From assembly GCA_900197615.1 (NCBI GenBank), contig FZLR01000019.1, forward strand, positions 1 through 42,413: DNA of 42,413 nt, written 5' to 3'. The number at the start of each line of letters is the position of its first letter. Within the stretch, counting starts at the first letter, position 1. The notes under the pieces are model-generated. The model had not been told where the DNA came from. It saw only the letters and a program-made list of their open reading frames with translations, and searched no databases. Of the stretch, positions 1-42,413 are shown piece after piece. The position numbers and the translations under genes are program-made. The DNA is from Rhodospirillaceae bacterium Spongia-Bin9 (GTDB taxonomy: Bacteria; Pseudomonadota; Alphaproteobacteria; Bin65).

Positions 1-807
1 GGCCCGTTTCGCGAAGCGCCGATTCGGGAGGCGAGGGCCCGGCCCCGCCGGTTCGGCGGCCTCGTGGCGGTCGACGAATTCAGCTTCGCGGTCCGCGACG
101 GCGCGATCCACGGCCTGATCGGGCCGAACGGCGCCGGCAAGACGACGACGTTCAACGTGATCAGCGGCTTCTATGCGCCGACGGCCGGGCAGGTGCTCTA
201 CCGCGGCCGGGACATCTCCGGCCGCAAGACCAGCGCGCTCGCCGCCTTGGGCCTCGTGCGCACTTTCCAGGGCTCGACCCTGTTCCAGGAATTCTCGGTT
301 CTGGACAACGTGCGGGTCGGCCGCCATCTCGGCGCCCGCTCGGGTTTCCTGAGCCGGCTGCTCGGCACGGACCGCGCGTCGGAGGCGGAGGCCGACGACA
401 GGGCGCGCGAAACCCTGGCCTTCTTCGGCCTGGACGGGCTTGCCGAAGAACCGGTCTCGAACCTGCCACACGGCCATCAGCGCATGCTCGGCATGGCGGT
501 CGCGCTGGCGGCGGAGCCGAAGGTGCTGCTGCTCGACGAGCCCTTCACCGGCATGAACCCGGAGGAGACCCGGCGCATGATGGCGCTGGTCCGGCGCATC
601 CGCGACGATGGCGTCACCGTCATGCTGGTCGAACACGACATGCAGGCGGTGATGAATCTGTGCGACATCGTCACGGTGATGAATTTCGGCGCCCTGCTGG
701 TCGAGGGCGCGCCCGACGAGGTGCGCAACGATCCCGCGGTCATCGAGGCCTATCTCGGCTCGGCCACGGGTAACGGCGGATCGGACGGGGCGGGCCATGC
801 TGCTTGA
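1..807 (+). CDS. livG: ABC transporter ATP-binding protein, LivG type (5' partial)
   Basis: ATPase subunit of a branched-chain amino acid or related amide/organic-acid (HAAT family) importer. It energises uptake at the inner face of the membrane. The frame is open to base 1 and reads [12 protein letters not shown] before the GTG at 64. That is the usual LivG N-terminus, so the gene begins upstream of the window. Counting from the GTG, Walker A (GPNGAGKT) is at residues 20-27, Walker B (LLLDEP) lies near 155-160, and the H-loop (VEHDM) follows. The C-loop reads LPHGHQR instead of the usual L-S/P-Y/H-G-Q-Q-R form, so its second glutamine position is altered. The stop overlaps livF by 11 bases, so the two are probably translationally coupled. 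The substrate cannot be read from the sequence. Confidence 0.93.
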
Positions 808-1504
808 GCTCCGCGATATCGAGGTGCGCTACCAGAAAGTTGCCGCGCTCAAGGGCGTTTCGATGGCGGTGCCGGCCGGTGGCATCGTGACGATTATCGG
901 CGCGAACGGCGCCGGCAAGACGACGACCCTGCGCGCCATATCGGGCCTCGAGCCGCTGACCCGCGGCGAGATCCATTTCGACGATGCAAGAATCGACGGC
1001 CTTGCGCCGGAGGAGATCGTGCGCCTCGGCGTCGCCCATGTGCCGGAGGGGCGCAGGGTGTTCCCGGACCTGACGGTCGAGGAAAACCTGCGCACCGGCG
1101 CTTTCCTGCGCCGGGACAAGGCGGCGATCGACGCCACCCTGGCGGAAGTCTTCGAGCGCTTCCCGCGCCTCGCCGAGCGGCGCCGGCAGTGGGCGCGCTC
1201 CATGTCCGGCGGCGAGCAGCAGATGCTGGCGATCGGCCGGGCGCTGATGAGCGCGCCGCGGGTGCTGCTGCTCGACGAGCCGTCGATGGGCCTGTCGCCC
1301 GTCATGGTGCAGGAGATCGCCCGGATTGTCACCGACATCTCGGCCCAGGGCACGCCGGTCGTCCTGGTCGAGCAGAATGCCGAGATGGCGCTGCTGCTGG
1401 CGCAATACGCCTATGTCCTGGAGATCGGCGCCGTGGCGCTGGAAGGCAAGGCGTCGGACCTGCACGAGAACGACCACGTCCGCCGCGCCTATCTCGGCGG
1501 CTAG
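797..1504 (+). CDS. livF: ABC transporter ATP-binding protein, LivF type
   Basis: Second ATPase of the same HAAT-family importer, 235 residues, the normal LivF length. Walker A (GANGAGKT) is at residues 35-42, the signature MSGGEQ at 136-141, Walker B (VLLLDEP) at 156-162, and the VEQNAE switch typical of LivF near 191. The ATG lies inside the end of livG. An IlvD-family dehydratase follows 53 bases downstream on the same strand, so uptake and the dehydratase may be co-expressed. The permease and solute-binding genes (livH, livM, livK types) are not in the window and are presumably upstream. Confidence 0.95.
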   Translation: MLLELRDIEVRYQKVAALKGVSMAVPAGGIVTIIGANGAGKTTTLRAISGLEPLTRGEIHFDDARIDGLAPEEIVRLGVAHVPEGRRVFPDLTVEENLRTGAFLRRDKAAIDATLAEVFERFPRLAERRRQWARSMSGGEQQMLAIGRALMSAPRVLLLDEPSMGLSPVMVQEIARIVTDISAQGTPVVLVEQNAEMALLLAQYAYVLEIGAVALEGKASDLHENDHVRRAYLGG

Positions 1505-1557
1505 CGCGGGCAATGGAGCGCCGGTAGGGTAGGGCATCGCAGACCGGGAGCCCTGCC

Positions 1558-3303
1558 ATGCCCGACGGCCCGAACGCCCGACCGCCTTCGAAATCCGGGA
1601 GTCGTCCCAACAGAAAGCTGCGCTCGCGCATCACGACCGACGGGCTCGACCGGGTCGCGCACCGCGCCTTCATGCGGGCGATGGGGCTGGACAGCGATGC
1701 GATCGCCCGGCCGATGGTCGGCGTCGTGACGACCGAGGGCGAGATGACGCCCTGCAACATGGGCCTCGCCGACCAGGCTGACTACGCCAGGCGCGGCATT
1801 GCCGAGGCCGGCGGCACGCCGCGCGAGTTCCGCACGATTTCGGTCTCCGACGGCATTTCGATGCAGCATCAGGGCATGAAATTCTCGCTGCTGTCGCGCG
1901 AGATCATCGCCGACAGCGTCGAGGCCGTGGTGCGCGGCCACGCCTACGATGCGCTGGTCTGCTTCGCCGGCTGCGACAAGACCCTGCCCGGCATGATGAT
2001 GGCGATGGCGCGCCTCAACGCGCCGTCGGTGTTCATCTACGGCGGCTCCATGCTGCCCGGCACACGCGGCGGCGAGGACGTGACGGTGCTGACTGCCTAC
2101 GAGGGCGTCGGCGGCGTGCTGGTCGGCACGGTGCCGGAAGAGGAGGTCAACGCGCTGGAGCTGGTCTGCGCGCCGACCGTTGGCGCCTGCCCCGGCCAGT
2201 TCACGGCGAACACGATGGGCATGGTCTCCGAGGCGCTGGGCCTGGCGCCGCTCGGCTCGTCGATGATCCCGGCGGTCTTCGCCGAACGCCACGGCATCGC
2301 CCGGCGCGCCGGCCACGCCGTCATGGCGGCGCTGGAAGCGGGCGGGCCATTGCCGCGCGATCTGGTCACCCGCACGAGCCTGGAGAATGCTGCGGCCGTG
2401 GTCGCGGCGACCGGCGGCTCGACCAACGCGGCGCTGCACCTGCCCGCCATCGCCAACGAGGCCGGCATCGCGTTCGACATGGACGATGTCGCGCGGGTCT
2501 TCGACCGCACGCCGCTGGTCGCGGACCTGCAGCCGGGCGGGCGCTTCCTCGCCAGGGACGTGCACGGCATCGGCGGCGCGCCGGTCGTGTTCCGCCTGCT
2601 GATGGAGAGCGGCCTGTTCGACGGCAGCGCGCTCACCCATACCGGCGCGACGATGGCGGAGGCGCTCAAGGATGTTCCCGAGCCGGACGGCGACATCATC
2701 CGCCGCAAGGGCGACGAACGCTCGCCCGACGGCGGCGTGATCGTGCTCAAGGGCAACCTGTGCCCAGACGGCGCGCTCCTGAAAGTCGCCGGGCTGAAAT
2801 CGGCGTATTTCAAGGGCCCTGCAAGAGTGTTCGACGAGGAGGAGAGCTGCAACGCCGCCGTCAAGGCGCAGGACTATGCGGACGGCGAGGTCATCGTCAT
2901 CCGCAACGAAGGCCCGGTCGGCGGTCCCGGCATGCGCGAGATGCTCGGCACGACGGCGCTGATCTACGGCCAGGGACGGGGCGAGAAGGTGGCGCTGCTG
3001 ACCGACGGGCGCTTCTCCGGCGCGACCCGCGGCATGTGCATCGGCTACGCCGCCCCGGAAGCCGCGGTCGGCGGCCCGCTCGCCCTGATCCGCGACGGCG
3101 ATATCGTCGAGATCGACGCCGCCGCGCGCTCGATAAACGTCCTGCTGTCCGACGAAGAACTGGCCGCCCGCCGTGCCGCCTGGCAGGCCCCGGACCCGCG
3201 CGAGCTCGGCGGCGCGCTGGAGAAATACGCCCGGCTGGTCGGCCAGGCCAACAAGGGCGCGGTAACCCATTCCGGCGGCGTCGAGTGGGGGTGGGAGGAG
3301 TAG
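1558..3303 (+). CDS. ilvD: IlvD/Edd family dehydratase (dihydroxy-acid dehydratase-like)
   Basis: 581-residue Fe-S dehydratase. Classical IlvD converts 2,3-dihydroxy-isovalerate and 2,3-dihydroxy-methylvalerate to the 2-oxo acids of valine and isoleucine synthesis. Family paralogues dehydrate sugar acids. All three cluster cysteines are present: PCN at Cys66, CDKTLPG at Cys139, and [12 protein letters not shown] at Cys211. The metal-site lysine follows Cys139, and the C-terminal catalytic-serine motif DGRFSG is intact. The ATG at 1558 has a GGGAG ribosome site about 8 bases upstream. The gene lies just after a LivF-type ATPase gene and no other ilv gene is present. It could be the housekeeping enzyme or a paralogue for an imported hydroxy acid, so the symbol is tentative. 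Confidence 0.88.
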
Positions 3304-3359
3304 GGCGGCGAGCCAGACGCTGCACCAAATCGACCGTCGCCGCTACTGCTGCCTCGGCC

Positions 3360-3489
3360 CGTCATTTCGACCGGAGCGCCGCCAGGCGCGTAGCGGAGAA
3401 ATCTTTTCGCTGCAGGCTTCGATCCTTGCGCTGCACTGGAAAGATATCTCCGCTTCGCGGCCCTTCGTTCCGCTTCGGTCGATATGACG
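3360..3489. repeat. Long imperfect palindromic intergenic repeat
   Basis: Two arms of about 49 bases, 3360-3408 and 3440-3489, are imperfect reverse complements of each other around a central spacer of about 31 bases. The left arm starts CGTCATTTCGACCGGAGCG. The right arm ends CGCTTCGGTCGATATGACG. Both arms carry the inner block AGCGGAGA-ATCTTT. It sits between convergent genes (the dehydratase and tctA). Its form and position fit a dispersed REP/MITE-like element. It may also act as a bidirectional transcription barrier. I see no second copy in this window. Confidence 0.75.
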
Positions 3490-3559
3490 ATGGAGGTTTT
3501 TCCGGCTGCGCCGTTCGATTCGTCGGCATGCCGTGCAGGCTGCGAGTCGGCGACAATTC

Positions 3560-5041
3560 TCAAGGAGCCCGGTGCCGCCGCCAGGTCCAGAGGATGGTGA
3601 AGACGGCGGCGGCGAGCAAGAAGGCGGCGATCGGACGGGTCAGGAACACCGTTACGTCCATGTCGTTCGCCGTGAGCGCATTCCGCAGGTTGGTCTCGAT
3701 CATCGGCCCGAGCACGAGGCCGAGGACCACCGGGGCCATCGGGAAACCGAACCGGATCATGACATAGCCGCCGAGGCCGAGCACCGCCATCAGGCCGACC
3801 TCGAAGGTCGTGTTGTTGATCGCGAAGGCGCCGGTCGCGCACAGCACGCCGATAATCGGGATCAGGATGCGCGGCGGCAGTTTCAGGATCGCCGGCAGCC
3901 AGCGCCGCGTGCCGAGCCCGATGACCAGGATGCAGATGTTGGCGAACAGCAGGATGAACAGGATCTGGACGAACAGGTCGCTCTTCTCGGCGATGAAGAA
4001 CGGGCCGGGATCGATGCCCTGGATGAGCAGGGCGCCGATCAGCACGGCCGTCACCGTATCGCCCGGAATGCCCAGCGTCAGCAGCGGGATGAGCGCACCG
4101 CCGGTGACGGCGTTGTTGGCGGTCTCCGCCGCGATCACGCCGCGCGGATCGCCTTCCTCCTCCGCGTCCGCCGCCTTTTTCCGGGCCGATTCGCCGTAGG
4201 AAATCCAGGCGGCGATGGTCGGCCCGGTGCCGGGCAGGATGCCGATGCCGGTGCCGATAAAGGCGCTCTTGAGCGTCAGCCATTTGTTGCGGAGATAGTG
4301 CGAGAGCACTTCGCTCATGCCGACCCGGCGCTGCGCCGGCAGGGTGGCCAGGCTGTCCTTGCGCGCCGCCTGCACAAGCATTTCCGAAACGGCGAAGAAG
4401 GCGATCAGCGCCGGCATCAGCGGCACGCCGCCCAGCAGGTCCGGATCGCCGAAGGTCAGCCGCGTCATGCCGCCGACCGGGTCGATGCCGCTGCAGCCGA
4501 GCAGCATGCCGAGCGCGGCGGCAATCATGCCCTTGAGCAGCGATCCGCCCGAGACCGCAGCGACGCAGACCAGCCCGAAGGTGCCGAGGGCGAAATATTC
4601 CACCGAGGTGAATTCGAGGGCAAAGTCCGCCAGCCTGGGTGCGGCAAGCATCAGGACGAGGATCGAGACGAACCCGCCGATGAACGATGAGATTACCGAC
4701 AGGCTGAGCGCGAGATCGGCCTTGCCCCGGCGCGCCATCCTGTAGCCGTCGAGGGCCGTTGCCGCATTGCCGGGCGCGCCGGGCGTGTTGATCAGGATGG
4801 CGGGGATCGATCCGGCGAAATAGCCGCCGCAGTAGATGCCCAGCAGCAGGGCCATCGCGACCTCGAAAGAGGCGCCGAAGGTCAGCGGGGTTGCGATGGC
4901 GACGCCGGCGGTTGCTGTCAGGCCGGGCGCGGCGCCGAAGATCAGGCCGACGACGACCCCGATCAGGATCCAGAGCAGGATCGCCGGGTCGGCGATTGCG
5001 CCGAGCGCAGCGCCGATCGCGGAAATCGGGATCAGATCCAT
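3560..5041 (-). CDS. tctA: Tripartite tricarboxylate transporter, large membrane subunit TctA
   Basis: 493-residue polytopic permease of a TTT system, the channel-forming partner of TctB and the periplasmic binder TctC. These systems import citrate-like or other carboxylates across the inner membrane. Family hallmarks near the N-terminus are FGAAPGLTATAGVAIATP and GGYFAGSIPAILINTPGAPG, with an internal repeat (GILPGTGPTIAAW and TLGIPGDTVTAVLIGAL) from about residue 270 to 340. Hydrophobic segments run throughout. The start overlaps the end of tctB by 10 bases, which implies coupling. It is last in the operon tctC-tctB-tctA and faces the long palindrome. The substrate is not predictable. Confidence 0.95.
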   Translation of the reverse strand: MDLIPISAIGAALGAIADPAILLWILIGVVVGLIFGAAPGLTATAGVAIATPLTFGASFEVAMALLLGIYCGGYFAGSIPAILINTPGAPGNAATALDGYRMARRGKADLALSLSVISSFIGGFVSILVLMLAAPRLADFALEFTSVEYFALGTFGLVCVAAVSGGSLLKGMIAAALGMLLGCSGIDPVGGMTRLTFGDPDLLGGVPLMPALIAFFAVSEMLVQAARKDSLATLPAQRRVGMSEVLSHYLRNKWLTLKSAFIGTGIGILPGTGPTIAAWISYGESARKKAADAEEEGDPRGVIAAETANNAVTGGALIPLLTLGIPGDTVTAVLIGALLIQGIDPGPFFIAEKSDLFVQILFILLFANICILVIGLGTRRWLPAILKLPPRILIPIIGVLCATGAFAINNTTFEVGLMAVLGLGGYVMIRFGFPMAPVVLGLVLGPMIETNLRNALTANDMDVTVFLTRPIAAFLLAAAVFTILWTWRRHRAP

Positions 5042-5472
5042 GTCGGCAGCAGGACGGTGAAACCGTAACGGAATACCGCATACACCGTTGCCGAAACCGC
5101 GACCGGGACCAGGGCGAGCTCAAGCGGCTTGCGCGAGCCGAGGATCCACAGGGCGAGGATCGTGAACGCCGAGGTTCCGAGACGGAAATCGACATAGCGG
5201 AACGTCAGGCAGTAGAGCAGGAACAGGCCCGCGATCAGCAGGCCGCGGCGGCGGAGCAGGCCCGCAACGGCCTCGGCGGCGCCGAGCGGCCCCGGCTTCA
5301 GCGCCAGCAATCCGCCCAGCAGCACCAGCGCGCCGGCGATCAGGCCAGGAAAAAAGCGGGCCGAAAGGGTGGACTGCCGTTCGTTGATCTCGATGTCGGC
5401 GACCAGCAACGCCAGCACAAGGCCCAACGCCACGACCGCCAGCCCGACGATCCGGTCCGCCCGTTTCGGCAT
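5032..5472 (-). CDS. tctB: Tripartite tricarboxylate transporter, small membrane subunit TctB
   Basis: 146-residue small membrane protein of the TTT transporter, typical TctB size. There are about five hydrophobic segments: roughly residues 7-27, 41-59, 78-95, 100-112 and 117-137. Between the first two lies the family-like stretch with SARFFPGL. It follows tctC after a 33-base gap and overlaps tctA by 10 bases. TctB proteins diverge strongly, so identity rests on size, topology and position between unmistakable tctA and tctC genes. Confidence 0.9.
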   Translation of the reverse strand: MPKRADRIVGLAVVALGLVLALLVADIEINERQSTLSARFFPGLIAGALVLLGGLLALKPGPLGAAEAVAGLLRRRGLLIAGLFLLYCLTFRYVDFRLGTSAFTILALWILGSRKPLELALVPVAVSATVYAVFRYGFTVLLPTWI

Positions 5473-5505
5473 GCGCCCTCCGCGACGGACCGGACTCGCA
5501 GCCGG

Positions 5506-6477
5506 CTACTTGATCAGGCCGATATCCTTGAGCACGACCCGGTGCTTGGCGACATTGGCGTCGATGCGCTTCTGGAACCCTTCGCCGTCGAGGAACGCCT
5601 CGTTGAAGTTGAACTTCTTGTACAACGCCGAGGTCGAGGCCTGGTTGGCGACCTTCTTCACGACATCGCGGAGCGTGCCGACGACGTCCGCCGGCGTGCC
5701 CTTGCGGGTCAGCAGGCCGAACCACACGGCGACCGTGAAGTCGTAGCCCTGCTCCTTGAAGGTCGGCACGTTCGGGAAGTAGGGGACGCGGCTGCCGGCG
5801 GCGATGCCGATCACCCGGAGCTTGCCGCCCTTGGCGAGTCCCGTGTAATTCGGCGCGCCGACGAACACGAAATCGACCTCGCCGGAGAGCGTCTTGGTGA
5901 TCGCGCCTTTACCGCCGCGGCCCCCGATATGCTTCATCTTGATGCCCTGGGCCTTGGCGAAGATCTCCATGTTGATGTGCTGGGTCGCGCCCGGCCCCGG
6001 CGTGGCGTATTTGATGCCGCCGGGCTTGGCCTTGGCAGCGGCCACGATATCCTTCACCGACTTGAAGGGGCTTTCCGCCTTGACGGCGAGGCCGATTGGC
6101 ACCTCGACGAGTTGGGCCAGCGGCACGAAATCGCTCGTGACATAGCCCGGCTTGGAGATCAGCGGCCGGGCGGTCAGCGCGCCGGTCGAACCCATCAGCA
6201 GGGTGTAGCCGTCGCCCTTCGCCTTGTTGGCTTCGGCGGTGCCCTTGCCGCCGCCGGCGCCGGGAATGTTCTGGACCACGAAGGGCACCTTGAGCGCCTT
6301 CTTGAGCTGGTCGGCGATCACCCGGGCGGTGCCGTCGAGGGAATCGCCGGCGCCGAACGGCACGACGATCCTGACCGGCTTTTCCGGATATTCCGCGACG
6401 GCGGGCGCGGCGATGGCAACCGCTGCAATGCCGGCGGCGACGGCGAGCGGACGCGCAAGCGATAACGATATTTTCAT
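5506..6477 (-). CDS. tctC: TTT transporter periplasmic solute-binding protein TctC (Bug family)
   Basis: 323-residue extracytoplasmic receptor that delivers a carboxylate-type ligand to TctAB. A signal peptide covers residues 1-28 with a likely cut after AVA28. The mature protein opens EYPEKPVRIVVPFGAGDSLD, the Bug-family first strand and ligand loop. The second family loop is GPGATQHINMEIFAK. Met at 6477 is preferred because the GGGAGG site on the minus strand lies 8 bases away. The ATG at 6483 would be only two bases from it, and the longer reading adds a charged extension before the signal peptide. It is first in the operon and divergent from the cyclodeaminase-family gene. Confidence 0.94.
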   Translation of the reverse strand: MKISLSLARPLAVAAGIAAVAIAAPAVAEYPEKPVRIVVPFGAGDSLDGTARVIADQLKKALKVPFVVQNIPGAGGGKGTAEANKAKGDGYTLLMGSTGALTARPLISKPGYVTSDFVPLAQLVEVPIGLAVKAESPFKSVKDIVAAAKAKPGGIKYATPGPGATQHINMEIFAKAQGIKMKHIGGRGGKGAITKTLSGEVDFVFVGAPNYTGLAKGGKLRVIGIAAGSRVPYFPNVPTFKEQGYDFTVAVWFGLLTRKGTPADVVGTLRDVVKKVANQASTSALYKKFNFNEAFLDGEGFQKRIDANVAKHRVVLKDIGLIK

Positions 6478-6485
6478 AACCATTT

Positions 6486-6491
6486 CCTCCC
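6486..6491 (-). promoter_or_regulatory. Ribosome-binding site of tctC
   Basis: On the minus strand GGGAGG ends 8 bases before the ATG at 6477 and only 2 bases before the ATG at 6483. The spacing decides the start in favour of MKISLSL. Confidence 0.75.
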
Positions 6492-6623
6492 GATATTCGG
6501 CCCGTGCCCGGCCCCGGAGTCCGGCGAACCGGACGCGCGGAACCGGAGGGGGCGAACCCTGCATGGACTTGCCGAAAGCGTATTTCTATCATCGGGCCCG
6601 GTCAACGGCGGCAGGAACAGGGC

Positions 6624-7628
6624 ATGCCCGACATCTCGATTTCGTATCTCAACGGCAGGGACGTCGATGCGCTCGCCATGACCGACGATGAAATCGTCGC
6701 CGCGGTCGAGTCGGGCCTGCGCGCCCAGGGCAACGGCGAGACGGTTCTCGAACCGCGCGTCCATCTGGTGCCCGAATCGTCGGACAAGGGGCATTTCAAC
6801 GTCTTGCGCGGCTATATCAAGACGTTGGGCTTTGCCGGCTTCAAGATGGTCGGCGACTTCGTCGACAACTACAAACAGGGCCTGCCCTCGGAGATGGCGA
6901 TCCTGTGCCTGTTCGATCCGGAGACCGGGATGCCGCGCGCGATCGTCGACGCGACGGCGATCACGGAGATGCGCACCGGCGCGATGACGGCGATCGGCGC
7001 CAAATACCTGGCGCGCAAGGATTCCCGGACGCTGGGCCATATCGGGGCGCGGGGCACGGCCTACTGGAACGTCCGATTGCTCGACAGCCTGTTCGATTTC
7101 GACGAGATCCGCGTCCATTCCCGCCGGCCCGAGAGCCGCGAGTCCTTCGGCGCCCGGCTGAGCGAAGACCTGAACAAGACGGTCATCGTCACCGACAACT
7201 GGAAGGATTGTCTGGACGGCGCCGATATCCTGGTCGAGGCGTCGCGCCTGCCCGCGCCCGAGCCGCTGTTCCTGACCGAATGGGTGAAGCCGGGCGCCTT
7301 CGTCGTGCCCTACGGCACGATGAGCAGCGTCGAACTTTCGCTCACCGACATCATGGACAAGATCGCGGTCGACGACTGGGGCCAGTGCAAACCGGGCAAG
7401 CCGTTCGGGTCGCTGCGCCGCCATGTCGACGAGGGCAGGCTGACCGAAGAGACCCTGCACGCCGAGATGGGCGAGATCGTCGCCGGCCATAAACCCGGCC
7501 GCGAAAGCGACGGGGAAACCAACCTGTTCTGGCACCGGGGCCTGAGCCTGAGCGACATCGCGCTCGGCGCCGCTATGCTGGAAAAGGCGGAGCGCAACGG
7601 CATCGGCGCCACGCTGCCCTTCGCCTGA
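6624..7628 (+). CDS. Ornithine cyclodeaminase / mu-crystallin family protein
   Basis: 334-residue NAD(P)-dependent protein of the OCD/mu-crystallin family. Members deaminate ornithine cyclically to proline or reduce imino acids. The first domain carries EPRVHLVP (about 43-50), FKMVGDF and the lysine-containing stretch MRTGAMTAIGAKYLAR (116-131). The nucleotide-binding loop at 138-148 is LGHIGARGTAYW, where canonical members have G-x-G-x-Q-A, so the glutamine is missing. The C-terminal DLFWHRG-like element is NLFWHRGLSLSDIALG. The ATG at 6624 has AGGAAC upstream. An upstream in-frame ATG at 6504 would add about 40 unlikely residues. It is divergent from the TTT operon. The exact reaction is unknown and could be an imine reductase or dehydrogenase. 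Confidence 0.87.
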   Translation: MPDISISYLNGRDVDALAMTDDEIVAAVESGLRAQGNGETVLEPRVHLVPESSDKGHFNVLRGYIKTLGFAGFKMVGDFVDNYKQGLPSEMAILCLFDPETGMPRAIVDATAITEMRTGAMTAIGAKYLARKDSRTLGHIGARGTAYWNVRLLDSLFDFDEIRVHSRRPESRESFGARLSEDLNKTVIVTDNWKDCLDGADILVEASRLPAPEPLFLTEWVKPGAFVVPYGTMSSVELSLTDIMDKIAVDDWGQCKPGKPFGSLRRHVDEGRLTEETLHAEMGEIVAGHKPGRESDGETNLFWHRGLSLSDIALGAAMLEKAERNGIGATLPFA

Positions 7629-7850
7629 TCCGCCATCGCGGCGATGCAGCGGGCGACTTTCCCATGACCCCGATAGCCTGCTCGCGCATGTACAATGCAG
7701 CAGCCGGCGTCAAGGCGGCCCCGGACAGTCCGTTCGGCTGGGTGGGCGCGCGGCCCCGGATCTGCGCTTCGCTCCGTCCGGAGCGGCAATGGGAATGTAT
7801 TGAAGGAACGGCAGGAAATCGCCGGCGTCCGCTTCGTCGGCCCGATTCCG

Positions 7851-8474
7851 CTATTTCACCAGGGTTTCGAGAAACCCGCAGACCCGCTCCACCGCCACTG
7901 TCATGTTGCCCGCCTCCGTGTGGCCGGAGGCCTTGCGCGGCTTGAAGCTGTGGTCGCCGTCGGGCAGCCAGGCGGTCGAGATGGCGTCGGAGAGATCGTA
8001 TGCCGGCACTTCGTCGGCCCGGCCCAACGGGTCGCGCTCGCCCTGCAGGATCAGCGCCGGTGTCCTGAGCGTTTCGAGATGGACGGTGCGCAGCTTCTCC
8101 GGCCGGCCGGGCGGATGGAAGGGATAGCCGAGGCAGACCAGCCCGCGCACCTGCGCTTCGTCGGCGACCATGCTCGCCATCCGGCCGCCCATGCTCTTTC
8201 CGCCGATTACCAGCCGGTCCGGTCCCAGGTCGGCGATGACGGTGCGCCAGCCTTCCAGCAGGACCGGCGCCCGGTCCGGCGGCTTCTTCGCTCCCGTCGT
8301 GCGCCGCGCCGCCATATAGGGGAACTCGAACCGGACGACGCGCCAGCCGGCGGCGGCGACGCCTTCCGCGATCCGGTTCATGAAGGGGCTGTCCATCGGC
8401 GCGCCGGCGCCGTGGGCGAGCGCAAGCGTAAACGGCGCGGCCGCGGGGCCGTCCGTCAGGGTTGAAACCGTCAC
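7851..8474 (-). CDS. Small alpha/beta hydrolase (KANL3/TEX30-like dienelactone hydrolase fold)
   Basis: 207-residue cytoplasmic serine hydrolase of unknown substrate. The N-terminal strand LALAHGAGAPMDSPFM supplies the oxyanion region. The nucleophile elbow GKSMGG places Ser94. The acid is Asp148 in QGERDPLG and the base His175 in DGDHSFKP, so the triad is complete. Its start codon overlaps the sspB stop by four bases (8471-8474), so it is likely translated from the sspB message. A functional tie to proteolysis is not implied. Confidence 0.85.
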   Translation of the reverse strand: MTVSTLTDGPAAAPFTLALAHGAGAPMDSPFMNRIAEGVAAAGWRVVRFEFPYMAARRTTGAKKPPDRAPVLLEGWRTVIADLGPDRLVIGGKSMGGRMASMVADEAQVRGLVCLGYPFHPPGRPEKLRTVHLETLRTPALILQGERDPLGRADEVPAYDLSDAISTAWLPDGDHSFKPRKASGHTEAGNMTVAVERVCGFLETLVK

Positions 8475-8998
8475 CGCTTCTTGCGGAAAGTGTCCAGGCT
8501 GACGACTTCGCCGGTCTGCGGCGCGTCTTCTGCGGCCTCGTCCCCGCCGCTGTCTTCGTTGCTCGCGGCCGGTGCGGCTTCGCCGGCGTCGGGAAGATTG
8601 CCTGCCGGCGCCTCGTCGTCCGGTTCGGACGCATCGTCTCCTGCGCCCAATTCGAATTTCAGGCCGAAGGGAACGGACGGGTCGGCAAATGAGGTGACGC
8701 AGTCGAACGGAATTTCCAGCCGTTCCGTCCGCCGGTTGAAGCTGAGTTCGACCGAAAACCGGTCGTCCCCGACGTTGAGGTTCCAGAACTGGTGCTCCAG
8801 AACGATGGTCATCTCTTCCGGATAGGTCCTGGCCAGCCGCTCCGGTATGGCGACGCCGCGGCCGGCGGTCAGGAAAGTGATGTAGAGGCCGTGGCCTTCG
8901 GGCAGGCCGAAAGTCGCCACCTGCTCCAGCGCTGTGCGCACGACGCTGCGCAGGGCGTCCTCGACAATCTTCTCGTAATGCAGGAGTTCCGGCTCCAT
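8471..8998 (-). CDS. sspB: ClpXP adaptor SspB, alphaproteobacterial type
   Basis: 175-residue homologue of the Caulobacter SspB-alpha adaptor, which tethers ssrA-tagged polypeptides to ClpX for degradation. The N-terminal domain (about 1-115) has the stringent starvation protein B fold pattern: YITFLTAGRGVAIPERLA, EMTIVLEHQFWNL, and FNRRTERLEIPFDCVTSFADP. An acidic, low-complexity linker (about 118-162) leads to the tail EVVSLDTFRKK, which matches the ClpX-docking (XB) peptide. The gene lies directly downstream of the permuted ssrA gene in the same orientation, so the tag-making RNA and the tag-reading adaptor are neighbours. Confidence 0.95.
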   Translation of the reverse strand: MEPELLHYEKIVEDALRSVVRTALEQVATFGLPEGHGLYITFLTAGRGVAIPERLARTYPEEMTIVLEHQFWNLNVGDDRFSVELSFNRRTERLEIPFDCVTSFADPSVPFGLKFELGAGDDASEPDDEAPAGNLPDAGEAAPAASNEDSGGDEAAEDAPQTGEVVSLDTFRKKR

Positions 8999-9064
8999 GG
9001 CCCCGGCCGTTACGCTACGCCGCCCGCGGCGGTCACGATCTCATTATGAAGCGCCGCGTGGATG

Positions 9065-9400
9065 CCGCAAGCGGGGAATGGCGCCGCTGAGCGAAGGTGG
9101 GAGGCTTCTGTTGCCCGGCGCCCCCCGGGCCGCGCTTGCCTAGAAGCTAGGCAGCGAGTGCCATACGATCGTTGTCGTTAGCATTTGTAGTGGCAGCCCG
9201 ATAACGGTGGTACAATGCCGGGCAAAAAGCGAACCTTTTACTGCACGTCGATCCTGTTTCGCCCCCAGGAAGGGCCGGGCCGCCGGCAGTGGAACGCCGA
9301 CCGGGCCCGGCGAAACTGGTGGAGGCGCCGGGTACTGCCCCCGGGTCCGCAACAGCTATTGCGCACGCCGTTTATCGCCATAGTCGCCCGAAGACGACAG
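9065..9400 (-). ncRNA. ssrA: Transfer-messenger RNA, circularly permuted alphaproteobacterial type
   Basis: Rescues stalled ribosomes and appends a degradation tag. On the minus strand the acceptor piece comes first. Its 3' end is CGCCTCC-A-CCA with encoded CCA at 9317-9319, preceded by a T-arm-like hairpin (CCGGG/CCCGG around GGCAGTA). After a spacer, the coding piece begins at about 9266 with GGGGGCGAAACAGGATCGAC, the tmRNA 5' end. GGGGGCG pairs with CGCCTCC to give a seven-base-pair acceptor stem. The tag frame at 9182-9147 encodes ANDNDRMALAA and a stop. GCCTAG-CTT-CTAGGC then forms the hairpin around the stop codon. The outer ends (9065 and 9400) are estimates. The spacer between the pieces should be removed during maturation. 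Confidence 0.93.
9147..9182 (-). other. tmRNA tag-coding frame (ANDNDRMALAA, stop TAG)
   Basis: Codons GCT AAC GAC AAC GAT CGT read on to ATG GCA CTC GCT GCC TAG. The start has the ANDN motif expected for SspB-alpha recognition (with the charging alanine added, AANDN). The end is LAA, the form recognised by ClpX in many bacteria. The stop codon sits in a perfect six-base-pair hairpin. Confidence 0.92.
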
Positions 9401-9404
9401 GCCG

Positions 9405-9433
9405 AAGATAGGGCCTGGCGCCGGAAATTGAAA
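9405..9433 (-). promoter_or_regulatory. Candidate promoter of ssrA
   Basis: Minus strand: a -35-like TTTCAA (9433-9428), 17-base spacer, then -10-like TATCTT (9410-9405). This would place transcription start near 9398, just upstream of the acceptor piece. Both boxes are imperfect. Confidence 0.35.
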
Positions 9434-9469
9434 GAGGGGCAAGGCAGCGATATCCGGTGACGCGGCGGG

Positions 9470-9489
9470 GGCGAAACGCTAGTTTCGCC
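9470..9489. other. Perfect 8-bp inverted repeat upstream of thyX
   Basis: GGCGAAAC-GCTA-GTTTCGCC lies 20 bases before the thyX ATG and upstream of the divergent ssrA promoter region. It could be a 5' leader hairpin of thyX or an operator for either gene. There is no T-tract, so it is unlikely to be a terminator. Confidence 0.6.
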
Positions 9490-9509
9490 AACCGTAGCGA
9501 CCGCAATGA

Positions 9510-10487
9510 ATGCCGGACATGCCGACCGAGCCCGACAGCCTGCCGCCGCCCAACGTCACCGCGACCGCGGAACAGATCGCCGAGATCGAAGAGGCGCGCG
9601 CCGGCACGACCCAGACCCGGCGCGTCACGGCGCCGGGACTGGAGGAAAACCTCTACACCGCCTTCCCGGTGCTCGATCACGGCTTCGTCCGGGTGGTCGA
9701 CTATATGGGCGACGACGCCGCGATCGTGCAGGCCGCGCGCGTATCCTACGGCCGGGGCACCAAATCGGTGCGCAACGACGCCGGCCTGATCCGCTATCTG
9801 CTGCGCCACCGGCACACCACGCCGTTCGAGATGTGCGAGATCAAGCTGCATGTGAAATTGCCGGTGTTCGTCGCGCGCCAGTGGATCCGCCACCGCACTG
9901 CCAATGTGAACGAATATTCGGCGCGCTATTCGGTGCTAGACCGGGAATTCTACATCCCGGCGCCGGAGCATCTGGCGGCCCAGTCCGCCGCCAACCGGCA
10001 GGGCCGGGGCGATGTGCTGGAGGGTGAGGAAGCGGCGCGGGTGCTGCAACTGCTGCGCGACGATGCGGCGGCCTGCTACGACCATTACGAGGAGATGCTG
10101 AACGAGGGGCCGGACGGCGCGCCGGCCGATCCCGGGCGTCAGGGCCTCGCCCGCGAGCTGGCGCGCATGAACCTGCCGCTCAGCGTCTATACCCAGTGGT
10201 ACTGGAAGACCGACCTGCACAACCTGCTGCATTTCCTCAGCTTGCGCGCCGATGCCCACGCCCAGTACGAAATCCGCGCTTATGCCGACGTCATGCTGGC
10301 GCTGACGGAGAAATGGGTGCCGATTACGGCGCAGGCGTTCCTCGATTACAGCATGGGCGCGATCAGCCTGTCCGCGCCGGCGCTCGCGGTCGTCCGGCGG
10401 ATGGTCGCCGGAGAAGCGGTTACGCAGGCGGACAGCGGCCTCAGCGCCCGCGAATGGCGCGAACTGATGGCCGCGCTGGAGCGGTAG
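9510..10487 (+). CDS. thyX: Flavin-dependent thymidylate synthase ThyX
   Basis: 325-residue FAD/NADPH-dependent enzyme that methylates dUMP to dTMP using methylene-tetrahydrofolate, yielding tetrahydrofolate. The signature RHRx7S is complete at residues 127-137 ([11 protein letters not shown]), followed by ARYS. Flanking motifs RLLRH-like [12 protein letters not shown] (97-108) and [20 protein letters not shown] are present. The length is at the large end for the family, with about 40 extra N-terminal residues. Starts at 9510 or 9519 are both possible, as no clear ribosome site precedes either. No thyA is in the window. It is divergent from ssrA. Confidence 0.96.
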
Positions 10488-10603
10488 ACGCTTTGCGTTC
10501 TTTTGCCTTGCCGGCGCGCAGGCTGGCTCTGCCGACCATAGCGAATGGTCGGGCACGGCGGCAACGGCCGGGTAAACGGCGGTTTTCCGGGAGAATTTGG
10601 GAC

Positions 10604-11302
10604 ATGACGATGAATTCTGCCCTGACCGAGGCGCTGCGCGGCATCTCGACCGCGACGCTTACGATGCAGCTCCTGAAACGCGGCATCCGGCGTGGCTGGA
10701 TGGCGGGGACAAGACCGCTGGAAGCGGGCGGTCCGCGGCTTGTCGGGCCGGCGTTTACGCTGCGCTTCGTGCCGGGCCGGGAGGACATCTCGACCCGGGA
10801 AAGCTACGCCGCGCCGAATTCGCTGCGCGACGCCATCGAGGAGATGCCGGCAGGCGCGGTCGCCGCGATCGACAGCCGGGGCGAGCAGGGCGCCGGTACG
10901 CTCGGCGATATCCTCGCCGGCCGGATGAAACGGCGCGGCGTCGCCGGCATCGTCAGCGACGGCCCGATGCGGGATGTCGCCGGCATTCGCGCTGTGGACA
11001 TCCCGGTCTGGTGCAACGGCGCCGCCGCCCCGCCCTCGATAACCGCCTTGTGGTTTGCCGGCTGGCAGGAGCCGGTCGGCTGCGGCGGGGTAGCCGTGTT
11101 TCCGGACGACATTATCGTGGCGGACGACGACGGCGCGGTGGTGCTGCCCCGGGCCCTCGCCGCCGAAATCGCCGCCGACGGCGCGGATCAGGAAGACCTG
11201 GAGGCCTGGATTCTCACCGAGATCGAACGCGGTGTCCCGGTCAAGAACCTCTACCCGCCGAATGAGGCGGCCCTGGCGCGGTACCGTGCCGCAAAATTGT
11301 AA
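10604..11302 (+). CDS. RraA-family protein (HMG/CHA aldolase or RNase E regulator-like)
   Basis: 232-residue member of the RraA/4-hydroxy-4-methyl-2-oxoglutarate aldolase fold. The family core is present: GTLGDILAGRMKRRGVAGIV, then SDGPMRDVAGI, where the Arg-Asp pair is the aldolase/metal-site signature. PDDIIVADDDGAVVLP follows. The start is ATG at 10604 (a second ATG follows at 10610), with GGGAG upstream. The frame is also open upstream but overlaps thyX. Members include oxaloacetate decarboxylase/HMG aldolases and catabolic lyases. With no RNase E gene nearby, an aldolase/decarboxylase is more likely than an RNase regulator. Confidence 0.88.
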   Translation: MTMNSALTEALRGISTATLTMQLLKRGIRRGWMAGTRPLEAGGPRLVGPAFTLRFVPGREDISTRESYAAPNSLRDAIEEMPAGAVAAIDSRGEQGAGTLGDILAGRMKRRGVAGIVSDGPMRDVAGIRAVDIPVWCNGAAAPPSITALWFAGWQEPVGCGGVAVFPDDIIVADDDGAVVLPRALAAEIAADGADQEDLEAWILTEIERGVPVKNLYPPNEAALARYRAAKL

Positions 11303-11307
11303 AAGTG

Positions 11308-11335
11308 TTGAACAGTCGATTTTATGGCATTAAAT
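11308..11335 (+). promoter_or_regulatory. Promoter of toxin-antitoxin module 1, leaderless arrangement
   Basis: TTGAAC (11308-11313), a 16-base spacer, then TTAAAT (11330-11335). Only 7 bases separate the -10 box from the antitoxin ATG at 11343, and no Shine-Dalgarno sequence fits there. Transcription would start at or next to the A of the ATG. The second module has the same 7-base spacing. Confidence 0.55.
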
Positions 11336-11342
11336 TCAATTC

Positions 11343-11678
11343 ATGTCAGACATAAAAAAACCTGCGTCACGCACTCAGCGACATCGTGCAAGGATCGGTC
11401 CCGGCGGCCGTGTCGTGATACCGGCCGAACTCCGGCGCGCGCTCGAAATCGAGACCGGTGACGAAGTTATCCTCTATTTCGAGGATGGCGAATTGCGCCT
11501 CTACACCCACGCCATGGCTATCGAACGCGCGCAGGAGTTCGTTCGGAAATATATCCCGGAAGGTGTGAACCTGGCTGACGAACTGATAGCCGACCGTCGT
11601 CGGGAAGCCGCGCAGGAGGAAGCCGAAGCCCGCGAATGGCGCTTGAGAAATCGGGCGGGCAAGGCTGCCGCCGAGTAA
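11343..11678 (+). CDS. AbrB/SpoVT-type antitoxin, module 1
   Basis: 111-residue DNA-binding antitoxin of the swapped-hairpin AbrB fold. The N-terminal domain (about 15-55) has ARIGPGGRVVIPAELRRALEIE and GDEVILYFEDGELRLY. The C-terminal half (ERAQEFVRKYIPEG to the end) is helical and charged, and probably wraps the PIN toxin. It is 6 bases upstream of the PIN gene. By family habit it should repress its own promoter through the N-terminal domain and neutralise the toxin through the tail. It is clearly paralogous to the antitoxin at 12139: both share GGRVVIPA, ER-Q--VR--IP and the terminal AD-R-EAA block. Confidence 0.88.
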   Translation: MSDIKKPASRTQRHRARIGPGGRVVIPAELRRALEIETGDEVILYFEDGELRLYTHAMAIERAQEFVRKYIPEGVNLADELIADRRREAAQEEAEAREWRLRNRAGKAAAE

Positions 11679-11684
11679 CCGCCG

Positions 11685-12071
11685 GTGGCCGGAAGTTTCA
11701 TTCTGGATTCCTCGGCAGTTCTTGCGCTGCTGAACGACGAAACGGGCGCCGATGTCGTGGCCGAAATTATGCCGGTGAGCATCGTATCGGCAGTCAATCT
11801 GGCCGAAGTCATCTCCTCACTCGTTAAGAAAGGTGTCAGCGGCGCCGATGCCGAAGCGGCGCTCTTGACGCTGGATTGCAAATCCGAGCCTTTCCGGCGC
11901 GAAGAGGCGCTACTGGCGGGGCGATTGAGGGAATCGACGCGGCAGGCCGGCCTTTCGCTCGGCGACCAGGCCTGCCTTGCCCTTGCGCTCGCATCGGACC
12001 TGCCCGTCTACACGGCCGACCGGGCGTGGCGGGACCTGCCGCTCGAAGTCGATGTTCGCTTGATCCGATAG
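11685..12071 (+). CDS. vapC: PIN-domain ribonuclease toxin (VapC-like), module 1
   Basis: 128-residue PIN-domain endoribonuclease, the toxic partner of the preceding AbrB-type protein. The four acidic metal ligands are in place: Asp8 (ILDSSA), Glu41 (NLAEV), Asp94 (SLGDQACLAL) and Asp112 (YTADRAW). It starts with GTG, six bases after the antitoxin stop, with no strong ribosome site. This suggests coupled, low translation relative to the antitoxin. The target RNA is unknown. Confidence 0.88.
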   Translation: MAGSFILDSSAVLALLNDETGADVVAEIMPVSIVSAVNLAEVISSLVKKGVSGADAEAALLTLDCKSEPFRREEALLAGRLRESTRQAGLSLGDQACLALALASDLPVYTADRAWRDLPLEVDVRLIR

Positions 12072-12102
12072 TCCCGGCGGGCAGGAATTGTTTTCTTGGC
12101 GC

Positions 12103-12131
12103 TTGCCGCGGCACACCGCCTGACATATAAT
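12103..12131 (+). promoter_or_regulatory. Promoter of toxin-antitoxin module 2, leaderless arrangement
   Basis: TTGCCG (12103-12108), a 17-base spacer, then a perfect TATAAT (12126-12131). Seven bases follow before the antitoxin ATG at 12139, so the predicted first transcribed base is at the start codon. No ribosome-binding site is possible in the remaining sequence. Confidence 0.7.
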
Positions 12132-12138
12132 TTGATAC

Positions 12139-12474
12139 ATGACAAAAAACTGGAAACCTGACTTCAAGAGCGATTTCTGGCGCGTGTCGATGGGCGCGGG
12201 CGGGCGCGTCGTCATTCCCGCTGCGGTCCGGGAAACGCTGGGTTTCGCCGAAGGCGAGCCGCTTGTGCTGACTATCGACGACGGAACGGTGCGGATCGAA
12301 ACCTACGCGCGCAGCGCCGAACGAATCCAGGCGCAGGTCCGGGCGATGATTCCGCCGACCGGCGACCTCGTCGACCGGTTCCTCGCCGACAAGCGGGCGG
12401 AGGCGGCGCGCGAGGATGCCCGCGACGCCAAATGGGTGCAGGCCGACACGCCGGTCGACCGGGTTGCGGAATAA
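12139..12474 (+). CDS. AbrB/SpoVT-type antitoxin, module 2
   Basis: 111 residues, the same length as the module 1 antitoxin. The AbrB hairpin is WRVSMGAGGRVVIPAAVRETLGF with EGEPLVLTIDDGTVRIETY following. The C-terminal helix (AERIQAQVRAMIPP onward) should contact the PIN toxin. It is transcribed from a strong promoter set 7 bases from its ATG. The N-terminal dozen residues differ from module 1, so the two antitoxins may recognise different operators. Confidence 0.88.
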   Translation: MTKNWKPDFKSDFWRVSMGAGGRVVIPAAVRETLGFAEGEPLVLTIDDGTVRIETYARSAERIQAQVRAMIPPTGDLVDRFLADKRAEAAREDARDAKWVQADTPVDRVAE

Positions 12475-12478
12475 CCCG

Positions 12479-12868
12479 TTGAACGGCGAGCGGGTCGTTC
12501 TCGATTCGTCGGCGATCCTGGCCATGATGTTCGGGGAACCGGGCGGCGAAGCCGTGCCTTCCCTGTTGCCGGATTGCACGATGTCGACCGTCAATCTCGC
12601 CGAGGTTGTCACCGGATTGATCGATCGCGGCGGCGATCCCGACGGCGCTGCGGTAACCGCTTCGCATTTGCCGGTCGAATTGATCGCCCTTGACCGGGAT
12701 GTTGCGCTGGCGGCAGGCAGATTGCGGGCCGGCACTTCGCGCTTCGGGCTGTCGCTTGGCGACCGGGTCTGCCTGAGTCTTGCAGGAAAACTGGAGTTGC
12801 CGGTTGTCACCTGCGATACAATGTGGAGCGAACTTGCGATCGGTGTCGAAATCCGTCTGCTCCGATAG
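12479..12868 (+). CDS. vapC: PIN-domain ribonuclease toxin (VapC-like), module 2
   Basis: 129-residue PIN-domain toxin paralogous to the module 1 toxin. Acidic ligands are Asp9 (VLDSSA), Glu42 (NLAEV), Asp95 (SLGDRVCLSL) and Asp113 (TCDTMW). The best start is TTG at 12479, four bases after the antitoxin stop, because it places the first PIN strand at the N-terminus as in module 1. An ATG at 12416 would add 21 residues overlapping the antitoxin gene. The rare start codon would keep toxin synthesis low. Confidence 0.85.
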   Translation: MNGERVVLDSSAILAMMFGEPGGEAVPSLLPDCTMSTVNLAEVVTGLIDRGGDPDGAAVTASHLPVELIALDRDVALAAGRLRAGTSRFGLSLGDRVCLSLAGKLELPVVTCDTMWSELAIGVEIRLLR

Positions 12869-12894
12869 CAGCCGATACCTGTTTGGAGAAAGCC

Positions 12895-14094
12895 ATGACC
12901 GCCACGACCGCTTCCGATCCCGTTGTCATCGTCGACGGCGCGCGTACGCCGATGGGGAGTTTCCAGGGGACGCTCAAGGACATTACCGCCACGGCGCTCG
13001 GCGCCGTCGCCATCGAAGGCGCACTCAAGCGGTCCAGGGTCGACGGTGCAGATGTCGACGAAGTCATCATGGGCTGCGTGCTGCCGGCCGGGCTGGGCCA
13101 GGCGCCGGCGCGCCAGGCGGCGCACGGCGCGGGCATCCCGTGGGACGCCGGCTGCACCACCGTCAACAAAATGTGCGGCAGCGGTATGAAGGCGACCATG
13201 CTGGCCCACGACCTGATCGTGGCCGGCGTCAACGAGGTCATGGTCGCCGGTGGGCTCGAGAGCATGACCAACGCGCCCTACCTGATGGACAAGGCGCGCG
13301 GCGGCCTGCGCATGGGCCACGGCCAGGTCTGGGACCACATGTTCCTCGACGGGCTGGAGGATGCCTACGAGCCCGGCCGCCTGATGGGCACCTATGCCGA
13401 GGACGCGGCGCAGCACTACCAGTTCACCCGCGAGGCGCAGGACGACTTCGCAATAACCTCGCTCAGACGCGCCAAGGCGGCCAACGAAGACGGTTCCTTC
13501 GACCATGAGACGGAGCCTGTGACCGTGCGGACCCGCAAGGGCGAGGTCACGGTCGAGCGGGACGAGCAGCCCTTCAGCGCAGACCTCGCAAAAATCCCGA
13601 AGCTCAAGCCGGCCTTCCGCAAGGAGGGGACGGTGACGCCGGCCAATTCCTCGTCGATCTCCGACGGCGCGACGGCGCTCGTGCTGACAAAACAATCGGA
13701 GGCGGCGCGGCGCGGCCTCGAGCCCCGCGCCCGCATCGTCGCCCACGCCACCCATGCCCAGGATCCGGCCTGGTTCACCACCGCGCCGGTCAGCGCGATC
13801 GAGAAGGTGCTGGAGAAAGCCGGCTGGCAGAAGGGCGATGTCGATCTCTACGAGGTCAACGAAGCCTTCGCCGTCGTCACCATGGTGGCGATGCGCGACC
13901 TCGGCCTGCCCCACGATGTCGTCAACGTCCATGGCGGCGCCTGCGCCCTCGGCCATCCGATCGGCGCGTCGGGCGCGCGCATCGTCGTCACCCTGCTCAA
14001 CGCCATGGAACGGAAGGGCGTCGACCGCGGCGTCGCCAGCCTGTGCATCGGCGGCGGCGAAGCGACGGCCATCGCGATAGAGCGGCTGCATTGA
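12895..14094 (+). CDS. Acetyl-CoA acetyltransferase / thiolase
   Basis: 399-residue thiolase that condenses or cleaves acyl-CoA (acetoacetyl-CoA/3-ketoacyl-CoA). The catalytic set is complete: Cys94 in NKMCGSGM, His354 in GGACALGHPIGASG and Cys384 in CIGGGEA. VNEAFAV is also present. Length and motifs fit a biosynthetic-type (AtoB/PhaA-like) or degradative thiolase, and the chain length is not predictable. The ATG at 12895 has GGAGAAAG 5 bases upstream. An upstream in-frame ATG at 12823 is inside the toxin gene and rejected. It is monocistronic here, after the toxin-antitoxin pair. Confidence 0.95.
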   Translation: MTATTASDPVVIVDGARTPMGSFQGTLKDITATALGAVAIEGALKRSRVDGADVDEVIMGCVLPAGLGQAPARQAAHGAGIPWDAGCTTVNKMCGSGMKATMLAHDLIVAGVNEVMVAGGLESMTNAPYLMDKARGGLRMGHGQVWDHMFLDGLEDAYEPGRLMGTYAEDAAQHYQFTREAQDDFAITSLRRAKAANEDGSFDHETEPVTVRTRKGEVTVERDEQPFSADLAKIPKLKPAFRKEGTVTPANSSSISDGATALVLTKQSEAARRGLEPRARIVAHATHAQDPAWFTTAPVSAIEKVLEKAGWQKGDVDLYEVNEAFAVVTMVAMRDLGLPHDVVNVHGGACALGHPIGASGARIVVTLLNAMERKGVDRGVASLCIGGGEATAIAIERLH

Positions 14095-14324
14095 ACGGCG
14101 CTAGTCCCGTCCGGCGCGAGGAAGCAGGGCATCGGCCAGTCGGCGTTGGCGTCGACCGGTTCGCGGGTCGCGCCGGGGACAATGAAATCGAAGTCGGCCG
14201 AAGGGCTCTCGGCCTCGACGATCCGGTCGATGACGATATCGCCGACAGCTTGGGTATTATGCTTCGGCCTTTACGGTTTTCACGACAGGCAGGGGACGGA
14301 AGCCAGTAGGGACGGTGCCTCTCT

Positions 14325-15080
14325 TCAGTGCTCCTTCAGCAGCCGTCCGAAGCCGTCGAGCCGGTCGTCGATCCCGGCGCGGCGCAGGGCGAACCAGAAG
14401 GTTGCCGTGTTGCTGCTGACCACCGGCTTGCCGGTTTCGGTCTCCAGCCGTTCGATAACGTCCAGCGTCGCGAGATCGGTACAGGACAGCAGGATCGCCT
14501 CGGCTTCGGGCCGGTCGACCCGCTTGGCGAGGGCGTAGACTTCTTCGGGCCGGATACGCGCGATATTGCGGTGTTCCTGCGGCCCGCCGGCGCCGTAGCC
14601 GAAACCTTCCTCGTGAACGACCTCAATGCCGTGATCGGCGAGGAAGCGCACCTCGTGCGCGTTAAGCCCGGCATCGTAGGGCGTGCCCAGTGCGATCCGG
14701 GCTGCGCCGAGCGCGCGCAGGGCTTCGACCAGCGCCTGCGCCGTGGTCACCGCCGGCCGGCCGGTGCGCTCGCTCATGAAGGAAGGCAAGGTCTCGACCG
14801 GGCTGACCATGGAGCCGGCCGTGCAGCCGTAGGCGATCAGGTCGACGCTCGCCATCGCCAGGTCGCCGGCATAGCGCTCGACGTCGGCATAGAGCGCCGC
14901 CTTGCCGGCTTCGCTCGTCGTATCGAGATGCAGCGGCATGCGCGCGGCATGAAGCGTCACGCCGGGAGGAACCATCCGGGCCCATTCCGCCTCGTTGGCG
15001 GTGTTGGTCGGCGGGACGATAACGCCGATCTTGGCCCGTGTGCCGTAAACGGTCGGCCGATCGATCCTGTCCAGCCGCAT
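14325..15080 (-). CDS. Maleate isomerase / Asp-Glu racemase superfamily protein
   Basis: 251-residue cofactor-free enzyme of the maleate cis-trans isomerase / arylmalonate decarboxylase branch of the Asp/Glu racemase superfamily. The two catalytic cysteines are present: Cys86 in AYGCTAGS and Cys200 in LLSCTDL. The family N-terminal loop GVIVPPTNT is at 19-27, a NTA element at 224-226. It lies 8 bases downstream of an isochorismatase-family gene on the same strand. In the nicotinate (nic) pathway, maleamate amidohydrolase and maleate isomerase carry out consecutive steps, so maleate to fumarate is an attractive guess. A racemase or decarboxylase role is also possible. Confidence 0.82.
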   Translation of the reverse strand: MRLDRIDRPTVYGTRAKIGVIVPPTNTANEAEWARMVPPGVTLHAARMPLHLDTTSEAGKAALYADVERYAGDLAMASVDLIAYGCTAGSMVSPVETLPSFMSERTGRPAVTTAQALVEALRALGAARIALGTPYDAGLNAHEVRFLADHGIEVVHEEGFGYGAGGPQEHRNIARIRPEEVYALAKRVDRPEAEAILLSCTDLATLDVIERLETETGKPVVSSNTATFWFALRRAGIDDRLDGFGRLLKEH

Positions 15081-15088
15081 CGGACCGG

Positions 15089-15802
15089 CTACTCTGCCGC
15101 CTCGGCGGCGCCCGAACCGATACCGGAGAGCGCCCCGATGACCTCGTCGGTCGTCATTATGTCGGCGAAGCTGATCGACATGCTGGTCAGGCTGGCGTTG
15201 TGAATGGCGTCGGTATAGGTGGCGTTGCCGTCAGAGACCATGATGACATTGAAATTGCGCATCATGGCGTCGCGCGCCGTCGCCTCGCAGCAGACGTTGG
15301 TGAGCGTTCCGGTTACCGCCAGGGTATCGATGCCCAGGGCGCGCAGTTGCTCCTCGATATCCGAGGATCCCTGGATGAAGGCGCTGAACCGGCGCTTGAC
15401 CGACCGTATGTCGCCGTCCTCGTCATCCATCTCAGGCCAAAGGGGATGACCTTCGGCGCCCTCCATAAGTTGCCGTGCGATCCGCTTCGCCGTTTCCGGG
15501 CTGACGGTGCCGCCCAGGAAGGACGACCATTCTGCGAAGATGTTCTCATCGAAGGTCGTGGTGACCCAGACGACCGCCGCGCCCGCCGCCCGGAAGGCCG
15601 CCGCCAGGCGGTTGATGTTCGGGACGATTTCCCGCGCCTCGGGCACTTCCGAAGGCAGGCCGGGTTTCAGAAACGCTGTCTGCATGTCGACCACGACCAG
15701 GGCGGTGCGGGCCGGATCGAGGGTTTCGTGGACGTGCAGACGGCCGCCGCGCCGTGCCCTGATGAGCCGGACGGCGTCCGGGTGCAATTCGGTCTTGTGC
15801 AT
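15089..15802 (-). CDS. Isochorismatase-family cysteine hydrolase (amidohydrolase)
   Basis: 237-residue cysteine hydrolase. The Asp-Lys-Cys triad is visible: Asp39 in VVVDMQTAF, Lys136 in SVKRRFSAF and Cys171 in TLTNVCCEATARDA. The length and TNVC-E-T motif resemble RutB, N-carbamoylsarcosine amidase and maleamate amidohydrolases that release ammonia from small amides. Met at 15802 is chosen because GGGAGGA precedes it at good spacing. An upstream in-frame ATG adds 18 charged residues. It is first in a two-gene operon with a maleate isomerase-like gene, which favours a maleamate-type substrate. This is inference. Confidence 0.87.
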   Translation of the reverse strand: MHKTELHPDAVRLIRARRGGRLHVHETLDPARTALVVVDMQTAFLKPGLPSEVPEAREIVPNINRLAAAFRAAGAAVVWVTTTFDENIFAEWSSFLGGTVSPETAKRIARQLMEGAEGHPLWPEMDDEDGDIRSVKRRFSAFIQGSSDIEEQLRALGIDTLAVTGTLTNVCCEATARDAMMRNFNVIMVSDGNATYTDAIHNASLTSMSISFADIMTTDEVIGALSGIGSGAAEAAE

Positions 15803-16075
15803 GGCGTCCTCCCTTTCCGGTCCTTCGGTGCGGGTTCGGCTCCGGTTGCCGCGCAAAGGTGCATACGATCCCGGTATTGTCCAGCGCTACGCCGGGGCGC
15901 GGACAGGTCCGCCGGGCGGTGGCGCGCCGCGGCGCCGGTTGTGCCGTATGCCGCACCCGGTCCGGCGCAACACGGGAAAGGCCGGGCCCGGCAAATCCCG
16001 GCTACCGAAGCGGCCAGGTTCTGCCTATAACGAACACCTGCCCGGCATTGCCCGCGCCGGGCGCGGAGGTGACCG

Positions 16076-17095
16076 ATGAGCCATGACAAGCACACACCCT
16101 TCGAAGCGCCGGTGGTAGATCACCTGGCGGTTCGGGTCGTCGTCGATTCCCATCACGAGTTGTTCCTGCCCAAGGCCAGCCATCCGCATGCCAATATCGA
16201 GCATGTCGGGGTTGTTGCCGGGCAGCATATGACGACGCTTGCCGGCGAATGGGGCCTCTCGCTGCATCTCGAATCGATGGCGGGCGGCCACCGGGCCGAA
16301 TATGTGCTCGATTTCGGTTATACGCCGGAGATCATCAACCGGAATTTCGGGCTGCTGAACATCGATCCGGCGCGGCTCAGCGGTTTGATCCTGAGCCACG
16401 GCCATCGCGATCACTATGGCGGGCTGGAAGGCTTCGTCGACCGTTACCGCAGCGAAATGGTCGACGATATGAGCCTCTATGTAGGCGCCGAGGAGGCATT
16501 CCATGTGCGCTGGCTTCCGGCCGGACCGCCGAAGCCCGGCGAAAAGCCCGACATGCTGTACTGGGGCGCCCCGAATCGCGAGTCGCTGGTCGCGCAGGCG
16601 GTTGCGCCGGTCTGTTGCAACGGGCCGTCGGCGCTCGATGGTCCCTTCACCACAGGCTATATCGAGCGCGATACTTTCGAAGAGGTGACCGGCGGCACCA
16701 TGCTCGAAAGCCAGGACCATTTCAGCGAGGCGGAACGGCGCGGCGAACTGGTGTTCGACAGCCATCCCGAAGAGCACGCGACCTGCTATCTGGTGCGCGG
16801 GCGGGGTCTTGTCGTGATTTCGTCCTGCGGTCACTCCGGCATCGTCAACTCGGTCCGGACCGCCATGTCGATCGCCGGCACCGACCGGCTCCACGCGGTG
16901 ATCGGCGGCTTCCATCTCGGTCTGGCCAAGCCGGAATATATCGAGTTCACCATCGACGAATTGCAGAAGCTGCAGCCGGACGTCGTGGTGCCGATGCACT
17001 GCACCGGGGAGCCGTTCATCGAATCGATGCGCCGGCGCATGCCGGAACAGCTCGTGCGCTCGTATCTCGGCACCAGGATCACCTTCGGCGTCTGA
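16076..17095 (+). CDS. Metallo-beta-lactamase-fold metallohydrolase
   Basis: 339-residue MBL-fold protein. The metal motif HxHxDH is at His108-His113 (SHGHRDH). Later ligands are in SCGHSGIVN and GGFHL, and MHCTGE ends the core. This order resembles the group annotated as dihydropterin phosphate synthase-like (MptA/COG1237-type) MBL proteins, whose substrates are mostly unknown. The ATG follows GGAGG by six bases. No signal peptide is seen, so it is cytoplasmic. Its cysteine and histidine content (for example CC near residue 181) is not unusual for the group. It is a single gene, divergent from the isochorismatase-like gene. Confidence 0.85.
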   Translation: MSHDKHTPFEAPVVDHLAVRVVVDSHHELFLPKASHPHANIEHVGVVAGQHMTTLAGEWGLSLHLESMAGGHRAEYVLDFGYTPEIINRNFGLLNIDPARLSGLILSHGHRDHYGGLEGFVDRYRSEMVDDMSLYVGAEEAFHVRWLPAGPPKPGEKPDMLYWGAPNRESLVAQAVAPVCCNGPSALDGPFTTGYIERDTFEEVTGGTMLESQDHFSEAERRGELVFDSHPEEHATCYLVRGRGLVVISSCGHSGIVNSVRTAMSIAGTDRLHAVIGGFHLGLAKPEYIEFTIDELQKLQPDVVVPMHCTGEPFIESMRRRMPEQLVRSYLGTRITFGV

Positions 17096-17535
17096 GCCCG
17101 GAGGCAGAGCCTGCGGACAGGCGGTGAACGCAACGCCGTTTTCGCCACCGAAATACGCATCGACCGGATATGTCCTGACCGACTACTGAAACTTTACCGA
17201 CAATAAAATTGTTGACTATTTGACAACACCGTTGACTATTTGACCGGCAGGTTGCGCTCTTGTCTCATCGATTATCCCGGCCGTACATTTTGAATCCTGC
17301 CCGAACCGGACAATAGCTTGCCAGACCGACAGCCGGTCGGTAACATCTGTCACAGCAAACCGGAATACGCGTTTGATTCGCTCAAGTAACGACGCTTCGT
17401 GTCGGGCAGCGGCAATGGGCGACTACAGACTTCATACCTTTGAAGCTGGTCTTTCACGGCTGCGTGACCGATCACAATTCGATTGCAGGCGATAGGCAAG
17501 CACCTTGGGGCTCCTATCGACAGGGAGCAGGCGGA
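17096..17535. other. Gene-free upstream region of the LacI-family gene
   Basis: About 440 bases with no credible gene. They are richer in A+T than their surroundings around 17190-17240. The region holds the 14-base direct repeat at 17211-17244 and presumably the promoter of the regulator. An in-frame ATG at 17440 would extend the regulator by 32 residues ahead of its helix-turn-helix and is not favoured. Confidence 0.6.
17211..17244. promoter_or_regulatory. 14-bp direct repeat, candidate operator
   Basis: GTTGACTATTTGAC occurs exactly twice, at 17211-17224 and 17231-17244, with start-to-start distance of 20 bases (two helical turns). Each copy itself contains two TTGAC half-like blocks. The TTGACT elements also resemble -35 boxes. 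The arrangement fits tandem binding of a regulator on one DNA face. Which regulator binds is unknown. Confidence 0.6.
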
Positions 17536-18573
17536 ATGTCCAGACCGACCCTTAGTCACATTGCCGAACAGCTGGGCGTCTCGACCGCTACCGTATCGCT
17601 TGCCATGCGCGGTAGCCCGAAAATCTCGCAAAAAACCCGTGAGCGAGTTGCCGTCGCATTAAAAGAATCAGGATATATCTATCAGCGAAGTGCGGCCGGA
17701 CTGCGAACGGCGAAGACCCACACAGTCGGGATAATCCTGAACGATATTTCAGACCCATTTTGCACCACACTTCTTGCTGCGATCGAAGAAGAACTATCAA
17801 AGGTCGGACGGGTTATTTTTTTGTGCAACAGCAATGAATCGGTAGAAAGGCAGACAAATTTCTTGCGGACAATGGCCGAGTATAATGCGGATGGTGTCAT
17901 TATTTCGCCGGTGATCGGAACCACCCCCGACGATCTTCTCGATCGGACGGGTTCATCGCTGCCGATGGTCTTCGTGTCCAGGGCGTTGTTCGAACTCGAT
18001 AACGACTATGTCGTCAATGACGATCGGCAGGCCGCCGTTCTGTCGGCGCGGCGGCTGCTGGACACAGGGCACCGCCGGATCGCATTCGTCGGCGGAGAGC
18101 CCAGCGTCAGCTGCTTCGCAGCGAGGCTTCAGGGCTACAAGGAGGCGCTTGGCCAGGCATCCGTCGCGTTCGACGATGCGCTTGTCAAGGCTTGCACACC
18201 AACGCGTTCAGGCGGTTTTGCAGCCGCGCGCTGGGTCGCCGGGCTCGTTCCGAGACCGACCGCTGCAATCTGCTACAGCGATTCGGTCGCACTCGGCCTC
18301 AATTCGGGCTTGCAGGGCGAAGGCCTGTTCCCGGGCACAAATTTCGCGCTTGTCGGCCATCAAGACATCGAAGAAGCGGGATTCGCCAATCCGTCGCTCA
18401 GCACGACATCTGTGTCGGGCCGGGAGATGGGCAGGATAGCCGTTGCGCTTCTTGTCGAGCGGGCGGCGAATCCCGATGCGCCTCCGCAACGCCGTGTCCT
18501 GCCGTCCGAACTAGTTGTCAGGGAATCGTGCTCGATTTCCGAAAACGATGTCCTCTCCGGCAACGCGAACTAA
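17536..18573 (+). CDS. LacI-family transcriptional regulator
   Basis: 345-residue LacI/GalR repressor. The N-terminal helix-turn-helix is at about residues 4-25 (TLSHIAEQLGVSTATVSLAM), followed by the hinge helix region RSAAGLRTAKTHTVGIIL. The periplasmic-binding-protein-like effector domain runs from about 60 to 330, with the DISDPFCTTLLAAIEE and GHRRIAFVGG blocks. Start ATG 17536 is preceded by GGGAGCAGG. LacI proteins usually control sugar or small-metabolite genes near themselves. The closest candidates are its own upstream repeats and the GST, oxidoreductase and TonB receptor genes downstream. The ligand is unknown. Confidence 0.93.
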   Translation: MSRPTLSHIAEQLGVSTATVSLAMRGSPKISQKTRERVAVALKESGYIYQRSAAGLRTAKTHTVGIILNDISDPFCTTLLAAIEEELSKVGRVIFLCNSNESVERQTNFLRTMAEYNADGVIISPVIGTTPDDLLDRTGSSLPMVFVSRALFELDNDYVVNDDRQAAVLSARRLLDTGHRRIAFVGGEPSVSCFAARLQGYKEALGQASVAFDDALVKACTPTRSGGFAAARWVAGLVPRPTAAICYSDSVALGLNSGLQGEGLFPGTNFALVGHQDIEEAGFANPSLSTTSVSGREMGRIAVALLVERAANPDAPPQRRVLPSELVVRESCSISENDVLSGNAN

Positions 18574-19375
18574 AACGAAAAGCTGCATCTTCGCCGATCG
18601 TTCCGGCATCGAAGCGACAGTTGGCTAAGCGCCGTAAGAATGAAATTCTATTGATTCTGGACGGTAGGCTGGCCGGTTATTTCTGAGCAGTTTCCCGAGA
18701 AAAAAATATTACCGGCATATCCTGTATCGACAAGGACCGGCAGTTGCCGTCCCGCCAAGTGCCCGAGGGTGTAATTCCGCACTTTCCGTAAGGTGTTTGC
18801 TCTCGTGTTGCCAAAGGCCCGTCTACCTTTCTCAATTCAATTTGCCGCCTCCCTTGTATTCGGTCAGCCTCCGACGCTCACGTTAAAACAGCCCACATCC
18901 TTATAAAGTGAAATTATGGAACATTTGTTCATATATTATGAATTTTCCCTTGCAGAAATATTCCTATTCTTCATTTTTGTTCATGTGTTTGCCGAGATTT
19001 GCGATAAACATGCCTTCGTTCTTCGGTCTGAATTCCTTGGCCTCATGAAAGGATCAGCCCCGGCTGGCTCTCCGTTCTTTAGAGTTTGCCCGCCGGTGGG
19101 TATCCCGGCCGACCAATCTAGTCGTTCGGATGTTCGGTCAATCGGTTTGTCCTTTCAATTGAAAACTAGGGACAATTACCCAATTCAGGCATTACGGAAC
19201 CGGAGAAACGGACATTCGTGCAGACGGCAATATCGATCCTGTCGCGTGCGGCCGCCGATAGGTCCCAGGGGGCCGGGCGCCGGACCGACGTAGTGTTGCC
19301 GATGGCCGGATTCATCGCATATCGCAGCGCAGGCGCCGGAGCGAACCGGCGCGGCCGGCATGGAGAGACGGCACA
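18574..19375. other. About 800-bp gene-free, partly AT-rich region
   Basis: No convincing gene. From about 18880 to 19190 the base composition turns AT-rich, unlike the rest of the window. A 125-codon open frame at 18916-19293 starts with a hydrophobic stretch but ends in arginine-rich, out-of-frame-like sequence, so it is not called. Within it, GAACA-TT-TGTTC (18919-18930) is a small inverted repeat. The region may hold a promoter for the GST gene, an unrecognised small RNA, or remnants of acquired DNA. Confidence 0.5.
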
Positions 19376-20338
19376 ATGGGCATGATGATCGACGGCGAAT
19401 GGCGCCGGGAAGACCGGATCGCCGCCGCGGCGGACGGGCGGTACGAGCGCGCCACCACCTCCTTCCGCGAGTTTGTCGCCGCCGACGGGTCGTCGCCCTT
19501 CAGGGCCGAGCCGGGCCGCTACCACCTGTATGTGGCGCATGCCTGCCCCTGGGCGCACCGGACGATGATCCTGCGGGCGTTGCGCAAGCTCGACACGGCG
19601 ATCTCGATTTCGGTCGTCGATCCGCACCTGAGCGACGAGGGCTGGCATTTCAGCGACGGCCCCGGCTGCATTCCGGACAGTGTCAACGGTGCCCGCTTCC
19701 TGCGCGACATCTACAAGCTGGCGCGCGACGACTTTACCGGCCGGGTCTCGGTCCCGGTGCTCTGGGACAGGAAGGAGCGGACTATCGTCAACAACGAATC
19801 CCCTGAGATTCTCCGGATGCTCAATACGGAATTCAACGAATGGGGCGACGGCGAGCCGGACTTCTATCCGGAACCCCTGCGGCGCGAGATCGATGCCGTG
19901 AACGAAGCGGTCTACGAGCATGTCAACAACGGCGTCTACAAGACCGGCTTCGCGACGACACAGGAAGCCTACGAAGAGGCCTTCGAGGCCCTGTTCGCGA
20001 CCCTGGACGAGCTGGAGGCGCGGCTGCAAAAGCAGCGCTATCTGGTCGGCAACCGAATCACCGAGGCGGACTGGCGGCTCTTCCCGACACTGGTGCGCTT
20101 CGACGCCGTCTATGTCGGCCATTTCAAGTGCAACAAGCGCCGGATCGAGGATTATCCCAACCTGGGCAACTATCTGCGCGACCTCTACCGGCAGCCGGGA
20201 ATCGCCGGCACGGTCAACATGGACCACATCAAGCGGCACTATTACGGCAGCCACCTGCGCATCAATCCGACCGGCGTCGTGCCGAAGGGGCCGGCCCTCG
20301 ACCTCATGCGCCCCCACGACCGCGCCCGTTTCGGCTGA
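19376..20338 (+). CDS. Glutathionyl-hydroquinone reductase-like glutathione S-transferase (YqjG/ECM4 family)
   Basis: 320-residue Xi-class GST. These enzymes reduce glutathionyl-hydroquinones with glutathione, clearing conjugates of quinones or chlorinated aromatics. The catalytic motif is CPWAHR with Cys57. Then come VPVLWDRKE with IVNNESPEILRMLN (the cis-Pro/Glu-Ser glutathione site) and, in the alpha-helical domain, YLVGNRITEADWRLFPTL. Length and motif order match the family closely. The next gene encodes a quinone oxidoreductase on the opposite strand, which fits handling of quinones. Start ATG 19376 is preceded by a GGAGAGAC site. Confidence 0.93.
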   Translation: MGMMIDGEWRREDRIAAAADGRYERATTSFREFVAADGSSPFRAEPGRYHLYVAHACPWAHRTMILRALRKLDTAISISVVDPHLSDEGWHFSDGPGCIPDSVNGARFLRDIYKLARDDFTGRVSVPVLWDRKERTIVNNESPEILRMLNTEFNEWGDGEPDFYPEPLRREIDAVNEAVYEHVNNGVYKTGFATTQEAYEEAFEALFATLDELEARLQKQRYLVGNRITEADWRLFPTLVRFDAVYVGHFKCNKRRIEDYPNLGNYLRDLYRQPGIAGTVNMDHIKRHYYGSHLRINPTGVVPKGPALDLMRPHDRARFG

Positions 20339-20386
20339 CCGGCGGCGGGCCGCCGTTCGGCACGGCGATTGGAACCGCGGCGCGCT

Positions 20387-21382
20387 CTAGTCGAACGGCA
20401 GCAGCACGTTCGAGCCGGTCGTGCGGCGCTCCTCGATGGCGCGGTGGACTTCCGCCGCCTCGCGCAGCGGAGAACGGTTGTTGATCGCGATCTTCACCGC
20501 GCCCGACGTCACGACATCGAACAGGTCGCCGGCGATCGCTTCCAGGTCCGCGCGCTCCTCGACATAGTGCATCAGCGCCGGCCGGGTGACGAACAACGAA
20601 CCGCGCGCGCCCAGCTCGACGACATTCACCGGGTCCGGCGCGCCGGAGGCGTGGCCGTAGCACGCCAAGATGCCGAGCGGGCGCAGGCAATCCAGCGACC
20701 GGGTGAAGGTGTCCTTGCCGATGCTCTCGTAGACCACCGGGCAGCCCTTGCCGTCCGTCACCTCCATGACCAGCGGGACGAAATCCTCGCGCGAATAGAT
20801 GGCGACATGGTCGGCGCCGTGGGCTCTCGCAAGCTCGGCTTTCTCGTCGGTCGAGACGGTGCCGATCACGGTCGCGCCCAGGTGCTTCGCCCACTGGCAC
20901 AGGATCAGCCCCATGCCGCCCGCCGCGGCGTGAACCAGCACCGGGTCGCCGGGCTGGACCCGGTAGGTTCGGCGCAGCAGATACTGGGCGGTCATTCCCT
21001 TGAGCGTCATGCCGGCGGCCTGTTCGTCGGAGATCGCGTCGGGCAGCCTGACCAGCCGTTTGGACGGCATGACCCTGCGCTGGGCATAGGCGCCGTGGGG
21101 CGGGCTGGCGTAGCCGACCCGGTCGCCGATCGCGCATTCGGTGACGCCCTCGCCAACCGCCTCCACGGTGCCCGCGCCCTCAATCCCCACGACGAAGGGA
21201 AGCTCCGGCACCGGCCATGGATGGGGCATGCCGCGCCGGTTGTAGGTGTCGATATAGTTCACGCCGACGGCGCCGTGGCGGATCAGCGCCTCGCCCGGGC
21301 CCGGCTCGCCGGCCGGCCAGTCCTGCCAGCGGAAAACGTCGGGCGTGCCCTTTTCGTGGATGACGGCGGCCTTGTTGCTCAT
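20387..21382 (-). CDS. qor: NADPH:quinone oxidoreductase (zinc-independent MDR family)
   Basis: 331-residue medium-chain dehydrogenase/reductase of the quinone oxidoreductase type. It transfers electrons from NADPH to quinones or enones. GVNYIDTYNRRGMPHP and PFVVGIEGAGTVEAVGEGV form the N-terminal catalytic domain. The nucleotide-binding glycine motif is AAAGGMGLILCQWAKHLGA, followed by VIGTVSTDEKAELARAHGAD. No zinc-ligand cysteines or structural lobe are visible, as expected for QOR. The start ATG at 21382 sits 71 bases downstream of the TonB receptor gene on the same strand. The longer frame upstream is a shadow. Confidence 0.93.
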   Translation of the reverse strand: MSNKAAVIHEKGTPDVFRWQDWPAGEPGPGEALIRHGAVGVNYIDTYNRRGMPHPWPVPELPFVVGIEGAGTVEAVGEGVTECAIGDRVGYASPPHGAYAQRRVMPSKRLVRLPDAISDEQAAGMTLKGMTAQYLLRRTYRVQPGDPVLVHAAAGGMGLILCQWAKHLGATVIGTVSTDEKAELARAHGADHVAIYSREDFVPLVMEVTDGKGCPVVYESIGKDTFTRSLDCLRPLGILACYGHASGAPDPVNVVELGARGSLFVTRPALMHYVEERADLEAIAGDLFDVVTSGAVKIAINNRSPLREAAEVHRAIEERRTTGSNVLLPFD

Positions 21383-21453
21383 GGCTTGTTCCGGATGGTT
21401 CTGGGTCACAGCAGCGCGCGGGGAAAATACGACCGTTTCGGCGCAAGTCCCAC

Positions 21454-23994
21454 TTAGAACTGCGCGTTGAACGTGAAGAAGAAGGTGCGGCCCCAGCCGG
21501 CTTCCGTCGGACCGTCCACACTGTCGGGGTTGGCCGTGTCCACCGAAAGGGCGGCGTCGGTGATGTTGAACACGCCGGCCGTGAGCCGCGCGCCGTTCAG
21601 CCCCAACGGAGCTTTCCAGTCGAGCACCGCGTCGTGACCTAACCAGGACTTGAACGTTCCGGTACCCGCCGAATTCCTGAACCCGGAGCGGTAATTGGAG
21701 GTCCAGACGACGCTCAAGCTGCCGCGCCTTACCAGGAACCCGGCGCGAACCATATTCCTGGCGATGACGTACCGTTCCTTGTTGCCCGCGACACGCCGTT
21801 TGGCGCTGGCGACGTGCCGCCAGGCGCCACGCATGCCGACAATGCCCCAGCTCGTTCTGAATCCCCCGCCAAACCGGGTTGTTACGCCCGTGATCTCGGA
21901 ATCGACGACGTTCGCATAGCCGTCGCGGATGGTAATGTCGCCGCCGGTTCGATCGATGCATCCTGTCATGTCGTCGCCGGTGCATTCCTCCAGGTTCTGC
22001 ATCGCCCAGTCGGCGCGGTTCCGCCCCACCAGCCCGGAGCGCGTGAGTCGATACCACTCGACGCCGAGGAAGTAGGGACGTTTGCGGACTTCGGCGCCAA
22101 AGGCGAGCCTCGCGGTGTCCGAGGGTTCGAGCTTCGGGTTTCCCCTGGTCACACGCGTTACCTGACGCGGGTTGGGCTGTTCGCATCTGCGGGGCGGGCT
22201 CCCCGTGCCGGGGTCGCAGGTGATATAGGGGTGGTCCTGCACTTCAGAGCTGTAGAGGCCAAGCGCCGAGGGCGCCCGATCCCCTTTGCTCCAGGAGCCG
22301 CGCAGCGCAAGGATGCCGACCGGGCGATACTCGGACGAAACGCTCCAGGATCGAAGTCTGCCCACGTCGTCGTATTCGTATTGTGTGCCGGCCAGCCGCA
22401 GATCGACAGTCTCGGCCAGCGGCAGGAACATTTCTCCGAAGGCGCCGACAGCCTTGCGCTCCAGAGCGAAGCTGGCCCCGCCGGAACCGAGCACGTCGGA
22501 CACGTCATGGCCCACGCCGGCCCTGTCGCGATAGACAGAGACGTCGTGCGATTTCGCGCGGCCCAGCTCGATCCCCGCGGACCATGCCGCGCTGCGCCCG
22601 CCGATCGCGAAACCGGATCCTTCCAGCGCCAACCGGATTCCCTGGAATTCCGTGCCGACATCGTTCTCCAGCCGCAAGCTGCTGTTCCTTATGGCGTCCA
22701 GATGCGCCTGTTCGGTCGAGAACGGGTCGGCGAGGTTGTAGTTTCCGGCCGCGATCTCCGATGCGATCGTGCTGCCTCGCACGAAAGTGTTTCCCGACAC
22801 GAACCCGTCAAAGCGGAACGCGCTGAGGCGGACATCGTAACCGAGCCATCCCGTCAGACGACCCTCGACGCCCAACGACACGTCATACTCCTCGGTTTTC
22901 GTGCGCCAGTCCCGACTGCCATGACGCACGAAGCGGTGCGCCACGGCGAACAGGTCATCGTTGTCGGCAACGGTCGAGCCGGCCGCGTTGTTGATCGCGG
23001 CCAGCAGGGTCGGGTTCGGGGTGAAGGCGAACGAGCCGACGGACGGCGCATAGCGGAACGCCGAATCGCCCTGCTGGACAATCGCATCGATGCGCAGCTT
23101 GGCGTCTTCGCCCAGCGGGTGGTCCAGGTCCAGCACGGCGGTCTTCCGCTCATCGCGCGTGGTGTTCCACATGATATTCCCGAAGGCGAATCCGCAGCCC
23201 TTATCGCCCGAGCGGATGCCGGGCGGATTGCTGAGCGGGCCGGTATAGCCCCTCGCCGGATCGCATTCCCCCAGCGCGACCGACCTTACGCCTGTCACAT
23301 TTTCGTCTTCGTCTCGCTGGACGATCCAGACGGTGTTGCCGCCGACGCTGACATTCTTCGACTGGACGAACGCGCCGTCCTTCTGCCAGACGGAACGGCT
23401 GTGATCCCGGCTCCGCGCGGCGATTTCCTGGCGCTTGAGGATGTCCACGCCCAAGGTCAGGCGCCCCTTGCCGACCGCACCGCCCCAGAAAGCGCTGCCC
23501 TGATAACCGTCCCCGCCCGGCCGGCTCGGCATCCGCGCGAGCGCGCGCGTCTCGAAGCCGTCCAAATCCTTCCGCAGCACGACGTTGAGCGCGCCGCGCA
23601 CGGCGCTGCCGCCGAGAGCGCCCAGGCTGTCGCCGCCCAAAAGCTCGATGCGCTCGATGACCGAAATCGGCAGGGTATCCAGATCGCCGGCGGTCGTGGC
23701 GTAGGGCCTGCCGTTGACCAGAACGAGCAGCGACTGCCCGCCGGTGAGGAAGTAGCGGATGATGCCGGTATTAAGCAGTTCCTGCAGCGTTTGGGAGCCG
23801 GAACGCTCGAGAAAGCCCCGCTCGTATTTGGCGATGACGCGCGGCTGCGGCGCGAGGGGACCGGCGTGGGCCGCCTTCGTGGCCGGTAAGGCGACGAGCG
23901 TCGCCGCCAGACACAACAGCACGGCCGAACCTAGGAACATCTTCAGATTCAGCGAAATCCGGTCACGGTGCCAAAATATCGATTCGAGCCGCAT
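21454..23994 (-). CDS. TonB-dependent outer-membrane receptor
   Basis: 846-residue precursor of a TonB-dependent beta-barrel importer. ATG 23994 has GGGAGGGA 9 bases upstream, and an ATG at 24057 is rejected because it precedes a charged extension. The signal peptide core is FLGSAVLLCLAATLVALPA with a probable cut near AHAG. The plug is short: after SGSQTLQELL it goes almost directly to LLVLVNGRPY, IERIELLGG and GSAVRGALNVVLRK, without the usual intervening LRGLG segment. The barrel ends in the C-terminal phenylalanine (NAQF). No clear TonB box is seen. The ligand is unknown. It is divergent from a CoA-transferase gene. Confidence 0.92.
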   Translation of the reverse strand: MRLESIFWHRDRISLNLKMFLGSAVLLCLAATLVALPATKAAHAGPLAPQPRVIAKYERGFLERSGSQTLQELLNTGIIRYFLTGGQSLLVLVNGRPYATTAGDLDTLPISVIERIELLGGDSLGALGGSAVRGALNVVLRKDLDGFETRALARMPSRPGGDGYQGSAFWGGAVGKGRLTLGVDILKRQEIAARSRDHSRSVWQKDGAFVQSKNVSVGGNTVWIVQRDEDENVTGVRSVALGECDPARGYTGPLSNPPGIRSGDKGCGFAFGNIMWNTTRDERKTAVLDLDHPLGEDAKLRIDAIVQQGDSAFRYAPSVGSFAFTPNPTLLAAINNAAGSTVADNDDLFAVAHRFVRHGSRDWRTKTEEYDVSLGVEGRLTGWLGYDVRLSAFRFDGFVSGNTFVRGSTIASEIAAGNYNLADPFSTEQAHLDAIRNSSLRLENDVGTEFQGIRLALEGSGFAIGGRSAAWSAGIELGRAKSHDVSVYRDRAGVGHDVSDVLGSGGASFALERKAVGAFGEMFLPLAETVDLRLAGTQYEYDDVGRLRSWSVSSEYRPVGILALRGSWSKGDRAPSALGLYSSEVQDHPYITCDPGTGSPPRRCEQPNPRQVTRVTRGNPKLEPSDTARLAFGAEVRKRPYFLGVEWYRLTRSGLVGRNRADWAMQNLEECTGDDMTGCIDRTGGDITIRDGYANVVDSEITGVTTRFGGGFRTSWGIVGMRGAWRHVASAKRRVAGNKERYVIARNMVRAGFLVRRGSLSVVWTSNYRSGFRNSAGTGTFKSWLGHDAVLDWKAPLGLNGARLTAGVFNITDAALSVDTANPDSVDGPTEAGWGRTFFFTFNAQF

Positions 23995-24062
23995 AGCGAA
24001 TCCCTCCCGGTCGGCGATGACGGGCCCCATCGTGGTCATTCGATCCCATGAGTACAACCCGA

Positions 24063-24070
24063 ATTATAAT
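24063..24070. promoter_or_regulatory. Symmetrical ATTATAAT, possible shared -10 element
   Basis: The self-complementary ATTATAAT provides a TATAAT on each strand, between the divergent TonB receptor and CoA-transferase genes in an AT-rich patch. No good -35 box is placed at 16-18 bases on either strand. Confidence 0.3.
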
Positions 24071-24139
24071 TTGAGATAGTCCAAGAATTTCTTATAAGCG
24101 GCGGCGGACCAACCGGCAGGTATCGAAGGGAACGGCCCC

Positions 24140-25360
24140 TTGCCCCAGGCCTTCGACGGCATCCGTATTCTCGATTTTACCCAGGTCGTCGCCGGGCCCT
24201 ATGCTGCGCAATTGCTCGGCAACCAGGGCGCCGGGGTCGTCAAGGTCGAGCCGGCACGCGGCGACCAGCTCCGCCAGATATTCAAGACCTCCTCGCAGCC
24301 GCCGGACGCCGATTCGGCGGCTTACGAACTGGTCAACCGGGGCAAGCGATCGGTCTCGATCGACCTCAAGAATCCGGCGGGCCGCGACGCCATCCTGAAG
24401 GTCGCCGCCGGCTGCGACGTGCTGCTGGAGAACTTCCGGCCCGGCGCGATGGCCCGGCTCGGCCTGGACTACGAGGCGGTGCGCAAAGCGCGGCCGGACA
24501 TCGTCTATTGCTCGATCTCCGGCTACGGCCAGACCGGCCCGCTGGCCGGCGAGCCGGCCTATGACGGCACGATCCAGGCGATTTCCGGCATGATGTCGAA
24601 CAACGGCCATCCGGAAACCGGACCGACCCGCGCCGGCTTCCTGCCGGTCGACGTGCCGACCGCTTTTCTTGCCGCCTACGCCATCGCCGCCGCCCTGTTC
24701 CGCCGGGCGCAGACCGGCCGCGGGCAGTATGTCGATCTCGCCATGATCGATACCGCCATCCTGATGCAAATGTCGGTGTTCTCCCAGGTCTTTACCGACG
24801 GCAGCGGCGGCGGCCTGATCGGCAACCGCTCGACCGCCGCGGTGCTGACGGCGGACGCGTTTCCGTGCAGCGACGGCTATATCGCCGTGAGCGCGGTGAC
24901 GCGGGCCCAGGGCCGGATCGTGCTCGAACTGGCCGGGCTCGATCCGGACCTGTGGGACGATTTCGATCCGAACGACCCGGAGAGCCCGCGCTCCCGGGAA
25001 GTTGCGGACATCGTCTATGCGGCCTTCCGCCAGCGTCCGATGAAAGACTGGGAGGCCCGGTTGCGCGGGGCCGGGCAGTCGGCCTCCTGCGTGCTCGACG
25101 CCAAAGGCGTCGCCGGTCTCGACCAGATGGCCCACCGCGCCGTTTTCCAGGACGATCCTGCGGAAAACCCTGCGGCTCCGCGCACGATCGGCGGCGCATT
25201 CAAGGCGAACGAGGACGGGCCCGCCATCGCCGGCCGCGTTTCCGCGATCGGCGAGGATACAGAAGCCGTGCTGACCGACTTCGGCTTTTCCGGCGCGGAT
25301 GTCGCGACCCTGCGCGAAGCCGGCGCTATCCGGAGCGACGAGCCGTCCGCGCCTGCCTGA
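24140..25360 (+). CDS. CaiB/BaiF (class III) CoA-transferase
   Basis: 406-residue family III CoA-transferase that moves CoA between acyl-CoA and a free acid. It often activates dicarboxylates, carnitine-like or aromatic acids. The N-terminus is GIRILDFTQVVAGPYAAQLLG, and the CoA-binding stretch NRGKRSVSIDLKN follows at 67-78. The catalytic aspartate is Asp142 in EPAYDGTIQAISG. ENFRPGAMARLGLDYE is also typical. Start is TTG at 24140 with GAAGGGAA 8 bases upstream. No ATG gives a full N-terminus. The acid partner cannot be told. Confidence 0.92.
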   Translation: MPQAFDGIRILDFTQVVAGPYAAQLLGNQGAGVVKVEPARGDQLRQIFKTSSQPPDADSAAYELVNRGKRSVSIDLKNPAGRDAILKVAAGCDVLLENFRPGAMARLGLDYEAVRKARPDIVYCSISGYGQTGPLAGEPAYDGTIQAISGMMSNNGHPETGPTRAGFLPVDVPTAFLAAYAIAAALFRRAQTGRGQYVDLAMIDTAILMQMSVFSQVFTDGSGGGLIGNRSTAAVLTADAFPCSDGYIAVSAVTRAQGRIVLELAGLDPDLWDDFDPNDPESPRSREVADIVYAAFRQRPMKDWEARLRGAGQSASCVLDAKGVAGLDQMAHRAVFQDDPAENPAAPRTIGGAFKANEDGPAIAGRVSAIGEDTEAVLTDFGFSGADVATLREAGAIRSDEPSAPA

Positions 25361-25426
25361 CCCGGACCTGAGGATGGCAAGCGAGCAGCCAGGCGCCGCC
25401 GGCGCCTCCGGAGGATCGAGCGCAGG

Positions 25427-25927
25427 TTACGCGGCGCCGGCCGCCGTCGCTGCCTCCCTGCCTTCGCAAATGAGCGACATGATCTCGGCGCCGAGGACGA
25501 GGTCTTCCTCCATGCCGAATTTCTGTTTCCTCAAACGCCCCAGCCGATCGACGAGGATCAGCGTCGGCGTTCCCTGCATACGATAGCGCGCCATCGTCTC
25601 GGGAAGGCCGCCGCTTTCGGACGGCGCATCGATACCGACAGGAAATCCGATCTTGTATTCGTGCAGGAATGCGGTGAGCGCGGCGCGCGTGCCCTGCGCA
25701 TCGTGGTGCTCGAACACCGTATGCAGGCCGACGACGGCCACGTCATCGCCGTTGAAGGACCGGTGCACGCGCATCGCCTGCGGCAGACCGTGGGACACGC
25801 ATCCCGGACACAGCATCTGGAACGCTTCGATCAGAACCACCTTGCCACGCAACGATTCGAGCGAGATCGGCTTATCGACATTCAGCCAATCGGCGGTTTG
25901 CAATTCAGGCGCAGCGATCGGTTTCAT
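25427..25927 (-). CDS. Thioredoxin-fold redoxin (AhpC/TSA or TlpA-like)
   Basis: 166-residue protein with the thioredoxin fold. The active site is CPGC at Cys40-Cys43 (FQMLCPGCVSHGLPQ), after the strand GKVVLIEAF. The cis-proline element is in MQGTPTLILVDRLGRL. An insertion (VFEHHDAQGTRAALTAFLHEY) lies between, as in TlpA/ResA-like and redoxin proteins. There is no signal peptide or membrane anchor, so it probably works in the cytoplasm. It could be a thiol-disulfide reductase or a peroxiredoxin-like enzyme. It is in the same orientation as the enoyl-CoA hydratase, 55 bases apart, and may share its transcript. Confidence 0.87.
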   Translation of the reverse strand: MKPIAAPELQTADWLNVDKPISLESLRGKVVLIEAFQMLCPGCVSHGLPQAMRVHRSFNGDDVAVVGLHTVFEHHDAQGTRAALTAFLHEYKIGFPVGIDAPSESGGLPETMARYRMQGTPTLILVDRLGRLRKQKFGMEEDLVLGAEIMSLICEGREAATAAGAA

Positions 25928-25982
25928 TTGCGTTATCCATCGGATTCGGAACTGTACTCGGTTCTGCGCCGCCCTGACCGCT

Positions 25983-26750
25983 TTATCGCTTCAATGCCTC
26001 GGCCAGCATCCGCGCGGGTTCGTCGCTTTCGAACGACTCGGCGAAGGCGTCGATGCTGACGGCGACCGCTTCGGTCAGGGACACCTCCTGCCACCGGTTG
26101 AGCAGCGCCTTCTGGGTGCGGACGGCAGCCGGGCCGCAGGCGAGGATCGCGCCGAGCCAGGCATCGACGGCGGCGTCGAGTTCTGCCGGCGCCGTCACTT
26201 TCTGGAGGTAGCCGATCTGCGCCGCTTCCGCGGCGCCGTATTCGCGGCCGGTCAGCAGCATTTCCCGCGCCGCGCCCCAGCCGATCAGGCCCGGCAGCAG
26301 CGCGGCCTCGATCACGCTGGGGATGCCGACGCGGACCTCCGGCATGGCGATGACCGCCGTCGTGTCGCCGGCGCGGAAATCGCAGGCCGCCGCCAGTTCG
26401 ACCGCTGCGCCCAGGCAATGGCCGCGGATCGCGGCGATGACCGGCACCGGCAGGCGGCGCACGGCGTCGATCGCTTCGTGCAGGGCGGTAATGAACGCGC
26501 GGGCGCTCGCCGGTGTCAGGCCAGCCATGACATTGACGTCGGCGCCTGCTGCGAAAGTCTCACCGCCCGCGCCGGCCAGTACCACCGCGCGCAGCCCTTC
26601 GTCCGTTTCCAGTTCCGCGCAGGCGCTCTTGAGGCCGGCGATGACGCCCAGACCGATGGCGTTGCGCTTGGCCGCCCGGTCGATGAGCAGCCGCGCCACC
26701 CGGCCGCCGTTCCGCTCCTCATAGTCGATCCGCGCGCCGCCGTCCGTCAT
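25983..26750 (-). CDS. Enoyl-CoA hydratase/isomerase family protein
   Basis: 255-residue crotonase-fold enzyme for hydration or isomerisation of acyl-CoA intermediates. The CoA/oxyanion loop is AAGADVNVM (68-75). The catalytic region is GHCLGAAVELAAACDFR with Glu118, and the second glutamate is Glu138 in AMPEVRVGIPS. So both acid positions of hydratases are kept. The usual glycine pair after the second glutamate is replaced by SVIEAALLP, common in some proteobacterial subgroups. Start Met 26750 is preferred over 26789, which adds an arginine-rich tail. It is divergent from the aldehyde dehydrogenase gene. Confidence 0.92.
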   Translation of the reverse strand: MTDGGARIDYEERNGGRVARLLIDRAAKRNAIGLGVIAGLKSACAELETDEGLRAVVLAGAGGETFAAGADVNVMAGLTPASARAFITALHEAIDAVRRLPVPVIAAIRGHCLGAAVELAAACDFRAGDTTAVIAMPEVRVGIPSVIEAALLPGLIGWGAAREMLLTGREYGAAEAAQIGYLQKVTAPAELDAAVDAWLGAILACGPAAVRTQKALLNRWQEVSLTEAVAVSIDAFAESFESDEPARMLAEALKR

Positions 26751-26943
26751 TCTGCTCTTGCCCCTCAGGATCGGCGACGGCGGTAGCACGAAGCGGGGCC
26801 GCGAAACAGGCTTTTTGCCCTGCGCCGATCCGGCCTCCCGCGGGCTGTTGGCAACCCGCGCGGGCGGACGCTATATCTGCCGCTATATTTCTGGGCGAAC
26901 GGCGCAACGCCAGTGTCACGATCAATCGCGAGGAAGCAGCAGC

Positions 26944-28377
26944 ATGTCGGCCAACAATCTGAAATTCTACATCGATGGCGCGTGGGTCGATCCGGTCGAG
27001 CCCCGGACGCTCGACGTCATCGACCCGGCGACGGAAGCGCCGTGCGGGCAGATCAGCCTGGGCTCGGCCGCCGATGTCGACAAGGCCGTGGCCGCCGCCC
27101 GCGCCGCGTTCGACGGCTATGCCGACACCAGCCGGGAGGAACGGCTCGAACTGCTGAACCGGATCGTCGAGATATACAAGAGCCGGATCGACGATCTCGG
27201 CGAGGCGATCTCGCACGAGATGGGCGCGCCGCTCGGCTTCGCCAGGAAAGTCCAGGCGCCGTCGGGCCTGGCGCACATCAAGACCGCTGGCCGGGTACTC
27301 AAGAATTATGAGTTCGAGGAGGTGCAGGGCAGCACGCTGATGCGGAGGGAGCCGGTCGGCGTCGTCGGCATGATCACACCGTGGAACTGGCCGCAGAACC
27401 AGATCGCCTGCAAGGTTGCGCCGGCACTCGCCGCGGGCTGTACCATGGTGCTCAAGCCGAGCGAGGTCGCGCCGCTCGACGCCATCATCTTCGCCGAAAT
27501 CCTCGACGAGGCCGGCGTGCCGGCCGGGGTGTTCAACCTGGTCAACGGCGACGGGCCGACGGTCGGCGAGGCCATGTCCGCCCATCCGGACATCGACATG
27601 ATGTCGTTCACCGGCTCGACCCGCGGCGGCGTCGCTGTCGCCAGGGGCGCGGCCGATACGGTCAAGCGCGTGACCCAGGAGCTCGGCGGCAAGTCGGCCA
27701 ACATCCTGCTCGACGATGCCGATATCGCCCGGGCGGTGAAGGGCGGCGTGTTCGTCTGCGCCGGCAATACCGGCCAGTCCTGCAACGCGCCGACCCGCAT
27801 GCTGGTGCCGATGGACCGGATGGCCGAGGCGGTCGAGGCCGCGCAGGCTGCGGCCGGCAAGATCGCCGTCGGCGATCCGCGCGATGAGGGCACGACCATG
27901 GGGCCGCTCGCCAGCGCCATGCAGTTCGACAAGGTCCAGGGCCTGATCGAGAAGGGCATCGAGGAGGGCGCCGAGCTGGTCGCCGGCGGCCCCGGCCGGC
28001 CCGACGGGCTGGACAGGGGCTATTATGTCCGGCCGACCGTGTTCGCCAACGTCTCCAACGACATGACGATCGCGCGCGAGGAGATTTTCGGCCCGGTGCT
28101 GTCGATCATCGGCTACAGCGACGAGGACGAGGCCGTCGCCATCGCCAACGACACGCCCTACGGCCTGTCCGGCTATGTCTCCTCGGCCGATCCGCAGCGC
28201 GCCGCCCGGGTGGCGCGCCGGCTGCGCACCGGCAACGTCCATATCAACGGCGCGATGCCCGATCTCTCTGCGGCGTTCGGCGGCTACAAACAGTCCGGCA
28301 ACGGCCGCGAATGGGGCGCCCACGGCTTCGAGGAATTCCTCGAGGTCAAGGCGATCTTCGGCGCCGACGCCGCCTGA
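26944..28377 (+). CDS. NAD(P)-dependent aldehyde dehydrogenase family protein
   Basis: 477-residue ALDH superfamily enzyme oxidising an aldehyde to the acid. Key residues are Asn148 (TPWNWP), Lys171 (KPSE), the nucleotide loop FTGSTRGG (222-229), Glu246 (TQELGGKS) and the nucleophile Cys280 (GQSCNAP). Late motifs EEIFGPVLSI and PFGGYKQSG-like FGGYKQSGNGREWG are present. The start ATG 26944 has GAGGAAGC upstream. The subfamily pattern fits broad-specificity or hydroxy-aldehyde enzymes, and the substrate is not evident. Confidence 0.95.
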   Translation: MSANNLKFYIDGAWVDPVEPRTLDVIDPATEAPCGQISLGSAADVDKAVAAARAAFDGYADTSREERLELLNRIVEIYKSRIDDLGEAISHEMGAPLGFARKVQAPSGLAHIKTAGRVLKNYEFEEVQGSTLMRREPVGVVGMITPWNWPQNQIACKVAPALAAGCTMVLKPSEVAPLDAIIFAEILDEAGVPAGVFNLVNGDGPTVGEAMSAHPDIDMMSFTGSTRGGVAVARGAADTVKRVTQELGGKSANILLDDADIARAVKGGVFVCAGNTGQSCNAPTRMLVPMDRMAEAVEAAQAAAGKIAVGDPRDEGTTMGPLASAMQFDKVQGLIEKGIEEGAELVAGGPGRPDGLDRGYYVRPTVFANVSNDMTIAREEIFGPVLSIIGYSDEDEAVAIANDTPYGLSGYVSSADPQRAARVARRLRTGNVHINGAMPDLSAAFGGYKQSGNGREWGAHGFEEFLEVKAIFGADAA

Positions 28378-28418
28378 CGGCCGGCTGGCTCAAGCCGCCC
28401 CCTCGCCGTCGGAGACGA

Positions 28419-29258
28419 TCAGCCGGCTTTCGCCGAGACCGTCCAGCAGGCGCTGCCCAGCGTCACTGCGCCGTTGCGGACATGCGGCACGAGTTTCTCG
28501 GCCAGCGCGGCCTCGGCGCGCTCGGCGAGGTCGCCGCCGGCTTCGGCGAGCAGGGCCGCCGCCGGCCCCATCTCGAGCAGGAATCGCGCCGTCTCCGGCG
28601 GCTCGCCGGGTATTTCGAGCGCGATATCCAGCGGGTCGAAGCGGCAATCGCGCCAGCCGGCGCCCTCCAGCCAGCCGGTCGCCAATGCGGGATCGGCCCA
28701 CTGGAACTGGCTCGGCTCGCCCGGCGCCGGCCGCCGCGGCAGTTCGACGAAAGCCTTGGCCGCCGACACCGGGATCATCACCCACGGGTTATCCCGCGGT
28801 TCGCGCCAGACGATGAAGACCAGCCTTGCATCCGGCGTGCATGCCCGGCGCAGGTTGGCCAGCGCCGCCGGCGTATCGCGGAAGAACATGACCCCGAAAC
28901 GGGAGAACAGGATGTCGAATGTGTCGTCCCGAAACGGGTAGTCCTGGGCGTCGCCTTCCGCGAAACACATGGTCTTGCGCCCGTTGGCCCGTTCCCACGC
29001 GCGTTCCAGCAGGGGCGGGGAAACGTCGATGCCGGCGGCCGATCCGCCGTCGCCGGCAGCTTCGGCCAGCGCCAGAGTGGTCCCGCCCGCGCCGCAGCCG
29101 ATGTCGAGGCAATGTTTGCCGGCGATATCGCCGAGTGCCGTCAGGCCGGCCTCGGTGAACGGCGTCATCATCCGCTCGATGCGGTCCTCCAGGCGCAGCC
29201 ATTTCTGCCCCTGGTCGGTCGACCAGAATTCGATCTGGTCCCGGTTCGCCTCCGCCAC
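28419..29258 (-). CDS. Class I SAM-dependent methyltransferase
   Basis: 279-residue Rossmann-fold methyltransferase. Motif I is LDIGCGAGGTTLALAEAA (51-68), followed by AGIDVSPPLLERA (acidic ribose contact), EGDAQDYPF (adenine pocket) and FDILFSRFGVMFF. The start is GTG at 29258, only two bases after the DapA-like stop, so translation is coupled. A longer frame upstream is the shadow of that gene. It is last of the three-gene set Mo-subunit / DapA-like / methyltransferase. The acceptor is unknown. Resemblance to UbiE/small-molecule methyltransferases is general only. Confidence 0.9.
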   Translation of the reverse strand: MAEANRDQIEFWSTDQGQKWLRLEDRIERMMTPFTEAGLTALGDIAGKHCLDIGCGAGGTTLALAEAAGDGGSAAGIDVSPPLLERAWERANGRKTMCFAEGDAQDYPFRDDTFDILFSRFGVMFFRDTPAALANLRRACTPDARLVFIVWREPRDNPWVMIPVSAAKAFVELPRRPAPGEPSQFQWADPALATGWLEGAGWRDCRFDPLDIALEIPGEPPETARFLLEMGPAAALLAEAGGDLAERAEAALAEKLVPHVRNGAVTLGSACWTVSAKAG

Positions 29259-29260
29259 GG

Positions 29261-30244
29261 TCAGGCGGCCCGGGCCGGGCTGTCGAGGACAAGGCCGCAG
29301 GAGTCGAAGGCCGCACGGGTCGCCGCCTTCTCCGCCTCGGTGAGCGACAGGCCGGGGCGGCGAACATGGCCGCCGGTCTGGCCGAGCAGGTCCTGCCAGT
29401 ATTTCTGGTGGCTGTGCGGCTTGCCCGGCGGGCGGGTGCCCTTGAGCGCCTTGCGAACCGGATTCAGGCTGTCGCGCACGGCGCGGGCCTTGGCGGTCTC
29501 GCCGGCGAAGGCGAGGTCGGTGTACTGGCGCATCCGCTTGTCGGCGGCGGTCTGGATCAGGTAGGGCGGCGAGGAGCAAAGGTAGAGCCGCCAGCCCAGT
29601 TCGACGACATTGTCGAACCATTCGTCTTCCGACGCTGTGCTGACCAGGATGCGGTCGCCGGCCAGTTCGGTCAGCCGGGCGTACATCTCCCGCGGCACGC
29701 TGTATTTGATCGCCACGATATTCGGCAAGTCGGCGACACGGCTGCACAATTCCGGGCTCATCAGGTAGCCGCTGTCCGGATGGCTCCACATGGCAACGGC
29801 GATATCCACCCGCTCGCAGATGTAGCGGTAATATTCGTAGACCGTATCGTCCGGATCGTTGTTGAAATGCAGCACCGGCGCGTGGACGACGATATAGGGG
29901 CAGCCGACATCCTGGGCGTGTTGCGCCAGGTCGATCGCGACATCCAGGTTCTGGTCCGAGCAGGACATGATCGTGCTGGCCGGGCCGCCTTCACATTCAT
30001 CGACGGCGATTTCCAGGCAGCGTTTGCGCTCCTCCAGCGACATGGCGAAGAACTCGCCCTGCTTGCCGGAAATGAAAAAGCCGTCGATTTCGAGGTCGTC
30101 GATCCAGTGGCGCAGGTTGCGGCGCACCGCGGCCTCGTCGACCGCGCCGTCCTCGGCGAATGGGGTCAGCGCCGCCGCCCAGATGCCCTTCATATGCTCG
30201 CGGGCATAATCCTTGGCTTCGGATTTCCGGTAGGGAAGGGCCAT
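29261..30244 (-). CDS. Atypical DapA-family (class I aldolase) lyase
   Basis: 327-residue TIM-barrel protein of the dihydrodipicolinate synthase / N-acetylneuraminate lyase superfamily. These make a Schiff base with a 2-oxo acid. The lysine is kept at Lys180 (NIVAIKYSV), and the oxo-acid loop is GKQGE at 60-64. The YNxPGRT segment, which carries the catalytic tyrosine and arginine of DapA, is replaced by WSHPDSGY (153-160). It is therefore not a lysine-pathway enzyme and may be a specialised aldolase, decarboxylase or hydratase-aldolase. It sits between an orphan Mo hydroxylase subunit (22 bases upstream) and a methyltransferase (2 bases downstream). Confidence 0.86.
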   Translation of the reverse strand: MALPYRKSEAKDYAREHMKGIWAAALTPFAEDGAVDEAAVRRNLRHWIDDLEIDGFFISGKQGEFFAMSLEERKRCLEIAVDECEGGPASTIMSCSDQNLDVAIDLAQHAQDVGCPYIVVHAPVLHFNNDPDDTVYEYYRYICERVDIAVAMWSHPDSGYLMSPELCSRVADLPNIVAIKYSVPREMYARLTELAGDRILVSTASEDEWFDNVVELGWRLYLCSSPPYLIQTAADKRMRQYTDLAFAGETAKARAVRDSLNPVRKALKGTRPPGKPHSHQKYWQDLLGQTGGHVRRPGLSLTEAEKAATRAAFDSCGLVLDSPARAA

Positions 30245-30266
30245 CCTTCTCGCTCCGCCGTTTCTG

Positions 30267-32459
30267 TCATCGGTCTCCGGCGCCGGCCCCGATGTCGGTT
30301 CGGGCGTCGCGGATTGCCTGCCAAATATGCGCAGGGGTGAAGGGCATGTCGAGATGCTTCACACCGAGCGGGCGCAGGGCGTCCAAGACGGCGCAGGCGA
30401 TCGCCGCCGGCGCGCCGATCGCGCCGGCCTCGCCGATGCCCTTGGCGCCGAGCAGGTTGGCCGGGCTCGGCGTCTCCATCCGCTCCAGCGTCACCGGCGG
30501 CATGTCGGCGGCGCGCGGGATGCCGTAGTCCATGAAGGAGCCGGTGAGCAGCTGCCCGTCCGCGTCGTAGACGATCCGCTCGATCAGCGCTTCGCCGAGA
30601 CCCTGGGCGATGCCGCCCAGCAACTGGCCCTCGGCCAGCATCGGGTTGACGACGGTTCCGGCATCGTCGACCCAGACCAGCCGCTCGACGGTCGGCACGC
30701 CGGTCTCCGGGTCGATGGCGACGGCGCAGCCGACCGCGCCGTAGCCCCAGGCTTCGCCCGCCGCGGTGTAGGTCGCATCGGCTTCGAGGCCGCCGGTTTC
30801 GCGCGCGATGGCGGCCCAATCCGGGCAATCGCCGACGGGCCGGCCGTATCGCTCTTCCGCCTGCTGCCGGAGCGCATCGCAGGCTTCGATCAGCGCACTG
30901 CCGCCGATCGGCGTGCTGCGGCTGGCCAGCGCGCCGATGGCCGTGTCCGGGGCGCGGCTGTCGCCGTGGACGACGGCGACGGTACCGGGTTCGACCCCCA
31001 GCCGTCCGCCGACGATCTGCTGGACCGCGGTGGTCCGGCCCTGGCCCTGGGCGGTTGAGCCGGTGGCCGCCGTTATCCCGCCGTCGGGACCGAGGGTCAG
31101 CCGCGCGGTCTCCCAGCCGAGGCCGGAAGGCTCGATATAGGTGATTGTGGCGCTGCCACGCAGCAGGCCGTCGTCCGCTGCCTGTCCGGTCGGGCCGGCG
31201 TCCGCCAGCAGCGCGACCGCACGGTCGTGGGCGGCGCGATAGTCGCCGCTGTCCAGCCGTTGGCCCGTCGGCGTCGTCCACGGCATGTGAGACGCAGCTA
31301 CGAAGTTGCGCCGGCGCAGCTCCTCCGGCGGCAGGTCCAGCGCCTCGGCCAGCCGTTCGATCAGCAGTTCCATGGCCAGTGCGGCTTCCGGCCGGCCGGC
31401 GCCGCGATAGATACCGACGGCCGCGCCGTGCGTCTCCATGCCTGCGGCTTCGATATCCACGGATTGGACCTTGTATGGGCCGGGCAGGATGCGCCCGGCG
31501 TTGCGCGCCGGCACGACGGCGCTGTAGGGCATCCAGGAGCCGAGCGGCGCCCGGACCGTGGCTTCCAGATGGAGCAGCGTTCCGTCGGCGGCAGCACTCA
31601 GGCTGGCCTCAACGCTCTGGCCGCGGCCCTGAGTGGCGGCGAGGAAGTCCTCGCTGCGGGTGCCGATCCATTTCACGCATCGGCCCAGCGAGCGGGCCGC
31701 GAAGGCGACCGCGATATCTTCGGGATAGAGCGAGGCCTTCATGCCGAAGGCGCCGCCGACATCCGGAGCGACGACCCGGACCCGTTCCGCGTCCAGCCCG
31801 AGGACCGCGGCAAGTTCCTCGCGCGCCCGGTGCGGCGACTGGCTGCCGAGCCAGACGGTGAGAAGGCCCGGCTCCGAAGCGGCGTCGGCGACCAGCCCGC
31901 GCGGCTCCAGCGCTGCCGGGGCGAGCAGCGGCTGGCGCAGGGACACGCTGGCCTGCGCCGCGGCGTTGCGGGTGTCCGGCGCCGCCGTGCGCCAATTCTC
32001 GAGCGCCCGGACTGCCTCCGTTCCGCCCGGTGGACCGTCTGCGGTTAGGGGCTCGATGTCGACCCAAACGGACTCTGCGGCGTCCGTTGCCGCGGCGGCG
32101 GATTCTGCCACGACCAGCGCGATCGGCGCGCCGACCGACGTTACGACATTCATCGCCAGCGCCGTCGGCGGCAGGGGCCGGATTTCCGGCATCAGCGGGT
32201 TGATCGAGGTCGGCCCGAGGCTGGCCGTATCCGCGCCGGTGAAGATGGCGGCGACGCCGGGCAGGGCGGCCGCTTCCGCCGTCTCAATCGCCGAGATCCG
32301 ACCGTGCGCCTCCGGGCTGCGCACGAAGGCGGCATGGAGGCAGCCCGCGACGCGGATATCGTCGGTAAAGCGTCCGCGGCCGGTCAGGAGCGCCCGGTCT
32401 TCGACGCGCAGGCGGGCCTGCCCGACGCCGCCGGACGATGCGGTAAGATCTTCCGACAA
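30267..32459 (-). CDS. Xanthine dehydrogenase-family molybdenum-binding subunit, orphan
   Basis: 730-residue large (molybdopterin-binding) subunit of the xanthine oxidase/CO dehydrogenase family, which hydroxylates C-H bonds of heterocycles or aldehydes. The N-terminal hammerhead domain (about 18-130) begins RLRVEDRALLTGRGRFTDD. The Mo domains have GGAFGMKASLYPED, CVKWIGTRSEDF, YRGAGRPEA and, near residue 675, KGIGEAG with the catalytic glutamate. It starts at TTG 32459. No gene for the FAD or 2Fe-2S subunit is next to it, so partners must be elsewhere or replaced. It is first of a compact operon and divergent from the MttB-family gene. Confidence 0.9.
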   Translation of the reverse strand: MSEDLTASSGGVGQARLRVEDRALLTGRGRFTDDIRVAGCLHAAFVRSPEAHGRISAIETAEAAALPGVAAIFTGADTASLGPTSINPLMPEIRPLPPTALAMNVVTSVGAPIALVVAESAAAATDAAESVWVDIEPLTADGPPGGTEAVRALENWRTAAPDTRNAAAQASVSLRQPLLAPAALEPRGLVADAASEPGLLTVWLGSQSPHRAREELAAVLGLDAERVRVVAPDVGGAFGMKASLYPEDIAVAFAARSLGRCVKWIGTRSEDFLAATQGRGQSVEASLSAAADGTLLHLEATVRAPLGSWMPYSAVVPARNAGRILPGPYKVQSVDIEAAGMETHGAAVGIYRGAGRPEAALAMELLIERLAEALDLPPEELRRRNFVAASHMPWTTPTGQRLDSGDYRAAHDRAVALLADAGPTGQAADDGLLRGSATITYIEPSGLGWETARLTLGPDGGITAATGSTAQGQGRTTAVQQIVGGRLGVEPGTVAVVHGDSRAPDTAIGALASRSTPIGGSALIEACDALRQQAEERYGRPVGDCPDWAAIARETGGLEADATYTAAGEAWGYGAVGCAVAIDPETGVPTVERLVWVDDAGTVVNPMLAEGQLLGGIAQGLGEALIERIVYDADGQLLTGSFMDYGIPRAADMPPVTLERMETPSPANLLGAKGIGEAGAIGAPAAIACAVLDALRPLGVKHLDMPFTPAHIWQAIRDARTDIGAGAGDR

Positions 32460-32498
32460 GCCGGACCCCGCCTGAGGAAATTGTCCCGGAGAATTTAA

Positions 32499-32512
32499 CC
32501 TGAATTTTCAGG
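32499..32512. promoter_or_regulatory. Inverted repeat between divergent operons, candidate operator
   Basis: CCTGAA-TT-TTCAGG, arms of six perfectly complementary bases, lies in the AT-rich part of the spacer between the Mo-subunit operon and the MttB-family gene. It could coordinate both. It is short enough to occur by chance. Confidence 0.4.
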
Positions 32513-32653
32513 CTAGCATGAGGCGGATGCCCGGTGTAGGGGTGCCGCCCGCTCGGCTACCGCGGAGGCGGAGGCCGACTTTTCGTATTGCGACCCGCGC
32601 CGGACAAAGCGCCTGACCGATCGTTCTTCCGGTGCCGATCGATGGAGGTTGCC

Positions 32654-34174
32654 ATGGCCCGACGCGCCCGGGTGGACCGCGGACGACCGGCCGCTGCAAG
32701 TGGGGCGCCGGCCTCGCCCTATATCAGGCGCCGCCTGCCGAACTTCGATTTCCTGGACGAGGAGGGGCTCCGGCGGATCGAGGCCCAGGTCGACTGGATC
32801 TTCGAAGATGTCGGCATTGCCTTCCGGGGCGATCCCGAGGCATTGCAGCTATGGCGGGAAGCCGGCGCCACAGTCGAGGACGACATGGTGCGCGGTGCGG
32901 CGGACTGGATTCGCGATCTTTGCGCAAAGGCGCCGCGCCAGTTCACCCAGCTGGCCCGCAACCCCGAACGCTCGGTCGAGATCGGCGGCGACAACCAGGT
33001 CTATGCGGCGGTCTACGGCCCACCCTTCGTGCGCGATCTCGAAGGCGGCCGGCGCTATGGCGATATCGAGAGCTTCCGGAACCTGGTGAAGCTTATCTAC
33101 ATGCACCCCAACCTGCACCACGGCAGTTTCGTGGTCTGCGAGCCCTGCGACGTGCCGGTGAGCAAGCGCCATCTCGACATGCTTCACGCGCATATGACGC
33201 TGAGCGACAAGCCACATTTCGGCGCCATCACCGAAAAAAGCCGGGCGCAGGACAGCGTCGACATGGCCGAAATCGTGTTCGGACGCGAGACGATGGACGA
33301 ACAGTGCGTCATCCTCGGCAATGTCAACACCAACTCGCCCCTGCTGGTGGACAAGGTCGTGACCGAGTCCATCCGGGCCTATTGCGGCCGGGGGCAGGGC
33401 ATCGCCGCGGCGCCGTTCATCCTCTCCGGCGCCATGGGGCCGGTCTCGACCGCTGCCTCCGTCGCCCAGGCGCTTGCCGAGGCGATGATGGTCTGCGCCT
33501 TCGCCCAGCTCGTGCGGCCGGGCGCGCCCTTCATCCTCGGCAATTTCCTGACCTCGATGTCGCTGAAATCCGGCGCGCCGACCTTCGGGATGCCCGAAGC
33601 GGTGATGTCGCACTATGCCATCGGCCAGCTTGTCAGACGAGTCGGCCTGCCCTTGCGCTGCGGCGGTTCGCTGACGGCCTCCAAGATCGAGGACGCGCAG
33701 GCGGCCTACGAATCGGCGGATTCGATGCACTCCACCGCGCTTGCCGGCGCCAACTTCGTCCTCCAGGCGGCCGGCTGGCTGGAGGGCGGGCTGTGTACCG
33801 GGTTCGAGAAGCTGATCATGGATGCCGACCGGCTCGGCGGCTACCAGAAGCTGCTGGCCGAGGGCTTCGACACCGGCGACGAGGCGTTGGCGCGCGACGC
33901 CTATGGCGAGGTCGGGCCGGGCGGCCATTTCCTGGGCTGCGGCCACACGATGCGCAACTACCGGACCGCCTTCTACGAGGCGGCGCTGTCGGACAGCGAG
34001 AATATCGAAAGCTGGACGGAGGCCGGCTCGACGGACATGCGCCGCCGCGCCCATGCGCGCTGGACCGGGATGCTGGAGGAATACACGCCGCCGCCGATGG
34101 ACGAGGCCGTACGCGAGGAACTCGACGCCTTCGTCGCAAAGCGCAAGGAAGAATTGCCCGACGCCTGGTATTGA
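32654..34174 (+). CDS. MttB-family (trimethylamine / betaine-type) corrinoid methyltransferase, non-pyrrolysine
   Basis: 506-residue TIM-barrel protein of the COG5598/MttB superfamily. Members transfer a methyl group from quaternary or tertiary amines (glycine betaine, proline betaine, carnitine and others) to a corrinoid protein. Blocks such as RRLPNFDFLDEEGLRRIEAQ, GNVNTNSPLLVDKVVTE, SGAMGPVSTAASVAQALAE and GGSLTASKIEDAQAAYES fit the family. The frame has no internal TAG, so it lacks pyrrolysine. GGAGG lies 5 bases before ATG 32654, which decides the start over 32588 and 32642. No corrinoid-protein gene is adjacent. The substrate is unknown. Confidence 0.9.
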   Translation: MARRARVDRGRPAAASGAPASPYIRRRLPNFDFLDEEGLRRIEAQVDWIFEDVGIAFRGDPEALQLWREAGATVEDDMVRGAADWIRDLCAKAPRQFTQLARNPERSVEIGGDNQVYAAVYGPPFVRDLEGGRRYGDIESFRNLVKLIYMHPNLHHGSFVVCEPCDVPVSKRHLDMLHAHMTLSDKPHFGAITEKSRAQDSVDMAEIVFGRETMDEQCVILGNVNTNSPLLVDKVVTESIRAYCGRGQGIAAAPFILSGAMGPVSTAASVAQALAEAMMVCAFAQLVRPGAPFILGNFLTSMSLKSGAPTFGMPEAVMSHYAIGQLVRRVGLPLRCGGSLTASKIEDAQAAYESADSMHSTALAGANFVLQAAGWLEGGLCTGFEKLIMDADRLGGYQKLLAEGFDTGDEALARDAYGEVGPGGHFLGCGHTMRNYRTAFYEAALSDSENIESWTEAGSTDMRRRAHARWTGMLEEYTPPPMDEAVREELDAFVAKRKEELPDAWY

Positions 34175-34195
34175 GAATGGGTTCGGTACCCATTC
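34175..34195 (+). terminator. Stem-loop directly after the MttB-family gene
   Basis: GAATGGGT-TCGGT-ACCCATTC is a perfect 8-base-pair stem with a five-base loop beginning the base after the TGA stop. No T-tract follows, so it is at best a weak intrinsic terminator or an mRNA-end stabiliser. Confidence 0.45.
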
Positions 34196-34312
34196 ACGAC
34201 GGGGCCTACCGCCTGACCGATCGGGTCCAGTGTCGCGACCTGCCGGATCCGGAGCGCCGGCCGGCGGAAGACGATTGAAACCGCCGGGGGGCGCCTTGAA
34301 TTTCCCGCCGGT

Positions 34313-34951
34313 TCAGGACAGGCGCGTGCGAAGCGCGGCGAAGACGGATTGGAACATCGCCGGCGTCAGGCGGCGGGTGTTCGTGTTGTAGCGCGAGCAG
34401 TGGTAGCTGTCGGCGAGGATTAGCCCTTCGGCGACCGGGTGCGTGGCCCCGTGGCGGAAGGCGAAGGCGGACTTCTTCAGGCCGAGCGCTGCGAGCGTCA
34501 TGCCGTGGGCGAGGCCGCCCAGCGCCAGAATTACCCGCAGCCGCTGCATGGCCTCAATTTCCGCCGTCAGGAAAGGCAGGCAGGTCCGGCTCTCGACGGT
34601 TGTCGGGCGGTTTTCCGGCGGCACGCAGCGTACGGCGTTGGTGATCCGGCAGTCGGTCAGCGCGAGCCCATCGTCCGCCCGCCGGTCATAGTCGCCGGTT
34701 GCGAAACCGTAGCGCACAAGGGTGTCATAGAGCAGATCGCCGGCCCAATCGCCGGTGAAAGGCCGGCCGGTCCGGTTGGCCCCGCGCAGTCCGGGCGCCA
34801 GTCCGACGATCAGCAGCGGCGCGTCGAGCGGGCCGAAGGAAGGCACCGGCGCGTTGTGCCAGGCCGGCTCACGGGTGCGCCATTCGGCGCGGAAGGCGGC
34901 GAGGCGCGGACACAGGGGACAATCGCGTCCAGGCGCGTTCGGGCTCGTCAT
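34313..34951 (-). CDS. Uracil-DNA glycosylase, family 5 (UDGb)-like
   Basis: 212-residue Fe-S uracil-DNA glycosylase that removes uracil, and in family 5 often hypoxanthine, from DNA. Cysteines Cys11, Cys14, Cys109 and Cys124 can bind the 4Fe-4S cluster. Motif 1 is GLAPGLRGANRTGRPFTGD (50-68), with alanine and no catalytic aspartate, which is diagnostic of UDGb. The second motif is SYHCSRYNTNTRRLTPAM near the end. It is a single gene facing the MttB-family gene. Its start at 34951 follows soon after the NYN gene end. Confidence 0.9.
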   Translation of the reverse strand: MTSPNAPGRDCPLCPRLAAFRAEWRTREPAWHNAPVPSFGPLDAPLLIVGLAPGLRGANRTGRPFTGDWAGDLLYDTLVRYGFATGDYDRRADDGLALTDCRITNAVRCVPPENRPTTVESRTCLPFLTAEIEAMQRLRVILALGGLAHGMTLAALGLKKSAFAFRHGATHPVAEGLILADSYHCSRYNTNTRRLTPAMFQSVFAALRTRLS

Positions 34952-35013
34952 GGCGGTAATGCGCCGTCCCGGCTACAGGAATTTGCGGTTCGGGCGCCGG
35001 TGCGACGGTCCGA

Positions 35014-35643
35014 TCAGTCCTGGCTGTCGAATTCCTCGTCGCCGTAGTTTTCTTCGCTGTCGCGCTCGAAGCGGTCGCGCCGCGGCGGCGGCCGGTCGCG
35101 CGGATCGCGCTGAATGTTCTCGGCGAGATCGGCCAACTCGAGGAAAAGGTCGGCCTGGCGGCGCAGTTCGTCGGCGACCATCGGCGGCGAGGTCTTGACC
35201 GTGCTGATCACGGTTACCCGCACGCCCTTGCGTTGCACGGCCTCGACCAGCCGGCGAAAATCGCCGTCGCCGGAGAACAGCACGACATGGTCCAGTTTTT
35301 CGGCGAGCTCCATCATGTCGATGGCGAGCTCGATATCCATGTTGCCTTTGATCTTGCGCCGGCCCTGGGAGTCCGTGAACTCCTTGGTCGGTTTGGTGAC
35401 CATCGTGTAGCCGTTGTAGTCCAGCCAGTCGACCAGCGGCCGGATCGGCGAATAATCCTGATCCTCGATCAAGGCCGTGTAATAGAAGGCGCGCATCAGA
35501 ATGGCGCGGCTCCGGAAGAACTCGAGCAACCGCTTGTAGTCGATGTCGAATCCGAGAGTCCTGGCCGCGGCGTAAAGGTTCGAACCGTCGATGAAAATCG
35601 CAATTTTCTCGTCGGTATAGATGCTGAGATTGCGTACTGCCAT
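35014..35643 (-). CDS. NYN-domain (LabA/DUF88) putative ribonuclease
   Basis: 209-residue protein with the PIN-like NYN fold. Acidic positions are Asp19 in [11 protein letters not shown], Asp in [13 protein letters not shown] and [10 protein letters not shown]. Members are thought to be Mg-dependent RNases acting on structured or mRNA ends. The C-terminal 45 residues are charged and disordered, rich in Arg/Asp/Glu. Start ATG 35643 has AGGAAG about 5 bases upstream on the minus strand. A GTG two codons earlier is less likely. It is divergent from folK in an order seen in other alphaproteobacteria. Confidence 0.9.
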
Positions 35644-35696
35644 TGTCACTTCCTGTATCTAATGCCGATTATACATGGTGCCCGCAGGCTGAGAAT

Positions 35697-35724
35697 TCAC
35701 ATGTCGCGCGAGGATATCACATGT
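35697..35724. promoter_or_regulatory. Direct repeat TCACATGT x2, 20-bp period
   Basis: TCACATGT starts at 35697 and again at 35717 in the 88-base gap between the divergent NYN and folK genes. Each copy contains the palindrome ACATGT. The helical-turn spacing would let a regulator bind twice on one face of the DNA. Confidence 0.4.
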
Positions 35725-35731
35725 TGGTGCG

Positions 35732-36292
35732 ATGGGCGTAATAGCGCAGCAGAAAGGGCGGACGCCGTCGGTCTATGTCGCCGTCGGCGGAAATCTACCG
35801 CGTCCCGGAGGCGGCGTCGTCTCGGAGACCTTCGCCGAAGCCGCAGCGTGGCTGGGCGCGCTCGGTGTCGAACCGGTGGAACGCAGCAGCCTCTATGTGT
35901 CGCCTGCCTGGCCGCCCTCCGATCAGCCCGACTATCTGAACGCCGTGTGGCGGGTCGAAGACGGCGAGACCGCCGCCGCCCGCTCCGCGCGGGCGCTGAT
36001 GGACCTGCTGCACGCGGCCGAACAGCGGTTCGGACGGCAGCGCGAGGGCGCCGCCGCGAACGCTGCCCGAACTCTCGACCTCGACCTGATCGACTATCGG
36101 GGGCTGGTATCCGCCGGCTCGCCTGTCCTGCCCCATCCGCGGCTCGAAGGCCGCGCTTTTGTCCTGCTGCCGCTTGCGGAGATTGCGCCGGCCTGGCGTC
36201 ACCCGGTCAGCCGGCGGCCGGTGGCGGACCTGGTGGCGGCGCTGCCGTCCGATCACGGCTGCATTCGCTCGGCGGCGGCAAGAGCGGACTGA
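35732..36292 (+). CDS. folK: 2-amino-4-hydroxy-6-hydroxymethyldihydropteridine diphosphokinase
   Basis: 186-residue HPPK enzyme. It transfers pyrophosphate from ATP to 6-hydroxymethyl-dihydropterin in folate synthesis. VYVAVGGNL opens the fold at residues 14-22. The substrate motif [11 protein letters not shown] (Asp-Leu-Asp) and the signature [21 protein letters not shown] are intact. The ATG at 35732 has no strong ribosome site. Two out-of-frame ATGs lie just upstream at 35701 and 35721. Folate made here would feed ThyX, among other uses. Confidence 0.95.
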
Positions 36293-36312
36293 CCCTGCGG
36301 CAGCCGGAGCGC

Positions 36313-36340
36313 TTGCTTCGCGCCGGCGGCAAAATATATT
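36313..36340 (+). promoter_or_regulatory. Candidate promoter of rpoZ
   Basis: TTGCTT (36313-36318), a 16-base spacer, then TATATT (36335-36340), about 150 bases upstream of the rpoZ ATG and just after folK. This would transcribe rpoZ and perhaps the (p)ppGpp gene. Confidence 0.45.
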
Positions 36341-36489
36341 GCGCTGCAATCCTTTCCGGCATTGCCCCGTCGCGCGGAACCGCCGACACGGCCATCGCCG
36401 GAACCGTCGACGCCGGAATCGTCGACGCCGGGGCCGCGCGGGTACGCTGGCGCCGGCGCCCGAGCCCTCCAAGACCGGGAGATCGCCGC

Positions 36490-37035
36490 ATGGCGCGCGT
36501 AACCGTAGAAGACTGCATCCTCAAGGTGCCGAACCGCTTCAATCTTGTGATGTATGCCTCCCAGCGCGCGCGGGATATCTCGTCGGGCGCGGCGGAGACG
36601 GTCGACCGGGATAACGACAAGAATCCCGTGATCGCGCTCAGGGAAATCGCCGAAGATACGCTGTCGTTCGAAGAGCTCCAGGAATCGTTGATTCTGGGCT
36701 TGCAAAAACAGCAGCCGAGCGACGATCTCGAAGAAGACCTCGAAGTTGCCGAAGCGCTGACCCGGGAATCGATCGTCCTCGGCGCAACGTCTGTGGACGG
36801 CGGCGTCGCCGACCGGCAGGCTGCGAATACCGCTGTTGCCGATGCCGAGGACGTCGGCACGATGCAGGAAATCGCGGCCGGCGCGGCGGCCGAGGCCGAT
36901 ACGGGCGTTCTGCTCGGCAGCGGGGCGCAGGAACCGGAGGCGCCCGAGGAACCGGAGGCACCCGAGGAACCGGAGGCACCCGAAGGACCGGAGACGCCCG
37001 AGGAACCGGAGGCGCCGGAGGAACCGGAGGGCTGA
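36490..37035 (+). CDS. rpoZ: RNA polymerase omega subunit with acidic repeat tail
   Basis: 181-residue omega subunit, which assists RNA polymerase assembly and forms part of the (p)ppGpp site. The conserved core is residues 1-60: [41 protein letters not shown]. Most omega subunits are about 70-130 residues. Here a second acidic, alanine-rich part (about 80-145) is followed by a PEAPEE repeat tail of about 35 residues coded by 18-base units. GGGAG precedes the ATG. The stringent-response gene follows 133 bases downstream, a usual pairing. Confidence 0.94.
36931..37032 (+). repeat. 18-bp tandem repeat inside rpoZ
   Basis: Five full units (starting 36931, 36949, 36967, 36985, 37003) plus a partial sixth at 37021. 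Unit consensus is GAACCGGAGGCACCCGAG, coding EPEAPE. Units differ by a few substitutions, one giving EPEAPE to GPETPE. The unit length is a multiple of three, so copy-number changes keep the frame. Confidence 0.92.
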
Positions 37036-37168
37036 CGCTGGGCCGATCTCGCGTTTCCTGCCGAAGTCGGCGGCGCGCCCGCCGGAACCGGCCCCGCCTG
37101 TCGGGCCGCAGGCCGGACGCATCCGGCCGCAGCCTGCGCACACCGGCGCCGTCGCGGAGTAATTTGCG

Positions 37169-39334
37169 ATGATGCGCCAATACGAACTCGTCGAAACCGT
37201 AAAGAAATACGATCCGTCGGCCGATGAGCAGGCGATCAACCGGGCCTATGTCTTTTCGATGCAGGCCCACGGCGCGCAGAAGCGGGCCAGCGGCGACCCC
37301 TATTTTTCCCATCCGGTCGAAGTCGCCGGCATCCTGACGCGCTACCGCCTGGACGGCGCGTCGATCGTCACCGCGCTGCTCCACGATACTGTCGAAGATA
37401 CGCACGCGACCCTGCCGGAAATCGAAAAATTGTTCGGCGCAGAAATAGCCAAGCTGGTCGACGGCGTCACCAAACTGTCCCAGCTCGAGATTACCGGGTC
37501 GGAATCCCGGCAGGCCGAGAATTTCCGCAAGCTGTTGCTCGCCATGTCGGAGGATCTGCGGGTCCTGTTGGTCAAGCTGGCCGACCGGTTGCATAACATG
37601 CGCACGCTCGACCACATCGCGGACAGGGAAAAACGCAAGCGCATCGCCAGCGAAACGCTGGAAATCTACAGCCCGCTCGCCGAACGGATCGGCATGCGGG
37701 AATTGCAGGACGAGCTGGAGGACCTGGCGTTCGGCCATATCAACCCGGATGCCCGCACCTCGATCATGAAACGGCTCGAATTCCTGCGGACCGCCGGCCA
37801 GTCGCTGGTGCCGCGGATCATCGAGTCGCTTTCCGGCACGCTCAAGGACGCCGGCCTCAAGGCGAACGTCAGCGGCCGGGAGAAATCGCCCTATTCGATC
37901 TGGCGCAAGATGCAGCGCAAGGATGTCGAGTTCGAACAACTCAGCGACATCATCGCATTTCGCATCCAGCTCGGCACGATCGAGGACTGCTATCGCGCGC
38001 TCGGCGCGATTCACAGCGCCTGGCGGGTCAGTCCCGGCCGGTTCAAGGACTATATCAGCCTGCCGAAGCCGAACGGCTATCGCTCGATCCACACCGCGGT
38101 GATCGGGCCCGACGGGCACCGGATCGAAATACAGATACGCACCAGCGAGATGCACAATCTCGCCGAAAACGGGCTCGCGGCGCACTGGTCCTACAAGCAG
38201 AAGGCGGCGAACGGGAAGGGCGAGGCCGATACGCCGCAATATCGCTGGCTGCGCGAACTGCTCGACATCATGGAGCAGGCCGAGGGGCCGGACGAGTTCC
38301 TGGAACACACCAAGCTCGAGATGTTCCGGGACCAGGTGTTCTGCTTCACCCCGCGCGGCGACCTGATTGCGCTGCCCCATGGCGCGACGCCGGTCGATTT
38401 CGCCTATGCGGTCCATTCCGAGGTCGGCGACCGGTGTACCGGCGTGAAGGTCAACGGCCGCATGGTCCCGTTGCAGACGGGCCTCGTTAACGGCGACCAG
38501 GTCGAGGTTTTGACCTCGAAGACGCAAAAGCCGTCGCCGGACTGGCTGCGTTTCGTCGCGACCGGCAAGGCCAGGGCGCGGATCAGGCGCTTCATCCGCA
38601 TCCAGCACCGGCACGAATACCTGGAACTCGGCCGCGGAATCCTCGACAAGGCGTTCCGGCAGGAACACCGGCGCCTGACCAAAAAGGCGATCGCCCGCGC
38701 CGTCGAGACCTTTCAGGTCCAGGACGAGGACGATCTGTTCATTCGTATCGGCGAGGGACGCCTCTCCGGCCCGGAAATCGTCAACAAGCTGTTTCCGGCG
38801 CGCGCCGACGACAGCGAACCCGGCAAGGCGCGCAACCCGGCCGCGCGCGGGAAGAAGGGAAATGGCGCGGCCTCGACGGAAACCGGCATCAGCATTCGGG
38901 GCCTGATCCCGGGCATGGCCGTCCACTATGCCCGCTGCTGCCATCCGCTGCCCGGCGAACGCATCGTCGGCATCGTCACCACCGGCAAGGGCGTCACGGT
39001 CCATACCGTCGATTGCGACACGTTGCAGCGCTTCAACAGTATGCCGAGCCATTGGCTGGATCTGTCCTGGGACGTCGAGGGGACGGCCGAGGAAAGCCAT
39101 ATTGCAAGGATCAAGGTGTTTCTGACGAACGAGCCCGGCACGCTGGGCGATCTCTCAACCATCATCGGCAAGAACGGCGGCAATATCACGAACCTGCGCT
39201 TCGCCAACCGTTCGATCGACTTTTTCGAGATTCACCTGGATGTCCAGGTTGACGATGTCCGCCACCTGACCGAGATCATCGCAGCGTTGCGCGCCAGCCC
39301 GATCATCACCTCGGTCGACCGGGCGCGCGGCTAG
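37169..39334 (+). CDS. spoT: Bifunctional (p)ppGpp synthetase/hydrolase (Rsh, SpoT/RelA family)
   Basis: 721-residue long RSH protein, the usual single stringent-response enzyme of alphaproteobacteria. The hydrolase HD domain is intact (His48 in FSHP; HDTVED at 72-77). So is the synthetase domain ([19 protein letters not shown] near 290, EIQIRT). So it should both make and degrade (p)ppGpp. TGS is at about 390-450, the zinc-finger/CC domain has [10 protein letters not shown] near 588, and the ACT domain is at about 645-715. Start ATG 37169 or 37172. pdxJ follows 24 bases downstream. Confidence 0.96.
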
Positions 39335-39358
39335 GCGGGAACGGACAGGACTTCGGCA

Positions 39359-40123
39359 ATGCGCTATCTGCGGCTCGGCGTGAATATCGATCATGTGGCG
39401 ACCATCCGGAATGCCCGGGGCGGCCGGCATCCGGACCCGATGCGCGCCGCCCGGGCCGCGGCCGGCGCGGGCGCCGACGGCATTACCGCCCATCTGCGCG
39501 AAGACCGCCGCCATATCGCCGATCCGGATATCGTCCGGCTGGTCGAGGAGATCGACCTGCCGCTCAACCTGGAAATGGCCGCGACCGAGGAGATGCTGGC
39601 GATCGCCCTGCGCCACGGCCCCCACGCGGCCTGTATCGTGCCGGAAAAGCGCGAGGAACGGACGACCGAAGGCGGCCTGAACGTCGTCCAGGGCCACAAT
39701 CGTCTGGCGCCTTACGTTCGCGCCTTGCAGGAGGCCGGCATCCGCGTCTCCCTGTTCATCGAGCCGGAACGCGAGGCGCTCGACGCCGCCGTTGTTCTCG
39801 GTGCGCCGGTGGTCGAGCTGCATACGGGATCGTTCTGCGAAGCCGATATCGCCGGCGACGCCGCGGCGCGCGCCCGCGAGCTGCGCCGTCTGGCCGACGC
39901 CGCCGACCATGCCGAGCGGATCGGGCTGGAATGCCATGCCGGCCACGGCCTGACTTTCGATACGGTCGGCGACGTTGCAGCCATTCCGACCCTCGTCGAA
40001 CTCAATATCGGCCACTTCCTGGTCGGCGAAGCTATCTTCGGCGGCCTGGAAAGCGCGATCAAACGGATGCGCAGCCTGATGGACAAAGCCCGCGCCGAGG
40101 TCTCCGGCGCGCGCAGCGCCTGA
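39359..40123 (+). CDS. pdxJ: Pyridoxine 5'-phosphate synthase
   Basis: 254-residue PdxJ, which condenses 1-deoxyxylulose 5-phosphate with 3-amino-2-oxopropyl phosphate to form pyridoxine 5'-phosphate. The first motif is [17 protein letters not shown] (6-22). Then come [42 protein letters not shown] and the phosphate-site end [17 protein letters not shown]. Nothing is missing. It lies between the (p)ppGpp gene and acpS, the common alphaproteobacterial arrangement. Confidence 0.97.
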
Positions 40124-40167
40124 GCGGCCGGCCCGCCGGCCGGCTCGTCGATAGCGTTCCGGATGTC

Positions 40168-40578
40168 ATGATCGTCGGCATCGGCAGCGACCTGATCGAC
40201 ATTCGCCGGATACGACGCACGCTGGACCGGTTCGGCGACCGGTTCACCCAGCGCTGCTTCACGGAAGCCGAACGGGCCAGAGCCGATGGCCGGCGTCTCC
40301 GCGCGGAAACTTACGCCAAGCGCTTTGCCGCCAAGGAAGCCTGCGCCAAGGCCCTGGGCACCGGTTTGCGGCGGGGCGTTTTCTGGCGCGACATGGGTGT
40401 GGTCAACCTGCCCGGCGGCAGGCCGACGATGACGCTTACCGGCGGCGCTGCCCAAAGGCTTGCCGAATTGCTGCCGGACGGCATGGACGGCCGCATCGAC
40501 GTTTCGATCACCGACGAACCGCCGCTCGCGCAGGCAATCGTCATCATTTCGGCGGTTCCCGCGGCGACCGGAGCCTGA
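40168..40578 (+). CDS. acpS: Holo-[acyl-carrier-protein] synthase
   Basis: 136-residue phosphopantetheinyl transferase that activates acyl carrier protein using CoA. The metal motif [12 protein letters not shown] is at residues 4-15, and [12 protein letters not shown] (with the KEA element) near 52-63. A third motif covers the ITDEPP region. ATG 40168 follows pdxJ by 44 bases. The longer frame upstream lies in pdxJ and is not used. Confidence 0.96.
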
Positions 40579-40791
40579 GCCGGAGATCCGGGTCGCGCGT
40601 CCCGGTCGTGTCGGGACCGGCGGCCTCGGTACCGGTGACGGGCGCTGCAGCCGGCAGCGGCGGTCGAACGGTTGTGGCCACCGGGGAGACAGGGTACAGC
40701 GTGCGGGCGCTGCGGCGGGCCGGTTGCGCCCGCGCGGTTTCTCCCCACATCGGGCAGGAGCCGGCACCCGAAGGATTCAGGGAGTTAATTT

Positions 40792-41607
40792 GTGCGCAAA
40801 GCCGAAGCAGCCAAGAAATCCGCCAGGAAGTCCGATACCGGCGGCGCGTTGAAAACGATCTTCTACGCCGTCCTGATCGCTCTGGTCGTGCGCACCTTCC
40901 TGTACGAGCCGTTCAATATCCCGTCGGATTCGATGTATCCGGGCTTGCACAAAGGCGACTACCTTTTCGTCTCGAAGTTCAGCTACGGCTATTCCAACTA
41001 TTCGATTCCGTTCAGCCCGGACCTATTCGCAAGCCGGATTCTGACAAGCGAGCCCGAGCGTGGCGACGTCGCCGTGTTCCGGCAGCCGACCAACACCAGG
41101 ATCGATTTCATCAAACGGGTGATCGGGCTTCCCGGCGACCGGGTTCAGGTCCGCAACGGCCGGTTGTACCTGAATGGGATACAGGTGCGCCGCGAGGGGC
41201 CGTTGGCGCGCGGGGACATTGCCGGCGGGAGCGCCCTGAAAGCCTATGACGGTTTGACCGGGCGGGAATGCACGAGCGCCAGCGGCCTGCCGGCGCCGGC
41301 CAAGCTCTATCGCGAATTCCTGCCGTCCGGCCGGTCCTATACGATCTACGAATGCGGCGACCGGGTGCACGGCGCCGACAACACCGGCGTCTATACCGTT
41401 CCCGCCGGCCACTTTTTCATGATGGGGGACAACCGGGACAATTCGAGCGACAGCCGCTTTTCCGGCGTCGGCATGGTGCCGCTGCAGAACTTCATCGGCC
41501 GGGCCCAGTTCCTGTTCTTCTCGGTGAACGGTTCGGCCAGTTTCTGGGAAGTCTGGAAATGGCCCGGATCGATCCGGTGGGGTCGCTTGTTGATGGGAAT
41601 AGACTGA
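40792..41607 (+). CDS. lepB: Signal peptidase I
   Basis: 271-residue inner-membrane serine/lysine protease that removes signal peptides. A lysine-rich cytoplasmic start (1-17) is followed by one membrane segment (about 19-36). The nucleophile is Ser47 in IPSDSMYPGL and the general base Lys108 in DFIKRVIGLPGD. The C-terminal box MMGDNRDNSSDSR is complete. GTG start at 40792 is preceded by GGGAG 7 bases away. A 213-base spacer separates it from acpS. Confidence 0.97.
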   Translation: MRKAEAAKKSARKSDTGGALKTIFYAVLIALVVRTFLYEPFNIPSDSMYPGLHKGDYLFVSKFSYGYSNYSIPFSPDLFASRILTSEPERGDVAVFRQPTNTRIDFIKRVIGLPGDRVQVRNGRLYLNGIQVRREGPLARGDIAGGSALKAYDGLTGRECTSASGLPAPAKLYREFLPSGRSYTIYECGDRVHGADNTGVYTVPAGHFFMMGDNRDNSSDSRFSGVGMVPLQNFIGRAQFLFFSVNGSASFWEVWKWPGSIRWGRLLMGID

Positions 41608-41703
41608 ATATTTTACATGAGAAATTATATAAAACACTTTATAAATAAAGAATTATATTCGTAGTTTGTGCCCAACAACAACACCGGACAGGGCGCGATC
41701 CAG
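41608..41703. other. AT-rich spacer between lepB and rnc
   Basis: The first 60 bases are almost all A and T in a GC-rich genome, with TTATATAAAA, CTTTATAAAT and AATTATATT runs that could hold a promoter for rnc. An in-frame GTG at 41668 would extend RNase III by 12 residues but has no ribosome site. Confidence 0.4.
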
Positions 41704-42413
41704 ATGAGTGCCGTTGAGCAATCCTCCGCTGGCCTGATCGCAGATCTCGGGTACGAATTCCGGCAGCCGGAATTGCTGGCGGAAGCGTTGACTCACCCGA
41801 GCGCCACCGAAGGCGAGGGCCGCGGCAAACGCAATCTGGAACGGCTCGAATTCCTCGGCGACCGGGTGTTGGGCCTGATCGTCGCGCGCCTCCTCATGGA
41901 CGACTTTCCGGAAGAAAAAGTCGGTCAGATCGCCCGCCGCCATGCCGCGCTGGTCAGTGCAGAAGCCCTGGCCCGCGTCGCGCGCCGGCTCGAACTCGGC
42001 AGCTACATCAAAATGTCGCTTGGCGAGCGGCAACAGGGCGGCGCCGACAATCCCCAGGCGCTGGCGGACTGTTGCGAGGCCGTGATCGCGGCGCTGTATC
42101 TGGACGGCGGCGACGAAGCGGCCGCGCGCATGATCCGTCGCTATTGGCAGCCCATGATGCGCGAGAGCGCGCGCCCGCCCAGGGATTCGAAGTCGACCCT
42201 GCAGGAATGGGCGCAGGCGAGGGCGCTGCCGCTGCCGGCCTACACGGTCCTGCGCCGGGAAGGGGCGGCGCACGAACCGATCTTCGATGTCGAGTGCACC
42301 GTCCGCGGGTTGCCGCCCGCCCGGGCCGAAGGACGCTCCCGCGGGGCCCCCCGACCCCGGGCGGGGGGGCGCGGGGGGCGGCCGATGCGCCGGACGACCC
42401 GCCGGGAATGCGC
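41704..42413 (+). CDS. rnc: Ribonuclease III (3' partial)
   Basis: Endoribonuclease III, which cleaves double-stranded RNA in rRNA maturation and mRNA decay. The catalytic domain is complete: signature ERLEFLGDRVLGLIVARLL (near 47-65) and the second acid pair in ALADCCEAVIAALYLDGG. The dsRNA-binding domain begins STLQEWAQARALPLPAY and PIFDVECTVRGL. From about 42335 the expected GRS-[KR]-[KR]-A-A-E-Q-A-A pattern breaks into a G/C-run sequence, GRSRGAPRPRAGG. A match to the end of the domain is visible only in another frame, AADAPDD at 42378. The window end is truncated and probably erroneous. Confidence 0.93.
   Translation, partial: MSAVEQSSAGLIADLGYEFRQPELLAEALTHPSATEGEGRGKRNLERLEFLGDRVLGLIVARLLMDDFPEEKVGQIARRHAALVSAEALARVARRLELGSYIKMSLGERQQGGADNPQALADCCEAVIAALYLDGGDEAAARMIRRYWQPMMRESARPPRDSKSTLQEWAQARALPLPAYTVLRREGAAHEPIFDVECTVRGLPPARAEGRSRGAPRPRAGGRGGRPMRRTTRREC

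Follow-up and report, generated by a model that had tools for sequence, protein, structure and literature searches.

The kynurenine pathway is a central route of tryptophan breakdown. The known bacterial exit from 3-hydroxyanthranilate is ACMSD, the enzyme that normally follows HAAO, and the nba/onb meta-cleavage pathway for 2-nitrobenzoate and 3-hydroxyanthranilate comprises HAAO, ACMSD, 2-aminomuconate semialdehyde dehydrogenase, a RidA-type deaminase, a hydratase and an aldolase. RidA is annotated in HAAO clusters of Caballeronia, Mycetohabitans and Cupriavidus, and a hydratase in that of Caballeronia. The locus described here lies in a window of 42,413 nucleotides from Rhodospirillaceae bacterium Spongia-Bin9. 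We estimate at roughly 70% the probability that its Mo hydroxylase subunit and DapA-like protein belong to a lower 3-hydroxyanthranilate pathway that replaces the ACMSD/2-aminomuconate branch. The proposed route would share with nba/onb the ring opening by HAAO and the oxidation of a semialdehyde. However, no clear ACMSD is encoded in the window genome, and no ACMSD, RidA or hydratase homologue was found in 92 DapA-family and related loci; the DapA loci instead encode DapA-fold and AspDH-like proteins, and the oxidation would fall to a Mo enzyme or an SSADH-like aldehyde dehydrogenase (ALDH).

Three genes on the minus strand are tightly packed: the large subunit of a Mo hydroxylase of the XO/CoxL family (30267..32459, TTG start), a DapA-fold protein (29261..30244) after a gap of 22 bases and, 2 bases further on, a class I SAM-dependent methyltransferase (28419..29258, GTG start at 29258; Methyltransf_11, 70 bits). 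An MttB-superfamily methyltransferase (32654..34174, plus strand, ATG start at 32654) faces them across a 194-base spacer (32460-32653). An earlier note, made from the sequence alone, had described this same arrangement, and Pfam confirms the four families that it assigned (PF02738, PF20256 and PF01315; PF00701; Methyltransf_11; PF06253). The inverted repeat that it placed in the spacer is present (32496-32504 / 32507-32515, 9 nt, 89% complementary by repeat search) but was rejected as a conserved operator, since the repeat itself is not conserved in four sister species. In an alignment of the five species only its right half falls inside a conserved block at 32508..32545 (plus strand, GGCTAGCATG..GTGTAGGGGTGC), which appears promoter- or operator-like. 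On the other side of the operon, a convergent aldehyde dehydrogenase gene (26941..28377, plus strand; Pfam Aldedh) shows synteny in L033-L036 and L131. Its position, like that of the ECH and CaiB genes, is conserved genus-wide, including in the same-genus species G006; it is at most a candidate for the proposed pathway.

The assignment is drawn from the neighbours of the DapA-like gene. Its family is predominantly alphaproteobacterial, with members in Acidimicrobiales and a few Gammaproteobacteria, and comprises more than 80 close relatives at 60-95% identity. A Mo subunit directly precedes dapA in 30 of 84 loci and an ALDH in 29, while 15 have neither nearby; in three Acetobacteraceae a 2-oxoacid:ferredoxin-oxidoreductase-like gene set, which lies outside the proposed scheme, takes this position. 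On the DapA tree the two partners have been exchanged about seven times, of which only two exchanges, e.g. within Gemmobacter, are forced by well-supported branches. HAAO (TIGR03037, 258 bits, cut-off 146) lies directly downstream on the same strand in 40/84 loci; counting all of the fetched DNA, it is present in 51/84. An AspDH-like gene, whose product scores above the cut-off of an aspartate dehydrogenase subfamily in NCBIfam, is found in 47/84, Liv- or TRAP-type importers are common, and kynureninase or tryptophan dioxygenase occurs in some clusters. The widely conserved set is therefore DapA, Mo subunit (or ALDH), HAAO, AspDH-like protein and importer, and these partners point to 3-hydroxyanthranilate. 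They uphold the idea of a catabolic operon pairing a Mo hydroxylase with an unusual Schiff-base-type lyase, but not the N-methylated heterocycle or betaine substrate suggested in the earlier note. Pathways of the 4-hydroxyproline/KGSA type, which also combine DapA with ALDH, were rejected because the recurrent partner is HAAO. Homologues of the window methyltransferase, which we regard as auxiliary, are found near HAAO in three genomes (G006, G009 and G017); in G006 the HAAO, Mo subunit and methyltransferase genes are adjacent. Modules of the dapA type are also carried on plasmids of Phaeobacter, Ruegeria and Rhizobium.

Across 241 genomes of the class, a sample containing several species of single genera, 15 encode this DapA, 23 encode HAAO and 14 encode both (Fisher 7e-16; 3e-11 by genus). 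G209 is the one DapA-positive genome (1/15) without HAAO at the threshold used. A clear ACMSD (over 400 bits) is encoded in four of the 241, all of them HAAO-positive and DapA-negative with the gene adjoining HAAO; in five HAAO-positive, DapA-negative genomes the ACMSD relatives are all distant. The window genome encodes TDO, kynureninase, AspDH and HAAO, the last on contig C145 (TIGR03037, 252.7 bits, cut-off 145.95; best solved match 1yfu, E 2e-75), and an ACMSD query verified against 2hbv found no match in it at E <= 1e-30. Its kynureninase gene is followed by LivHMGF genes related to the importers of the dapA operons. Because HAAO, kynureninase and the Mo-dapA operon are on separate contigs in this genome, the pathway link rests on relatives. 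Comparative genomics supports three points: that the genes serve 3-hydroxyanthranilate catabolism, that Mo enzyme and ALDH replace each other, and that a clear ACMSD is lacking where DapA is present.

The Mo subunit has the MoCoBD_1/2 and Ald_Xan_dh_C domains (MoCo-binding domains 1 and 2 plus hammerhead; PF02738 198, PF20256 198 and PF01315 89 bits, all above cut-off). It thus has the domains and Mo-binding architecture of CoxL-type hydroxylases such as CO dehydrogenase, quinoline 2-oxidoreductase and the glyceraldehyde dehydrogenase alpha subunit, but falls below the NCBIfam cut-offs of these named enzymes and is tied to dapA and HAAO. It belongs to a near-clade with other dapA-linked Mo subunits and carries a YRGAGRPE motif. 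Unlike CoxL-type systems, no FeS or FAD subunit gene is encoded beside it, so that its description as an orphan was right locally; some dapA operons contain FeS, FAD and CoxG genes, and the sister operons L053/L064 encode FeS/FAD. The window genome has 11 CoxS-type [2Fe-2S] genes. Ten have a matching Mo subunit close by, while a contig end truncates the eleventh, which is followed by a Mo subunit fragment; thus none clearly lacks its own Mo subunit, with this one case cut short. A CoxGMS cluster beside TDO on contig C168 was rejected as the missing partner: its counterpart in G005 has a large subunit of its own behind it, and C168 itself breaks off within one.

The DapA-like protein (PF00701, 118 bits) has the TIM-barrel fold and the Schiff-base lysine position of the DapA/NAL superfamily (DHDPS, N-acetylneuraminate lyase, KDG dehydratase). 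Its model (pLDDT 91.6) adopts the DHDPS/NAL fold (Z about 33; Foldseek TM 0.8), and K180 is invariant in 85 sequences. However, it is only about 17-26% identical to solved members and misses every curated cut-off (score/cut-off in bits: NAL equivalog NF003164 86/281, dapA TIGR00674 79/206, KdgD TIGR03249 76/374). The Foldseek and VIA lists are filled with DHDPS/NAL entries and do not discriminate its function. GKQGE replaces the usual carboxylate-binding loop, and the pocket signature GKQGE..VHAP.LHF..KYS is, with K180, nearly or fully invariant in the 85 sequences. A Phe (F127), equally invariant, follows the TP motif at the position of the catalytic Tyr, as placed by a sequence alignment containing a one-residue gap. 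This Tyr is usually needed for DapA-family aldol chemistry.

In the proposed route, HAAO, encoded elsewhere in the genome, would convert 3-hydroxyanthranilate to 2-amino-3-carboxymuconate 6-semialdehyde (ACMS). The Mo enzyme, with FeS and FAD subunits made elsewhere, would oxidize the C6 aldehyde to 2-amino-3-carboxymuconate ahead of cyclization to quinolinate, a reaction that would fall to the NAD aldehyde dehydrogenase in other species. The DapA-fold enzyme would then form a Schiff base between Lys180 and C2, with loss of ammonia by transimination, and hydration followed by C3-C4 cleavage would give malonate semialdehyde as the C3 product and either oxaloacetate or iminosuccinate as the C4 product, with iminosuccinate/aspartate falling to the AspDH-like enzyme. 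The steps that follow ACMS, their products and what the importers carry are inference only. Since the usual aldol Tyr aligns with Phe, the predicted hydration/retro-aldol may be wrong. The same residue favours a variant of the pathway in which the DapA-like protein, keeping Lys180, works after C6 oxidation as a decarboxylase/deaminase through a Schiff base; the products would then be 4-oxalocrotonate or of the pyruvate type, with no C4 plus C3 split. By established chemistry 2-amino-3-carboxymuconate, a beta-imino acid, should lose CO2 readily. We nevertheless consider this variant unlikely, as a downstream hydratase or RidA deaminase is missing from the 92 loci and the recurring AspDH-like partner is better suited to a C4 amino/imino acid.

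A different substrate for the Mo enzyme can also be envisaged. In a salvage route it would hydroxylate quinolinate, the spontaneous cyclization product of ACMS, at C6. The N-heterocycle hydroxylase quinoline 2-oxidoreductase (1t3q, 338 bits) is among its closest solved relatives, and the product, 6-hydroxyquinolinate, would correspond to the proposed 2-amino-3-carboxymuconate in lactam form. However, NAD aldehyde dehydrogenases, which cannot hydroxylate an aromatic ring, hold the Mo position in sister operons, and no recurring lactam-opening enzyme was recognized; this makes ring hydroxylation a distinctly improbable role.

The MttB protein matches its family over the full length (PF06253, 710 bits; TIGR02369 230.8 against a 525-bit cut-off), and its frame contains no stop and hence no in-frame pyrrolysine (TAG) codon, as in non-pyrrolysine members of the superfamily such as the glycine betaine methyltransferase MtgB and S. 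meliloti 4yyc. The nearest solved structures are 4yyc, then 2qne and the glycine betaine methyltransferase 9yce. In contrast to those systems it has no corrinoid protein nearby and stands outside the conserved module. Its position is kept in the four sister contigs read, all from the window genus, so that the four families do occur together in close relatives, but only there and not more widely. No MttB was found in the other 76 loci of the genome collection, or next to the Mo and methyltransferase genes of G006; its membership of the pathway was rejected on this ground, and it is probably a divergent neighbour. We therefore hold it highly improbable that the four enzymes together break down an N-methylated heterocycle or betaine, with MttB acting as the demethylase. 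In favour of this reading, the operon and MttB diverge in the sister contigs, and MttB could work with the corrinoid protein and pterin-binding methyltransferase encoded on contig C71; against it, MttB was not found in the loci just named, and the partners conserved more widely belong to the kynurenine pathway.

We suggest, tentatively, that the 3-hydroxyanthranilate route amounts to an undescribed complete lower kynurenine pathway. It would retain all seven carbons as the ring opens and then break 2-amino-3-carboxymuconate into malonate semialdehyde and a C4 amino/oxo-diacid through a DapA-fold activity that is new and does without the catalytic Tyr; NAD aldehyde dehydrogenase and Mo dehydrogenase would be interchangeable in it. 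Full-text searches of the open-licence literature found no pathway of this kind, nor any described for the gene set as first listed, in agreement with the earlier note. If the assignment is true, a second exit from 3-hydroxyanthranilate, directly testable in cultured strains, would exist in some 80 or more sequenced species, among them soil and marine Alphaproteobacteria that can be cultured. Genes now annotated 'dihydrodipicolinate synthase family', 'xanthine dehydrogenase family', 'succinate-semialdehyde dehydrogenase' and 'aspartate dehydrogenase' would thereby be given a function.

The operon lies on the minus strand and consists of genes for a molybdenum hydroxylase (Mo) large subunit (30267-32459), a DapA-family protein (29261-30244, 22 bases after the Mo subunit gene) and a class I SAM methyltransferase (28419-29258, 2 bases after the dapA-like gene); an MttB-superfamily gene (32654-34174) on the plus strand is separated from it by 194 bases. 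This content and packing are as described in the earlier note, which had proposed a four-gene catabolic locus for an N-methylated heterocycle or betaine-like compound. A block upstream of mttB, GGCTAGCATG...GTGTAGGGGTGC (32508-32545), is kept in five species and is promoter- or regulator-like. The window corresponds to contig C164 in an assembly of 4.06 Mb (96% complete). In the genome collection, that assembly is closest to MAGs carrying the names Rhodospirillaceae bacterium or Alphaproteobacteria bacterium. All four families occur together in the sister contigs (L033-L036), and the three operon genes are present in G003. In the same-genus genome G006, the genes for 3-hydroxyanthranilate 3,4-dioxygenase (HAAO), the Mo subunit and the methyltransferase are consecutive, and the dapA-like gene adjoins a TRAP transporter gene on a separate contig. 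The proposed co-occurrence holds for the sister contigs, but MttB was not found in the G006 sequence read around these genes or in the other 76 loci of the genome collection. Its role as a pathway partner is not borne out, and it is best seen as a neighbour that is independent of the operon. The protein is a non-pyrrolysine member (closest 4yyc, next 2qne and glycine betaine methyltransferase) and has seven matches in the window genome. A corrinoid protein, a DUF1638 protein and a pterin-binding methyltransferase are encoded together on contig C71 (L196, 951-3662) and are a possible methyl-acceptor set for the MttB paralogues of the genome; the first and last could serve MttB itself as well.

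The DapA-like protein belongs to a tight subfamily from Alphaproteobacteria, Acidimicrobiales and a few records labelled Gammaproteobacteria (63-95% identity, as low as 60% in G009). One genome scan gave 102 confirmed relatives, of which 80 were kept. ORFs of 84 loci were clustered and representatives identified with Pfam and NCBIfam. HAAO, scoring above the curated cut-off, is encoded within the fetched DNA of 51 loci, 40 of which have it directly downstream of dapA and in the same orientation; 47 loci have an aspartate dehydrogenase (AspDH)-like gene. Other members of the set are importers of the Liv-type ABC or TRAP kind, LysR regulators and an HSL-type hydrolase, which could be a kynurenine formamidase; some loci also hold kynureninase, tryptophan dioxygenase or an FAD monooxygenase. 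Annotated plasmids carry similar sets: HAAO, aldehyde dehydrogenase (ALDH), kynureninase, TTT and TRAP transporters, AspDH and DapA in Phaeobacter; Mo, DapA, HAAO, ABC importer and AspDH in Chelatococcus and Paroceanicella; and the ALDH version in Rhizobium and Ruegeria. The window genome itself encodes tryptophan dioxygenase at two loci (one adjoining an HSL-type hydrolase), a kynureninase that passes the cut-off and precedes LivHMGF genes (44-58% identity with the importers of the operons), HAAO and one AspDH, all on separate contigs. Searches of open PMC full text turned up no paper that links HAAO to a lyase of the DapA family, which is weak evidence of absence; the sole co-occurrence (PMC4895345) appears from its title to be an unrelated proteomics list.

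G006, G009 and G017 have homologues of the window methyltransferase (43-60%) beside HAAO or close to it, so it may be an accessory. In G017 (contig C112; L133, 8984-12406), HAAO, an AEC-type membrane transporter, a methyltransferase homologue and a glyoxalase/dioxygenase-superfamily gene stand in a row, suggesting one more HAAO-linked context for this methyltransferase. Genes for a CaiB-type CoA transferase, an enoyl-CoA hydratase and an ALDH (24140-28377; L131, 765-4611) occupy the same place beside the operon in G006 too and possibly encode further catabolic steps. Another possible small catabolic cluster (14325-17095) comprises arylmalonate-decarboxylase/Asp-Glu-racemase-like, isochorismatase-like and metallo-beta-lactamase-like genes; a LacI regulator (17530-18573) comes next. 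Elsewhere, an rpoZ frame (RNA polymerase omega subunit; 36445-37035, plus strand) has a long acidic Pro-Glu-rich C-terminal tail encoded by an 18-bp tandem repeat (5.7 copies, 36929-37030); relA/spoT and pdxJ come after it.

The canonical enzyme following HAAO is ACMSD, which decarboxylates the ring-opened product 2-amino-3-carboxymuconate 6-semialdehyde (ACMS). A survey of 241 genomes of the class found the DapA-like gene in 15, HAAO in 23 and both in 14 (Fisher p 7e-16); because some genera are represented by several species, counting by genus (p 3e-11) is fairer. With a homologue verified against 2hbv as query, ACMSD matches above 400 bits were confined to four genomes, all with HAAO (each ACMSD adjoining it) and none with the DapA-like gene. 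The same query found no clear ACMSD in the window genome. Betaproteobacterial HAAO clusters carry members of the ACMSD, RidA deaminase and hydratase set, whereas none of these homologues was found in the 92 DapA-family and related loci, among them a few from the genus or family that lack the DapA gene. Thus the DapA module and ACMSD seem to be alternatives; a caveat is that five genomes with HAAO but without DapA have only distant (31-33%) ACMSD relatives.

Immediately upstream of dapA, the 84 loci have a Mo subunit of the window's kind (30), an ALDH (29), another gene (24) or a contig edge (1). Within 9 kb, 24 have Mo only, 38 ALDH only, 15 neither and seven both, four of these from the window genus, whose ALDH is convergent. 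Gemmobacter operons of closely similar order have either Mo (L049, L054) or ALDH (L067, L104) before dapA. The DapA tree requires a minimum of seven partner changes, only two of them forced by well-supported branches. We infer that the interchanging partners carry out one kind of reaction, the oxidation of an aldehyde to an acid. In three Acetobacteraceae loci (L082, L092, L093) a 2-oxoacid:ferredoxin-oxidoreductase-like set (POR/POR_N, TPP_C and a GltD-like FeS flavoprotein) abuts dapA upstream in place of the Mo/ALDH gene, which the proposed scheme does not explain. The window Mo subunit groups with other dapA-linked ones as a near-clade (two label changes, both forced); their common YRGAGRPE loop is present also in the nearest paralogue (L185). 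Nitratireductor operons (L053, L064) encode the FeS and FAD subunits that are missing beside the window Mo subunit, and some Mo-type operons contain CoxG (L049, L054, L064). Since the window genome has no orphan CoxS/CoxM pair that we could find, and its nearest paralogous Mo complex is on C157 (L185), the window Mo subunit might share the FeS/FAD subunits of that complex.

The DapA-like protein is confidently modelled with the DHDPS/NAL fold (pLDDT 91.6) but scores far under the curated cut-offs of named family enzymes. K180 is invariant in 85 sequences, Phe127 aligns with the catalytic Tyr of the family, and GKQGE stands at the usual carboxylate-binding loop. These features suggest that the activity has changed and that the substrate carries more charge. 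Given the established ACMS structure, a route can be proposed in which ACMS would be oxidized at C6, hydrated and cleaved by a retro-aldol reaction at C3-C4 to malonate semialdehyde and either oxaloacetate or iminosuccinate. Iminosuccinate as the product fits the AspDH-like partner, and the Mo subunit (or ALDH) and the DapA-like lyase would then form a lower 3-hydroxyanthranilate pathway replacing the ACMSD branch.
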